A stretch of 51,018 bases of DNA from an uncultured Ruminococcus sp. (GTDB lineage Bacteria > Bacillota > Clostridia > Oscillospirales > Ruminococcaceae): contig CADAES010000012.1 of assembly GCA_902786975.1 (NCBI GenBank), positions 1 to 51,018 on the forward strand, given 5' to 3'. Below, one piece after another: positions 1-51,018 of the stretch. The translations under genes and the position numbers were made by a program. Positions within the stretch are counted from its first letter, which is position 1. Every line of letters starts with the position of its first letter. The notes under the pieces are model-generated. The model searched no databases, was not told where the DNA came from, and was given only the letters and a program-made list of their open reading frames with translations.

Positions 1-191
1 CATTCAAGTCACGACAAACCAAGCTTCGCTTGCTACAGCGTTAGCCACTTAGGGTTTCGGTGGGAGATTTATTCTCACCACCGAAAGACTAAGATGACCA
101 CTTCTCGTCTGTCGCCTCGGTCGTTGCTTATGCTGCGCATAGGTGTCCACCGGACACCCGCAACCTAAGAGGCGGGGGACATAGGTCGTGG
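1..191 (-). ncRNA. Structured RNA element, cut by window start (possible IscB/HEARO-type omega RNA)
   Basis: The stretch has no convincing ORF but dense nested pairing. An outer stem CGCCTC/GAGGCG (113-118 with 169-174) encloses GTTGC/GCAAC (123-127 with 160-164), a small hairpin ATGC/GCAT (130-140) and a perfect hairpin GGTGTCC/GGACACC (142-158). A second long hairpin pairs CTTAG/CTAAG (48-52, 89-93) and TTTCGGTGG/CCACCGAAA (55-63, 78-86). Read on the minus strand it starts right after the neighbouring lipoprotein stop and ends near an ATG at 3-1, so any ORF would lie outside the window. This layout (guide-side flank, scaffold, ORF) fits HEARO/IscB omega RNAs. An IS200/IS605 end with TnpB reRNA is the alternative. 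The structure is seen; the identity and strand are inferred. Confidence 0.5.
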
Positions 192-1463
192 TTATGCCTG
201 CATCTGATCTCTCATATCCTGCGGCATCTCTCCGCGCATACCGCCTTTCATTCCGCCTCTCATTCCGCCTCTGCCACCCATCATGGACTGAGGGATATTG
301 TCTGTCTGGGTACCGTTTATGATTATCGTTCCGCCGTTGTAGGAGGCTGTTCCGTCATAATCAAATGACGAGCCGGATGTTGTTATATCAACAGTTCCGC
401 CGTTGACGATGATATCGCCGTTTGAATCAATGCCGTCGGTATCACCGTCAGCCATTGTAATCTTTATATCGCCGCCGTTTATCTCGATAGTCGGTGTGGA
501 ATTGCTCTTGTTCTTGTTGCCTGCATTGATGCCGTCGTCTGATGAGGTGATATTCAGCTTGCCGCCGTTTATCGTTACAAGCGTTGACTCGATGCCCTCT
601 GCCGCATTCAGCTCAAAGTTTCCACCGTCAACCGTCACCGCAGTATTGCCCTGTATCGCATCGCTCTTAGCGGTTATCTTGAACGTACCGTCATAAATGA
701 CTATAATGCCAAGCGTTTTGTCCTCATCGTTCTCGCAGTGCAAAGCGTCCTTGTCGGAGTTCACGGTAAAAGTACCTGCGCAGATAAGGATACGGTCGTT
801 TGCCTCGATGCTGTCGAGTTTGCTGGTTATCTCGTAAGTTCCGCCTGTCACCTTGATATCGTCCTTACCGGAGATGCCGTTGCCGTTTGCAGAGCTTATC
901 ACCAGAGTTCCGGTGCCGTTGAAAACGAGGTCGTCCTTTGAAAAGATGACTGCGTCGGTGTTGGTGTCGCCGTCGGACTTGAAGCTTCCGCTAACGCTCA
1001 GCGTGCTTTGCTTATCGGTCGTGGTGACAAAGCATTTATCGGCTGAAACGACGTAAATTGCGGGGAAATCGTCATTTGTGATGCTTACTCCGTCAAGCAC
1101 GAGCTGTATCTTCGCATTGTCGGGAGCATTGACCTTCACGGTGCAGTTCTTCGCTGTTCCGCTTATAACGTAAACGCCTTCCTCGGTTATATCTATTGTC
1201 TGTCCGTCGGAAACGGTGACAGACTTTGCGCTTGATGTATCGGCTGTCTGCTGAAGGTCACGCTCGGTATAAAGGTCATTCTTATCGGAGGACACCTTTG
1301 TTATCCCCGAAATATCCGAGCTATCCGGACTGCCGCTGTCCTGCGATACAGACGATGCAGAAGCTGTCTGCGAGGTGCTGTTATCCGACTCCGAACAGCC
1401 TGTAAATACAAGCGTCGCTGCGAGAATGACCGAAGCTATAATTGCACAACTCTTTTTTAACAT
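192..1463 (-). CDS. Carbohydrate-binding beta-helix lipoprotein (DUF4353/Cthe_2159-like)
   Basis: A 423-residue predicted lipoprotein. A signal peptide ends in the lipobox LVFTGC (Cys about 23), followed by a Ser/Thr-rich linker to about residue 75. Then come repeated short beta turns of the type GTFxIxxxxDAI, VDGGNFEL and INGGxIxI, as expected for a right-handed parallel beta-helix, and a Gly/Met-rich tail (GGMRGGMKGGM). Proteins of this type are extracellular polysaccharide binders in cellulolytic clostridia, so surface binding of plant polysaccharide is the likely role. The start is supported by CGGAGG upstream. It appears monocistronic, with a dyad and a -10-like box upstream. The family is fairly clear; the ligand is not. 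Confidence 0.8.
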   Translation of the reverse strand: MLKKSCAIIASVILAATLVFTGCSESDNSTSQTASASSVSQDSGSPDSSDISGITKVSSDKNDLYTERDLQQTADTSSAKSVTVSDGQTIDITEEGVYVISGTAKNCTVKVNAPDNAKIQLVLDGVSITNDDFPAIYVVSADKCFVTTTDKQSTLSVSGSFKSDGDTNTDAVIFSKDDLVFNGTGTLVISSANGNGISGKDDIKVTGGTYEITSKLDSIEANDRILICAGTFTVNSDKDALHCENDEDKTLGIIVIYDGTFKITAKSDAIQGNTAVTVDGGNFELNAAEGIESTLVTINGGKLNITSSDDGINAGNKNKSNSTPTIEINGGDIKITMADGDTDGIDSNGDIIVNGGTVDITTSGSSFDYDGTASYNGGTIIINGTQTDNIPQSMMGGRGGMRGGMKGGMRGEMPQDMRDQMQA

Positions 1464-1526
1464 ATGCCTTACCTCCGTTTATCTTACTATGTTTTCATAG
1501 GTCTGTTGCTGTTGTTTATGTGTCTA

Positions 1527-1560
1527 AGTATAATGCGCTTACCTTAAATGTAGTTAAGGT
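1527..1560 (-). promoter_or_regulatory. Putative promoter with operator dyad upstream of the beta-helix lipoprotein
   Basis: The inverted repeat ACCTTAA-N6-TTAAGGT (1541-1560) sits just upstream of a TATACT-like -10 (1527-1532 on the minus strand). No good -35 is visible at 17 bp, so an activator-dependent promoter is possible. This is inference from position and symmetry only. Confidence 0.4.
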
Positions 1561-1597
1561 CAATGTGAAAACTAAAAGAAAACAGAGATATGCCACG

Positions 1598-1626
1598 CAA
1601 AAACGCCGCCCATACGGACGGCGTTA
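1598..1626 (-). terminator. Intrinsic terminator of the hydrogenase-like gene
   Basis: GC-rich hairpin with AACGCCG/CGGCGTT arms at 1602-1625, followed on the minus strand by TTTTT. It lies 15 bp past the stop of the gene ending at 1641. Confidence 0.8.
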
Positions 1627-1640
1627 TGTATTTGAGCCTA

Positions 1641-3326
1641 TTACTTCTTTTCTGATTCCTTAAGAGTCTCGTTGATAGATGCAGCAAGCTTTCTGATATC
1701 GTCAACGTGAGCATTGACCTTTTCGGTGTTTTCATTTGTGCTCTTAACATTGTCGTTAAGGTCATGGAAAGCAGCCGCTGTCTTTTCAAGTATCGTGACA
1801 AGAGTTTTGAGTCCGTTCTCATCGAGCTTATCGTTGCTGCTGCAGAAGGTTATGACCTTTGAAAGCAGGTCGTGAACGACTTTTGCTCTGTCCTCGGTAG
1901 CGTTTGTGGATTCGCTGATAGAACCCATTGAGCCAACGATATTGTCAACGTCCTGATCGAGCTTATCGAACAGATCCTTGCACTTGGCATTGATATTAGC
2001 CATCTTCTCATGCTGGTTCATAAGTGCGGAATGGCGGGCGATAAGCACGCTCTTTGCATGTACTACGCAGTTGTCGGATGTATTGAGTCCTCTGAATATA
2101 GCGATAGCCATATCACGGCAGGAACGGTAACCGCAGGCATGACAGTCATAGTGCTTGTCAGCCTCGGTATGCTTGCCCATTGACTCAAAGATAGGATCGA
2201 GCTGCTTGTCTGTCGGAACAGGTGTCGGAATAGCAGGCAGATACTTTCTTGTAAAGTCTCCGAGCTGGAGCTCTTCGTCAAAGCGCTTGAACAGCTTATC
2301 CTCTGCGCCTCTGAACAGACCGCCCGAGGTCTTTCTTCTGCTCTTGGCTTCCTTCTCGACTTCTCTCATAGTTTCCATAACGTCGAAAACAGTTTTCTTG
2401 GAGCCTGTACCGGCACCTACGTTACAGCCGAACTCACAGGAAAGAACGTCGAACACTCTTGGGTGCTTGTTCTCCGGGAGAGAAGCATAAAGATCAAGCT
2501 CAGGATAAACCTTATGAACGCCCTCAGAAGTTGTGATGTTCAGATCCGGGTCGTGCAGCCACAGGTTATCACGCAGTCCGCCCGGACGAGGATAGATAGC
2601 GCCGACCTGTCCCTGCTCACCTTCAAAGTCATACTTGAACTCACCTGCATAATCAGGCGGTATTACAACGTGGTTCTTTTCAAAGAACTCCTCCAGCTTC
2701 TGGAACGTTACGTTGTAGTCAACAAGTCCTGTTTCCATAAACTCGTTTTTCTTAGCGATACAAGGCGAAAGGACGATTATCTTGTTCTGCCTTTGCAGAT
2801 ACTTCTTTATGTATACAACAGCGCACATGATAGGGCTGTGTATCGGCGAGAGGTTTTTAAGAAGTTTCGGCTGATATGTTTCCACATACTTTACGATAGC
2901 AGCACAAGGCTGTGTTACAACGTTGCCGACTGTATTGTTCTGTATAGCTCTGAGGTGCGCCCAGGTACAGATATCTGCACCAAAGGATACGTCATAGATG
3001 AGCTGGCCTTGTTTTCTGAACCAGTTGAGTATACCCTTCCACTTATCAGGGAACGTTGACTTTATAGCAGGAGTTGCAAGAATGATAAGCTTCTCCTTGC
3101 GCACAGCTGCCAGAGCCTCCTCGGTATCGTCGATATAATCTCTTGCGCCGTGCGAGCAGTTGCGCACGCACTCACCGCAGGCGATACAGCGGTCCGGATT
3201 TACTGTTGTCACAAACCTTCCGTCCTCAAGCATCTTGGTAATATTTGCTTCGGGAGCCGGACATGTTCTTACGCAGGAGTTACAGCCCACGCACTTTTCA
3301 GGTTTTACAATAATGAGTTCTTTCAT
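1641..3326 (-). CDS. [FeFe]-hydrogenase-like Fe-S protein with ferredoxin and coiled-coil domains
   Basis: 561 residues. Two 4Fe-4S ferredoxin motifs are at the N-terminus (CVGCNSCVRTCP and CIACGECVRNC, residues about 12-60). An [FeFe]-hydrogenase large-subunit fold follows, with QPCAAIVKY, SPCIAKKNE and SCEFGCNVGAG at the positions of the H-cluster motifs L1-L3. Then comes a small CHACGYRSC Fe-S motif (about 390-420) and a C-terminal helical, coiled-coil-like tail of about 120 residues. Classic TSCCPAW is absent, as in sensory or putative hydrogenases of the HydS/HfsB type, so redox or H2 sensing is more likely than bulk H2 production. RBS GGAGG precedes the ATG. A strong promoter lies upstream and a terminator downstream, so it is monocistronic. 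Confidence 0.8.
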   Translation of the reverse strand: MKELIIVKPEKCVGCNSCVRTCPAPEANITKMLEDGRFVTTVNPDRCIACGECVRNCSHGARDYIDDTEEALAAVRKEKLIILATPAIKSTFPDKWKGILNWFRKQGQLIYDVSFGADICTWAHLRAIQNNTVGNVVTQPCAAIVKYVETYQPKLLKNLSPIHSPIMCAVVYIKKYLQRQNKIIVLSPCIAKKNEFMETGLVDYNVTFQKLEEFFEKNHVVIPPDYAGEFKYDFEGEQGQVGAIYPRPGGLRDNLWLHDPDLNITTSEGVHKVYPELDLYASLPENKHPRVFDVLSCEFGCNVGAGTGSKKTVFDVMETMREVEKEAKSRRKTSGGLFRGAEDKLFKRFDEELQLGDFTRKYLPAIPTPVPTDKQLDPIFESMGKHTEADKHYDCHACGYRSCRDMAIAIFRGLNTSDNCVVHAKSVLIARHSALMNQHEKMANINAKCKDLFDKLDQDVDNIVGSMGSISESTNATEDRAKVVHDLLSKVITFCSSNDKLDENGLKTLVTILEKTAAAFHDLNDNVKSTNENTEKVNAHVDDIRKLAASINETLKESEKK

Positions 3327-3371
3327 TATTATCGTTCCTCCTATATTCTTGATGACTATAATATATGAAAT

Positions 3372-3405
3372 GAAAGCCGCACACCCAAAAAAGCGGCTTG
3401 TGTCA
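3372..3405 (-). promoter_or_regulatory. Hairpin in the 5' leader of the hydrogenase-like gene
   Basis: AAGCCGC...GCGGCTT forms a 7-bp stem between the promoter and the start codon. On the minus strand the loop begins with six T. It could affect transcript stability or attenuation; no known riboswitch was recognised. Confidence 0.4.
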
Positions 3406-3415
3406 CCTCTTTATT

Positions 3416-3444
3416 AATATAACACAATATTTACATTTTGTCAA
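3416..3444 (-). promoter_or_regulatory. Promoter of the hydrogenase-like gene
   Basis: On the minus strand, TTGACA (3439-3444), a 17-bp spacer and TATATT (3416-3421). Near-consensus vegetative promoter, about 90 bp before the ATG. Confidence 0.8.
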
Positions 3445-3553
3445 CAGTAGTCGAAAAATACTGAAAATTTAGATTATTTTTGTGCATTAGTGAAAAAACA
3501 TCGTAAAATCGCAGTTTTAGGAGACTGCTTCTGCAAAACCCGGGGTTTATCGT

Positions 3554-3588
3554 ATCCGGTGTATTTTTTCATAAGAAAAAGCCCGGAT
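3554..3588 (-). terminator. Possible hairpin terminator after the GNAT/lipoprotein operon
   Basis: ATCCGG (3554) pairs with CCGGAT (3588), and an inner TTTTTTC pairs with GAAAAA. It sits about 30 bp past the last gene of the operon but lacks a following T-run on the minus strand, so this is a weak call. Confidence 0.3.
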
Positions 3589-3619
3589 CTTATGTTATGA
3601 AAACCACAAATCCTGCCTG

Positions 3620-4105
3620 TCAGTCGGGATCATCCAATCTGCACAGCATAATGTATTCCTGTTCGTTTTCGCCCACAGTTTCAAAGCCGCAGCTTCGGTA
3701 CATCTTAACGGCGTAGTTTTGCTTCTGTACGGCGAGAGAGGCTTGCTTCACGCCTTCGTCACGGAGCTTTTGCAGCATAGCTCTCATCAGCGCAGTGCCT
3801 ATCCCCTGCCCTCTGAACTGCGGCAGGAGCGATATCGCAAAGGAAGGCGTTTCGCTGTCGATATGCCCGTAGTCGTTCATTATCCGCACCCACACCGCAC
3901 CGACCGGCTTTGCGTCAACATCTGCGACAAGGCAGCGGTCGTGTTCGTATTGTCCAAAATTTTGGACATAAATCTGAAGCTCGGATCTATTCACGATATC
4001 TCTCGGCGGCGGCGAAGTGCCCTCGGGCAGGAATATCGCCTGATAGAGGAACTCGTCCAGCAGCGGGTATTCGCCGGGTCTCATCGGACGGACAGTGTAT
4101 CTCAT
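3620..4105 (-). CDS. GNAT family N-acetyltransferase
   Basis: 161 residues matching the short GNAT fold. The acetyl-CoA loop is LLPQFRGQGIGTALM (about 92-107, motif QxxGxG), followed by the alpha3 helix and a late MYRSCGF motif (about 137-143) typical of the family C-terminus. It transfers acetyl from acetyl-CoA to an amine; the substrate is not predictable. It is the last gene of a four-gene minus-strand operon, 4 bp after the lipoprotein. A perfect 18-bp palindrome (3951-3968) lies inside the coding sequence. Confidence 0.85.
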   Translation of the reverse strand: MRYTVRPMRPGEYPLLDEFLYQAIFLPEGTSPPPRDIVNRSELQIYVQNFGQYEHDRCLVADVDAKPVGAVWVRIMNDYGHIDSETPSFAISLLPQFRGQGIGTALMRAMLQKLRDEGVKQASLAVQKQNYAVKMYRSCGFETVGENEQEYIMLCRLDDPD

Positions 4106-4109
4106 TTTC

Positions 4110-5249
4110 TCATTCTTCCATTTTCTTCTTTATTTTATCGAAACGGCTCGTATCTGACCAGTAATCCGGCTTGGGGTCCTTGATCTGTTCCACACGGTAA
4201 CGCCTGTCATAGGAGCGTTCGTGATCGAAGATCATATCGTTGAGCAGAAGCTTTCCGCCGACATTCTCGACGATAAAGACAAACCGTTCGTTCTCTCCCT
4301 TATTGGACAGCGAAGCATCAACAGTCGCATAATTGCCCGAAAGCCTGATGTCCTTTATTATGATCTCTACCTCCTGCGGGTCGTAATGCCTTTCGCTGCC
4401 GCCGTCTGTCGCAAAGATATCCCTTGACATTCTCAGATAGTCATAGAGCTGTTCGTATTTACAGTCGGGTGCTATCCCGGCATTGAACATACCGTTGGCG
4501 AGAAGCGTCCAGCCGTTTGCGATATAATTGCACAGCTGTGCGATCTTTTCCTTATCGCTGTCATTGAGTCCCGAAGCCGAGGAAGCCTTGAACTCGTTTT
4601 TCCCCATCTGCTCCAGCAGACTGCTGTATCTGCCCTCGACAGCCCAGTAATTCGGGTCAAGACTGTTTAGCTGATCAAGCCTTAAACGATAATCGAGCAA
4701 ATATGGATCATCTACCAGCATATCGCAAATCTTGAGCCTGTCCTTGTCATCGCTTTGTATCAAAAAGAGAAAGAGGCACTGCCTGTCGGTGTCGTCACTG
4801 CACAAAACCGATGCTGTGACAGTATCACCGTTCTCGTTCTCGGTATACTGCATATCAATGACATTATCGGTAATTATCCTATGCTTTTTTTCGCTGTATT
4901 TTGCATGATAGTCAAGGTATTTCGCAAGCTGCTCGTATTCGCAGTAAGGTGAAAAGTCAAAGCTTTCGCCGCCATTGTAGACCTCCGCCCATTTCCGTGC
5001 GATGAACTTGCACATTTCCTGCACCTCATCCTGACCCTCACGCTCGGTATGGTACATATCCTTTTTGGTGAAATCAGTCTTTTGCGTGGTCTGCTGCGAA
5101 GCTATCGTCAGACTTGTCGCCTTGGTAGTCTCCGTGGTCGCCGTTGTGCCGCTGACCATCTGACTTTCGGTCAGGCTGCTGTTTTTGTTCTCACAGCCGC
5201 AAAGCAGCAGCGATACCGCCGCAGCAGCCGTCAATACTATTCTTTTCAC
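4110..5249 (-). CDS. Lipoprotein with an internal duplication, unknown function
   Basis: 379 residues. The signal peptide has lipobox LLLCGC (Cys about 19), followed by a Thr/Ser-rich linker. The mature protein holds two copies of one module: EMCKFIARKWAEVYNGG with CEYEQLAKYLDYH (about 78-125) and QLCNYIANGWTLLANG with CKYEQLYDYLRMS (about 235-280). Each is followed by a beta-rich stretch ending in a similar DPNYW or KPDYW sequence. The family was not recognised. It lies in an operon between two GNAT genes; substrate binding at the cell surface is only a guess. Confidence 0.7.
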   Translation of the reverse strand: MKRIVLTAAAAVSLLLCGCENKNSSLTESQMVSGTTATTETTKATSLTIASQQTTQKTDFTKKDMYHTEREGQDEVQEMCKFIARKWAEVYNGGESFDFSPYCEYEQLAKYLDYHAKYSEKKHRIITDNVIDMQYTENENGDTVTASVLCSDDTDRQCLFLFLIQSDDKDRLKICDMLVDDPYLLDYRLRLDQLNSLDPNYWAVEGRYSSLLEQMGKNEFKASSASGLNDSDKEKIAQLCNYIANGWTLLANGMFNAGIAPDCKYEQLYDYLRMSRDIFATDGGSERHYDPQEVEIIIKDIRLSGNYATVDASLSNKGENERFVFIVENVGGKLLLNDMIFDHERSYDRRYRVEQIKDPKPDYWSDTSRFDKIKKKMEE

Positions 5250-5262
5250 TTTTGTTCTCCTA

Positions 5263-6006
5263 TTACGTTCTTACCGTAAAGCACTCGCCTGTTTTAACAA
5301 AGCCCGTTTTTTCGGCTGTTTTCTGCGAGGCGGTATTCTCGCTGTGGCACGCCCAGACAGGCTTTTTGCCTGTTGAAAGGACATACTGCACCGTTTTATT
5401 TACCACCGCAGAGGCAAGACCTTTGCCGCGGTACTGTTCTGCTGTCTCGACGCCGATATCCGTTTCGTCATCGCTGACCGCTGCCGAGAACGCCCACGCC
5501 GCAGGAATCTGCCCGTGCATAACGCAAAATCCCACTCCGTTTCCGAGAAAGCTCTCGTCGCTATCCCACGAGAACGACGGCTTTATCCGACCGTCGAGGA
5601 GTGGGAGTATCTGCGAATCTATCGGCTTCACTGCAAAGCCGTCGGGCAATACAACCTCGTTCGCTTTTTGCTGTGCGAACTGGTAGAAATACCGCTTTTC
5701 TATCACATCGCCGAGCTTTGAGAACGCCTCGGTAATGCTCTGATTTTCGCTGAACAGAACGAGCCGTTTCCCGTCAGCCTTTGCCTGCTGCATCATAGCG
5801 AAAATGCTGTTGATGTCCTTATCTGACGGCTCGCCAAGCAGGAATGCGAATCCGCAAAAATGCCATACCAGCACGCTGTTATCAAGCTCGGTGATACTCC
5901 CCTGCTGAAAGCCTTGCACGACCGAAAGCGGATAGACTGCGCCGCAGCAGACGTTGTCCGATATGTACTTTATGTCCGAAAATTTGGACAGTTCTATATT
6001 ATTCAT
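5263..6006 (-). CDS. GNAT acetyltransferase (two-lobed, GNAT_acetyltran-like)
   Basis: 247 residues. The C-terminal half carries a GNAT acetyl-CoA site, TAEQYRGKGLASAVVNK (about 185-202), then VWACHSENTASQKTAEKTGF, the usual alpha4-beta7 end of the fold. The N-terminal half is a degenerate partner lobe, as in the longer GNAT family of Firmicutes. The substrate is unknown. It follows the glycosyltransferase by 3 bp and precedes the lipoprotein by 13 bp, so the four genes are probably co-transcribed. An 18-bp near-palindrome (5973-5990) overlaps its first codons. Confidence 0.8.
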   Translation of the reverse strand: MNNIELSKFSDIKYISDNVCCGAVYPLSVVQGFQQGSITELDNSVLVWHFCGFAFLLGEPSDKDINSIFAMMQQAKADGKRLVLFSENQSITEAFSKLGDVIEKRYFYQFAQQKANEVVLPDGFAVKPIDSQILPLLDGRIKPSFSWDSDESFLGNGVGFCVMHGQIPAAWAFSAAVSDDETDIGVETAEQYRGKGLASAVVNKTVQYVLSTGKKPVWACHSENTASQKTAEKTGFVKTGECFTVRT

Positions 6007-6009
6007 CGT

Positions 6010-6747
6010 TCACCCGTTATAGTCGTAAAACAGCTTGTCTACGAGTTTATCGTATTCCTTGCTGTTGCCGAGTGCTGCCTTTGCGATACTCCCCGCATTC
6101 TGAAACAGCAGCTTGATATACAGCCAGTCGCCCATATCGTCCCATTTGCGGGTCGAGTTTATCAAACAGTTCTTTTGCAGGCAGCCGTACTTTTTGCCCA
6201 GCTTTTTGCCGTATGCTTTCATATTTTTGGCGGTCTGCACGTCCTCCATCGCACGCTTGTCGGCAAAGCCGCCGATAGCATCAAAGGTCTCCCTGGACGC
6301 CCAGAAGATGCCGCAGTAAAGCCCCGTCAGTCCGAAGCCGACACGGCACATACAGTCGTTCAGATACAGCGGGAAGGAGTACCTTTCAAAGCGTATCGGA
6401 GCGCCTCCGCCGATGAATTTTCCGCTTCTGAGCAGGGCGTAGGCTTCCTTTATCGTGCCCTTTGTCATTCGGTTGTCACAGTCGATAGTCATTATGTATC
6501 TGCCCTTTGCAGCTTTGATGCCTGCATTTCTGACTGCGGCGATACAGCGCTCGTCGTTCAGGACGACCCTTGCGCCGTTAGCCAGCGCAAGCTCCTGCGT
6601 TGCGTCGGTACAGCGGTTGCAGACTATTATTATCTCGACTGCCCTGCCGAAATACGCCGCTGCCCTTTTTATGGAGTTTATGCATCTGACAACGTACTTT
6701 TCTTCATTGTGTGCAGGCACTACGACTGTGAATACGTACTTTTCCAT
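6010..6747 (-). CDS. Glycosyltransferase family 2
   Basis: 245 residues with a GT-A fold. VVVPAHNEEKYVVRCI (about 8-23) is the nucleotide-sugar entry motif, and IVCNRCTDATQELA and AVRNAGIKAAKGRYIMTIDCDN follow, the last carrying the DxD-like metal site (TIDCDN, about 90-96). Such enzymes transfer a sugar from an NDP-sugar to a lipid, glycan or protein acceptor. No membrane helices are evident, so it is cytoplasmic or peripheral. RBS AAGGAGG precedes the ATG. It is the first gene of the operon running down to 3620; no convincing promoter was found just upstream. Confidence 0.85.
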   Translation of the reverse strand: MEKYVFTVVVPAHNEEKYVVRCINSIKRAAAYFGRAVEIIIVCNRCTDATQELALANGARVVLNDERCIAAVRNAGIKAAKGRYIMTIDCDNRMTKGTIKEAYALLRSGKFIGGGAPIRFERYSFPLYLNDCMCRVGFGLTGLYCGIFWASRETFDAIGGFADKRAMEDVQTAKNMKAYGKKLGKKYGCLQKNCLINSTRKWDDMGDWLYIKLLFQNAGSIAKAALGNSKEYDKLVDKLFYDYNG

Positions 6748-7014
6748 TATGCTTTTCCTCCTTGATGCTGTCTGTTTTTTTGTACACTTGACAAAGCTTT
6801 TACAAACACATCATAGCACAGCCAACATTAAGAAGTCTTTAAGGCAATAGCGCACGATCATTGTGCGTCAGATGCACAGTCAGGTCTTTCGTCAGAATGC
6901 ATAAATTTGACGCAGGCGGGCTGGCGCCCGGCAAGGAAAATTTGTGTACTATGACGGAAAATATGCAAGCAGATGGCGTGCAAAGGCGTTAGCCGGTGGT
7001 CGTGCGATGTTGCC

Positions 7015-7596
7015 TTAAGTCTTGTAAAAATGCTGATAGTCCTTCTGGGTCTTCCAGTCGCCTCCCCACGTCCAGCCACGGCTTTTGAAAAGCTTGTAGC
7101 AGAGGTCGTCGTGGTCTATCTTGTGCGGGAATTTCTTGGTCCTGTCTGCGTATTTCACGCCGTTTTCAGGCATCACCTTTCCGCCGACTATGTACGGATT
7201 TATCAGCGGGTTTATATCTATCGCACGTCCGTATGCGTGCATCGAAACGATATCGGTATCGGCAACGACACGGTAGTTGAACGCCGACGAATTGTTATCC
7301 GCCATTGAGCGCTCGTCGTCTGCGCCGTACTCGTCAACGAGCCTCATTTTCTCTATCTGGTAACCCGACTTGAAAAGCTCGCAGAATATCTCCAGCACTT
7401 CCTTGGCGAGCGAATAGTGTACTATCATCTCGCCTTTTTGCGTCATTCCGTGAAAATCGACGTACAGCATCTGAAGATATGCAAGCTCGTCGAGCCCGAT
7501 ATCGTGGTTTTCACGGTATGACCTTCCGTTTATCTTTTCGATTATGCTTTCGGGGAGAGGCTGTGCAGTAAAGCCCTCCTCATAGGTGATAGTCTC
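7015..7596 (-). CDS. M15 family D-Ala-D-Ala carboxypeptidase-like metallopeptidase
   Basis: About 193 residues from a TTG start at 7594-7596. That start is chosen because AAAGGGGG lies 7 bp upstream; a longer frame from a TTG at 7644 overlaps the amylase and has no RBS. The zinc site is visible as SMHAYGRAIDINP (His and Asp ligands) and the distal DYQHF histidine, with WGGDW between, as in VanY/L-Ala-D-Glu peptidases of the M15C type. It probably trims peptidoglycan peptides. No signal peptide is visible, which is unusual for a wall enzyme. It follows the amylase by 22 bp. Confidence 0.75.
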   Translation of the reverse strand, partial: ETITYEEGFTAQPLPESIIEKINGRSYRENHDIGLDELAYLQMLYVDFHGMTQKGEMIVHYSLAKEVLEIFCELFKSGYQIEKMRLVDEYGADDERSMADNNSSAFNYRVVADTDIVSMHAYGRAIDINPLINPYIVGGKVMPENGVKYADRTKKFPHKIDHDDLCYKLFKSRGWTWGGDWKTQKDYQHFYKT

Positions 7597-7618
7597 CAAA
7601 GCGTTACCCCCTTTAAAG

Positions 7619-8929
7619 TCACTTCTCCATTTTCCAGTATTCAACGCTGTAAGGCTTCAGCTCGCTTCCGCCTCCGAAATCGTGGAGCGTGCCCGTTATC
7701 AGCTCGTCAGCCTGACCGCACCCTGCGTCGAAATGCACGGTATAAGGCTGGCTGTCGGCATTGATTGCGACAAGCACCCTCTCGTCCTCAAATTTTCTCT
7801 GAATGATACACTGCTTATTCGTGAGCACAGGAACGGAAATGTCGCCGTAGCTCAGCGCCTTGCTGTTTTTGCGTATTTCACAAAGCTTTGCTATAAGGTC
7901 AGTCAGCTCGTTCCACTCGGGCTTTTCAAAGCAGGCTCTCAAAGCCGGGTCGCCGTCCTTCTTCTCAGCCTTTGCGCCCCACTCGGAGCCGTAGTAGATG
8001 CATGGTATACCCTTTATCGCAAACAGCAGTCCGTAGATAAGCGGAAGGTGTGCAGGGTCGGTGAGGACGCTTGCAACTCTCGAAACGTCGTGGTTATCGA
8101 CAAAGTTGAGCAGGTCCATACCTTTGCAGCGGCACCAGTCCTCGGGTCCGAACATATTTTTCAGCGAGTGGCATATCTCAAACATATTCAGCGAATTGAA
8201 GCTTGAATACATACCCTTGTAGCACTCATAGTTGGTGCAGGAATGGAGCATCTCCGGGTTTACTATCTGCTTGTAGTCGCCGTGGATTATCTCGCCGACA
8301 AGGAAGAAATCCTGCTTGACCCAATCGCAGTGCTGGCGCAGGCGCTTCATAAAGTTCCTGTCGAGGCAGTATGCAACGTCAAGGCGCAGTCCGTCGATGT
8401 CAAACTCCTTCACCCACTGAGTGATGCATTCAAGGATATGGTCAACGACCTGCGGGTTCTGTAGATTGAGCTTTACAAGGTCGAAGTGACCCTCCCAGCC
8501 CTCGTACCACAGACCGTCGTTGTAGTTGGAGTTGCCGCCGAAGTTGATATGGAACCAATCCTTATAAGCCGAGCCTTCACGGTTTTTCAGCACGTCCTGG
8601 AATGCCCAGAAGCCTCTGCCGACGTGATTGAAAACGCCGTCGAGCACGATCTTTATGCCTGCCTCGTGCAGATCGCTGCACACCTTTGCAAAGTCCTCGT
8701 TAGTGCCGAGACGGCAGTCTATCTTTCTGAAATCCCTTGTATTGTAGCCGTGTGTATCAGACTCGAACACAGGTGAGAAATAGATAGCATTGATGCCGAG
8801 CTTCTTAAAATGCCCGATCCAGTCCGAGACCTTTGTTATCCTGTGCTCCTGTACACCGTCGTTTTCAAACGGCGCACCGCAGAATCCCAGCGGATAGATC
8901 TGATAAAACACACTTTCATTTGCCCACAT
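7619..8929 (-). CDS. GH13 alpha-amylase family glycoside hydrolase
   Basis: 436 residues. All four GH13 regions are present: DGVFNHVGR (I), GLRLDVAYC with the nucleophile Asp (II), FLVGEII with the acid/base Glu (III) and FVDNHDVSR with the third Asp (IV). The catalytic barrel is followed by a short all-beta C-terminal domain. No signal peptide, so it acts in the cytoplasm on alpha-glucans or maltodextrins, in line with neopullulanase/maltogenic types. It has its own strong promoter and shares the transcript with the downstream M15 peptidase. Confidence 0.9.
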   Translation of the reverse strand: MWANESVFYQIYPLGFCGAPFENDGVQEHRITKVSDWIGHFKKLGINAIYFSPVFESDTHGYNTRDFRKIDCRLGTNEDFAKVCSDLHEAGIKIVLDGVFNHVGRGFWAFQDVLKNREGSAYKDWFHINFGGNSNYNDGLWYEGWEGHFDLVKLNLQNPQVVDHILECITQWVKEFDIDGLRLDVAYCLDRNFMKRLRQHCDWVKQDFFLVGEIIHGDYKQIVNPEMLHSCTNYECYKGMYSSFNSLNMFEICHSLKNMFGPEDWCRCKGMDLLNFVDNHDVSRVASVLTDPAHLPLIYGLLFAIKGIPCIYYGSEWGAKAEKKDGDPALRACFEKPEWNELTDLIAKLCEIRKNSKALSYGDISVPVLTNKQCIIQRKFEDERVLVAINADSQPYTVHFDAGCGQADELITGTLHDFGGGSELKPYSVEYWKMEK

Positions 8930-8979
8930 AATATTAACATCCTTTCACAGCGGTATAATTTCTGCGAACCGCCTTCTTT

Positions 8980-9008
8980 ATTATAACAAATATTCAACGA
9001 CTTATCAA
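8980..9008 (-). promoter_or_regulatory. Promoter of the amylase gene
   Basis: On the minus strand, TTGATA (9003-9008), a 17-bp spacer and TATAAT (8980-8985). A small leader hairpin GCGGT...ACCGC (about 8950-8972) follows before the ATG. Confidence 0.8.
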
Positions 9009-9055
9009 TATATAATTCACATTATATTTCCGAGATTTTTTGTGCAATTTGCACA

Positions 9056-9424
9056 GAACGGATAATTGACAACTGTGCTCTTTTGTTCTAAAACTACTAC
9101 TAAGCAGAGATAAGCAGCAAGAAGCGGAGGCTACGCCTCCTAAATGAATAAAGAAGAAAGAATAAATGCGGTGTCGGCTTTTCGCCGACAATATCATAAT
9201 AATAATATTTATTCAAAGAGGTCTGGGGCTACCATGATCACAATCTATTAAGTTTATACCCGAAGGGGTTCGGGGGCGACCGGAAAGCCCCCGACTAGAA
9301 ACTAGTCGATAGTAACTAGATGCTAGAATGTATAAAGATAAGATTGTCCTTTTAAACCCATTCCTCTTGCCTCTTGCCTCTAAAAGCAAAGCGTTCTTGC
9401 TTCTATTAGCGCAGCGTCTTGCTT
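9056..9424. other. Gene-free stretch packed with perfect hairpins
   Basis: No coding potential seen. It holds a chain of perfect inverted repeats: GGAGGC/GCCTCC (9126-9140), TGTCGGC/GCCGACA (9172-9190), CCCGAA/TTCGGG (9259-9274), GGGGGC/GCCCCC (9272-9292) and GACTAG/CTAGTC (9293-9307). A CCTCTTG-type repeat follows at about 9362-9382. It may be remnants of small palindromic repeats or a structured RNA. Confidence 0.5.
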
Positions 9425-10210
9425 CTAGAGGGCAACGTCAAGCGTCATCATCAGGATAAAGCCTATCATCACGCCGAGAGTTCCGACGTGAGAGTTTCCG
9501 AGGTGCGCCTCGGGGATAAGCTCCTCGACGACGACGTAAAGCATAGCACCTGCCGCAAACGACAGAAGCCATGGCAGAAGCGCCTGTACTGTTCCCGCGA
9601 TCAGTACGGTCAGCAGGCCGAATACCGGCTCGACAACACCCGATGCCGCACCGCACAGGAAAGCTCCGGTGCGTGTTCTTCCCGACTGGCGTATCGGCAG
9701 GGCTATCGCCGCACCCTCGGGGAAATTCTGTATCCCCATTCCGACCGCAAGGGCTATCGCAGACGCAAGGAGCACGCTGTTGTCGTTCTTTGCTGCGAGT
9801 GCGAATGCGAGCCCGACCGCCATTCCCTCGGGGATATTGTGCAGAGTTATCGCAAATATCAGCATCGAGCTTCGCTTCAAGCCACGTTTGACGCAGTTCT
9901 CTCTTGCAGGCTCGGGCTGAAAATAGGGGACGATCCTGTCAAGCGCCATAAGGAACACCACGCCGAACATAAATCCGAATGAAGCGGGCACCCAGCCGAC
10001 CTTGCCAAGGCTTTCGGCTTCCTCGATAGCGGGTATAAGAAGCGACCAGACCGATGCTGCGATCATCACCCCGGAGGCAAATCCGAGGAACGCAGACTGT
10101 GTCTTTTCGTTATGTCTGTCGTTTTTTAAGAAGAACACAACGGCTGAGCCGAGCACGGTCATAGTGAATGTGAAGCCCGTCCCGCCGAGTGCATAAAGCA
10201 AACCGTTCAT
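9425..10210 (-). CDS. ZIP family metal (zinc/iron) transporter
   Basis: 261 residues, about eight hydrophobic helices. The two ZIP metal-site helices are visible: TLHNIPEGMAVG (about 142-153) and GIQNFPEGAAIA (about 178-189), with the second His replaced by Gln, plus EELIPEAH late in the protein. ZIP carriers move Zn2+, Fe2+ or Mn2+ into the cytoplasm. The variable loop before the metal-site helices is short and not His-rich. RBS AAAGGA precedes the ATG. An 18-bp palindrome TGTACA-N6-TGTACA lies 31-48 bp upstream and may be its operator. Confidence 0.88.
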   Translation of the reverse strand: MNGLLYALGGTGFTFTMTVLGSAVVFFLKNDRHNEKTQSAFLGFASGVMIAASVWSLLIPAIEEAESLGKVGWVPASFGFMFGVVFLMALDRIVPYFQPEPARENCVKRGLKRSSMLIFAITLHNIPEGMAVGLAFALAAKNDNSVLLASAIALAVGMGIQNFPEGAAIALPIRQSGRTRTGAFLCGAASGVVEPVFGLLTVLIAGTVQALLPWLLSFAAGAMLYVVVEELIPEAHLGNSHVGTLGVMIGFILMMTLDVAL

Positions 10211-10240
10211 TGAAACAGTCCTTTCAGATAGTTTTGCAAG

Positions 10241-10258
10241 TGTACATATTTTTGTACA
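10241..10258. promoter_or_regulatory. Palindromic operator-like site upstream of the ZIP gene
   Basis: TGTACA at both ends with a 6-bp AT-rich centre. Related 18-bp palindromes occur elsewhere in the window. No regulator can be assigned. Confidence 0.4.
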
Positions 10259-10308
10259 GTAATATTACATTTGCATACTATATGTTATGCCTGCTCCGCC
10301 GGCGGTGT

Positions 10309-10357
10309 TAAAATAAAACAGGCCTCTGAAAGTTCTGAACGAAAGCACTTTCAAAGG
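10309..10357 (-). terminator. Terminator of the XRE regulator gene
   Basis: Imperfect hairpin from CCTCTGAAAGT to ACTTTCAAAGG (10323-10357), followed on the minus strand by a GTTTTATTTT tract. Confidence 0.65.
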
Positions 10358-10358
10358 T

Positions 10359-10571
10359 CTATCTGTTTGTTTCTCTATTATTGGTACGCCCAAGGATATA
10401 GTCAACGGAAACGTCGTGAAAATTAGCGAGTTTAATGAGTATCTCGGTGGGGATATCAATATCTCCCCTCTCGTAATTGCTGTATACCCGCTGAGAACAG
10501 TTAAGTATCTTTGCTATCTGCACCTGCGTCATATCAGCGTCCTCACGCAGGTCTCGGATACGTTTATACAT
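10359..10571 (-). CDS. XRE-family HTH transcriptional regulator
   Basis: 70 residues, almost only a lambda-repressor-like HTH: RDLREDADMTQVQIAKILNC, then SQRVYSNYERGDIDIP as the recognition helix region, then the LANFHDVSVDYILGR tail. The start is set at 10571 because AAAGGAG lies 6 bp before that ATG, whereas an upstream ATG contains the RBS. It is divergent from the 50-codon gene at 10735, with two identical-type dyads between, so it most likely represses that operon and perhaps itself. Confidence 0.9.
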   Translation of the reverse strand: MYKRIRDLREDADMTQVQIAKILNCSQRVYSNYERGDIDIPTEILIKLANFHDVSVDYILGRTNNRETNR

Positions 10572-10657
10572 AATAATCTCCTTTGGCATTTTCTACAAAT
10601 CATTGTTTGAAATTTTGTCAAGATTATTATATAATATTTTGTTAAATCCGCTTGACT

Positions 10658-10714
10658 TTTAGCGAAAAATCCGCTAAACTATAATTGTAAAGTTTTAGCG
10701 AATTAGTCGCTAAA
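10658..10714. promoter_or_regulatory. Two matching operator dyads with the promoter of the 10735 operon
   Basis: TTTAGCG-N7-CGCTAAA (10658-10678) and TTTTAGCG-N7-CGCTAAAA (10693-10714) have identical arms and spacing, with centres 35-36 bp apart. A TATAAT -10 (10680-10685) lies between them, so repressor binding would cover the promoter and transcription start. A TTGACT at 10652-10657 is 22 bp from the -10, too far for a normal -35. Confidence 0.75.
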
Positions 10715-10734
10715 AAGAAACGGAGGTTACTACA

Positions 10735-10887
10735 ATGGCAAAAACCGCAACATTTATTGACACCGGTAAAGATGCAGAATTAGTCAAGAAAATCAAAGCG
10801 TATCAAAAACAAAAGAAGCTAACTTTTATCGATGCTGTCCGAGAGCTTTGCGATAAAGGTTTGACAGTTGAAAAGCTAAAAAAGTGA
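10735..10887 (+). CDS. Small ribbon-helix-helix-like protein (50 aa)
   Basis: A short gene with RBS GGAGG 9 bp before the ATG. The protein has a short strand (TATFID), a basic helix (DAELVKKIKAYQKQKK) and a second helix (TFIDAVRELCDKGLTVEKL). This layout resembles Arc/MetJ RHH proteins such as small antitoxins. It is the first gene of a plus-strand run with the membrane protein (14 bp later) and the lipoprotein, under two XRE-type operators. The function is inferred only from shape and context. Confidence 0.75.
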   Translation: MAKTATFIDTGKDAELVKKIKAYQKQKKLTFIDAVRELCDKGLTVEKLKK

Positions 10888-10901
10888 AAGGAGGCTCTTT
10901 T

Positions 10902-11228
10902 ATGAAAAAGAAACTATCAATAGTCGGAATGATTTTTTCCGCAGCACAATTAGCAACAAGCTTGTACTATCTCTTTTTTGTATTAAGTAAGGACACTATA
11001 CGCAGTGACTGGTTACAAGAAGCCCGGTTTGGAGGTGATTACAATACATACTCATATGCTGCTGCTAGATCTTCAGCACTAAGCACCCGAGATATCGGTT
11101 ATCTTCTTAAAGATGCATTTACTTTCTTAGCTGTTGTAATTGCCATACTTGCTGTTATTGAATTTATACTTTTTATGATAAAATGCACTTCATGTGACAG
11201 TAAGAATAGTAAAAAGGAGGTCAATTAA
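10902..11228 (+). CDS. Small membrane protein, unknown
   Basis: 108 residues from the ATG at 10902, chosen because AAAGGAGG lies upstream within an earlier in-frame GTG. Two membrane helices are visible: IVGMIFSAAQLATSLYYLFF (about 7-28) and FLAVVIAILAVIEFILFMI (about 73-93). The polar loop between them is rich in Tyr, Ser and Ala. The short tail has a CTSC motif. Its last codon touches the lipoprotein start, so the genes are coupled. AT-rich compared with flanking core genes. Family not recognised. Confidence 0.7.
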   Translation: MKKKLSIVGMIFSAAQLATSLYYLFFVLSKDTIRSDWLQEARFGGDYNTYSYAAARSSALSTRDIGYLLKDAFTFLAVVIAILAVIEFILFMIKCTSCDSKNSKKEVN

Positions 11229-11750
11229 ATGAAAACACGCCGATTCTCTTGTTTGATATTTATACTCACTATTGTTTTATCGTTTACATCTTGTGGAGGT
11301 CCTGATTTTGAAAAAGTATATGAAGATGTAAAAGAAGAAGTATCTCAAATGAAACAAAAAGATAAACTATCTTATCACCCACAAAACTCGTTTAAAGGTA
11401 ACTGTAAATTATCAGATGACAAAAACAAGATAATAATAGAAGATAGTTACAATGAAAAAGGCTATGGTGGAAGAACCGACATGCTGATCGCAATTGCAGT
11501 ATCTGAATCTTTTGAAGCTGCGAAAGACTTTTCAAAAATGTTTATCGATAAACTTGAAATGAGCGAAGGTATCTATGAAGAAATCAAAGAAGCGCTGAGC
11601 AGCAAAACTCAAAAATCAGGAAGCGCTAATGACAACGGGGTAAAAGTTTCATGGGAAACAACCGGTTTTGCCTTAGATACTGATAAGATTAAATCTGAAG
11701 GTCGAATAGATATAAACGCATCCTACAGAATAGTATTTGAAAAAGACTAA
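11229..11750 (+). CDS. Small lipoprotein, unknown
   Basis: 173 residues with signal peptide and lipobox LSFTSC (Cys about 22). The mature part is charged and probably soluble outside the membrane; no known domain was seen. RBS AAGGAGG lies inside the end of the previous gene and the ATG follows its stop directly, so co-translation is likely. It ends the operon begun at 10735, with a terminator right after it. AT-rich codon use suggests acquisition by transfer. Confidence 0.72.
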   Translation: MKTRRFSCLIFILTIVLSFTSCGGPDFEKVYEDVKEEVSQMKQKDKLSYHPQNSFKGNCKLSDDKNKIIIEDSYNEKGYGGRTDMLIAIAVSESFEAAKDFSKMFIDKLEMSEGIYEEIKEALSSKTQKSGSANDNGVKVSWETTGFALDTDKIKSEGRIDINASYRIVFEKD

Positions 11751-11756
11751 CATATC

Positions 11757-11786
11757 AAAGCCCTCACCCGAGGGCTTGACTTTTTA
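11757..11786 (+). terminator. Intrinsic terminator
   Basis: AAGCCCTC-ACCC-GAGGGCTT hairpin then GACTTTTT. Its 3' arm overlaps the -35 of the next promoter. Confidence 0.85.
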
Positions 11787-11804
11787 TCCTCAATATAGTA
11801 GAAT
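11776..11804 (+). promoter_or_regulatory. Promoter of zinc-ribbon gene 1
   Basis: TTGACT (11776-11781), 17-bp spacer, TAGAAT (11799-11804). The -35 overlaps the 3' arm of the upstream terminator. Confidence 0.7.
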
Positions 11805-11833
11805 AAGCTTGAAAACTAATGGGGGTGCTGCTT

Positions 11834-12316
11834 ATGGATTTGTTTACTTATGAAGAAAAAGCCGCCATGGTGGTCGGTTTAATTATCGGTGTTGCTATTG
11901 CCGCAACTGTATGGGGCTTCGTTATTCGCTACATTATGAAAACAAAGGGCTATCAGAATCTCGGCGCGTGGTTCTGCTGCGGTTTCTTCCTCGGCATTAT
12001 CGGTCTTGTGATCGCTATCACCCGCCCCGATCTCAAAAATCAGCCTTTCCAAAACGGCAATCCTTATTTCAATCAGCAGCCATACGGTCAGCCGATGCAG
12101 CAGCCATACGGTCAGCCGATGCAGCAGCCTTACGGGCAGCCGCCGATGGGTCAGCCTATGCAATACGGTCAGCCTATGGGACAGCCGCCGTACAACAGTC
12201 AGCCTACGCCGCAGAACACTATTCCCGGACAAATGGCCGGCGTCCGCTGTCAGCAGTGCGGAATGATGAACAATCCCGGGTCGGGCTTCTGCTCTGCCTG
12301 CGGAAACAAGCTCTGA
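11834..12316 (+). CDS. Membrane/zinc-ribbon protein 1 of an array
   Basis: 160 residues from the ATG at 11834, with GGGGGTG 7 bp upstream. An N-terminal hydrophobic region (VVGLIIGVAIAATVWGFVI) is followed by KTKGYQNLGAWFCCGFF and a second helix ending in TRPDLK. A Gln/Pro-rich linker has four or more QPYGQPMQ-type repeats. A C-terminal zinc ribbon CQQCGMMN...FCSACGNKL closes the protein. Four of the next five genes share the same plan. Such ribbons usually mediate protein contacts; function unknown. Confidence 0.8.
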   Translation: MDLFTYEEKAAMVVGLIIGVAIAATVWGFVIRYIMKTKGYQNLGAWFCCGFFLGIIGLVIAITRPDLKNQPFQNGNPYFNQQPYGQPMQQPYGQPMQQPYGQPPMGQPMQYGQPMGQPPYNSQPTPQNTIPGQMAGVRCQQCGMMNNPGSGFCSACGNKL

Positions 12317-12326
12317 TATAAAACGC

Positions 12327-12359
12327 AACAGGCTCCCGAAAGCGAGAGCCTGTTTTTTT
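12327..12359 (+). terminator. Intrinsic terminator
   Basis: AACAGGCTC/GAGCCTGTT hairpin with a TTTTTTT tail, after zinc-ribbon gene 1. Confidence 0.88.
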
Positions 12360-12380
12360 GCAGCAAAATGTCATAAGTGC

Positions 12381-12409
12381 TTGACTTTCGCTGAAATCGG
12401 GTTTACAAT
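12381..12409 (+). promoter_or_regulatory. Promoter of zinc-ribbon genes 2-4
   Basis: TTGACT (12381-12386), 17-bp spacer, TACAAT (12404-12409), then AGGAGG before the ATG at 12439. Confidence 0.8.
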
Positions 12410-12438
12410 ATACCCATATATTATAGGAGGTCTATTCT

Positions 12439-12804
12439 ATGATTTTAAGCTTTGATTTTGTAGAAAGACTCGGCGGAGGTTTGGCCAAGGGTCTTATTGC
12501 CGGCTCTATATTAGCTGTTATAGCGATCATAATCGGCTTCGTCTGCGTAAGCATCATGAAGAAAAAAGGCTACGACATGCTTGTTGGCTGGTTCTTCTGC
12601 GGACTTTGCCTCGGCGTCATCGGGCTTATCATCTGCCTGTGCATTGAGGACAAGACCAAGCAGATCCCGCCAAGCCCATATGACAGCTACGTCAACCCGT
12701 CGATGCCCTACGACCACCAGACAGGTGCACAGTGTCCTCACTGCGGTATGACCAACCCTCTTGGCGCACATTTCTGCAACGGCTGCGGGAACAAGCTCAA
12801 CTGA
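12439..12804 (+). CDS. Membrane/zinc-ribbon protein 2 of an array
   Basis: 121 residues: N-terminal helix (about 15-38), the family motif MKKKGYDMLVGWFFCG, a second helix (LCLGVIGLIICLCIEDK), a short Pro-rich linker and the zinc ribbon CPHCGMTN...FCNGCGNKLN. Its final coding bases match those of gene 4 almost exactly, which points to recent duplication or gene conversion. RBS AGGAGG. It starts a three-gene unit with the genes at 12824 and 13140. Confidence 0.82.
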   Translation: MILSFDFVERLGGGLAKGLIAGSILAVIAIIIGFVCVSIMKKKGYDMLVGWFFCGLCLGVIGLIICLCIEDKTKQIPPSPYDSYVNPSMPYDHQTGAQCPHCGMTNPLGAHFCNGCGNKLN

Positions 12805-12823
12805 ACTGAAAAGGAGACTATAT

Positions 12824-13117
12824 ATGAACTTAACTATATTTGGTCAACCGAATGGTCCGTCACTGTCCGAGCTGGGACTACAGCTCCTTATCGACATAGC
12901 TGTATGTGCAGCGATCGTAGCCGTATTACGCTTCATTTTTGCTCCGATGAACAGAAAAGTCAAGAACAAGATCACAAATGTTATAGCTCCGCCCGAACAG
13001 CCGACGCCGGATAAGACCTTTCAGGATCAGGCACTCGGCATTCGCTGTACCCATTGCGATACCACAAATCCTGCCGGCGTTACGACCTGTATCCAGTGCG
13101 GCAAAAAGCTTATCTGA
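12824..13117 (+). CDS. Membrane/zinc-ribbon protein 3 of an array (divergent)
   Basis: 97 residues from the ATG at 12824 (AAGGAGA upstream); a longer frame from 12761 overlaps gene 2 and has no RBS. One membrane helix (LQLLIDIAVCAAIVAVLRFIF) and a C-terminal zinc ribbon CTHCDTTN...CIQCGKKLI. It lacks the KGY...WF motif and the second helix of its neighbours, so it is the most divergent member or a different partner subunit. Confidence 0.78.
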   Translation: MNLTIFGQPNGPSLSELGLQLLIDIAVCAAIVAVLRFIFAPMNRKVKNKITNVIAPPEQPTPDKTFQDQALGIRCTHCDTTNPAGVTTCIQCGKKLI

Positions 13118-13139
13118 ACTGACATATATGGAGTAAAAA

Positions 13140-13514
13140 ATGATAACGATATTCGGATCGGATCTGAGCAGGGTCGAACCTTTTTTGAAGGTAATGGTAT
13201 TTCTGATATTCGGCTTGCCTGTATTAATGATAGAATTAGTTATAGGTCTGAGCTGCCGTGACAGAATGAAAAGCAAAGGCTATGCGAACTGCAACTCGTG
13301 GTTTTTCATCGGTTTCTTTCTGAGCTTTATCGGGCTTATCATCTGCCTTTGTATGCCGGATAAAGGCTCGCCGATGCCGCCCGGACCCGGTTTTGAGCAG
13401 TATGTCAACCCGCCTGTACATGATCGGCAAATGCAAGTGCAGTGTCCGCAATGCGGTGCGATGAACCCGACCGGTTCTAACTTCTGCAACGGCTGCGGGA
13501 ACAAGCTCAACTGA
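13140..13514 (+). CDS. Membrane/zinc-ribbon protein 4 of an array
   Basis: 124 residues with the array plan: first helix (FLKVMVFLIFGLPVLMIELVI), KSKGYANCNSWFFIGFF, second helix ending CLCMPDK, Pro/Gly linker and ribbon CPQCGAMN...FCNGCGNKLN. The RBS is weak (GGAG, 7 bp upstream). It follows gene 3 by 22 bp and is followed by a terminator. Confidence 0.8.
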   Translation: MITIFGSDLSRVEPFLKVMVFLIFGLPVLMIELVIGLSCRDRMKSKGYANCNSWFFIGFFLSFIGLIICLCMPDKGSPMPPGPGFEQYVNPPVHDRQMQVQCPQCGAMNPTGSNFCNGCGNKLN

Positions 13515-13522
13515 TACACAAT

Positions 13523-13550
13523 GCCCTCACAGCGAGGGCTTGCTTTTTTT
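13523..13550 (+). terminator. Intrinsic terminator
   Basis: GCCCTC-ACAGC-GAGGGC hairpin, then TTGCTTTTTTT. The same hairpin recurs after gene 6. Confidence 0.88.
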
Positions 13551-13594
13551 ATTACCTCTTGCCTCTCATTTCCTACCTCTTAACGCTGATCCGC

Positions 13595-13622
13595 TTGACA
13601 ATTATGGCGCAAAGAGTATAAT
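13595..13622 (+). promoter_or_regulatory. Promoter of zinc-ribbon genes 5-6
   Basis: TTGACA (13595-13600), 16-bp spacer, TATAAT (13617-13622). Confidence 0.82.
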
Positions 13623-13657
13623 AATCTCATAATCATATTTTACAGGGAGTGATATCT

Positions 13658-14047
13658 ATGGCTTTATCTAAAATCTGGTTCTTTTTTGAAAGCTCCGAAG
13701 AAGCTGCTGCTTTCATTACATCTTTTATATATATCTTTTTTATAGCAACTCAAGTGACTCTCGGTTTTTACTGCATGATACTTATGAAGAAAAAAGGCTA
13801 CGGCTTATCTCTCGCATGGTTCTTATTAGGAGCTATGCTGACCTTTATCGGACTTCTAATATGCCTTAGCAAGCCAAAGATGCAATATCAGTCTGCGCCG
13901 TTTCAGCAGTTCGGTCAATACTACAATCAACCGCCCATGCTGCAGCCGTATGAAGCTGTGCATTGCAGCCAATGCGGTGCGGATAATCCGACGGGTTCAA
14001 ACTACTGCCACGAATGCGGTGTATTCTTAGACCGCAGCAAGCTTTGA
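13658..14047 (+). CDS. Membrane/zinc-ribbon protein 5 of an array
   Basis: 129 residues from the ATG at 13658, with GGGAGTG upstream (an in-frame GTG at 13649 is part of that RBS). First helix around FITSFIYIFFIATQVTLGFY, then MKKKGYGLSLAWFLLGAM, second helix ending CLSKPK, a Gln/Tyr/Pro linker, and ribbon CSQCGADN...YCHECGVFL. Co-transcribed with gene 6. Confidence 0.8.
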   Translation: MALSKIWFFFESSEEAAAFITSFIYIFFIATQVTLGFYCMILMKKKGYGLSLAWFLLGAMLTFIGLLICLSKPKMQYQSAPFQQFGQYYNQPPMLQPYEAVHCSQCGADNPTGSNYCHECGVFLDRSKL

Positions 14048-14059
14048 GGAGGTGACACC

Positions 14060-14431
14060 ATGGGAGGTATATTATATCTCGTAGTATACTTTTATTATGG
14101 GATGATAATCTTACTGATAGTAATGGAGATCCTTTTTGGTGTCGCCAGCAGAGAGATGATGAAGCTCAAAGGCTCCTTAAACTATAATGCATGGTTTCTT
14201 GCCGGCTTATTACTAAGCATTATCGGTGTTATAATAACTCTGCTGATGCCCGACAAAAACCCGAGCGAGCCACAGCCGGCTTCGTTTCCGCAAGGCTTCG
14301 ATGCGCAGTATCAGCCGTCCGCATCACCGATCATACTCAACGAGCAGACAGCTGACGCCTGCCCGCACTGCCTTGAGCTGACTCCGAAAGGCTCACACTT
14401 TTGCATCAAATGCGGCTGCAAGCTGGACTGA
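14060..14431 (+). CDS. Membrane/zinc-ribbon protein 6 of an array
   Basis: 123 residues: first helix (YFYYGMIILLIVMEILFGVA), then MKLKGSLNYNAWFLAGLLL (the GY of the motif is changed to GS), second helix ending LMPDK, a Ser/Pro linker and ribbon CPHCLELT...FCIKCGCKLD. RBS GAGGAGG, 12 bp after gene 5. A terminator follows. Confidence 0.8.
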   Translation: MGGILYLVVYFYYGMIILLIVMEILFGVASREMMKLKGSLNYNAWFLAGLLLSIIGVIITLLMPDKNPSEPQPASFPQGFDAQYQPSASPIILNEQTADACPHCLELTPKGSHFCIKCGCKLD

Positions 14432-14435
14432 CACA

Positions 14436-14461
14436 AAAAGCCCTCACAGCGAGGGCTTTTC
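14436..14461 (+). terminator. Intrinsic terminator
   Basis: AAGCCCTC-ACAGC-GAGGGCTTTT; same core hairpin as at 13523. Confidence 0.85.
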
Positions 14462-14503
14462 TTACTTCTCACCTCTTACCTCTTACTTCTTATCTCTAAA
14501 AGC
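14462..14503. repeat. CTCTTAC-type intergenic repeat
   Basis: Tandem imperfect 7-8-mers of the type ACCTCTT/ACTTCTT ending in TCTCTAAAAGC. Similar tracts occur at about 9362-9388 and 13552-13580, all in gaps between genes. Confidence 0.5.
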
Positions 14504-14504
14504 G

Positions 14505-14541
14505 CAAAAAAGCTCCCGAAAGATCGGGAGCTTTGATTTTT
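14505..14541 (-). terminator. Terminator of GAPDH (bidirectional)
   Basis: AAAGCTCCCGA/TCGGGAGCTTT hairpin (14509-14534), T-runs on both sides; it lies just past the GAPDH stop. Confidence 0.88.
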
Positions 14542-14555
14542 TGTTCGGTAAACTA

Positions 14556-15593
14556 TTAGCAGTTCTCAGCGAAGTACTTGATAGTTCTTACCATCTGGCT
14601 TGTGTAGCTGTTCTCGTTGTCGTACCAGGAAACAACCTGTACCTCATAGAGGTCGTCAGCGATCTTGCTAACCATTGTCTGTGTAGCATCAAACAGTGAG
14701 CCGAACTTCATGCCGATAACGTCGGAAGAAACGATAGGATCCTCGTTGTAACCGAAGGACTCGGAAGCAGCAGCCTTCATAGCAGCGTTGATGCCCTCAG
14801 CTGTAACGTCTGTGCCCTTAACAACAGCTGTGAGGATAGTTGTTGAACCTGTAGGAACAGGAACTCTCTGTGCAGAACCGATGAGCTTGCCGTTGAGCTC
14901 GGGGATTACAAGACCGATAGCCTTTGCAGCACCTGTGCTGTTAGGAACGATGTTTGCAGCACCTGCTCTTGCTCTTCTCAGGTCGCCCTTTCTGTGAGGA
15001 CCGTCAAGGATCATCTGGTCGCCTGTGTAAGCGTGGATTGTGCTCATGATACCGCTCTGGATAGGAGCATACTTGTTAAGAGTATCTGCCATAGGTGCAA
15101 GACAGTTTGTTGTGCAGGATGCAGCAGAAATGATCTGATCCTCACTTGTAAGTGTCTTCTCGTTTACTGAGAATACGATAGTCTTGAGATCCTTGCCGGC
15201 AGGTGCAGAGATAACTACCTTCTTAGCACCAGCGTTGATGTGAGCCATGGACTTCTCCTTTGAGCAATAGAAGCCTGTGCACTCCAGAACAACGTCTACG
15301 CCAAGCTCGCCCCAAGGACAATCGTTAGCGTCCTTTTCAGCATAGATCTTCAGAACCTTGCCGTCAACTGTGATGGTGTTAGCCTCGTCATCAGCTGTAA
15401 CAGTATGTACGTTCTCGCCGATCTTTCCGCAATAGCCGCCCTGAGCGGTGTCATACTTGAGAAGATTTGCGAGCATGGAAGGCTTTGTGAGGTCGTTGAT
15501 AGCAACTACATCGTAGCCCTCTGCGCCGAACATCTGTCTGAATGCGAGACGTCCGATTCTTCCAAAACCATTGATTGCAACTTTAACTGCCAT
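14556..15593 (-). CDS. gap: Type I glyceraldehyde-3-phosphate dehydrogenase
   Basis: 345 residues, usual length. NAD-binding [13 protein letters not shown] at the N-terminus and INDL with its NAD-selecting Asp about residue 34; catalytic [12 protein letters not shown] (Cys about 158); the His in TIHAYTGDQ; and SWYDNENSY near the end. It converts glyceraldehyde-3-P to 1,3-bisphosphoglycerate with NAD+ in glycolysis. Strong codon bias, a consensus promoter and AGGAGG indicate high expression. Monocistronic, with its own terminator. Confidence 0.98.
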
Positions 15594-15626
15594 AATTGTT
15601 ATACCTCCTAATAAAATTCTGATTAT

Positions 15627-15655
15627 ATTATACTACATTTCAAGAATGATTGCAA
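15627..15655 (-). promoter_or_regulatory. Promoter of gap
   Basis: On the minus strand, TTGCAA (15650-15655), 17-bp spacer, TATAAT (15627-15632). Confidence 0.82.
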
Positions 15656-15733
15656 GTATTTTTCTGAAAATTATACTAACTTTTTATTAATCCCCGCTAT
15701 GCTAAAAAATTTTGGGCATATTGTACATTTATG

Positions 15734-15762
15734 TTGACAATATGGCGAATTATGGGTATAAT
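15734..15762 (+). promoter_or_regulatory. Promoter of the sensor kinase gene
   Basis: TTGACA (15734-15739), 17-bp spacer, TATAAT (15757-15762): full consensus. Confidence 0.88.
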
Positions 15763-15800
15763 AATTCTGATGTTTGTGCATGATGGAACGAGGTGTTTGA

Positions 15801-16880
15801 ATGGAGCTGCTGAGTATACTTGGTCCGGTATTCGCCCGGACAGACAGGCTTGTCGCTGCGGCAGACGAAAAAATGAACATTATCTGGTCCAACCGTGAAG
15901 GAGAGCCGAAGAACTTTTCGCCCGACAAGCTCAGGCTCCCCGATTCGAGCGAGCTTGCGCTCCCGGTCACCTCCTCGGCTGTTGCGCAGTACTGTGACGG
16001 ATTCTCTGCCCCCGCAGCTGTGGAGATAACGGTGCTTGAAAACTGCGGTGAGGCTAAATATCTCATTCAGTTCTATACCTGTGAGGACATCGAGAGGCTT
16101 TCGGACAGGTCGGAGCATCTGCTGTTCCGGACGAATTATCTCGGGAACATCCGCAGCGAGCTTTCACAGATAGTCTGCATGCTCGATGCGAACAGGCAGA
16201 AATATGTGCAGGCGGGCGATCTGGAATACCTCAGATTTGACAGCGAGGCAAGATACCGCATACTGAAGTCATTTTCGGCTACGGCAAACCAAAGCGAGCT
16301 GACAAAGTATTTCAGCGGGTATTACAAGGTCGACAGCATCAGCGTTTCGGATATTGTCGGCGACCTGTGTGCCGAGGTCGGAGAGCTTTTTGAAAAGGAC
16401 GGCTGTAAGTTCCGAAGCGAGATAGAGCCTTTGATATACGTCCGTTCAAATGCGGACAGGCTGCGTGCGGCGGTTTGCAACCTGCTGATAAACGCATTTA
16501 TGTACAACAGCAGTCCGCAAAAGGAATGTGTGCTGAAGCTTTACTGCACCGACAGCGAGATAGTTTTAAGCGTACAGGACAACGGCAGCGGCGTGTCTGC
16601 CGCTGAGCTCGAGGGGTATAAAACGCCTTTCGGCAGATTCAGAGGGTACGCCGAAAGGGAGTCGCTGGGCATAGCTGTTGCGTGCAGTTTCTGTAAAAGT
16701 CTCGGCGGTGATCTGAGGTTCGTTTGCGGTGAAGGCGTCGGCACAAGAGCCGAGATGGTGCTGCCAAAGCCCGAAGGCTCGCTCCCGCTGGAATTCAGAG
16801 CATTCCACGTTCCGCCGATAAACAGCCCGTTTGACCTTCAGTACTGTATCCTCGCCAAAGGCATAGACCCGATAAAATAA
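15801..16880 (+). CDS. Soluble sensor histidine kinase-like protein with atypical H-box
   Basis: 359 residues, no membrane helix. The C-terminal half has a HATPase_c fold: N-box NLLINAFMYN, G1 box DNGSGVS and G2 box SLGIAVACSFCKSLGG. The N-terminal 130 residues look PAS-like but weak. At the place of the phosphorylated H-box the sequence reads GNIRSELSQIV, so the expected SHELRTP His is replaced, and no partner regulator is adjacent. It may be a pseudokinase or phosphatase-type partner. A full-consensus promoter lies upstream and a terminator overlaps the stop. Confidence 0.75.
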   Translation: MELLSILGPVFARTDRLVAAADEKMNIIWSNREGEPKNFSPDKLRLPDSSELALPVTSSAVAQYCDGFSAPAAVEITVLENCGEAKYLIQFYTCEDIERLSDRSEHLLFRTNYLGNIRSELSQIVCMLDANRQKYVQAGDLEYLRFDSEARYRILKSFSATANQSELTKYFSGYYKVDSISVSDIVGDLCAEVGELFEKDGCKFRSEIEPLIYVRSNADRLRAAVCNLLINAFMYNSSPQKECVLKLYCTDSEIVLSVQDNGSGVSAAELEGYKTPFGRFRGYAERESLGIAVACSFCKSLGGDLRFVCGEGVGTRAEMVLPKPEGSLPLEFRAFHVPPINSPFDLQYCILAKGIDPIK

Positions 16881-16896
16881 GGGGGCTCCCCTTTTG
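16879..16896 (+). terminator. Intrinsic terminator overlapping the stop codon
   Basis: AAGGGG-GCT-CCCCTTTT hairpin; its first bases are the last two of the TAA stop. Confidence 0.65.
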
Positions 16897-16969
16897 TCAC
16901 GGCGTTTGGGCTTCTTGGCTCACGAGTACCGAGGATACGGACGCTGCAGATCTTTTTAAACGATCATTC

Positions 16970-17009
16970 AAAACAGCTGTATGGGCAGTCCCGCCTGTAT
17001 AGCTGTTTT
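16970..17009. terminator. Second hairpin in the 16.9-17.2 kb gap
   Basis: AAAACAGCT/AGCTGTTTT perfect 9-bp arms with an inner GGG/CCC pairing; runs of A and T on each side suit a bidirectional terminator. Nothing else was seen in the gap apart from the promoter at 17107. Confidence 0.5.
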
Positions 17010-17106
17010 AACTTAGGTAAGCCTTTTTTGAGCAGCGGCGGTTTCAGCGGAAAACGGAGCTGACCGGTCGGATAAGCTTTTCATTTGCGATTTTGCGCTC
17101 GGGGGC

Positions 17107-17135
17107 TTGACTTGCAGATAGTTTTGTTGTATAAT
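17107..17135 (+). promoter_or_regulatory. Promoter of the PrsA-like lipoprotein gene
   Basis: TTGACT (17107-17112), 17-bp spacer, TATAAT (17130-17135). Confidence 0.85.
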
Positions 17136-17194
17136 ATATAGGTTAAATTATGCCTACAACTAATATACACTATTTGAAAGGATTTGGATATACG

Positions 17195-18610
17195 ATGGCA
17201 AAGCTCAAAAGACTGGCATCGGCAGTAGTCAGCATCGCACTGTCAGCAGTTATGCTGACAAGCTGCAACAGCGGAAGATACTGCATGAGCTATGACGACA
17301 AGAACATCAACTCGGGCGTGTATATCTACAACATCATGAGCGAGCTGCTCAACCAGCAGTACATGATGTACTACACGGGCGAGGACGCAAACAAGCTTAT
17401 GGAAAAGGAGATAGAAGGCAAGAAGATGCCCACCTATCTCGAAGATATGGCAATGAAGAACACCAAGGAATACTGTGCTCTCAGCACTCAGTTCAAGGAG
17501 CTCGGTCTTTCGTTCTCGGACGAGGACAAGAAGTCTATCAGCACCTCAGCCACCAACGCTTACAACGCTCAGAAGTCTATGTTCGAGGAAATGGGAATTT
17601 CCAAGGAATCTATCAAAATGGTGATAGAGCAGGGCAAGATGAGAGATCAGATCTTTGAGTATTTCTACGGCAAGGACGGAAAGGAAGCTGTTTCCGACGA
17701 TGACCTTGAAAAGTACGTGAACGAAAGCTATCTCAGATACAAGACCATAAGCATCAGCAAGAGCACCAAGTCTGACAGCTCCGAGAAGGACAAGGAAAAC
17801 AAGGAGAACGAGGAGCTTATCGAAAAGTATTTCAAGCAGGCTGAGGGCAAGAGCTTCGCAGATTTTGACCAAGTTATAGCTGATTACGACAAGTACGTTG
17901 AGGAAAAGAACAAGAAGGACACCAATTCGAGCAAGTCTGACGATTCAAGCAGTTCTGCCGACGATTCGTCGAGCAAGGTCGGCGAGCCAGACAGCTCCTC
18001 CAAGGCTGAAAGCTCTTCACAGGCTGACAGTTCTTCGCAGGCTGACAGTTCTTCGCAGGCAGACAGTTCCTCGCAGGCAGACAGTTCCTCACAGGCAGAC
18101 AGTTCCTCACAGGCAGACAGCTCTTCGGCAAGCGACGATACATCTTCCGCAGCTGATACAAACTCACAGGCTGACGAGCACGACCACGACCACGACGACG
18201 ACAGCTCACAGGCTGAGGCTTCCAAAGAGAACGACAAGTACAAGAACGAGTCGATGGTCAACTACGCAAATCTGACAGAGACTACTCTCAAAGAGGATTT
18301 CGGAAAGATGCTCACCGAAGTCAAGGACATGAAAAACGGTGATATCAAAAAGTACACGAGCGAATCGACATACTACATCATCATCAAGGGTGATGTTACC
18401 GAGAGAAGCAAGGACTACGTTTCAAACAACCGTGACACCGTCCTCAAAGAAATGAAGGACAAGGATTTTGAGAAGAAGATAGAAAAGTGGGAAGACGATC
18501 TGAACATAAAGGTCGACAACAATTCTATCAAGAGATATTCCGCTAATTCGATATACAAAAGATACAGCGATTATCTTTCCAAGAACAAGAGCAGCAACAC
18601 CGAAAGCTAA
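17195..18610 (+). CDS. PrsA/SurA-like foldase lipoprotein with Ser/Asp-rich insert
   Basis: 471 residues from the ATG at 17195 (AAAGGATT upstream; an earlier in-frame ATG at 17150 would spoil the signal peptide). Lipobox VMLTSC (Cys about 24). The SurA-N-like helical domain includes KMVIEQGKMRDQIFEYFYG and VSDDDLEKYVNESYLRYK. A parvulin-like C-terminal part contains STYYIIIKGDV and WEDDLNIKVDNN. About 120 residues of Ser/Asp/Gln low-complexity sequence with six SSQADS repeats and a HDHDHDDD run interrupt the domain. It likely helps fold exported proteins; isomerase activity is doubtful. Confidence 0.75.
   Translation: MAKLKRLASAVVSIALSAVMLTSCNSGRYCMSYDDKNINSGVYIYNIMSELLNQQYMMYYTGEDANKLMEKEIEGKKMPTYLEDMAMKNTKEYCALSTQFKELGLSFSDEDKKSISTSATNAYNAQKSMFEEMGISKESIKMVIEQGKMRDQIFEYFYGKDGKEAVSDDDLEKYVNESYLRYKTISISKSTKSDSSEKDKENKENEELIEKYFKQAEGKSFADFDQVIADYDKYVEEKNKKDTNSSKSDDSSSSADDSSSKVGEPDSSSKAESSSQADSSSQADSSSQADSSSQADSSSQADSSSQADSSSASDDTSSAADTNSQADEHDHDHDDDSSQAEASKENDKYKNESMVNYANLTETTLKEDFGKMLTEVKDMKNGDIKKYTSESTYYIIIKGDVTERSKDYVSNNRDTVLKEMKDKDFEKKIEKWEDDLNIKVDNNSIKRYSANSIYKRYSDYLSKNKSSNTES
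18011..18118 (+). repeat. Six tandem 18-bp units inside the PrsA-like gene
   Basis: Six near-identical units coding SSQADS, starting with AGCTCTTCACAGGCTGAC. Differences are mostly at third codon positions. Such arrays tend to vary in copy number by slippage. Confidence 0.9.
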
Positions 18611-18617
18611 AACAAGC

Positions 18618-18657
18618 AAAGACCGATAAGCCGTGAAAAGCCTATCGGTCTTTTTTA
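18618..18657 (+). terminator. Intrinsic terminator
   Basis: AAAGACCGATA/TATCGGTCTTT hairpin with a TTTTTT tail. Confidence 0.88.
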
Positions 18658-18721
18658 TTCAGCGATATAACAGTCCCTCCGATAAGGTCAATGCAAAGCG
18701 GCACGCCGCAGCAGGGCTGAG

Positions 18722-18751
18722 AAAAAGAGACAGGAAACCCCTGCCTCTTTT
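18722..18751 (-). terminator. Terminator of the cysS-cyclophilin run
   Basis: AAAGAGACAGG/CCTGCCTCTTT hairpin; on the minus strand a TTTTT run follows. Confidence 0.75.
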
Positions 18752-18764
18752 GTGTTATCAGTTA

Positions 18765-19574
18765 TTACTTGTTCGGGAAAAAGCTGTCGTTCTTGTTCTC
18801 GCCGTAGGTGGACATATAGACCTTTTTGAACTTGATCTCCTCGGAGGGCTTGGGATCGTCACTGCTTGCGGGCTTGGAGGAACTTATCTTTTCATAGACG
18901 TCAAAGCCGTCATAGACCTGTCCGAATATGGTGTACTGCTTTGAGAAATTAGGCACACCGCCAAGCTCCTCAAATGCTTTTCTTACTTCCTCGCTTCCGC
19001 CGGCTTCCTTCATCTCCTGCTTTATGTCATCGGTGAACTCGATGCTGTTGACAAACATGAGCCTGCTTCCGGCAACGGTGGTGCTGACAAAGTTCTTGCT
19101 TTTTCCGCCGTAGGATACCAGTGCTCCCTTGAACGGCCAAAGGTCGGCAGTGACTTCCCTGTCGAAGGTCTTTTTGTCGGTGTCGTCGGTATCGACGCCG
19201 TCGGGCGCTTTGGAGCCGCCCATAAAGTAAACTCCCTTTTCAACTCTGAAGACATAGGTGTCGTTATAATACCCTTCAGCGACGAGCTTTTTGAAATGGT
19301 CGGTGAAATCGGGAGCCTTGTCCTCATATATCACAGCCTTGAATGTGCCCATCGTAGTCTCAAAGACAACGACGGGAGCGTCATCGGAGGGGAGCTTTCT
19401 TTGAACAAGGTCGGGATTGTTGTAGTCCTGCCCTTGTTTTTTCTTTGAAAAGCTGCTGAACATTATCGTCAGCACAACTATCATCACAAAGCACACCACA
19501 AGTATAGATATCTGCGCTATGGTCCTGTTTTTGCTTTTGGCGGAATAATGACCGCCTTTTTTTATCTCGCTCAT
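18765..19574 (-). CDS. Membrane-anchored cyclophilin-type peptidyl-prolyl isomerase
   Basis: 269 residues. A single N-terminal signal anchor (ISILVVCFVMIVVLTIMF, about 22-40) is followed by a cyclophilin fold: VVFETTMGTFKAVIYEDKAP, YYNDTYVFRVEKGVYFMGG (the YHDTIFHRV region), SRLMFVN and YTIFGQVYDGFDVYEKI. Catalytic Arg is present as FRV; the usual GGD motif is GGS. It should isomerise prolyl bonds outside the membrane. It follows cysS by 15 bp and converges with the PrsA-like gene, another foldase. Confidence 0.88.
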   Translation of the reverse strand: MSEIKKGGHYSAKSKNRTIAQISILVVCFVMIVVLTIMFSSFSKKKQGQDYNNPDLVQRKLPSDDAPVVVFETTMGTFKAVIYEDKAPDFTDHFKKLVAEGYYNDTYVFRVEKGVYFMGGSKAPDGVDTDDTDKKTFDREVTADLWPFKGALVSYGGKSKNFVSTTVAGSRLMFVNSIEFTDDIKQEMKEAGGSEEVRKAFEELGGVPNFSKQYTIFGQVYDGFDVYEKISSSKPASSDDPKPSEEIKFKKVYMSTYGENKNDSFFPNK

Positions 19575-19589
19575 CGTCTTTCCTTTCGG

Positions 19590-21005
19590 TCACTTGCGTC
19601 TTATTTTCGTTCCCTGTCTTGTTTCCTCGATAATGAAGCCCTTTGAGGCTATCTCGTCACGCAGGGCGTCAGCTTTTGCAAAGTCCTTCGCCTTTCTTGC
19701 GGCAGTTCTCTGCTCGGCAAGCTCCAGTATCTCGGCGGGGATATCTTCCTGTGAATCAGACTGTGCAAGCTTCTGTGCGTGCTCGGCAAGTCCGAGAGAA
19801 AGCACCCTGTCAAAGTCGTTTGCAAGTGCAAGCTTTGTCGAAGCGTTGGTATCGGCTTTGAGCACATCGTAAAGTGCGGTGATTCCGAGGGCTGTGTTGA
19901 TGTCGTTGTCAAGGGCATCGGTAAAGGCTTTTTTAAGCTCATCGAATTTAGCTTTGTCAACGGGCGCTGTATCGTTCTCGGCAGTCAGCTGGGCAATCCT
20001 TGCGACGAGCTTGTCGTAGGCTGTCTTTGCATTGTCGAGGTTCTCGTAGGAGAACACAAGGCTCTTTCTGTAATGCGACTGGAGGCAGAAGAAACGATAG
20101 ACTATCGGGTCGTAGCCCTTGCTTTCAAGCCCAGAAACGGTGAGGAACTCGCCCTTTGATTTGCTCATCTTGCCGCCCGCCGTATTGAGGTGGTGAACGT
20201 GGAACCAGTAATTGCACCATTTATGGCCAAGGTAGGACTCGGACTGAGCTATCTCGTTGGTGTGGTGCGGGAATGCGTTGTCAATACCTCCGCAATGGAT
20301 ATCAAGATACTCGCCGAGGTTTTTCATCGAGATACATGAGCACTCGATATGCCAGCCGGGATAACCCACGCCCCAGGGCGAATCCCATTTCAGCTCCTGG
20401 TCGTCGAACTTGGACTTTGTGAACCACAGCACGAAATCGGCTTTGTTGCGCTTGTTCCCATCCTCCTCGACGCCCTCACGGACACCGATCTCGAGGTCTT
20501 CCTCGCTGACATCGCCGAAAACGTAATACTGTTTGAGCTTTGAGGTATCAAAGTAGATGTTCCCGCCTGCCTCGTAGGCATAGCCTTTGTCGATGAGCAC
20601 GCCGATAACTCTGATGAACTCGTCTATCATTCCGGTTGCAGGCTGAACGACATCGGGGGTCTTAATATTGAGCTTTGCGCAGTCATCAAAGAAGGCCTTT
20701 GTATAGAAATCGGCTATCTCCATTACGGTCTTGTGCTCTCTTTTTGCGCCCTTGAGCATCTTATCGTCGCCGGTATCACCGTCAGATGTGAGGTGTCCGA
20801 CATCGGTGATGTTCATTACTCTTTTGACGTCAAGTCCGTCATAGCGCATATACTTTTCAAGCACGTCCTCCATAATATAGCTTCTGAGGTTTCCGATATG
20901 CGCATAATGATATACTGTCGGGCCGCAGGTGTACATAGCGACCTTTCCTGCGGTGTTGGGTACAAATTCTTCCTTTTTATGCGTAAGAGTGTTGTATATC
21001 TGCAT
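19590..21005 (-). CDS. cysS: Cysteinyl-tRNA synthetase
   Basis: 471 residues from the ATG at 21005, supported by AAGGAGG; an upstream in-frame ATG at 21047 lies inside cysE. Class I motifs: YTCGPTVYHYAHIGN (zinc Cys and HIGH-type) and GGKMSKSKGEF (KMSKS). HIECSCIS and HCGG supply further zinc ligands. It charges tRNA-Cys with cysteine. It is 1 bp after cysE and shares the T-box leader, so cysteine supply and charging are controlled together. Confidence 0.97.
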   Translation of the reverse strand: MQIYNTLTHKKEEFVPNTAGKVAMYTCGPTVYHYAHIGNLRSYIMEDVLEKYMRYDGLDVKRVMNITDVGHLTSDGDTGDDKMLKGAKREHKTVMEIADFYTKAFFDDCAKLNIKTPDVVQPATGMIDEFIRVIGVLIDKGYAYEAGGNIYFDTSKLKQYYVFGDVSEEDLEIGVREGVEEDGNKRNKADFVLWFTKSKFDDQELKWDSPWGVGYPGWHIECSCISMKNLGEYLDIHCGGIDNAFPHHTNEIAQSESYLGHKWCNYWFHVHHLNTAGGKMSKSKGEFLTVSGLESKGYDPIVYRFFCLQSHYRKSLVFSYENLDNAKTAYDKLVARIAQLTAENDTAPVDKAKFDELKKAFTDALDNDINTALGITALYDVLKADTNASTKLALANDFDRVLSLGLAEHAQKLAQSDSQEDIPAEILELAEQRTAARKAKDFAKADALRDEIASKGFIIEETRQGTKIRRK

Positions 21006-21006
21006 T

Positions 21007-21675
21007 TTACTTTTCCTCCTTATTTTTCTCTGCCTGCATAGCTTCAAGCTCGGCTATGCGCTTTTCAAGCTTTTCAAGCCTTTTTCTGTCTCTTGCAAGC
21101 TCTGCTGCGACGGGGTCGGGAATGTGTATCTGGTCAAGGTCGAGCGTGCGCTTGCCGTTTTGCTTTACTATCCTTGCGGGAACTCCGACCGCTGTGGAGT
21201 TTGGCGGGACTTCCTTAAGCACGACCGCATTTGCGGCTATCTTTGCATTGTCGCCGACCTTGAACGGTCCGAGAATCTTTGCACCTGCGCCGACCATTAC
21301 GTTATTGCCCAGTGTCGGGTGACGCTTGCCGTGGTCCTTTCCGGTACCGCCGAGGGTACAGCCCTGATAAAGCAGGCAATAGTCGCCTATCTCGGCAGTT
21401 TCACCGATAACGACTCCGCTTCCGTGGTCGATGAGCAGACCCTTTCCAATCTTAGCTCCGGGGTGTATCTCAATGCCCGTTATGCCGCGCATAGTCTGCG
21501 AGATTATCCTTGCTATGACCTTATGGTCGTGCTTATAGAACCAATGTGCGAGCCTGTGAACTATCACCGCATGCACGCCCGAATAGGTCAGCAGCACCTC
21601 CAGCGCACTGCTCGCCGCCGGGTCACGCTCCATTACAGATTGTATATCCTTTTTTATCTCCCTGATAAAGCCCAT
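21007..21675 (-). CDS. cysE: Serine O-acetyltransferase
   Basis: 222 residues, the shorter Gram-positive type. Left-handed beta-helix hexapeptides run through the middle ([39 protein letters not shown]). Active-site His and Asp sit in LIDHGSG and the N-terminal helical part. A charged helical tail of about 40 residues ends in AEKNKEEK. It makes O-acetylserine, the cysteine precursor. It is first after the T-box, and its stop lies 1 bp from the cysS start. Confidence 0.95.
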
Positions 21676-21689
21676 ACAAACACCTCACT

Positions 21690-21948
21690 AAACAAAAAAT
21701 GCCTCACAGACAACGCTTTTGTCATCTGCGAAGGCAAGTCATCAACGACCTACGGTCCCACTTCGTTTTTCCCGTTTTCACGGCTTTTATGTCTTTAACG
21801 CAGAACTGCGGGAGAGAATACTGAGCTTTCGCCGTTGTTGCTCCCCTGCTGTCAGCCGCACTTCACTTATCCCTGCCGCAGGTACTCTCACCGAACGCAC
21901 CCTCTCTGTGACGGCAGCGCATAAGCTACTCTTGCTGATACGCATTTT
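21690..21948 (-). promoter_or_regulatory. T-box riboswitch (cysteine), regulating cysE-cysS
   Basis: Leader of about 260 nt on the minus strand. Stem I signals AAGAGTAGC and CAGAGAGGGTG...GGTGAGAGTACC are present. A likely UGC (Cys) specifier is at 21858-21860 in GAAGTGCGG. The T-box sequence CGAAGTGGGACCG is at 21753-21765. It is followed by a terminator hairpin TGCCT...AGGCA (21700-21736) with six T. Uncharged tRNA-Cys should favour the antiterminator. It begins within a few bases of the pgsA stop, so it may control read-through from rimO-pgsA. Confidence 0.9.
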
Positions 21949-21950
21949 TA

Positions 21951-22526
21951 TTATTTACTTGAATCAATGTATTTCCAATAACCTATCAGGTACACGCCGC
22001 CGGATATGAGCGTAAGCACCACGGCTACCCAGATAAGTGCCTCGTTCACAAGGAACACAGGTGCACCCCAGTTCAGGTCGGGACTTCCCTTTGCATCGGG
22101 ATAGAATATCTGCAAAAGCATTATTACCAGCAGTGCTATCATCGTAAATGCGGTCTTTAGCTTGCCCCAGATGCCTGCTGCGACGACCACGCCCTCGTTG
22201 GCGACGACAAGTCTTAGTCCTGTTACCATAAATTCTCTTGAAAGGATAAGCACCACAGCGACGGGGTCTATCCATCTTTCAAAGGCGAATGCGATAAGTG
22301 CGGTCATTACCAGGAGCTTATCCGCCAGCGGGTCAAGGAACTTTCCGAAGGTAGTTACAAGATTGTTTTTCCTTGCTATCTTTCCATCGAGAAAATCCGT
22401 TATCGAGGCAAGTGCAAAAAACACCAGTGCAACTATCATATGCCCTTTGAAGAACCACAGCACCGAGACCAGAAAGAACGGTATCAGTATCACACGAAGG
22501 ACAGTCAGTTTATTCGGCAGATTCAT
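21951..22526 (-). CDS. pgsA: CDP-diacylglycerol-glycerol-3-phosphate 3-phosphatidyltransferase
   Basis: 191 residues with about four to five membrane helices. The CDP-alcohol phosphotransferase signature DGKIARKNNLVTTFGKFLDP continues into LADK, with all the conserved Asp and Gly residues. It makes phosphatidylglycerol phosphate, the first step to PG. It follows rimO by 22 bp and has the usual length. Confidence 0.95.
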   Translation of the reverse strand: MNLPNKLTVLRVILIPFFLVSVLWFFKGHMIVALVFFALASITDFLDGKIARKNNLVTTFGKFLDPLADKLLVMTALIAFAFERWIDPVAVVLILSREFMVTGLRLVVANEGVVVAAGIWGKLKTAFTMIALLVIMLLQIFYPDAKGSPDLNWGAPVFLVNEALIWVAVVLTLISGGVYLIGYWKYIDSSK

Positions 22527-22548
22527 ATATCTTTTATCTCACTTTCAT

Positions 22549-23883
22549 TTAGTGCTGGACCCGGGAGCCTATCAGGTCATAGTCGAGCGTATCGTCTACC
22601 AGGACATTAACATACTCTCCGACAGCGACCTTCTGCTCGCTCATAAAGAACACCTTTCCGTCTATCTCGGGGGCGTCAAATGCGCTTCTTCCGTAATAGC
22701 ACTCGGCATATCTGTCAAAGCCCTCGCAGACGACCTCAAGGGTCTTGCCGCTGCACTTTTCGTTGAACTCGTCAGAGATGAGCATCTGCTCCTCCATGAT
22801 TATCTCGGCACGTCTTTCCCTCGTTTTGAGATGTACCTGGTCGGGCATATCGAATGCGGGTGTTCCCTCCTCGGGAGAGAATGCAAAGCAGCCGAGGCGT
22901 TCAAACCTTACCTGCTTAACGAACTCGCAAAGCTCCTCGAACTGCTCCTCGGTCTCACCGGGGAAGCCTGCTATCAGCGTCGTTCTGAGAATGACACCGG
23001 GTATTTTTTCTCTGATATGCTGTACCAGCTCGGTCAGCTGCTGTCTGCTGCCCTGCCGGTTCATTCTTTTCAGGATATCAGCGTTACAGTGCTGTATCGG
23101 CATATCTATATACTTGACGAGTTTTTCCTCGCTTGCGATAGTTTCAAGCAGCTCGTCGGTTATTCTTTCGGGGTAGCTGTAAAGCGTCCTTATCCATTTC
23201 AGCCCGTCTATCCTGCAAAGCTCTCTTAACAGCTTCGGCAGCTCGCTTTTGCCGTAGATATCCTCGCCGTATCTTGTGGTATCCTGCGCAACGACTACCA
23301 GCTCGGTAACGCCGTTTTGTGCGAGCCACTCGGCTTCCTTTACGATATCCTCTATCCTGCGGCTCCTGAACCTGCCTCTTATAGACGGGATCGCACAGTA
23401 GCTGCAGCAGTTGTTGCAGCCCTCTGCTATCTTAATATATGCATAGAACGGCTCGGTCGATATCACTCTGCCGCCGTCAAGCGGAAGTGCGGTCTTTTCA
23501 CAGTACGAGCACACCTGCTTCTTATCGACGAGCACCTCTCTGATTATATCACACAGCCTGCTGTTTGAGCCGATACCGATAACGGCATCTATCTCGGGCA
23601 TTTCCTTTATCATTTCGTCACGGTATCTCTCCGCAAGGCACCCAGTGGCGATAACAGCCTTTATCCTGCCTTCTTTTTTCAGCTCACAGAATTCAAGGAT
23701 AGTGTCGATAGCCTCCTGTTTTGCAGACTCGATAAAGCCGCAGGTATTGACTATCACAACATCGGCAAGTGCCGCATCGGTGATTATCTCAAAGCCCTGC
23801 TGCCTGAGGTCAAACAGCATATGCTCGGCATCGACCTGGTTTTTGGGACACCCGAGCGAGACCATTCCAACTCTTGTAGACAT
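22549..23883 (-). CDS. rimO: Ribosomal protein S12 methylthiotransferase
   Basis: 444 residues from the ATG at 23883 (AGGAGA upstream; a start at 23907 lacks an RBS). N-terminal UPF0004 domain VGMVSLGCPKNQVDAE, with Cys ligands also in VNTCGFI and ATGCLAERY. Radical SAM motif EGCNNCCSYCAIP (CxxxCxxC). C-terminal TRAM domain. It adds a methylthio group to an Asp of S12. First gene of the operon that continues to pgsA and the T-box. Confidence 0.96.
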   Translation of the reverse strand: MSTRVGMVSLGCPKNQVDAEHMLFDLRQQGFEIITDAALADVVIVNTCGFIESAKQEAIDTILEFCELKKEGRIKAVIATGCLAERYRDEMIKEMPEIDAVIGIGSNSRLCDIIREVLVDKKQVCSYCEKTALPLDGGRVISTEPFYAYIKIAEGCNNCCSYCAIPSIRGRFRSRRIEDIVKEAEWLAQNGVTELVVVAQDTTRYGEDIYGKSELPKLLRELCRIDGLKWIRTLYSYPERITDELLETIASEEKLVKYIDMPIQHCNADILKRMNRQGSRQQLTELVQHIREKIPGVILRTTLIAGFPGETEEQFEELCEFVKQVRFERLGCFAFSPEEGTPAFDMPDQVHLKTRERRAEIIMEEQMLISDEFNEKCSGKTLEVVCEGFDRYAECYYGRSAFDAPEIDGKVFFMSEQKVAVGEYVNVLVDDTLDYDLIGSRVQH

Positions 23884-23928
23884 ACTTGATTCTCCTGTCT
23901 TCTGCAACTTGATACATACATATAAAGT

Positions 23929-23957
23929 ATTATCTCACTTTTAGATGCTTTTGTCAA
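23929..23957 (-). promoter_or_regulatory. Promoter of the rimO operon
   Basis: On the minus strand, TTGACA (23952-23957), 17-bp spacer, GATAAT (23929-23934). Confidence 0.8.
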
Positions 23958-23992
23958 GCACTAACTATGTCGGATACATTAATTTTGCATAT

Positions 23993-24604
23993 TTATCCGT
24001 CGTCCTCGGACATTTCTTTCAGCACACGGTTTATATCGCTGTAGTCGTACCCGAGGCGCACAAGGGCATTTTTCGCCCTGTTCACGCCCTTTTCGTCGTC
24101 AAGATAGCGAAGATACTTCTTTTCGATAAGCGTTCGCAGGCGTTCGTCCGTACCTTGCGCATACGGCTCAAGCGCTATGTCGATGACCTCTCTGGTGAGG
24201 CCTTTGAGGCGCATTTCCTGAAAAGCCCTGCGTCTACCGAACAGCTTTACCTCGACATAGTGCCTTGCAAGCCCCTCGGCATAGCGGCTGTCGTTTATCG
24301 AGCCGATCTCGACGAGCTTTTGCATTACCCGATAGCAGGTATCCTCGTCGTAATTCGCCCTCAGCTTCTTGAACATATCCACAAACGAATAGTCCTTGAT
24401 ATCGAGCAGATACAGCGCTCTTTCACGAGCCTTGCGGTACTCGTTCTCACCTTTTATCTGCTCCCACGCAGACAAAGGCAGACTTATGCCTGCCTTCAGA
24501 TTGAACTTGTTTATTATCTCGATATTGAGAAATTCGGGCTCGCCCTCTTCAAAATCGATGCGGTAGGTCGAGCCTTTATACTTTCCGACCGAAACTATCT
24601 TCAT
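23993..24604 (-). CDS. recX: RecA regulatory protein RecX
   Basis: 203 residues made of the three-helix repeats of RecX: YRKARERALYLLDIKDYSF, KLVEIGSINDSRYAEGLARH and FQEMRLKGLTREVIDIAL are clear family signatures. It binds the RecA filament and limits its activity. It starts 3 bp after recA, the usual arrangement. Confidence 0.93.
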   Translation of the reverse strand: MKIVSVGKYKGSTYRIDFEEGEPEFLNIEIINKFNLKAGISLPLSAWEQIKGENEYRKARERALYLLDIKDYSFVDMFKKLRANYDEDTCYRVMQKLVEIGSINDSRYAEGLARHYVEVKLFGRRRAFQEMRLKGLTREVIDIALEPYAQGTDERLRTLIEKKYLRYLDDEKGVNRAKNALVRLGYDYSDINRVLKEMSEDDG

Positions 24605-24607
24605 AGC

Positions 24608-25813
24608 TTAATTTCCGAGATTTGAGATATCGACGGGTGCGAACTCCTCAAAATCGTCCTCGGGATCAACGACAACGTCGGCGTCGCTCTGTGCTTTCGC
24701 TGCGGGCTTGATGCCTGCGCTGGCATTCGCCATTTCTTCAAGCTTTGAAGCCTTTTTCTTCGGGGAAACGACCTCAGAGGTATCCTGCTGTCTGATAAGG
24801 TCCTCTATCTCCTGCATTATCTCGGGGTTGTCAAGCAGGAACTGCTTGGAGTTATCTCTGCCCTGTCCGAGCTTGACATCGTTATAGCTGAACCATGCTC
24901 CGCCCTTTTTGACGATGCCGAGGTCAACGCCGATATCGAGTATCTCGCCGACCTTGGAGATGCCCTTTCCATACATTATATCGAACTCTGCCTCCTTGAA
25001 CGGAGGTGCTACCTTGTTCTTAACGACCTTGCAGCGTGTTCTGTTTCCGACAACATTTGCGCCGTCCTTGAGCTGCTCTCCCCTTCTTACCTCGATACGC
25101 ACGGAGGCGTAGAATTTGAGCGCACGTCCGCCCGGAGTCGTTTCGGGGTTGCCGTACATAACGCCTATCTTCTCTCTTATCTGGTTGATGAAGATAGCTG
25201 TGGTATTGGACTTGGCGATGACAGATGTGAGCTTGCGCATGCCCTGTGACATGAGCCTTGCGAGCTGTCCGACGTGGCTGTCGCCCATTTCACCGTCTAT
25301 CTCGGCTTTGGTCGTCATAGCAGCGACAGAGTCGATAACGATACAGTCGATAGCGCCCGATCTTGCAAGCGCCTCTGCGATCTCAAGAGCCTGTTCACCC
25401 GAATCCGGCTGTGAAACGAGCATATTGTCGATATCAACGCCAAGAGCCTTTGCATAAACAGGGTCAAGTGCGTGCTCTACGTCGATAAACGCAACGTCGC
25501 CGCCAAGCTTCTGGGTCTGTGCGATAACGTGCAGAGCAACTGTGGTCTTACCGGAAGATTCGGGTCCGTATATCTCGATTATCCTTCCTCTGGGGACGCC
25601 GCCTATCCCAAGCGCCATATCCAGCGTCAGAGAGCCTGTGGAGATAGCCTCCACGTCCATAGCCCTTGCGTCGCCGAGCTTCATTATAGCACCCTTGCCG
25701 AACTGCTTTTCGATGTATGCGATAGCGGTGTCAAGAGCCTTTTTCTTCTCCTCCTTATCGGTGATGTTCATAACGGGCGTTGCCGAAGCCTTTTTCTTCT
25801 TGTCGATAGCCAT
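24608..25813 (-). CDS. recA: Recombinase RecA
   Basis: 401 residues from the ATG at 25813 (GGAGG upstream; the open frame extends further but lacks an RBS). Walker A is GPESSGKTT, then [10 protein letters not shown], Walker [11 protein letters not shown] and the loop [20 protein letters not shown]. The C-terminal tail is long, about 60 residues and Lys/Ala/Asp-rich. It catalyses strand exchange and LexA autocleavage. A TATAAT -10 lies upstream, but no clear GAAC-N4-GTTC LexA box was found. Confidence 0.98.
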
Positions 25814-25893
25814 GTTTTCATTACCTCCGTAAAAAAGTGTTCTGCCTTTTGCAATTATATAATAACACACTAACTGCACATTTGTCTGGACAG

Positions 25894-25930
25894 TTAAAGA
25901 TATCTTTAAAAGTGTACATATTTTTGGACT
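25894..25930. other. Palindromes between prmC and recA
   Basis: A perfect 16-bp palindrome TTAAAGATATCTTTAA (25894-25909) sits beside TGTACATATTTTTGGACT (25913-25930), a member of a dispersed 18-bp palindrome family. Either could be an AT-rich terminator remnant or an operator. Confidence 0.4.
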
Positions 25931-25931
25931 T

Positions 25932-26792
25932 TTACTTTTTAAAGCCCGTAACACAGCGGAATATCCCGCAAGCGTCTTTGGCGGCACGGACATTTTCAAA
26001 GCCGTGGCGGACGAGCATAGTCATCACCTCGTCCTGCATATCCGCACCGATCTCGAATGCTATCAGCCCGCCCTGTTTCAGCCGTGATTTCCACAGTCTT
26101 ATTATCGTCCTGTAAAATTCAAGCCCGTCGTCGCCGCCAAAAAGTGCGCTTTGAGGTTCAAAGGTGACCTCTTTCTGGAGCACCTGCATATCCTCTTTTG
26201 TGAGGTATGGCGGGTTTGAAACTATAACGTCGAGCATTTCAAAGCCGTTCACAGTCTGCTCGTCGGTAACGTCGGCAAGCACGGGGACAACGGCGCTGCT
26301 GTTGAGCTTTATGTTATGTTCAAGATAACTCATCGCCTCGGGTGACTTTTCAACAGCATATATCTTCCCGAAGCTGAGGTGTTTTTCCAAAGCCAGGGCT
26401 ATACAGCCGCTTCCCGCACAAAGATCCGCAGCGATCAGCGGATCGTCCTTCGGGGCTTTTTTCAGCACGGTATCAACGAGCGTTTCGGTGTCCTGCCTCG
26501 GTATAAGCACTCCCTCGCCGACCTTTAAAGTCAGCCCGTAGAACTCCCACTCGCCTATAAGATATTGCAGCGGTTCGCCGCTTATACGGCGTTCGCAAAG
26601 GCGTTCAAATTCACTTTGCACGCTGGTTTCAGCCTGTTCGTTCAGCTTCTGCCCGAATTCAAAGCTTCGGCAGTCACAGCTAAGCACCTTGCCCAGAAGC
26701 TCCCTTGCGTTGAGCACAGCGTCCTCAACACCCGCTTTTTCGAGCGCTTTGACTGCATCTTCGAGCAGCTGCGCATTAGTCACATTCATCAT
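25932..26792 (-). CDS. prmC: Release factor glutamine N5-methyltransferase
   Basis: 286 residues. N-terminal helical domain, then a Rossmann methyltransferase with [14 protein letters not shown] (SAM site) and IVSNPPYL (NPPY catalytic motif for Gln). It methylates the GGQ glutamine of RF1/RF2. It overlaps the YqhQ-like gene stop by 4 bp (ATGA), so it is translationally coupled. Confidence 0.95.
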
Positions 26793-27772
26793 AATCTGTC
26801 TTCCTCGGGGTCGTCGGGGATACAGGCTTCAAGCGCTTTGATAGCGCACTCTATCTCCTCGCCGTCGGGTTCTCTGGTGGTTATCCTCTGTATCCACAGT
26901 CCCGGTGCGGATACTATTCTTGTGACAAGGTTATCGTACTTGCCCGCAAGTCTGATTATCTCGTAGGAAATGCCCATTACCACGGGCAGGAGCGCTATTT
27001 TTATCAGCGTTCTGACAAGCAGATTTCCCCAGGAGACGTGAAAAACGGTATTCACAAAGATACTGATGAACAGCACCAGGAAAATGAAGCTTGTTCCGCA
27101 TCTCGGGTGGAAGCGGCTATGCTTTTTGACGTTCTCGACCGTCAGCTCCTCGCCGTGTTCGTAGCAGGTTATCGTTTTATGCTCGGCGCCGTGATATTCG
27201 TATGTTCTGCGGATATCCTTCATAAGCGCTGTCAGCGAGGTATAGCCGACGAATATCGCAATTTTCAGCACGCCTTCGATTATATTCTTTGCGGCTGACG
27301 GCAGCTCGACTATAAACTTGTCTATCAGCTTTGAGATACCGCTCGGCAGCAGCATGAACAGTGCTATCGCAAGGGCAAGTCCGAGTATTATCGAGACTGT
27401 GGTGATTATAGGCATCAGCTTGTCGCCGACCTTTTCATCGAGCCATTTTTCAAACTTTGATTGTTCTTTATCCTCGCCGTTCTCCTCCTCAGCCTTCATC
27501 TGCTTATCCGCAGAGCGTGACAGGCACTTATAGCCGTCTATCATCGAGGAGATAAAAACGAAAACGCCTCTGACAAAGGGTATTTTCTTATAGAACGGGG
27601 CATTTTTCCCGCCCTTGACTGCCCACTGCTCGAGGTCTATCTCGCCGCTGGGGAGTCTGCAAGCCATGGCTGCCTTGTCGATGCCGCGCATCATAACGCC
27701 TTCGATAACAGCCTGTCCGCCTATTTTCGATTTGAATTTTTCTGTTGAAACCGGTTCCTTACTCTTGCTCAT
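26789..27772 (-). CDS. DUF1385 / YqhQ-like membrane protein
   Basis: 327 residues. N-terminal GGQAVIEGVMMRG and the HGAEHKTI...YEHGEELT...RFHPRCGTSF region are hallmarks of DUF1385. The His and Cys residues suggest a metal site. Four or so membrane helices occur in the middle and C-terminal part. In other Firmicutes it commonly lies next to prmC/prfA, as here. Its start overlaps the kinase stop by 14 bp. Confidence 0.9.
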   Translation of the reverse strand: MSKSKEPVSTEKFKSKIGGQAVIEGVMMRGIDKAAMACRLPSGEIDLEQWAVKGGKNAPFYKKIPFVRGVFVFISSMIDGYKCLSRSADKQMKAEEENGEDKEQSKFEKWLDEKVGDKLMPIITTVSIILGLALAIALFMLLPSGISKLIDKFIVELPSAAKNIIEGVLKIAIFVGYTSLTALMKDIRRTYEYHGAEHKTITCYEHGEELTVENVKKHSRFHPRCGTSFIFLVLFISIFVNTVFHVSWGNLLVRTLIKIALLPVVMGISYEIIRLAGKYDNLVTRIVSAPGLWIQRITTREPDGEEIECAIKALEACIPDDPEEDRL

Positions 27773-29285
27773 TATCAGGGTTTATCCTTTCCGAATCGGG
27801 TTCCGATGATATAAGTCTGACATCGGTGGTATTTATCTGGTCGTCGGAGTGACTCTCCTTCTTTTTCTCCATACACGGCAGGGTTATCAGAACGATAGTA
27901 CCGACGCCCTGCTCGCTGTTTATCGTGAGCGTACCGCCGTGGCGCTGGATTATCTCGTCGGCTACCGCAAGTCCGATACCCGAACCACGGCGTGTATGGT
28001 TAGCCTTGAAGAACTTTGTCTTGACCTTAGGCAGGTCCTCGGCGGAGATACCCATTCCCGTATCGGAAATGGAGATGCACACCTCGCCGTGCTCCTCGTA
28101 GGCTTCCACTGAGACGGTATCGCCTTTATTTGAATATTTTATCGCATTATCGACTATGTTTATAAAGACCTGTCTGAGCCTGTTCTTGTCGCCGTAGACG
28201 AACGACAGCATTTCCGGCTCGTAGTAATCGAGCTTTATACCGAGTGCTCTTGCTCTTTCCTGGTATATCAGCACCGTCTCACCAAGCTCGGCAAGAATGT
28301 CGATAGTATCCATTATAAGCGTGAGGCGGTTATCCTGTATACGGGAGAAGTCGAGCAGCTCCTCGACCATCTGCGAAAGTCTTTCAGTTTCGCTGGTGAT
28401 GACTCTCATTCCCTTTTTGAAGGTCTCCTTGTCGTCGTACATCGAGGTAACCGTTTCTGTCCAGCCCTTTATTGCGGTCAGCGGCGTTCGCAGCTCGTGA
28501 GAGACAGACGAAATGAACTCGTTTTTCATCTGTTCGGTATTTGAAAGCTCGTCCGCCATATTGTTTATCGAGTCGCAAAGGTCTCCCAGCTCGTCGTCGG
28601 ATTCTTTCTTTATCCTGTCGTTGAAATCGCCCTTTGCGAATTTCTGCGTCATATTTCCTATGCTTCGTATCGGGTAAACGATAGACCTTATGAAATACAT
28701 TCCCGAGAAGAATATAAGAAGCATTATCGCAACGCATATCACCAGGGTCGTTATGCTGATGAGAAGTATCTGGTTATCTATCTTTTTCATTGACGAGAGC
28801 ATTCTCAGAGCGCTGTACTGGCAGCCCTTTGCGTTAATCACCGCACTTACAGCCACGACCTTCTCGCCCGTTGAAAGCTCGTATATCTGTGAGGACACGC
28901 CTTTGTCGGATGTCCTGGACTCCTCATAGTCCGCCATTATCTCATCGTGTGACGGAAGGAAGCCTGACGATGTGACCTCCACCTCGCCGTCGTTATTGAT
29001 AGCCATAAGCTCTATCTTTTCCTTGTCTTCATAGCTCTCGACATAGGTGCGGATACGGGAGTTGAGGCTGGCCTTGCCCAAGTCGGAATTGCTCTGCACG
29101 GCAGTCGTCACGATATTCATTTTTGATGTGATGTAGTCCTTAGCGGTATTATAGTAATAATTCCGCACTACGAACACCATCAGCAGCGCTATCAGAAGCA
29201 GTATCGCCACGATCACGCCGAAGCTGTTTCTCAGCCAGTGCATCGTGATACTGTGCTTTGAGTATCTGATCTGAGGTCTTCTCAA
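27759..29285 (-). CDS. HAMP-domain sensor histidine kinase
   Basis: 508 residues: membrane helix 1 (about 20-42), an extracellular sensor of about 125 residues, membrane helix 2 (ITTLVICVAIMLLIFFSGMY), HAMP, HisKA with SSVSHELRTPLTAIKGW (the phosphorylated His), then HATPase_c with NIVDNAIKYS, SDTGMGIS and GSGIGLAVADEI. A charged Ser/Asp tail of about 35 residues follows. WalK/PhoR-like layout without PAS. It pairs with the response regulator 19 bp upstream. Confidence 0.95.
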   Translation of the reverse strand: MRRPQIRYSKHSITMHWLRNSFGVIVAILLLIALLMVFVVRNYYYNTAKDYITSKMNIVTTAVQSNSDLGKASLNSRIRTYVESYEDKEKIELMAINNDGEVEVTSSGFLPSHDEIMADYEESRTSDKGVSSQIYELSTGEKVVAVSAVINAKGCQYSALRMLSSMKKIDNQILLISITTLVICVAIMLLIFFSGMYFIRSIVYPIRSIGNMTQKFAKGDFNDRIKKESDDELGDLCDSINNMADELSNTEQMKNEFISSVSHELRTPLTAIKGWTETVTSMYDDKETFKKGMRVITSETERLSQMVEELLDFSRIQDNRLTLIMDTIDILAELGETVLIYQERARALGIKLDYYEPEMLSFVYGDKNRLRQVFINIVDNAIKYSNKGDTVSVEAYEEHGEVCISISDTGMGISAEDLPKVKTKFFKANHTRRGSGIGLAVADEIIQRHGGTLTINSEQGVGTIVLITLPCMEKKKESHSDDQINTTDVRLISSEPDSERINPDNEQE

Positions 29286-29304
29286 CTGTGTTTACTCCAT
29301 TCGT

Positions 29305-30009
29305 TCAGGAATTTCCGCCCGACCATTTATAGCCGAAGCCCCATATGGTAAGGATATACTTGGGGTTAGACGGCTCGTCCTCTATTTTCATTCTTATCCT
29401 TCTGATGTTGACGTCAACTATCTTGTCGTCGCCGTAATAGCTCTCGCCCCAGATGTGGTTAAGTATGCTCGAACGGTCCAGTGCGGTATTCTGATTTCTG
29501 AAGAAATACTCCATTATCTGATACTCCACCTGGGTAAGGTCTACCTGCTCGCCGTTCTTGAACACGGTCCTGCTCTTGAGGTTAAGGGTGAACGGTCCCG
29601 AGGTTATTACGGAAGCCTCCTCGGGCTTTGAGCTTGAACGGGTGACTCTCCTGCACACCGCATCGACTCTTGCGATAAGCTCGCTTATAGAGAACGGCTT
29701 GGTGATATAGTCGTCCGCACCGCTCATAAGGCAGGATATCTTATCCATTTCCTGCGATTTTGCAGAAAGCATTATGATCCCCAGAGAATCGCTTTTTTCT
29801 CTTATCCTCTTGCAGACCTGCATACCGTCTATGCCGGGCATCATAATATCGAGAAGCGCAACGTCGAACTGTCCGCCGTTTTCGTCAAAGGCTTTCAGTG
29901 CGTCCTCGCCGCAGTTCACATCGACTACCTCATAACCGCTTCTCACAAGATTTATAACGACGAACTCCCTAATGGAATCCTCATCCTCGCATACAAGCAC
30001 TCTTTTCAT
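29305..30009 (-). CDS. OmpR/PhoB family response regulator
   Basis: 234 residues. Receiver domain with acidic pocket EDED, phospho-acceptor Asp in ALLDIMMPGIDG and Lys in DDYITKPFS. A C-terminal winged-helix DNA-binding domain follows (LTQVEYQIMEYFFRNQ, VDVNIRRIRMKIED, YILTIWGFGYKW). Partner of the HAMP kinase; its targets are not visible here. Confidence 0.96.
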   Translation of the reverse strand: MKRVLVCEDEDSIREFVVINLVRSGYEVVDVNCGEDALKAFDENGGQFDVALLDIMMPGIDGMQVCKRIREKSDSLGIIMLSAKSQEMDKISCLMSGADDYITKPFSISELIARVDAVCRRVTRSSSKPEEASVITSGPFTLNLKSRTVFKNGEQVDLTQVEYQIMEYFFRNQNTALDRSSILNHIWGESYYGDDKIVDVNIRRIRMKIEDEPSNPKYILTIWGFGYKWSGGNS

Positions 30010-30023
30010 TTTTGTTCTCCTCC

Positions 30024-31355
30024 TTAATCTATGATATAGAAATTGTTTTTAACCTCATCTATCGTGGGAACGAGCTGTTCTGACGTTCCCTTTGGGAATC
30101 TTACGAAATACTGCATCTGTCCTCTTGTATTGACTATCTCATAGCCCAGCTTGAGCTTTTCCTGGGTCTTGTTCTTGGTGTCGGAGCAAAAGCGCACAAG
30201 CTCGGTATTTGAGGTATTGATGTTTCCCGAATACTTATAGCAGACAACGTCGCCGGTGTCATTGTCACGCCTTACCGTGACCATTCCCGTCCAGCGCTTT
30301 GGAAAGGCGAAGAAAAATCCGTTGGGGATAGAATAGTAGCCCGTATACTTTTCCTCGAGCTTATAGAAATCCGCATAGACGTTCCACGTTGTCATATACA
30401 GCATCTCGTCCGCAACTGCGTTTTCGTAGCCCAGCATCGGCTTGACCGAGGGTATCTCGATGATCGTGTCGCCGTCAACATCGTTGCAGTAATAGCCCGA
30501 AGGTCTGGTACACTCGGGCAGAAGCTTCTCTTTCCTCTGCTGGATGGGGTTTTGCAGTGTGGAATACCTGAAATAGACAAGCTCCGTCTGGACGTTTCCC
30601 TCGGCGTTGAGGCTGTCAATAAAGATGGCGTTCCTGCCCTTATCGAGCATTCCTCTTGTAGCCTTTACATAGCTTGCGACGTTATCGCACATTTCTATCG
30701 TGCGTTCTCTTTTTATCTCGCCTTTGTCAAGCACCAGCATAGATGTCTTGGCGGTGACCTTTTCGGTCTCGGGGTTGACGGATTTCTGCACAGAGATTAT
30801 CTCGTTGAGCCCGTCCGAATTTATATCGAGCATTTCAAGCACGGAATAGTTATCGGTGCCTATCTTGCTGAACGTATTTGCGCTGTAGCTGTACACCTCG
30901 AGCGTTTTGTCGTCGGTAGACGGGTTCTGGTATCCCACAAGGACGTACTTGCCCTTGTTCTGACCGACCGAGGATATTATGACCTTGTCGATATCCGTTC
31001 CCGAGCCGTGAAGCTCCTTAACGGAATACCACTGTCCGTCCTTGTCGGTGTCCAGCACGTTTATCCTCATACCGTTATCGTTGCCGGAGGTGTTATACTC
31101 GTAGAAAACGATAGCCTCGTCGTTCGGCTCATCGTCAATGTCCGCAATAACGTAAGCACTTCTGTGATCGCCGTTTCTCGGATATTTCAGCGTGATATTG
31201 CTTCCGACGCTTTTTATCAGCGCCTCGTGTATCTGTGACTGTTCTGCTGTCAGCTTGGGAGCGTTGACAAGTCCTTCGACAGAAAAATTCAGCGCCGAAC
31301 AGCCTGTCAGAAATACGCTCAATGCACACACAGCCGCCCTTTTCAGCCTTGTCAA
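30024..31355 (-). CDS. Lipoprotein with FG-GAP/VCBS-like repeats, linked to a two-component system
   Basis: About 443 residues from a TTG at 31353-31355, with AAAGGAAG 7 bp upstream. That start gives a clean signal peptide with lipobox FLTGCS; a longer frame from 31442 has no such signal. The body has several calcium-loop-like segments (DIDDEPNDEA, DINSDGLNEI, DVDGDTIIEI) typical of propeller repeats, so it may form a beta-propeller. It is first in the operon with the response regulator and kinase, and could feed a signal to the sensor; this is inference. Confidence 0.72.
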   Translation of the reverse strand: MTRLKRAAVCALSVFLTGCSALNFSVEGLVNAPKLTAEQSQIHEALIKSVGSNITLKYPRNGDHRSAYVIADIDDEPNDEAIVFYEYNTSGNDNGMRINVLDTDKDGQWYSVKELHGSGTDIDKVIISSVGQNKGKYVLVGYQNPSTDDKTLEVYSYSANTFSKIGTDNYSVLEMLDINSDGLNEIISVQKSVNPETEKVTAKTSMLVLDKGEIKRERTIEMCDNVASYVKATRGMLDKGRNAIFIDSLNAEGNVQTELVYFRYSTLQNPIQQRKEKLLPECTRPSGYYCNDVDGDTIIEIPSVKPMLGYENAVADEMLYMTTWNVYADFYKLEEKYTGYYSIPNGFFFAFPKRWTGMVTVRRDNDTGDVVCYKYSGNINTSNTELVRFCSDTKNKTQEKLKLGYEIVNTRGQMQYFVRFPKGTSEQLVPTIDEVKNNFYIID

Positions 31356-31384
31356 GCTCTCACTTCCTTTCGGATAACATACAA

Positions 31385-31416
31385 AATAAGGCCGGGCACG
31401 CATACCCGACCTTATT
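31385..31416 (-). terminator. Hairpin between citrate synthase and the 30024 operon
   Basis: AATAAGG/CCTTATT with inner CGGG/CCCG, followed on the minus strand by TTTTGT. It lies after the citrate synthase gene and overlaps the -10 of the downstream promoter. Confidence 0.6.
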
Positions 31417-31442
31417 ATACCACAGTCAACTGTTTTTTTCAA
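31414..31442 (-). promoter_or_regulatory. Promoter of the lipoprotein/two-component operon
   Basis: On the minus strand, TTGAAA (31437-31442), 17-bp spacer, TATAAT (31414-31419). The transcript would start inside the hairpin that follows. Confidence 0.75.
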
Positions 31443-31456
31443 GTGCTTTGCACAAA

Positions 31457-32800
31457 TTATCTCTGTTCCAGAGGAATGTATATCTTTTCCCTCATGACCG
31501 CTTTATAGGCAGGTCTGATTATACGCTTGCCTGTCACGAGCTCCTCGAATCTGTGAGCGCACCAGCCCGCCATTCTTGACACGGCGAACATCGGTGTAAA
31601 CAGGTCATCGGGGATACCGAGCATCTTATACACAAGTCCCGAATACATATCGACGTTGGCGCACATCGACTTGTCGCTTCCCTTAACGTCCCTGATTATC
31701 GCAGGCGTGAGCTTTTCGATAGTTTCCAGCAGTCTGAACTGCTTTTCGTACTCAGTACCCTCAGCGAGCTTCTTGGCATTTGCCTTGAGTATCTTGGCTC
31801 TTGGGTCGGAAAGCGTATAAACGGCGTGACCCATACCGTAGATAAGTCCTGTCTTGTCAAAGACCTCCTTGCGGACGATCTTTTTGAGCATTTCTCCGAC
31901 CTCGTCCTCGTCCTCCCAGTCCTTGATATTATCCTCCATGAACTGGTGCATTGCAGAGACTTTGATATTTGCGCCGCCGTGGCGTGTACCCTTCAGAGCG
32001 CCGACAGCTGCTGCATATGCCGAATAGGGGTCTGTTCCCGAAGATGTCAGCACACGGCAGGCAAAGGTGGAGTTGTTTCCGCCGCCGTGCTCAGCGTGCA
32101 GTATCATCAGCAGGTCGAGAAGCTTTGCTTCCTCGTCGGTGAACTTTCTGTCGGGTCTGAGAGCGGAGAGTATCATCTCTGCGGTGGACTGACCCGGGAT
32201 GAGCGGGTGCATGAACATACTCTGCCCGTCAAACGAACGCCTTTTCACCTGATAAGCCGATACCATGATGTTCGGAAGCTTTGAGATTATCGAGATAGCG
32301 GTCGCCATTTCAAACTCGGGCGAACGTTCCTCGGGATTGGAATCGTAGGAATAAAGTGCGAGTATCGACCTTTCCATTTTGTTCATGATATTCTTTGAGG
32401 GAGCTTTTGATATCATATCCTCAAAGAAATCGTCGGGAAGCGGTCTGTTGTCGGCTATCATCGTTCTGAACGCTTCAAGCTCGCTCTTGTTCGGCAGGTC
32501 GCCCATAAGGAGCAGATAAACGATCTCCTCATAAGCAAAGCGGTTTTCCTTGCGTGCATTTTCAACAAGGTCGTTGATATTGTAGCCACGGTAGATGAGC
32601 TGACCGTCGATAGGTGCTTTCTCGCCCTCGTTTATAACGTAGCCGTGAACGTTGCATATATTGGTAAGCCCTGCGATAACGCCCGTACCGTCGGCGTTCC
32701 TCAGACCTCTTTTTACAACATATTTGTCATAGAATTTCGGGTCTATCGTATTATTGTCGGTAAACTGCTTGTAAAAGATAGATCTTGCTGTCTCCTTCAT
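31457..32800 (-). CDS. gltA: Citrate synthase
   Basis: 447 residues from the ATG at 32800 (AGGAGCG upstream). Active-site regions are clear: LHAEHGGGNNSTFACRV (His), GTRHGGAN and GMGHAVYTLSDPRA (His), plus the Asp region near the C-terminus. It condenses acetyl-CoA and oxaloacetate. The N-terminal extension (about 40 residues) is as in clostridial citrate/2-methylcitrate synthases. Monocistronic, own promoter. Confidence 0.95.
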   Translation of the reverse strand: MKETARSIFYKQFTDNNTIDPKFYDKYVVKRGLRNADGTGVIAGLTNICNVHGYVINEGEKAPIDGQLIYRGYNINDLVENARKENRFAYEEIVYLLLMGDLPNKSELEAFRTMIADNRPLPDDFFEDMISKAPSKNIMNKMERSILALYSYDSNPEERSPEFEMATAISIISKLPNIMVSAYQVKRRSFDGQSMFMHPLIPGQSTAEMILSALRPDRKFTDEEAKLLDLLMILHAEHGGGNNSTFACRVLTSSGTDPYSAYAAAVGALKGTRHGGANIKVSAMHQFMEDNIKDWEDEDEVGEMLKKIVRKEVFDKTGLIYGMGHAVYTLSDPRAKILKANAKKLAEGTEYEKQFRLLETIEKLTPAIIRDVKGSDKSMCANVDMYSGLVYKMLGIPDDLFTPMFAVSRMAGWCAHRFEELVTGKRIIRPAYKAVMREKIYIPLEQR

Positions 32801-32851
32801 TTTCAATCGCTCCTGTCCTTCAGAATTCATCAGAATATATTGTAATTATTT

Positions 32852-32880
32852 ATTTTACATTATTTCAGCAGTTTTGTCAA
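32852..32880 (-). promoter_or_regulatory. Promoter of the citrate synthase gene
   Basis: On the minus strand, TTGACA (32875-32880), 17-bp spacer, TAAAAT (32852-32857). Confidence 0.82.
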
Positions 32881-32921
32881 GCACAGCAGGACAGCAAGGC
32901 ACTTTTCTCACCGTATTTCCG

Positions 32922-33440
32922 TCAGACAAGAATGACGCCTGCTTTGTCAAGGGCATTTATCATTTTGTCCTGTCTGGCTTTGTCAAAGCGTGAGGCTGTG
33001 GCATTTTTGACGATAAAGACGTTTTTGCAGACCTTTGCCGCACCCAGAGCAGTTTTGCCGACACAGCCGCAAAGGTCGAGCCCGCACAGCCATATCTCGC
33101 TGTGAGCCTGCTGCGCCATATACTCTCTGAATTTTTTTGCGGTAAAGCTGTTGGAAAGATTCTTTTCAAAGTAAAGCTCCGAAACCCTGTCAAGTCCGCC
33201 GTAGAGCTGAGCGCCCTGGGTATTTCTTATCGAAAAGCCGATAAAGATGCGGTTTGTAACGATGTTGGGCAGGATATGTGCGACGTATATGACATCGTTG
33301 CCCGACTGTTCAAAGCTGTGGATAGTTCTGTTGACCTCGTCGGTGAGCTTTTGCGTATCGTAGCTGAACACAGGCTTTCTTTTGTCCCAAAGGTAATCAT
33401 TCTGCATATCTATCACGACAAGCGCTTTTTTATCAGACAT
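32922..33440 (-). CDS. Isochorismatase-family cysteine hydrolase
   Basis: 172 residues from the ATG at 33440, preceded by GGGAGG. The Asp-Lys-Cys triad is visible: VVIDMQNDY (Asp), FEKNLSNSF (Lys) and WLCGLDLCGCVGKTALG (Cys). Such enzymes hydrolyse amides or isochorismate-type substrates; nicotinamidase-like activity is possible. It overlaps the membrane-protein gene by 28 bp and is last in a TetR-controlled operon. Confidence 0.85.
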   Translation of the reverse strand: MSDKKALVVIDMQNDYLWDKRKPVFSYDTQKLTDEVNRTIHSFEQSGNDVIYVAHILPNIVTNRIFIGFSIRNTQGAQLYGGLDRVSELYFEKNLSNSFTAKKFREYMAQQAHSEIWLCGLDLCGCVGKTALGAAKVCKNVFIVKNATASRFDKARQDKMINALDKAGVILV

Positions 33441-33946
33441 AACGCACCTCCCAACACTATTGCCAAAGACGAATAGACGAATACGAATTTGATCATATTG
33501 AACACGGTGAACATCGCAAAGACCGCCCACACTCTGCACCCCGAAAGTATACAGAACATCACGGTATTTTCAAGCAGGTCTGCGGCCATTCCCACTACCG
33601 GAAGCAGCGGGAGGAGCGTATTGACCCTGTCCCGTGCGCCGAGCCTTTCGAGCACCGACTTTATCGCACAGCGGTAGAACGAACAGTATGCAAGCGCATA
33701 GACCATATCGACCGACATGAACGCCCAGCGGTAAAACTCCGCCGACTGCTTGTTATACCTTGTGAGTGCGCTGACAATGCCGTTCGGCGTAATCCCGAAG
33801 GTGAGGTCTATAACACCCTGCCCATCGGACAGCTTTCCGACCTCCGACGCTGCAAGGCGCATGAGCGCCATCATAGCGAGGAACACGGCAAGCAGTATCC
33901 CGAGCCCGAACAAGCCGTGAGTTTTTCTTATTTCATCGGTTTTCAT
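33413..33946 (-). CDS. Four-helix membrane protein, unknown
   Basis: 177 residues with four predicted membrane helices: about 13-32, 72-92, 108-127 and 136-165. The motif GMAADLLENTVM in helix 3 looks conserved-type. Its start overlaps the TetR stop by 4 bp. The middle position in a TetR-isochorismatase operon suggests a role in handling the inducer, but no family was recognised. Confidence 0.75.
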   Translation of the reverse strand: MKTDEIRKTHGLFGLGILLAVFLAMMALMRLAASEVGKLSDGQGVIDLTFGITPNGIVSALTRYNKQSAEFYRWAFMSVDMVYALAYCSFYRCAIKSVLERLGARDRVNTLLPLLPVVGMAADLLENTVMFCILSGCRVWAVFAMFTVFNMIKFVFVYSSLAIVLGGALCLIKKRLS

Positions 33947-34527
33947 ACAAGATACCTCTGTGTGGTTTGTCTGACATACTCCTCAAGCACCTTATCGTCC
34001 GTAAGGTCGATTCCGCAGATGCTTTTCATCTCCTTATGGCGAAGCACTGCAAGCTCGTGCAGGCTGGAAAGCTCAAATGCGATAAGGCGGCACTCCTGTT
34101 CGGTCTTTTTATCGCCGAAATACTCGCAGATACACGGCAGGCTCTCCATTCCCATATCACCGCTTCGGTTGAGCAGGATATACTTTGTTATAGCCTTAGA
34201 ATAGCTGAAATTCGCTATCATCAGCTTCATCATACCGAAATGCGTCATAATGATACGTTCCTTCGGCGGGATATCGGGACAGGAAAACGCAGCAGCCTGC
34301 GCAGATACGCCCTGAGCGTCTGCAAGCAGCTGTTTGAACACCTCATACAGCAGACCCTCCCTTGAGCCGTAGCAATAATTAATCATCGCAAGGTTGACCC
34401 CTGCTCTTGCGGCTATCGTGCGGGAGGTCACCTCGTCCGAGTCGGAACAGCTCGTCATAAGCTCCTTTGCGGCTTTGAGCAGGGCTTGCCTCGTGGCGTT
34501 GATATCTCTTTTCTGTTTTTGCGGCAT
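33943..34527 (-). CDS. TetR/AcrR family transcriptional regulator
   Basis: 194 residues from the ATG at 34527 (AAGGTGAT upstream; a nearby GTG overlaps the RBS). N-terminal HTH: INATRQALLKAAKELM, then EVTSRTIAARAGVNLAMINYCYGSREGLLYE, the standard TetR DNA-binding pattern. The C-terminal ligand domain is divergent. A near-perfect operator overlaps its own transcription start, so autoregulation of the three-gene operon is very likely. Confidence 0.9.
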   Translation of the reverse strand: MPQKQKRDINATRQALLKAAKELMTSCSDSDEVTSRTIAARAGVNLAMINYCYGSREGLLYEVFKQLLADAQGVSAQAAAFSCPDIPPKERIIMTHFGMMKLMIANFSYSKAITKYILLNRSGDMGMESLPCICEYFGDKKTEQECRLIAFELSSLHELAVLRHKEMKSICGIDLTDDKVLEEYVRQTTQRYLV

Positions 34528-34541
34528 TTTTATCACCTTGT

Positions 34542-34561
34542 TAATTAAACGTGTTTAATTA
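34542..34561. promoter_or_regulatory. TetR operator
   Basis: TAATTAAAC-GT-GTTTAATTA: perfect 9-bp arms, placed just downstream of the -10 and upstream of the RBS. Confidence 0.82.
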
Positions 34562-34569
34562 CTGATTGC

Positions 34570-34598
34570 AGTATACACCATTTTTTCAGCTTTGTCAA
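34570..34598 (-). promoter_or_regulatory. Promoter of the TetR operon
   Basis: On the minus strand, TTGACA (34593-34598), 17-bp spacer, TATACT (34570-34575). Confidence 0.85.
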
Positions 34599-34684
34599 GA
34601 GGTTTTTCAAAAAAATCGGAATATTCACAGGACAAGCCGAATATATAGTTAATAGAAAGCACATACCTACGGAGGAATTGGAAA

Positions 34685-35686
34685 ATGAAAGAATACATAC
34701 AGATAACGATAGTTTTTGCGATACTTCTTATGGTGATACCGAGCATAGTATTTCTCGGGGAGCACAAAGCCGCTGCGGAAAACGACAGCTCCTCGGTGTC
34801 GGAATCACAGCAGCAGGACACCGACAAGGTAAAGATTTATTTCACCGGGCAAAAGCAGGTCAGAGAGTTTACCATGCAGGAATATACCGTCGGTGCGGTC
34901 ATGGCGCAGATGCCTGCGGATTACGAGCCTGCGGCTTTACAGGCACAGGCGGTACTTGCGCAGACCTATGCCGTATACAGGATAAACGCCGAAAAGGCTT
35001 CGCCGACGCCCGCGCTTTACGGGGCTGTGATGAGCGACGACAAAACGCTTTACCAGAGTTTTTTCACTCCCGAGCAGGCAAAGGAGCTTTACAAGGACAA
35101 CTACGAAACGGCGCACAAAAAAGTCCTTGACGCTGTGGAAGCTGTAAAGGACAAGCTGCTGGAGTACGACGGCAAGCCTGTGATGATAGCTTTCCACGCT
35201 GTTTCAGACGGCTTCACACGCTCGGCAAAGGACGTATGGGGACAGGACATTCCGTATCTGACAAGCGTTGAGAGCAAGCAGGACACGGCTTTGAAGCAGG
35301 CGCAGACAAAAACGGAAATGACAAGCGGTCAGTTCAGGGAAAAGCTCGGTGCTAAATGGAGCGACATCAGCTTCACGGGCGACCCGATGACATGGCTGAA
35401 CGTTGCGAAAACCGGCGAGCACGGGCTTGTCAAGGAGGTGACCGTCTGCGGAAAGAGCATCGAGGCTTCTGAGTTCTGCGAGGTGCTCGACCTTGCTTCA
35501 CAGAGCTTTGTTTTTGAGATAACCGGTGACAAATTCACGTTCACCTGTCACGGTCTTGGGCACCTCGTCGGAATGAGCCAGTACGGCGCAAACGAAATGG
35601 CAAAGCAGGGACAGAGCTTTGAGCAGATCCTCACGCACTATTTCACGGGTTGTAAAATTTGTGAGAATTTGCCCGAAAGCTCTTGA
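34685..35686 (+). CDS. SpoIID/LytB domain protein
   Basis: 333 residues. N-terminal membrane anchor (ITIVFAILLMVIPSIVFLG), a Ser/Gln linker, then the SpoIID domain: MQEYTVGAVMAQMPADYEP, LQAQAVLAQTYAVY, AFHAVSDGFTRSAKDVWG and, late, CHGLGHLVGMSQYGANEMA. SpoIID is a lytic transglycosylase used during engulfment. The usual catalytic Glu in the EMPA motif is Gln here (AQMPA), so activity is uncertain. RBS GGAGG. Divergent from the TetR gene. Confidence 0.85.
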   Translation: MKEYIQITIVFAILLMVIPSIVFLGEHKAAAENDSSSVSESQQQDTDKVKIYFTGQKQVREFTMQEYTVGAVMAQMPADYEPAALQAQAVLAQTYAVYRINAEKASPTPALYGAVMSDDKTLYQSFFTPEQAKELYKDNYETAHKKVLDAVEAVKDKLLEYDGKPVMIAFHAVSDGFTRSAKDVWGQDIPYLTSVESKQDTALKQAQTKTEMTSGQFREKLGAKWSDISFTGDPMTWLNVAKTGEHGLVKEVTVCGKSIEASEFCEVLDLASQSFVFEITGDKFTFTCHGLGHLVGMSQYGANEMAKQGQSFEQILTHYFTGCKICENLPESS

Positions 35687-35712
35687 AATCGGTGTGGGAA
35701 ATGTGGTATACT
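35683..35712 (+). promoter_or_regulatory. Promoter of galE
   Basis: TTGAAA (35683-35688), 18-bp spacer, TATACT (35707-35712). It overlaps the stop codon of the SpoIID-like gene. Confidence 0.72.
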
Positions 35713-35745
35713 ATTGTCGATATAAAACCGAAAGGATATGATAAT

Positions 35746-36756
35746 ATGCCGACAATACTCGTTACGGGAGGCGCAGGATTCATCGGAAGCCACACCTGCG
35801 TTTGTCTGCTTGAAGCAGGCTATGATATCGTTGTTGCGGACAACTTTTCAAACTCAAAACCGGAGGCTCTCAACAGGATAAAAAAGATAACGGGCAAAGA
35901 TTTCAAGTTCTACGAATGCGACCTGCTCGACCTTGAAGCTGTGAAGAAGATATTTGCCGAAAACAGCATTGATGCTGTAATACATTTTGCGGGCTACAAG
36001 GCTGTCGGAGAATCGGTCGCACAGCCTGTAAAGTACTATCACAACAACATCACAGGAACGCTGATGCTTATAAAGGCGATGCAGGAATACGGGTGCAAAA
36101 AGATAGTTTTCTCGTCCTCGGCTACCGTGTACGGACCTGTCAACCCTGTACCGTACGTTGAGGATATGCCGACATCGGCGACAAACCCCTACGGCTACAC
36201 CAAGGTAATGATCGAGCAGATACTGCGTGACGTTTACGTTTCGGACAGCGACTGGTCGGTATCTCTGCTGAGGTATTTCAACCCTATCGGCGCTCACCCC
36301 AGCGGGCTTATCGGCGAGGACCCCAACGGGATCCCGAACAATCTTCTGCCGTACATCTGCCAGGTTGCGGTCGGAAAGCTCGAAAAGCTCGGCGTTTTCG
36401 GCAACGACTACGACACCCCCGACGGAACAGGCATAAGGGATTACATTCACGTCTGCGACCTTGCGGACGGGCACCTTTGCGCTGTGAAATATGTGCTTGA
36501 GCACAAGGGCGTTGAGGCTGTAAACCTCGGAACGGGCAAGGGCTCGAGCGTGTTCGATGTTCTGCACAGCTTTGAAAAGGCGTGCGGAAAAGAACTGCCG
36601 TACGTTGTGAAGCCACGCAGACCGGGCGACCTGCCGTCGTCCTACGCAAACACCGACAAGGCTAAAAAGGTGTTCGGCTGGGAAGCAAAGTACGACCTCG
36701 ACCAAATGACCGCCGACAGCTGGAATTTCATCAAAAACAACCCGAACGGCTTATAA
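35746..36756 (+). CDS. galE: UDP-glucose 4-epimerase
   Basis: 336 residues from the ATG at 35746 (AAAGGAT upstream; the longer frame from 35683 overlaps the previous gene). Extended SDR: VTGGAGFIGSH (NAD site), IHFAGYKAVGES, SSSATVYG (Ser) and NPYGYTK (Tyr-Lys), then LRYFNPIGAHPSG. It interconverts UDP-glucose and UDP-galactose. Monocistronic with its own promoter and terminator. Confidence 0.96.
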   Translation: MPTILVTGGAGFIGSHTCVCLLEAGYDIVVADNFSNSKPEALNRIKKITGKDFKFYECDLLDLEAVKKIFAENSIDAVIHFAGYKAVGESVAQPVKYYHNNITGTLMLIKAMQEYGCKKIVFSSSATVYGPVNPVPYVEDMPTSATNPYGYTKVMIEQILRDVYVSDSDWSVSLLRYFNPIGAHPSGLIGEDPNGIPNNLLPYICQVAVGKLEKLGVFGNDYDTPDGTGIRDYIHVCDLADGHLCAVKYVLEHKGVEAVNLGTGKGSSVFDVLHSFEKACGKELPYVVKPRRPGDLPSSYANTDKAKKVFGWEAKYDLDQMTADSWNFIKNNPNGL

Positions 36757-36768
36757 ACCAAAACAGTA

Positions 36769-36806
36769 CAAAAAAGAGGACAGCTTCGACTGTCCTCTTG
36801 TTGTTT
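36769..36806. terminator. Bidirectional terminator
   Basis: AAGAGGACAG-CTTCGA-CTGTCCTCTT hairpin between convergent galE and the lipoprotein gene. Confidence 0.85.
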
Positions 36807-36811
36807 ATTCT

Positions 36812-37429
36812 TTATTTTTCGAGGTTTTCAAGCACCTCATTCTTATCGAAGCGATAATATGCTTTCAGCTTGCCGCCGCTGGAAGGCAATACACGGATCT
36901 CCTGCTTGCTGCCGAGCTTGTTGTGCCTGTCCTCAGCCTTTATCAGCTCGCCGAGCTTTTTGACTGGCTGTTTCAGATCCTCGAACGCCTTATCCGTCCT
37001 GACAGTCAGGATAAATTCTGCATCGATTTTCTTTTCCCATTTGCAATCAAAGCCGTTCTCTCCGGCGATCTTATTAGCCTGTTCCGAGACCTTGTCCTTG
37101 ATATAGCCGAGATAATCCTCGCTCCAGGTATCCTCGGTCTTTTCATCATAACCCACTACCGTAGCATCGAATTGCTTTTTGACCACTTTACTTACGACCT
37201 TGAACTTGAACCCACATTCTTTATCCTTGAAATAAAACGTCTTTTCGTCCGTTCCTGATTCGCTCTTTTCAAATTCAGCCTCGGGAAGATTCTTGCTCAC
37301 ATATGTCTTGGCTTCGCTCTCAGTCTTGAGCTTGACATCTTCCTTTTTCTTTTCACATCCGCAAAGCAGCGCCGCTGCACAAACCGCAGCAGTAAGAATT
37401 ATCGCAGCTTTCTTGAACATATTTTTCAT
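36812..37429 (-). CDS. Lipoprotein, unknown
   Basis: 205 residues with lipobox ALLCGC (Cys about 25) and a Lys/Glu-rich mature part of mixed alpha/beta type. No known domain was recognised. The start is preceded by GAGAGAACTGGA, a modest RBS. It shares the galE terminator and appears monocistronic. Confidence 0.72.
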   Translation of the reverse strand: MKNMFKKAAIILTAAVCAAALLCGCEKKKEDVKLKTESEAKTYVSKNLPEAEFEKSESGTDEKTFYFKDKECGFKFKVVSKVVKKQFDATVVGYDEKTEDTWSEDYLGYIKDKVSEQANKIAGENGFDCKWEKKIDAEFILTVRTDKAFEDLKQPVKKLGELIKAEDRHNKLGSKQEIRVLPSSGGKLKAYYRFDKNEVLENLEK

Positions 37430-37612
37430 TCCAGTTCTCTCCTTTCAAGAGTATCATTTATAAACCGATCGTTATTTGACTTACCGAACTATCTTGCTGA
37501 ACAATATACCGAGTAATCATGTCTAAATAATCTATATTATGTAAATAAATATTGAACGGAGTAAGCTGTAATTGGTGCGTAATCTGTATGTAATCATGCT
37601 GATAATAAAGCA

Positions 37613-37639
37613 GGAGACCACTCATCAAAAGTGATCTCC
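37613..37639 (-). terminator. Terminator after the SufB-like gene
   Basis: GGAGACCACT/AGTGATCTCC hairpin with one mismatch per arm; on the minus strand TGCTTTATT follows. Confidence 0.55.
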
Positions 37640-37653
37640 CACAATGATCTATA

Positions 37654-38571
37654 CTATTTCAGGAATCCCGAGATTATCTTCTGCTCGGCTTCCTCCTCGG
37701 TGAGCCCGAGAGTTCTGAGCTTGAGCAGCTGCTCGCCCGCTATCTTTCCGATAGCTGCTTCGTGTATCAGCGCTGCGTCGTTATGCTCCGCATCGAGCTG
37801 CGGTGAAGCGGACACTCTGCCGTTGCCGACAAGTATCGCATCGCACTCCGAATGTCCTGTGCAGGCGTTCATTCCCTTGATAGTACTGTGATACTCCTGA
37901 TACGACTCGTCCCTTGCTACCGACCTTGACATAAGGTCTACGCCGCTGTTCTCGCCTTTTAGCTCGACATAGAAATCGGTCTTTGCCTGCTCGACTCCGT
38001 CGGTCATTATCCTTTCCTTGATGATGAGCCTTGCGTCCTTTCCAAGCGTGCCCCTTGTGGTCCTTGTGGTGAAGTCAACGCCGCTGAGCTGGACGGTATC
38101 CATAGTCAGCTTTGCATTTTCGCCAAGCTCGATATCGGTTACGGGGTCTATTTTGCGCAGGCCCTTTGACTCGCCCGTGCCGATATGCTTTTCCTGGTAC
38201 AGCACATTTGCGTTTTTCTCGATAAAGAAGCGGTGGATACCGTTATGGCGGGCTTCCTCGTCGCCCGAGTTATGGACTCCGCAGCCTGCGACGATAGTGA
38301 CGTCTGCGCCCTCGCCGACATAGAAGTCGTTATACACAAGGTCGTCTATACCGCTTTTTGTGACGCACGCAGGGATATATACCTTTTCGCCCTTTGTGCC
38401 CGGCTTTATCTTTATCACCAGTCCCGGTGCGTCCTGCTTGGATTCGATCTTTATATTCTCCGAGGATTCCCTTGCGGCACACTGACCGTCCTCACGGATA
38501 TTGTAAGCGCCCTTGAAGCCGTCCTTATAATCAGAGATTATCTCAAGGAGCTGTCTAGTCGTTTCGTTCAT
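37654..38571 (-). CDS. SufB/SufD-family Fe-S scaffold protein (SmsB-like)
   Basis: 305 residues, shorter than SufB (about 480). Beta-helix core with GEGADVTIVAGCGVHN, RTTRGTLGKDARLIIKER and the C-terminal SufB pattern CTGHSECDAILVGNGRV...AALIHEAAIGKI. It should receive sulfur and iron on a SufC-driven scaffold. Only SufC accompanies it, no SufS/U/D, matching the SUF-like minimal system of anaerobes. It starts 5 bp after the SufC stop. Confidence 0.9.
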   Translation of the reverse strand: MNETTRQLLEIISDYKDGFKGAYNIREDGQCAARESSENIKIESKQDAPGLVIKIKPGTKGEKVYIPACVTKSGIDDLVYNDFYVGEGADVTIVAGCGVHNSGDEEARHNGIHRFFIEKNANVLYQEKHIGTGESKGLRKIDPVTDIELGENAKLTMDTVQLSGVDFTTRTTRGTLGKDARLIIKERIMTDGVEQAKTDFYVELKGENSGVDLMSRSVARDESYQEYHSTIKGMNACTGHSECDAILVGNGRVSASPQLDAEHNDAALIHEAAIGKIAGEQLLKLRTLGLTEEEAEQKIISGFLK

Positions 38572-38576
38572 CTTCG

Positions 38577-39290
38577 TCAGCTCCTTTCACACGGTCTGGG
38601 CATTCTGCTGCCGTTTATAAGCGTCGGGAGTATCTCCTGCGCAGGACCGCTGTTTTCGACCTTGCCTTTTGAGATAACGACTATCTCGTCGGCTATCTCG
38701 AGTATCCTCTCCTGGTGGGAGATTATCATCAGAGTTCCGTTTATCTTTTCCTTTACCTCTTTGAAAACATCGACAAGCCCCGCAAAGCTCCACAGGTCGA
38801 TGCCTGCCTCCGGCTCGTCAAAAATAGAGAGCTTGGTGTTCCTTGCGAGGACGGTAGCTATCTCGATACGCTTTATCTCACCGCCCGACAGCGATGCGTT
38901 CACCTCACGTTCGATATAATCGTTCTTGCAAAGTCCGACCTTGCCCAGAAGCTCGCATATCTCGTGCTGCTTCAGTTCCCTTCCCGCTGCAAGCTCCAGC
39001 AGGTCACGCACGGTAAGTCCCTTGAACCTGACGGGCTGCTGAAAGGCATAGCTTATGCCCTTCTTTGCACGCTGGGTGATATCAAGATCCGTTATGTCCT
39101 CACCGTCAAAGAATATCTTTCCCGATTCCGGTGTGATAAGCCCTGCCACGGTCTTGGCCAGCGTAGTTTTTCCGCCGCCGTTGGGACCGGTTATAGCAAC
39201 GAGCTTATTATCGGGTATCTCGAGGCTGACGTCGTTTAAAATGCCTCTGCCGTCTTCAAGATTCCAGACTATATTTTCAAGTTTGAGCAT
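38577..39290 (-). CDS. sufC: SufC-like ABC ATPase of Fe-S assembly (SmsC-like)
   Basis: 237 residues from the ATG at 39290 (AAGGAGAAG upstream). Walker A GPNGGGKTTL, Q-loop SYAFQQPVRFKG, signature ASLSGGEIKRIEIA, Walker B KLSIFDEPEAGIDL and the switch His in LMIISHQERIL. No membrane partner, so this is the soluble SufC type that energises the SufB scaffold. First of the two-gene unit. Confidence 0.92.
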   Translation of the reverse strand: MLKLENIVWNLEDGRGILNDVSLEIPDNKLVAITGPNGGGKTTLAKTVAGLITPESGKIFFDGEDITDLDITQRAKKGISYAFQQPVRFKGLTVRDLLELAAGRELKQHEICELLGKVGLCKNDYIEREVNASLSGGEIKRIEIATVLARNTKLSIFDEPEAGIDLWSFAGLVDVFKEVKEKINGTLMIISHQERILEIADEIVVISKGKVENSGPAQEILPTLINGSRMPRPCERS

Positions 39291-39330
39291 TTCACTTCTC
39301 CTTTTTTCAAATCCTATTTTACCGTATGTA

Positions 39331-39359
39331 AGTATACCACGAATACACCTTTTCGTCAA
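39331..39359 (-). promoter_or_regulatory. Promoter of the sufC-sufB unit
   Basis: On the minus strand, TTGACG (39354-39359), 17-bp spacer, TATACT (39331-39336). Confidence 0.8.
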
Positions 39360-39427
39360 TAGTAAATATCACTAAATCGGTATTGTTTTCATTAAGTTCA
39401 ATAATTGTCCTCTACCGCCCGAAACAC

Positions 39428-39456
39428 TTGACAAATCAAGCAATATGATGTATAAT
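39428..39456 (+). promoter_or_regulatory. Promoter of greA-lysS
   Basis: TTGACA (39428-39433), 17-bp spacer, TATAAT (39451-39456): full consensus. Confidence 0.88.
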
Positions 39457-39526
39457 ATCAATTTGACAGTATGCGTGTTTTAACCGACATGTTAAAAGAA
39501 ATTTTAGATTTTAGGAGTGAACTATC

Positions 39527-40003
39527 ATGCCAAATGCAAAGACAGTTTCAAGAGCAGGTTACGAGAAATTACAGGAAGAAAGAGAATACCTTGTCACCGT
39601 CAAGCGTAAAGAGGTAGCTCAGAAGCTTAAAGAAGCGCGTTCCTTCGGAGACCTTTCGGAGAACGCTGAGTACGATGAAGCCAAGAACGAGCAGGCTATA
39701 CTCGAATCCAAGATCAACGAACTGGAGCTGCTCATTGCCAACGCTATCGTCGTTGAGGACGACGAGGTCTCGACCGACGAGATAGGTGTAGGCTCTATCA
39801 TCAAGATAAAAGACCTGGAGATCGACGATATCGAGACACTTCAGATTGTCGGCTCGACCGAGTCCGATCCTGACAACGGGAAGATATCCGACGAATCGCC
39901 TATCGGCAGAGCTGCTCTGAGAAAGAAAGTCGGCGATATCTTCGAGGTAGAAGCTCCCGCAGGCATCCTTAAATTCGAGGTGCTGGAGATCTCGAGACAG
40001 TAA
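39527..40003 (+). CDS. greA: Transcription elongation factor GreA
   Basis: 158 residues, normal length. N-terminal coiled coil with the tip residues in GDLSENAEYDEAKNEQ (catalytic acidic pair) and a C-terminal FKBP-like domain (GKISDESPIGRALL-type, here SPIGRAALRKKVGD). It stimulates cleavage of backtracked RNA in stalled RNA polymerase. It precedes lysS, a common pairing in Firmicutes. Confidence 0.96.
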   Translation: MPNAKTVSRAGYEKLQEEREYLVTVKRKEVAQKLKEARSFGDLSENAEYDEAKNEQAILESKINELELLIANAIVVEDDEVSTDEIGVGSIIKIKDLEIDDIETLQIVGSTESDPDNGKISDESPIGRAALRKKVGDIFEVEAPAGILKFEVLEISRQ

Positions 40004-40012
40004 AACAAACAA

Positions 40013-40028
40013 GTCCGAAATTTCGGAC
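40013..40028. other. Perfect 16-bp palindrome between greA and lysS
   Basis: GTCCGAAATTTCGGAC, a member of a dispersed palindrome family in this window (3951, 5973, 10241, 25913). Confidence 0.55.
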
Positions 40029-40054
40029 ACTTATCAATGAAAGGAAAGTAAACG

Positions 40055-41632
40055 ATGAGTGAGGAAATCATAAACAGCGCACCCGAGCAGGAGGAGCTTT
40101 CGCAGGAGGAAGTCAACAGCCTCAAGCAGATAAGGATAGACAAGCTCAATGCTCTCAAGCAAAAGGGTGCCGACCCGTTTCAGATAACAAAGTTCGATGT
40201 TTCTTCTTCAAACGCTCAGGCAAGGGCTGAATACGAGGCTTTTGAGGCTCAGTGCAAGGCTCAGGCGGGCGACGACGAGGAAAAGCTCAAGGAGCTTCTC
40301 GAGGCAGGAAGAAAGGATATCACTATCGCAGGCAGGATAATGTCGTGGCGTGATATGGGCAAGGCTAACTTCATAGATGTCCGTGACAAGACAGACAGAA
40401 TGCAGGTCTATGTCAGAATGAACGATATCGGCGAGGAGCAGTTCAAGGAATTCAAGACCTGGGATATCGGCGACATAGTTGGTGTCGAGGGCTTTGTGTT
40501 CAGAACAAGGCGTGGTGAGATATCTGTCCACGCACACAAGATAACAATGCTTTCAAAGTCGCTGCTGCCGCTTCCCGAAAAGTGGCACGGTCTGACCAAC
40601 ACAGACGTAAGATACCGTCAGAGATACACCGACCTTATCTGCAACCCCGAGGTCAAGGAGACATTCATCAAGCGTTCAAAGATAATCGCTTCGATAAGAC
40701 GCTATCTTGACGACCGTGGATTTATGGAGGTCGAGACACCGATGCTCGTTTCAAATGCGGGCGGTGCGGCTGCAAGGCCTTTTGAGACACACTACAATGC
40801 TCTTGACGAGGATGTTAAGCTGAGGATATCGCTTGAGCTTTACCTCAAGAGACTTATCGTAGGCGGTCTTGAAAGAGTTTACGAGATAGGCAGAGTTTTC
40901 CGCAACGAGGGTGTTGACGCAAGGCACAACCCTGAGTTTACGCTTATGGAGCTTTATCAGGCATACACAGACTATCACGGTATGATGGACCTTACAGAGG
41001 ATATGTTCAGACACGTTGCCATGGAGGTCTGCGGAAAGACCTGTGTTCCTTACGGCGAGTATGAGATAGACCTCGGCAAGCCGTTTGAAAGACTCACAAT
41101 GATAGAGGCTGTCAAGAAGTATTCGGGCGTTGACTTCAACGAGGTCGCTGACGACGAAGCAGCAAAGAAGCTTGCAAAGGAACGTCATATAGAGTTTGAG
41201 GACAGGCACAAGAAGGGCGATATCCTTAATCTGTTCTTTGAGGAATTTGTTGAGGAGCATCTGATACAGCCGACGTTCATTATGGACCACCCTGTTGAGA
41301 TATCACCTCTGACCAAGAGAAAGCCCGACGCTCCGGACTATGTTGAGAGATTTGAGCTTTTCATCACAGGCAGAGAGATGTGCAACGCATACTCCGAGCT
41401 GAACGACCCGATAGACCAGCGTGAGAGATTTGCCGAGCAGGAAAAGCAGTTCGCTGCGGGCGACGAGGAAGCAAACCATACAGACGAGGACTTCCTGCGT
41501 GCGCTGGAGATAGGTATGCCTCCTACGGGCGGTATCGGCTACGGCATAGACAGACTCGTAATGCTGCTGACAAACTCCCCTGCTATCCGTGATGTGCTGC
41601 TGTTCCCGACGATGAAAACTCTGGACAAGTAA
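40055..41632 (+). CDS. lysS: Lysyl-tRNA synthetase, class II
   Basis: 525 residues. N-terminal OB-fold anticodon domain (GRIMSWRDMGKANFIDVRD), then class II motif 1 (GFMEVETPMLVSNAGGA), motif 2 (RVFRNEGVDARHNPEFTLME) and motif 3 (GIGYGIDRLVML). It charges tRNA-Lys. The N-terminal extension before the OB fold is about 50 residues, Gln/Glu-rich. RBS AAAGGAAAG. A strong terminator follows; the accessory region starts beyond it. Confidence 0.98.
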   Translation: MSEEIINSAPEQEELSQEEVNSLKQIRIDKLNALKQKGADPFQITKFDVSSSNAQARAEYEAFEAQCKAQAGDDEEKLKELLEAGRKDITIAGRIMSWRDMGKANFIDVRDKTDRMQVYVRMNDIGEEQFKEFKTWDIGDIVGVEGFVFRTRRGEISVHAHKITMLSKSLLPLPEKWHGLTNTDVRYRQRYTDLICNPEVKETFIKRSKIIASIRRYLDDRGFMEVETPMLVSNAGGAAARPFETHYNALDEDVKLRISLELYLKRLIVGGLERVYEIGRVFRNEGVDARHNPEFTLMELYQAYTDYHGMMDLTEDMFRHVAMEVCGKTCVPYGEYEIDLGKPFERLTMIEAVKKYSGVDFNEVADDEAAKKLAKERHIEFEDRHKKGDILNLFFEEFVEEHLIQPTFIMDHPVEISPLTKRKPDAPDYVERFELFITGREMCNAYSELNDPIDQRERFAEQEKQFAAGDEEANHTDEDFLRALEIGMPPTGGIGYGIDRLVMLLTNSPAIRDVLLFPTMKTLDK

Positions 41633-41732
41633 ACAGCGCAAATACGAGGTATTTGGTACTGCTTTCAGTAGATTTACCCCACATTTACCCCAAATTTCAA
41701 ACAACCGCAGAAAAGAGTTCCGAATAAACATT

Positions 41733-41768
41733 AAGTGACTGCAATTTCTAAGTTGCAGTCACTTTTTT
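41733..41768. terminator. Strong bidirectional terminator after lysS
   Basis: AAGTGACTGCAA/TTGCAGTCACTT perfect 12-bp stem with a TTTTTT tail, between convergent lysS and the next gene. Confidence 0.92.
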
Positions 41769-41773
41769 GTTTC

Positions 41774-42235
41774 CTACTTTATAACTGCATCTTTTACTAT
41801 GAAATTATCTGCACTATATGTATCACGATCCATGTAACAATGCTGTATTACAAACAGAACGAGCCTATAGGACTCGGAAATATCAGCCTCATAGCTTTCA
41901 AACAGCATTTTGCTTTTGCCTGTGTCCTCGTTAATAAGGCTAACGGTGAACACATTGCCGTTCTGACTGAAACAGAGGCTTCCGATGATGGTCTTGTTCG
42001 TTGCAACGAACTCATGGAACTTCTCAAAACCGATATCGTCTGTATCGGCGATCAAAGCAGCAGTCTGAAAGCCTTTGGTGATATTATCTGACGATTTAGT
42101 TGAATCAATGTCTGCATCCCGACCTTTTCTCTCTTTCAGTGCCTCCTCAGCAACGCTTTTAAAGTTTCCGCAATGCTTGTTAGACAATCCAACATCATTC
42201 AATTTCAGACTTGGCATCCCGATTGTTACACCCAT
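41774..42235 (-). CDS. Small protein, unknown, in the accessory region
   Basis: 153 residues from the ATG at 42235, with GGGGGTG upstream; a longer frame from 42301 lacks an RBS. It opens with GVTIGMPSLKL, has a charged middle (KERKGRDADIDSTKSSD) and ends in a beta-rich domain. No signal peptide, membrane helix or known motif. Its transcript begins near 42483 with a terminator-like hairpin in the leader, so expression may be attenuated. Confidence 0.65.
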   Translation of the reverse strand: MGVTIGMPSLKLNDVGLSNKHCGNFKSVAEEALKERKGRDADIDSTKSSDNITKGFQTAALIADTDDIGFEKFHEFVATNKTIIGSLCFSQNGNVFTVSLINEDTGKSKMLFESYEADISESYRLVLFVIQHCYMDRDTYSADNFIVKDAVIK

Positions 42236-42424
42236 AATATCACCCCCATTTTTATTTTGGTAACGCATCTTATACTTAACAAATATCAACTTTGCGGACA
42301 TGAGTATGTGCCCTCATACTTATCTCTCTTGGCGAGATAAATATCCACTCAGCGTTCGCTTCGTTGAGGGCTTCAATGGGAAAGAATCCCCCTTAAAAAT
42401 CTTCCTCGTTATAGAAAATTGAAA

Positions 42425-42471
42425 TAAAAAAATAGCTCGACCTTACAAATCAAATTTGTAAAATCGAACTA
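42425..42471 (-). terminator. Promoter-proximal terminator or attenuator hairpin
   Basis: On the minus strand an 18-bp stem (TAG...CTA, 42433-42471) with three G-U pairs and a 3-nt loop, followed by seven U. It starts about 12 nt after the predicted transcription start. The G-U pairs work only for minus-strand RNA. The rest of the gap (42236-42424) holds small hairpins (for example TTATCTC/GAGATAA) and no gene. Confidence 0.75.
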
Positions 42472-42489
42472 CTTAATTTCTTATATTTA

Positions 42490-42518
42490 ATTATACCAAT
42501 TTAGTGCACATTTGTCAA
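42490..42518 (-). promoter_or_regulatory. Promoter upstream of the 41774 gene
   Basis: On the minus strand, TTGACA (42513-42518), 17-bp spacer, TATAAT (42490-42495): full consensus. Confidence 0.85.
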
Positions 42519-42607
42519 GAGGCATCGAACAATTATTCGGTGGAGTAAATGACGAATTTTTACCCCATTTTTTGTTCATTCTGCCAGTTGAATAAATGCC
42601 TTTGGTT

Positions 42608-43921
42608 TTACCGTTCTTCGCTTTGTTCAAGCATCTTTTCAGGCTGCTCAAGCATCGGAAGCACAACACTTTTCGGCTTGCTTCCACGCCTGAATACCCA
42701 ACAGTGTCCGACAGGCATATACAGTATTTCGCACATCGGCTTGTCGCACCGTTCGGCTATCGAATAAGCTGTCTGAACATCGTTCCCTCCGAGATACACA
42801 AATGTATCGCAGTTGGAGATTATCGTCTGAGCGTCATACCCATAGCCCTGAACGAGCTGTGCTTCTGCCTGTATCATCAGCATTACCGAGATAGCTCTGG
42901 ATCTGATCGACGAGATCATTCTGGGGAACTCATCAATGCGGCAGTTCGTTGCGAAATCGTCAAGGATAAATCTGACGGGTATCGGAAGCCTGCCGTCCTT
43001 GCACTCATCGTCTGCATACTGGCAAAGCTCGTTCATCGCCTGAGTGAAGAAGATGTTTACCAGAGTGTCCATTGTCCTGTCCGAGTCGCTGACCGTCACG
43101 AACACAGCAGTCTTTTTCTTCGCTGCCTCGGTAAAGTCTATGCTCGGCTTTTCCATCATTCTTCTCAGCTCCTTGCTGTCAAAGACTGCAAACTTTGCTG
43201 AAAGAGTGCTTCTGATCGTATCGTATGTCTTTAACGGTGCTGTATCAACCGAGTCAAACTTCTTGCACGCCCAGCTGTTCGGATTCTGGAACTTGTGCTT
43301 AACGAACAATCTGCGAAGCTTTGAGTCCTTATCTTCATCGTCCTCACGCTCACCGAGATTAACCATATCAAGTATCGCTGAGAATGTCTTGTTGGGACTG
43401 TCCGTTTCCACCAGATACCCTATGATAGCAGACAGCAGAAGTATGGTCATTCTGTCCCAGTAGGGATCAATATTCTTACCGTTCTCAGAACCGTTTGAAT
43501 AGGTTATCGTTGAAGCAAGCTTCGTTATGTCCTGCGTTGATTTCAGATAATTCATCGGGTTGTATCCGCCCGACTTGTCGGGGTGAGTGAAGTCGATAAG
43601 CTTCACCGTGTAATCATGATCCCTGAGATACTTTCCCCACCTTTTATACAGCTGTCCCTTCGGGTCGCAGATAAAGTAGCTCCCGACCGCTTGTCTGATA
43701 TTCGGAACAACAACATTGGTAGTCTTTCCAGTGCCGCTTCCGCCTTCTATAAGGACATTGTTGTTCAGCTTTGTCTTAAAGTCGTTGAGGCTGTACCGTA
43801 TGACATCTGATAGGACGAAATCGGCTTCGTTGAAGTCCTGCGTTGCCTGATCGGCTGACCCGTCATCTATCAGATCGGGATCCATATAATCGTCAATATT
43901 CATACGCCTGTTATTTCCCAT
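42608..43921 (-). CDS. TraG/VirD4-type conjugative coupling ATPase (short form)
   Basis: 437 residues. Walker A LIEGGSGTGKTTNVVVPN (about 56-73), then GSYFICDPKGQLYKRWG as in TraG/VirD4, and Walker B RFILDDFATNC (about 330). The family is normally about 600 residues with two N-terminal membrane helices; these are missing, so this is a soluble or truncated form. It would couple DNA or protein to a type IV channel, but no other conjugation genes are nearby. RBS AGGAGGTG, 12 bp after the ClpP-like gene. Confidence 0.88.
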   Translation of the reverse strand: MGNNRRMNIDDYMDPDLIDDGSADQATQDFNEADFVLSDVIRYSLNDFKTKLNNNVLIEGGSGTGKTTNVVVPNIRQAVGSYFICDPKGQLYKRWGKYLRDHDYTVKLIDFTHPDKSGGYNPMNYLKSTQDITKLASTITYSNGSENGKNIDPYWDRMTILLLSAIIGYLVETDSPNKTFSAILDMVNLGEREDDEDKDSKLRRLFVKHKFQNPNSWACKKFDSVDTAPLKTYDTIRSTLSAKFAVFDSKELRRMMEKPSIDFTEAAKKKTAVFVTVSDSDRTMDTLVNIFFTQAMNELCQYADDECKDGRLPIPVRFILDDFATNCRIDEFPRMISSIRSRAISVMLMIQAEAQLVQGYGYDAQTIISNCDTFVYLGGNDVQTAYSIAERCDKPMCEILYMPVGHCWVFRRGSKPKSVVLPMLEQPEKMLEQSEER

Positions 43922-43933
43922 TCTGACACCTCC

Positions 43934-44515
43934 TTAGAATATGCTGTCCGTTATCCTGTCACAGATACCGAATTGCACTGCCTGTTCAGCTGTCATATAG
44001 TTGTCAAAAGCTGTAGCCTCAGCTATCTGTTCCATTGTCTTTCCTGTGTGCTTTGCAAGTATCCCGTTCATGATATCCCTTGTTTCGTTGATCGTCTGTG
44101 AGATCTTCGTGATACTCGTCGCAGAGCCTCCGATACCGCCGCCGATAAGGACTTCGTGTATCATAACTTCGCCGTGCGGAAGTATCGTTCTGTACCCCTT
44201 TGTTCCTGCTGCTAAAAGCGTCGCTGCCATGCTTGCAGCCTTTCCTATGCAGCAGGTGTGTATCTCGCACTTACAGCCCTGCATCATGTCATAGATAGCT
44301 TTTCCTGCTGTGACCTCGCCGCCAGACGAATATATCGGCATGATTATCGGCTCACCCGTCTTTGACAGATAGTGCAGTGCCATATACACCTTGACTGCCG
44401 TTTCCGCTGTGATAGTTTCTGTGATAGGTATGACCCTTTCGGTCAAAAGCTCACTTTCAAGCGGTATTATCGCTGTTCCTCGTGCTCCCTTCTGAACGTA
44501 TGACATATCAATCAT
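43934..44515 (-). CDS. ClpP-type serine protease in a mobile context
   Basis: 193 residues from the ATG at 44515 (GGAGGTG upstream; a start at 44548 lacks an RBS). The triad is present: Ser in GKAASMAATLL, His in MIHEVLIGGG, Asp in FGICDRI. MTAEQAVQFGICDRI is the usual ClpP end. It would form a barrel protease working with a Clp ATPase; none is adjacent. A TATAAT -10 lies at 44547-44552 with a weak -35. It is the first gene of a pair with the coupling ATPase, a phage- or ICE-like setting. Confidence 0.9.
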   Translation of the reverse strand: MIDMSYVQKGARGTAIIPLESELLTERVIPITETITAETAVKVYMALHYLSKTGEPIIMPIYSSGGEVTAGKAIYDMMQGCKCEIHTCCIGKAASMAATLLAAGTKGYRTILPHGEVMIHEVLIGGGIGGSATSITKISQTINETRDIMNGILAKHTGKTMEQIAEATAFDNYMTAEQAVQFGICDRITDSIF

Positions 44516-44564
44516 TAAAAACACCTCCGTATTTGTTAGTGTCCTCATTATAAATCATACAAAC

Positions 44565-44598
44565 AAAAAAATCTTGGTGAGCCTCACCAAGATTTTTT
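44565..44598. terminator. Perfect bidirectional terminator
   Basis: AAAAAATCTTGGTGA/TCACCAAGATTTTTT, flanked by T- and A-runs, between the macro-domain gene and the ClpP-like gene. Confidence 0.92.
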
Positions 44599-44658
44599 CT
44601 TTGAGTTGTGATAAACTGAAAAGCGTCAAGGAAACACAGCACAGACTTTTCAGATGAA

Positions 44659-45813
44659 TCATTCTTTTTCTTTATCCTTTGAATTCTCAGTTTTCTTATA
44701 AGACGGGTTAAAAGTTTCTTCTAAATCTATTAAAGCATTAAGACTGTCCCCTGATCTTATGTAGTTTCCTGATATGTCAAAATCGAAATCGGATATAGGG
44801 AATTCATGTCCCGTGCACCACATCAGCCAGCACATTTTATCAAACGGCAATTCAAGTCCAAGCCCTATCCTCATAACGTTAATTTTATCTTTCAGAAAAA
44901 TAAAAGCATTCTCATAGGGTTTGCCACTTTTAGAATACAGATTTTTATAACGAGAAATATCGCTGCTGTCAGAGACATATATCCTTTCAGCAAAGTCTGT
45001 CTGATTAATTCCTTTAGGTATCTTAAAAATGCTTTTATAGAGCTGTTCCTTGGCAGTCGGTGCAGACTTATTTTCACTTGATCCAAACTCATTCTCACCC
45101 GGTACAGACTCATTCTGAGGATACTTACATAATTCTTTCTCATAAGCATCTTTTATCAGCAATACCTCTTTTTCGGCATACTCTTTCAGATGTTGTCCGA
45201 CAGATTCTTTTATCTGAGCTATGTTAGACTCGAACGAAACTATTTGCTCAAAGCCATCAAGCTTCGACAACAGCTCGCTGACCTCTTTCAGTTTCTTGTT
45301 GCACTTGATAAGCAGCTGGTACTGAGTTTCCTTCACATACTCAACAATAGTAACACTTTTTATCCTGCTATTGGTATGTTCGGAAAAATACTTTTCTGCA
45401 GCCTTCTTTGCAGCATCTACCGCTTTTGAGTGGGAAAATCCCGATGCACCTGCACCGAGAAGAGCAAACACTATCGTAGATAAGCCTTTTTCCTCGGCAA
45501 GTCCCAGAGCAGACAGATAACATTTTTTCAGCAAGTGACTACTGTTTTTCTTATGCTTGGGCTGGTATACGGGTGTTGCAGTATGTATCAGCCATTTATA
45601 GCTGTTGCTCAGCTCAAAGCTTTGAGTGATGCACGCTTCACCTCTTTGTAGCTCGCCACAGGCTTTGCGGGCTTCCAGAAGCTCATCTTTACCTGCACGT
45701 GCGTACACCTGATCGTCTAAGCTTCCGCCGATGATAGCTTTCTTGTTTGCGGGGAAAACAAGTGCATCTGCTTTATACTTGAAAACATCGCCTTCAACTA
45801 TTGAAAATCCCAT
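44659..45813 (-). CDS. Macro-domain (ADP-ribose-binding) protein with C-terminal HTH-like domain
   Basis: 384 residues from the ATG at 45813 (AAGGAGC upstream). The N-terminal macro domain shows IVEGDVFKYKADALVFPAN, GGSLDDQVYARAG, WLIHTATPVY and FALLGAGASGFSHSKAV (phosphate loop), about 1-170. A long Glu/Lys helical linker follows, then a C-terminal domain (INQTDFAERIYVSDSSDISR to LPFDKMCWLMWCTGHEF) that resembles the XRE-like helical end seen on some Firmicute macro proteins. It likely reads or removes ADP-ribose marks; its function in defence or regulation is inference. Confidence 0.82.
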   Translation of the reverse strand: MGFSIVEGDVFKYKADALVFPANKKAIIGGSLDDQVYARAGKDELLEARKACGELQRGEACITQSFELSNSYKWLIHTATPVYQPKHKKNSSHLLKKCYLSALGLAEEKGLSTIVFALLGAGASGFSHSKAVDAAKKAAEKYFSEHTNSRIKSVTIVEYVKETQYQLLIKCNKKLKEVSELLSKLDGFEQIVSFESNIAQIKESVGQHLKEYAEKEVLLIKDAYEKELCKYPQNESVPGENEFGSSENKSAPTAKEQLYKSIFKIPKGINQTDFAERIYVSDSSDISRYKNLYSKSGKPYENAFIFLKDKINVMRIGLGLELPFDKMCWLMWCTGHEFPISDFDFDISGNYIRSGDSLNALIDLEETFNPSYKKTENSKDKEKE

Positions 45814-45853
45814 ATAATTCAGCTCCTTCAAAAATCAGCACCGAACACTTTAA

Positions 45854-45874
45854 ACTGTATTTTTATTATACAGT
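45854..45874. promoter_or_regulatory. Operator dyad over the macro-gene -10
   Basis: ACTGTAT-N7-ATACAGT, perfect 7-bp arms covering the -10 box. Confidence 0.6.
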
Positions 45875-45893
45875 ATTATCCCCGACAATTCAA
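45865..45893 (-). promoter_or_regulatory. Promoter of the macro-domain gene
   Basis: On the minus strand, TTGAAT (45888-45893), 17-bp spacer, TATAAT (45865-45870). Confidence 0.78.
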
Positions 45894-45927
45894 CACAAAA
45901 ATGCATTTTCTGCAAAAATGACCGCAT

Positions 45928-46164
45928 TCAGCGGTCAAGTTCCTTTTCCTTTTTCGGTGGGTGGTATTTGATTATATCCGTCAGATCACACTGGAGATAA
46001 TCGCATATCCTTGTCAGCACATCGAGATCGACCCGTGACAGCTTGTTATTGCAATAGGCATTGAGCTGTGTCTGCTGAAGATTACACTCTCTGCACAGCT
46101 TATACTTTGATACATTCTTGCTCTTCCTGAATTCGTCAAGGGTTATTTCAATGCGTCCTTTCAT
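45928..46164 (-). CDS. XRE/Cro-type HTH regulator
   Basis: 78 residues from the ATG at 46164 (AGGAGGTG upstream). HTH motif: FRKSKNVSKYKLCRECNLQQ, then TQLNAYCNNKLSRVDLDVLTRICDYLQCDLTDIIKY, the compact Cro/C1 form. Divergent from the lipoprotein/zinc-ribbon operon at 46390, with four ATGTAGA copies in the shared gap, so it probably controls that operon. Confidence 0.88.
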   Translation of the reverse strand: MKGRIEITLDEFRKSKNVSKYKLCRECNLQQTQLNAYCNNKLSRVDLDVLTRICDYLQCDLTDIIKYHPPKKEKELDR

Positions 46165-46211
46165 ATACAAATGCACCTCCTGAAAACGATAAACGATTGT
46201 TGACAAATGAT

Positions 46212-46302
46212 ATATGTAGATATATACATATTATACAAGAAAACCGTTGATTTATGTAGATGCAATTATACACAATGTAGAATTATATATAGATGTAGAT
46301 AT
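46212..46302. promoter_or_regulatory. Four ATGTAGA repeats between divergent genes
   Basis: Copies at 46214, 46254, 46275 and 46293; two extend to ATGTAGATATAT. Likely binding sites for the XRE regulator encoded at 45928. Confidence 0.6.
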
Positions 46303-46307
46303 ATGCA

Positions 46308-46336
46308 TTGATTATTGCTTAGAATTGTTATATAAT
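46308..46336 (+). promoter_or_regulatory. Promoter of the 46390 operon
   Basis: TTGATT (46308-46313), 17-bp spacer, TATAAT (46331-46336). Confidence 0.8.
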
Positions 46337-46389
46337 TTAATGGAAAATAAGCATTGAGAGATCAATGCAAAAAAAGGAGAAAGAATAGA

Positions 46390-47262
46390 ATGAACAAAAA
46401 ATGTTTAATTCTAACGGCTGCATTGTGTTTAGCACTTGCAGGCTGCTCGTCCGACAGCAGCTCTGATGCTGCATCAAGCAGCAAAAACAGTTCCTCGTCA
46501 TCAAGCTCGGTATCATCATCGTCAGCAGGTGATAACGACTCATCGAGAACGAACGAAAGCACTTCGTCGGAAGCTTCTACTGAGTCTGACAGTTCATCTC
46601 AGGCTGTTCCGTTTGGTCAGATCAAAGATGACATGATACCAGACATATCTAATAAACGAGAAGATATTTCTATTGTCTGGGGTAAAAATGCAAACAGTTA
46701 CAGAACTGTTGATGTAGATTATCACACTATGAGTCAGCAATTAGGTCTTTCGCTTGCGGATAATGAAAAGCGTCGGTTGACTTTGAAAAGTCTTGATTTT
46801 CCTTTCTACTTTGACGGTATAGCTATTGGCAATACTGATAAAGTTCAGAAAGAAGAAAACAACAGCATTGTAACATACACAACAGCAAAAGAAGGTGCGG
46901 TTGCGTTTGTGGAACTCGGTGAAGCAACAGAGGTAAAGAATAACTTTGCAGGCTATACCGATTATCCTGTTTATGCCATAGCTTTTGACATTGACTATAT
47001 CACAGAAGATGAAAATTTCACTTTTCTCCGTGAGTATATAGACATAGGAGAATACACAGAAAGTTTTGAACTTGGAGATAAAAAGGAAAAGGTTGAAGAC
47101 TTGCTTGGAAAAGGCTACGAACAAAACGGATACGCTTTTTACAGGGGCGCAAGCAGGGATAAGAAGAAAGTGTATTTTATTGTTCACTATACTGATGATA
47201 ACACCGTTAAGCAAGTGTTTATCATAGGAAGAGAATTATATGAAACGAAAGGAACTGTGTAA
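46390..47262 (+). CDS. Ser-rich lipoprotein, unknown
   Basis: 290 residues from the ATG at 46390 (AAGGAGA upstream). Lipobox ALAGCS (Cys about 18), then a Ser/Asp/Glu-rich linker of about 60 residues, then a globular part with FAGYTDYPVYAIAFDIDYIT and a C-terminal segment (EKVEDLLGKGYE...YFIVHYTDDN). No family recognised. First gene of a five-gene plus-strand operon with zinc-ribbon proteins. Confidence 0.72.
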   Translation: MNKKCLILTAALCLALAGCSSDSSSDAASSSKNSSSSSSSVSSSSAGDNDSSRTNESTSSEASTESDSSSQAVPFGQIKDDMIPDISNKREDISIVWGKNANSYRTVDVDYHTMSQQLGLSLADNEKRRLTLKSLDFPFYFDGIAIGNTDKVQKEENNSIVTYTTAKEGAVAFVELGEATEVKNNFAGYTDYPVYAIAFDIDYITEDENFTFLREYIDIGEYTESFELGDKKEKVEDLLGKGYEQNGYAFYRGASRDKKKVYFIVHYTDDNTVKQVFIIGRELYETKGTV

Positions 47263-47264
47263 AA

Positions 47265-47858
47265 ATGAAAAGAATAATAACCATTGCATTGTGTCTGTGT
47301 TTGACACTCGGTCTTGCGTCCTGCGGTGACAGCAGCGAAAAAACAACTTCAACAAAGGCTTCGGCTTCTGCATATCAGCAAAAGCCTCTGTCAGACAACT
47401 TTTATGCTTATCAGTTTCAGGTTGACGGAGATGTAATAACACTGCCTATCAAGAAAAATGAGCTTGAATCACTCGGATTTGAGATCAGTGAATCAGGTGG
47501 AAGTGCATCGAAAGGGACTATTCGCTTTGGGTTAGATGTGATTGATGATTACGTCTTCGGAATGAGGCTGGCAGGACCCGACTGTGATGACCTTAAAGGT
47601 CATGAGGTGAAGATCAGCGGTAATTTTACTATGTACAAAGACAATTATCAGCAGATACTCGAAAAGCTCGGAAAGCCGACGGGAGACAGATACGGTGATG
47701 AATACGAGGAAAGCGGCAAAGAGGAATGCTATATCCGTTTGTACAACGACGGTGGCGGAGACAAACTCACATCTGTTTTTATGAGGAACAAAGAGGGTCT
47801 GCCCAAAGATGTCGCCTCAAAGGTCACAACAACGACTCGCAGTCAAAGAATATTATGA
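47265..47858 (+). CDS. Lipoprotein, unknown
   Basis: 197 residues with lipobox GLASCG (Cys about 20), a short Thr/Ser linker and a globular domain of about 160 residues. The segment ITLPIKKNELESLGFEIS and the later YQQILEKLGKPTGD resemble the C-terminal part of the previous lipoprotein in layout (a glycine-bounded helix then strands), so the two may be distant paralogs. It starts 2 bp after the previous stop, so translation is coupled. Confidence 0.72.
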   Translation: MKRIITIALCLCLTLGLASCGDSSEKTTSTKASASAYQQKPLSDNFYAYQFQVDGDVITLPIKKNELESLGFEISESGGSASKGTIRFGLDVIDDYVFGMRLAGPDCDDLKGHEVKISGNFTMYKDNYQQILEKLGKPTGDRYGDEYEESGKEECYIRLYNDGGGDKLTSVFMRNKEGLPKDVASKVTTTTRSQRIL

Positions 47859-47890
47859 TAGTTGACAAAAACGCATAAGGAGTGTCTGAT

Positions 47891-48289
47891 ATGAAAAATA
47901 AAGGCTTTACTATCGCAAAAATACTATTCATTATCACTACCGTGATCTGCGGTATACTCACAATAATCCACCAGCTTGATCTGAATGATGCAGAAAAGCT
48001 CTCACCTTATGGAATGTATGATTACGGCGGAACAGTCTATAACAGCCAAACTGAGCTGATCGATGCAATCAAATCTCATCGCAATGTCGCTCTGATACTG
48101 CTGCTTATCTTTTTTGCGATAACCGTGGTGCTGTTCGTGCTTAGTGCTAAAAAGAAAAAAGCTGCACTCGCAGGTGCAGGCAATACTATGCCGTCCACAA
48201 ATTCCGCAGGTGCAAGCTTCTGCCCAAAATGCGGAAACGCCCGCAGCGGAAATGAACAGTTCTGCGGCAAATGCGGCAACAAATTCTAA
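47891..48289 (+). CDS. Membrane/zinc-ribbon protein, operon member
   Basis: 132 residues from the ATG at 47891 (AAGGAGTG upstream). Two membrane helices (IAKILFIITTVICGILTII and ALILLLIFFAITVVLFVLS), a small Ala/Gly linker and a C-terminal zinc ribbon FCPKCGNARSG...FCGKCGNKF. Same plan as the 11.8-14.4 kb array but with a larger external loop between helices. Confidence 0.8.
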   Translation: MKNKGFTIAKILFIITTVICGILTIIHQLDLNDAEKLSPYGMYDYGGTVYNSQTELIDAIKSHRNVALILLLIFFAITVVLFVLSAKKKKAALAGAGNTMPSTNSAGASFCPKCGNARSGNEQFCGKCGNKF

Positions 48290-48303
48290 GGAGCGCAGAA
48301 AAC

Positions 48304-49605
48304 ATGATTTGTGAAAGATGCGGTTTTGAAGCAGATGACGATAGCTTATTTTGTCCCAAATGTGGAGAAAAGCTTGTTGATGTGTACTCATTTGAGCTTG
48401 AACGCACCGAACCATCTGTGGATATTTTTAGTTATGAGCAGACATTAAAAGAACAACCCGCTGAACAGGAGAGTGAGCAGAACAGTGTAATGATCAGCGG
48501 CGAAAAGATTTTTGAGATGCTCGACAGAGAATACGAGAAGATCAAAAAGCAGCAAGCCGAGCAGTCTGTTCAGGAATCTACCAATCAACTTGTATCAGAG
48601 CCCGCCACGATACCGCCTGTAAACACGCAGGCTTTTGTCGGCAAAGGCAAAAAGATAAAGCACAATTCGCCGGCTGAAAAAAGAGTCGCTTCAAGCAGTA
48701 CAGGCACTGCTTTCAGGCTGGCTGAAACTGAGATGAAAAAAATCATCTCTGAATTTGTTGATAAGCTGACTAAAAACATTGATGCTGCAACTCACAGCAA
48801 GCTCAAAATGAAAACAAGGAATACGCTCAAAAAGGATTACAAGAGCTTTAATCGTGAGGTCAGCGGTAAACTCGCATACATAAAGAGCCTTGAACAGCCG
48901 CTCGGGACATTCGGCGGCAAGGAAACTGTTATGCTTGAAGCCTGCTCTCAGCTATGGGGCAATCTGGAATCAAGCCTTGCTGATCTTGACAGTATGTTCA
49001 ATGAACTGCTCGGCGTTTTCAAAATGGGTGCGATAGGCAGTGCCGAATGTTCTCGCAGAACAACTCAGGCAATATCAATAGAATCGGGTATTGAGCGTTA
49101 TCTCGATATGCTTGCCAGCGTTCACAAAACGATGTCTGATGAAGTATACAATTTTGATTTCAATGCAAAAGTGTATATGAAAACACTGAACAGCCGAAAA
49201 TCAGTCAGAGATAAAGAGCTCAGAGAGTCACGGTTCAGCAGCACAAATGTAATGTGCATATTTTATTTTATCATAAGCTGTCTTCTCATATATTACTTTA
49301 TATCTATATCGGATAATTTCCATGATTATATGCTGAGCATATTATGCGGCAGTATGCCGATAGGTTTCTACCATTTGTACCATCTGGACAGATTCTATGG
49401 TCCTATCAGCGATTTATTGGAAACAATAAAGGAATTATGGTTATTAATACTCTTTCCGCCTCTATTGGCAGTATTATGTATCAACGGTATACTTGCGTCG
49501 ATTTTCTGCATTCTTGGCGGAATCGGGCTTGGCTGGATGTTTATGATAGTTGATCCGATAAAGATAATTCTGGGATATCAGTGCGTTAAAGAAAATAGAT
49601 ATTAA
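48304..49605 (+). CDS. Zinc-ribbon protein with C-terminal membrane domain
   Basis: 433 residues from the ATG at 48304 (AAGGAGCG upstream). An N-terminal zinc ribbon (CERCGFEADDD...FCPKCGEKL) is followed by a Glu/Gln-rich disordered stretch, a long helical region (about 130-310) and three or four C-terminal membrane helices. The ribbon is at the opposite end from those of the small proteins. Unknown function; 14 bp after the previous gene. Confidence 0.78.
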   Translation: MICERCGFEADDDSLFCPKCGEKLVDVYSFELERTEPSVDIFSYEQTLKEQPAEQESEQNSVMISGEKIFEMLDREYEKIKKQQAEQSVQESTNQLVSEPATIPPVNTQAFVGKGKKIKHNSPAEKRVASSSTGTAFRLAETEMKKIISEFVDKLTKNIDAATHSKLKMKTRNTLKKDYKSFNREVSGKLAYIKSLEQPLGTFGGKETVMLEACSQLWGNLESSLADLDSMFNELLGVFKMGAIGSAECSRRTTQAISIESGIERYLDMLASVHKTMSDEVYNFDFNAKVYMKTLNSRKSVRDKELRESRFSSTNVMCIFYFIISCLLIYYFISISDNFHDYMLSILCGSMPIGFYHLYHLDRFYGPISDLLETIKELWLLILFPPLLAVLCINGILASIFCILGGIGLGWMFMIVDPIKIILGYQCVKENRY

Positions 49606-49626
49606 TAATTATCAGGAGGTATAACT

Positions 49627-50595
49627 ATGGGATTGTTTTCAGGTAAAGCGGCGATCTGCCAAAAATGCGGAAAAGAGTTTACAAAGGGGCTTTTGTCGGG
49701 CGAAAAGCTTTGTGCTGAGTGTGCAAAAGCCGAAGCCAACACACGAATGGTACAGGAAAGCATAAAGACCCGTCAGGAAGGCATCAAACGCTACTATGAC
49801 TGGATGCCGAAAGGGTACAAAAAGCTGCCCGCTGACATAAGCGACATCATTGCAAGCCGCACCAGAATACTTCAGAAGTATATGCTTCCCGATGTCCTCA
49901 CAGACAATGACATTGAAGAGGCTATGCGTAACACTGCAGCATGGACTGACGAACAGAAAACGAATTTTATGATGCGTGCAAAGAACGCTCTCGTACCATC
50001 AATGATGTATGTTTCGTTCACGAACAATTTGATCATGCCCAACGAGTTCCCGGGCGTTGTGGTGGATACCGACGATGTCTTTGCCGTCTGCATATCATAG
50101 AATACGTCAATAGCTAAAGAAACACTTACTCTGGGGTATACCTGTTGTTTGTTCACCAACGATCCGTATTTCCCTGTCACAGGCTTGAATATCGTCCCCG
50201 TGGGCGATAGCTTTTGGGAAATGGCATTTTCCCACAAGAAAAAAACTGACCCGCTCGAAACCGTACTCGCTTTCATTACCCCGATGTTCAGAAATCTTAC
50301 ATACCCAATAATGACTTATAAGGATTTCAAAAAGACGATGAAAAACGAAACACAGATACGGGGAAATATCAACCCCGATCTGATGAAACTGCTTATCAAG
50401 GATGTTAGCCTGCCTTCCAATATATTTAGTGCGTCTTTGTTCAAACAAGCGTCAATGGAGCGTGCAATGGGCTTTTATATCAAAAATTTCGGCTATCGCA
50501 GATATGAAGATATTTTTGATTTGCTGTTCTTTGATAAGACTATCGGCAAAGTCTGGTCATACTACGCAGAAAAATGCGAGATACCGATCCGTTAA
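49627..50595 (+). pseudogene. Zinc-ribbon protein gene interrupted by one in-frame TAG
   Basis: One continuous frame of 322 codons, broken only by TAG at 50098-50100. The first part (157 codons, to 50097) starts with an AICQKCGKEF...LCAECAK zinc ribbon. After the stop the same frame reads on as NTSIAKETLTLGYTCCLFTN and continues for about 165 codons to 50595. A CAG-to-TAG change would explain it. Either a recent pseudogene, a short functional product plus a dead tail, or read-through. RBS AGGAGG. Last gene of the operon. Confidence 0.75.
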
Positions 50596-50610
50596 TAATT
50601 TCCCCTGACA

Positions 50611-50643
50611 AAACAGCCTTCTGCTTCTTCAGGCAGAGGGCTG
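50611..50643 (+). terminator. Terminator of the zinc-ribbon operon
   Basis: ACAGCC-T-TCTGC paired with GCAGA-G-GGCTGT, a 12-bp stem with one G-T pair; the following sequence is only mildly T-rich. Confidence 0.6.
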
Positions 50644-50651
50644 TAAATTAA

Positions 50652-50680
50652 TTGACAACTCAGGGACAAAGTGCTATCAT
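50652..50680 (+). promoter_or_regulatory. Promoter of the last lipoprotein gene
   Basis: TTGACA (50652-50657), 17-bp spacer, TATCAT (50675-50680). Confidence 0.78.
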
Positions 50681-50698
50681 ATTATCGAGGTGAAAAAC

Positions 50699-51018
50699 AT
50701 GAGAAACAAGCTTGCTGCGCTTATCGCAGCTGTAATGATATGTTCGGCGGTGCTGACCGCCTGCGGTGACGCATCTTCACAAACAGACGAAAGCAAAACG
50801 ACTGAAAACTCGTCGGTATCGGACAGTTCATCTTCCTTGGACAGCTCATCTGCTGCTGAAAGCTCATCGAAAAGTGAAAACTCGTCTGAGAGCAGTTCGG
50901 AAAGCTCCTCGGAGAGCAAGACAGACAGCTCGTCACAAACTGAGACTACGACGACAACACAATCAACAACGACAACTTCTGCACAGGAAACGACAACAAC
51001 TACTTCCACAAAGGCTGC
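50699..51018 (+). CDS. Ser/Thr-rich lipoprotein, cut by window end
   Basis: Open to the end of the window (106 codons visible). RBS GAGGTG, then a signal peptide with lipobox VLTACG (Cys about 22). A long linker follows, first Ser/Asp/Glu-rich and then Thr-rich (TTTTTQSTTTT), as in surface proteins of ruminococci. The functional domain lies beyond the window. Confidence 0.8.
   Translation, partial: MRNKLAALIAAVMICSAVLTACGDASSQTDESKTTENSSVSDSSSSLDSSSAAESSSKSENSSESSSESSSESKTDSSSQTETTTTTQSTTTTSAQETTTTTSTKA

Follow-up and report, generated by a model that had tools for sequence, protein, structure and literature searches.

A densely folded contig-edge sequence of an uncultured Ruminococcus sp. 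as the probable truncated copy of a mobile, modular and gene-free element

The first 191 nucleotides of the stretch of Ruminococcus sp. DNA analyzed here (51,018 nucleotides, referred to as the window) carry no gene and fold into a dense, nested structure at the very beginning of contig G000:C12, with no assembled sequence to the left of base 1. The question raised by this locus is what such a sequence represents. An earlier note had read it as a structured RNA element cut by the window edge, possibly the HEARO omega RNA of an IscB nuclease, with a TnpB reRNA or an IS605-type end given in brackets. We consider it probable (about 0.6), judging from sequence comparison, that positions 1-191, read on the minus strand, represent a truncated copy of a non-autonomous, gene-free element that inserts after a TATAA-like pentanucleotide with no visible target duplication; that the element is a mobile insertion element at all is close to certain.

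Folding of window positions 1-191 was far stronger than that of shuffled sequence on both strands (z -6.3 to -6.5), which bears out the structured element claimed for this edge. The minimum free energies obtained with RNA parameters were -79.2 kcal/mol for the minus strand (z -6.31) and -83.7 for the plus strand (z -6.45), DNA folding parameters gave a z of -6.34 for the minus strand, and in each case none of 200 shuffles folded equally well or better. The pairings named previously were all present in the fold: CGCCTC with GAGGCG, enclosing GTTGC with GCAAC, which in turn enclose two hairpins, and in addition the long second hairpin. Our assignment of 1..191 (minus strand) to a truncated copy of a modular mobile element is based on blastn copies, on a match to covariance model R1 (3-191, minus strand, 57.7 bits, E 2.5e-14; weaker mirror match on the plus strand at 9-128, 23.9 bits) and on a sister copy in the same genome (G000:C31:2431-2644). 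This sister copy is 98% identical over query positions 1-191 and retains the right end, of which about 23 nt are missing from the window copy.

Read on the minus strand, the order of parts is target ATAA, tip CCACGAC with the 5' arm of the outer stem, hairpin H1, module B, a short variable arm, GTCGTG, CTTGAA and a 25-bp block. The target ATAA (192..195, minus strand; CATAA here, TATAA in the family consensus) was defined from the sequence, the left-junction tally and the empty sites of other copies. Its TAA doubles as the stop codon of the neighboring gene, and the minus-strand start at the lipoprotein stop (TAA, 192-194) had been placed correctly. This gene (192..1463, minus strand) lies outside the element and encodes a protein with a Cthe_2159 carbohydrate-binding domain (PF14262, E 4.9e-76) whose N-terminus reads as that of a lipoprotein. 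The outer stem is formed by CACGAC (185..190, minus strand) and GTCGTG (10..15, minus strand), both identified by the fold and by covariation in relatives. Hairpin H1 (CCCCGCC-TCTTA-GGCGG) is opened in the window copy by module A, an optional three-way-junction arm that comprises the CGCCTC/GAGGCG and GTTGC/GCAAC stems with their two hairpins (113..174, minus strand; fold and copy comparison). It is followed by the long hairpin of module B (43..100, minus strand; fold and covariation) and by the variable short arm with AGCAAGCGAAGCTTGG (16..42, minus strand; alignment A2), which occurs in some own-genome copies, a GGGGCTAACGCCCC-type hairpin taking its place elsewhere.

The inner end CTTGAA (3..8, minus strand) constitutes the last six bases of the outer module, as read from the sequence and from complete copies, in which the 25-bp right-end block TGACGGGGCGATGCCCCTTATTGAA follows TTGAA and runs on beyond the window-edge position. 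Comparison of complete copies identified the TG at 1..2 (minus strand) as the first two bases of this block, the remainder lying past the contig edge. The ATG that had been noted at the edge is therefore present as letters but is not the start codon of a next-door gene. The structure is indeed cut by the window edge, since the contig begins inside the element. Because of this, and because further copies are likewise located at contig ends (C31:1, C15:4 and the ends of C43 and C41), the assembly most likely broke within the repeat at this edge. Two other repeats were seen elsewhere in the window: a 36-nt sequence that recurs seven times at 17985-18128, its copies overlapping at an 18-nt period, probably a short coding repeat, and a 75-nt motif present five times at 12245-14431, with spaced Cys codons and zinc-ribbon-like by reading.

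The elements span 50-290 bp, most often 130-150 bp, extra arms bringing them to as much as about 280 bp, and contain no gene; no Y1 transposase is present inside them, this length being too short to encode one. Palindromes are located near both termini; the left tip is separated from H1 by about 15 nt, and the right tip from the GGGGC hairpin of the 25-bp block by 8 nt. Closer examination of the copies revealed that the inner modules are optional or repeated. Module A can be present, absent as in the short form (e.g. L012), inverted together with H1 in copies of another species (L077, L082, L086 and L122) or replaced. Module C (L003, L005 and L081) is an arm similar to A with different but complementary stems, module B is duplicated in L090, and internal deletions were found in L014, L108, L116 and L120. 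Some copies are arranged head to tail, TTGAA of one being directly followed by CCACGAC of the next. No autonomous copy, in which a gene would lie between the two ends, was found among ends spaced by up to 2.5 kb.

The end block also occurs by itself. In eight places (L082, L087, L121, L125, L266, L270, L271 and L274) it was found, exact or as a variant of 1-2 bases, after TATAA with no outer module, the block in L082 being one base shorter and that in L125 lying within the remains of another copy and thus possibly an internal deletion. Other blocks with no outer module were preceded by TTATGA (L045, L046 and L173), TATAG (L254), TGTAA (L259) or unrelated bases (L110 and L279). Such solitary blocks may represent minimal mobile units or remnants left by precise loss of the outer module; in the empty-site search for lone blocks, one flank was itself a repeat. 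In four genomes (L045, L046, L173 and L186) the end block lies right after the stop of a gene that is 98-99% identical among them and acetyltransferase-like by reading, preceded in L045 by a tRNA; near identity of the gene and position of the block at its stop in all four suggest that both were moved by horizontal transfer. Two further arrangements were observed, an abnormal element end after an inverted arm, fused to other sequence (L252 4873, G045), and, directly before the inserted element in the left flank of tandem copies (L048, G009:C41), a minisatellite whose TTGTATCAAATATAA units all end in TATAA.

Other genomic copies, whose absence the earlier note had listed as counting against its reading, are plentiful. 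Blast with the 191 bp against the own genome (2.37 Mb, 56 contigs) returned 39 matches, a number not to be read as the copy number, since in some cases a single copy gave several matches and two contig-end copies may be halves of one. The cleanest filled/empty pair consists of 134 bp at G009:C41:11065-11198 that are missing in G004:C17, with flank identities of 98.9% (262 nt) and 95.9% (268 nt) and no extra base; the empty site reads CATCCTTATAA followed by CGCATAACACC, and the element sits exactly at the boundary between the two. When the flanks of six filled sites were compared with 29 genomes of the genus, junction-spanning matches were obtained for at least five sites. Four further filled sites could be aligned with 13 empty loci, resulting in five filled/empty site comparisons in all, in each of which the insertion point is directly after a TATAA-like site. 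TATAA itself is present at the junction in 8 of the 14 empty loci (L038, L285, L287, L290, L291, L292, L296 and L312), the target differing by substitutions in L283, L284, L286, L288 and L289, and the junction alignment containing gaps in L289 and L295. No duplicated stretch was detected in the 14 empty loci; a 2-bp AA duplication is possible, as target and element both end in AA.

The left-junction tally with element-only detection gave TATAA in 54 of 70 cases and TTGAA in three tandem copies, while a larger set collected under a looser rule gave TATAA in 77 of 94. The right-hand flank of the insertions exhibited no conservation. None of 102 sites was inside an ORF by a crude ORF call. A frame open for 80 codons or more preceded the junction TAA in 8 of 85 cases, compared with 3 and 3 in the control frames, a weak sign at most of insertion at stop codons. 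The GC skew of the element strand was positive at 62 of 93 sites (P 0.0017), a result confounded with gene orientation; positive skew is the direction expected for insertion into the lagging-strand template. It is comparison between copies and genomes that establishes mobility, along with ends, target, modular make-up and the conserved pairing of the cloverleaf.

For the latter, 41 distinct short-form rows were analyzed, obtained from 49 short references of which six were left out (43) and L183 was dropped for a false left-end match (42). The named structure was paired in 95.8% of cells, compared with 93.5% in shuffles, and two-sided changes numbered 36, compared with 11.7 in shuffles and no more than 7 with partners slid; the module B column pair 60-88 exhibited a two-sided change in 17 of the 41 rows. 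Both strands of 41 distinct related copies folded alike (means -71.42 and -71.47), and wobble pairs showed no clear strand bias. Since the strands fold equally on average and an arm is inverted in another species, we infer that folding is of no less importance at the level of DNA. In distant members the outer stem is changed, but the TATAA-like target is retained, as are the H1 core and the long hairpin; their right ends differ (a hairpin plus TTTGAA, or TTTAAA) yet are target-like. In 24 wider relatives the outer arm paired with its own 3' region over a mean run of 7.2 bases, compared with 5.5 for swapped partners, and runs of at least 7 were found in 16 of 24 own pairs and in 109 of 548 swapped ones. 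These rows are related, their 23 different arm strings including several with a common CACGAC core, and the P value is therefore not strict; in L346 and L358 own pairing was no better than with swapped partners.

Covariance-model searches identified relatives in 13 of 197 genomes and 10 of 125 genera of the family, own genome included, with rough E-values and marginal weakest matches (e.g. G108, end block only, and G269). Of 29 genomes belonging to the genus, 9 contained the right-end pattern, and in named genomes the pattern occurred in 67 stretches, all titled Ruminococcus, Oscillospiraceae, Clostridiales or Clostridia. A few copies are present in the cultured Ruminococcus sp. FC2018. Among 30 relatives plus the own genome, eight of the 31 gave matches, all eight within the genus of the window genome. 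Copies were also found on two viral-collection contigs (L137 and L393), the 94-kb L393 carrying a distant family member between two genes; blastn of phage and plasmid collections with a distant member gave no match. A complete element of a second subfamily, with the outer stem GCTGCC/GGCAGC, is located on the minus strand of L396 at about 150-290 (G216:C25), in a genome rich in the first subfamily, with a broken Y1 gene about 1.3 kb away. In literature searches three strings from the element had no match, and among the papers listed the two 15-mers of the H1 hairpin were absent and no title described this element family.

Comparison with known systems places the family nearest to elements of the IS605 type. 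IS200/IS605 members such as IS608 and ISDra2 carry hairpins near both ends, insert 3' of a short target with no duplication and have a target-like right end. The elements described here share the near-end hairpins, the insertion 3' of a short target, the lack of duplication and the target-like right end. The IS605-type end bracketed in the earlier note consequently comes close to the best explanation as regards mobility, the fixed left target, the near-terminal hairpins and the absence of a visible target duplication; unlike IS200/IS605, however, the elements contain no transposase gene, and the scanned host Y1 loci lack these ends. Closer still are PATEs, the palindrome-associated transposable elements of Haloquadratum that are related to IS605-type transposons (PMC3119063). 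As described in that study, PATEs resemble our elements in being too short for a coding sequence, in carrying palindromes close to their ends, in lacking both terminal inverted repeats at the tips and target duplication (here with the possible exception of the 2-bp AA) and in having very short forms (PMC3119063). PATE movement was reported even though all IS200-type transposase genes of strain C23 are pseudogenes, the same mobilizer difficulty as encountered here (PMC3119063). Unlike PATEs as described there, our elements form a cloverleaf that an outer stem closes, their arms can be exchanged and inverted, the target is TATAA and a 25-bp block occurs by itself; a full-length IS605 element sharing their ends was not found, and the hosts are Clostridia rather than haloarchaea.

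Similarly, BOX elements of Streptococcus pneumoniae are modular intergenic repeats with strong predicted folding and variable inner modules, but as described they have terminal inverted repeats and target duplications, neither of which was seen here (PMC3049150). Among REP/RAYT systems, the end block (GACG plus palindrome) resembles on its other strand the hairpin of CGTC-tagged REPs, which as here are without a dedicated transposase, whereas their stems are of 8-9 bp starting with A-T pairs compared with a 5-bp GGGGC stem in our elements; that study names five phyla for these REPs, Firmicutes not being among them (PMC3733652). Classical MITEs combine terminal inverted repeats with target duplication, and neither was found, the right tip TTATTGAA not being the complement of the left tip CCACGACC. 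The family is thus mobile, modular, gene-free and PATE-like.

Because this anatomy resembles that of the IS605-derived PATEs, single-strand transposition by an HUH-like mechanism is the likeliest mode of movement, which we favor at slightly better than even odds. An HUH-type single-strand recombinase would act in trans on the folded single-stranded DNA, recognize the hairpins near both ends and cut on the left 3' of TATAA and on the right 3' of TTGAA, the latter 8 nt beyond the hairpin, and the excised element would be rejoined after another TATAA. TnpA of IS200/IS605 cuts and rejoins its own element in like manner. The right end TTGAA is itself target-like, which would explain both the head-to-tail joins with CCACGAC and the lone end blocks after TATAA.

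The enzyme may instead belong to a class other than Y1, for example another HUH enzyme (a relaxase or a replication initiator), a reverse transcriptase, an IS110-like enzyme, or a recombinase of the serine or the Xer-like tyrosine type, an alternative that we consider less likely than not. Among 26 element-bearing genomes (counting once those with the same contig coordinates: G045 and G216, G051 and G098, G053 and G008, G054 and G009, G046 and G040), a near full-length Y1 gene was present in seven (G000, G009, G012, G041, G046, G048 and G211), pieces or weak matches in five (G004, G008, G043, G045 and G052), and no Y1_Tnp match at E 0.001 in the remaining 14 (G006, G010, G016, G042, G044, G047, G049, G050, G051, G268, G253, G235, G198 and G286), so that tracking of the elements by Y1 was rejected. 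One of these Y1-free genomes, G268 (97% complete), carries copies that differ by at most 2 in 125 nt in eight places; three of these are contigs with the left flank only and three with the right flank only, which may pair up, leaving at least five distinct copies. Since they are nearly identical, the mobilizing enzyme was probably active recently in G268. On the other hand, draft and metagenome assemblies often lose repeated genes and multi-copy insertion sequences, which makes the absence of Y1 strong but not final evidence.

The AA at both ends would also be expected from exchange of a 2-bp core. When 1659 ORF products around 181 sites were clustered, 11 clusters recurred at no fewer than three loci. 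Inspection by eye assigned them to ABC transporters, a response regulator and further common families, along with one cluster of Xer-like tyrosine recombinases (L072, L079 and L360). In two genomes (L079 880-2101 and L360 442-1639) the recombinase gene (PF00589) is oriented alike relative to an element and ends about 70-90 bp from it, and a relative is located about 2.7 kb from an element in L072. This gene family, however, is within about 3 kb of only 3 of the 181 sites, by our estimate not clearly above chance given several relatives per genome, and a site-specific recombinase is expected to need a conserved right-hand flank, which these insertions lack. The Xer-like recombinase is consequently a weak lead.

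Movement by an ordinary Y1 TnpA of the same genome appears rather unlikely. Of the three Y1 genes in the own genome G000, one (C33) is intact and two are incomplete, and their IS200 surroundings had no similarity to the element above chance. Flanks of up to 1.5 kb, less at contig ends, were scanned around Y1 loci L061-L067, L138-L164, L194-L212 and L395-L398, and none had family-like ends at an IS end; the exceptions near Y1 loci were a solo-block-like sequence in L211 and the other-subfamily element in L396, neither at an IS end. On the grounds of the absent similarity and the lack of family-like ends at the scanned loci, the own Y1/IS200 elements were rejected as source.

A non-mobile cis-regulatory RNA or terminator, vertically inherited and duplicated, would account for the intergenic position, the strong fold and the compensatory changes; it is contradicted by presence and absence at orthologous sites, differing neighboring genes, the lack of strand preference in folding and the inversion of arms between copies, and as the sole explanation it is refuted by the empty sites, while secondary effects of the element on transcripts are possible. 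Least probable of all is a guide RNA of an IscB, IsrB or TnpB nuclease (HEARO/omega RNA or TnpB reRNA), for which the nested dense structure, the end near an ATG and the mobile-element context had spoken, and which is discarded on the grounds of the Rfam results, the absence of PF07282 from the own assembly, ordinary flanking proteins and the equal folding of both strands. All 4227 families of Rfam 15, which we take to include HEARO (RF02033), were searched with no match to the whole window at the gathering threshold; at E up to 10, positions 1-400 gave only a weak, unrelated snoRNA match (E 3.4), and nine loci with relatives gave only two tRNAs. A TnpB reRNA is unlikely in the own genome, as PF07282 had no match in assembly G000 (56 contigs, 90% complete), and of the 17 ORFs flanking eight own-genome copies, 10 matched ordinary families and none of these ten a nuclease or transposase. 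On one contig of the viral collection, a TnpB gene has an exact 19-nt match to the H1 core 115 bp upstream of it, about one chance match being expected by a rough estimate; this match hints at a link to TnpB elements, with which the hairpin core would be shared, and may be due to chance.

With the false lead of a guide-RNA nuclease removed, the locus is now represented by a mobile element family with defined ends, a defined target and five empty-site comparisons. More tentatively, and held at less than even odds, these elements might constitute a family-wide lineage of gut and rumen Oscillospiraceae, gene-free cloverleaf DNAs with exchangeable and invertible arms and a smallest unit of maybe 25 bp, moved by an enzyme other than an IS200-type Y1 transposase. 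The elements break assemblies, as most likely at the window edge. The movement of elements that have neither transposase nor target duplication, such as PATEs, small mobile repeats and CGTC REPs, becomes directly testable in this family, whose near-identical copies in some genomes indicate that its activity is probably recent.
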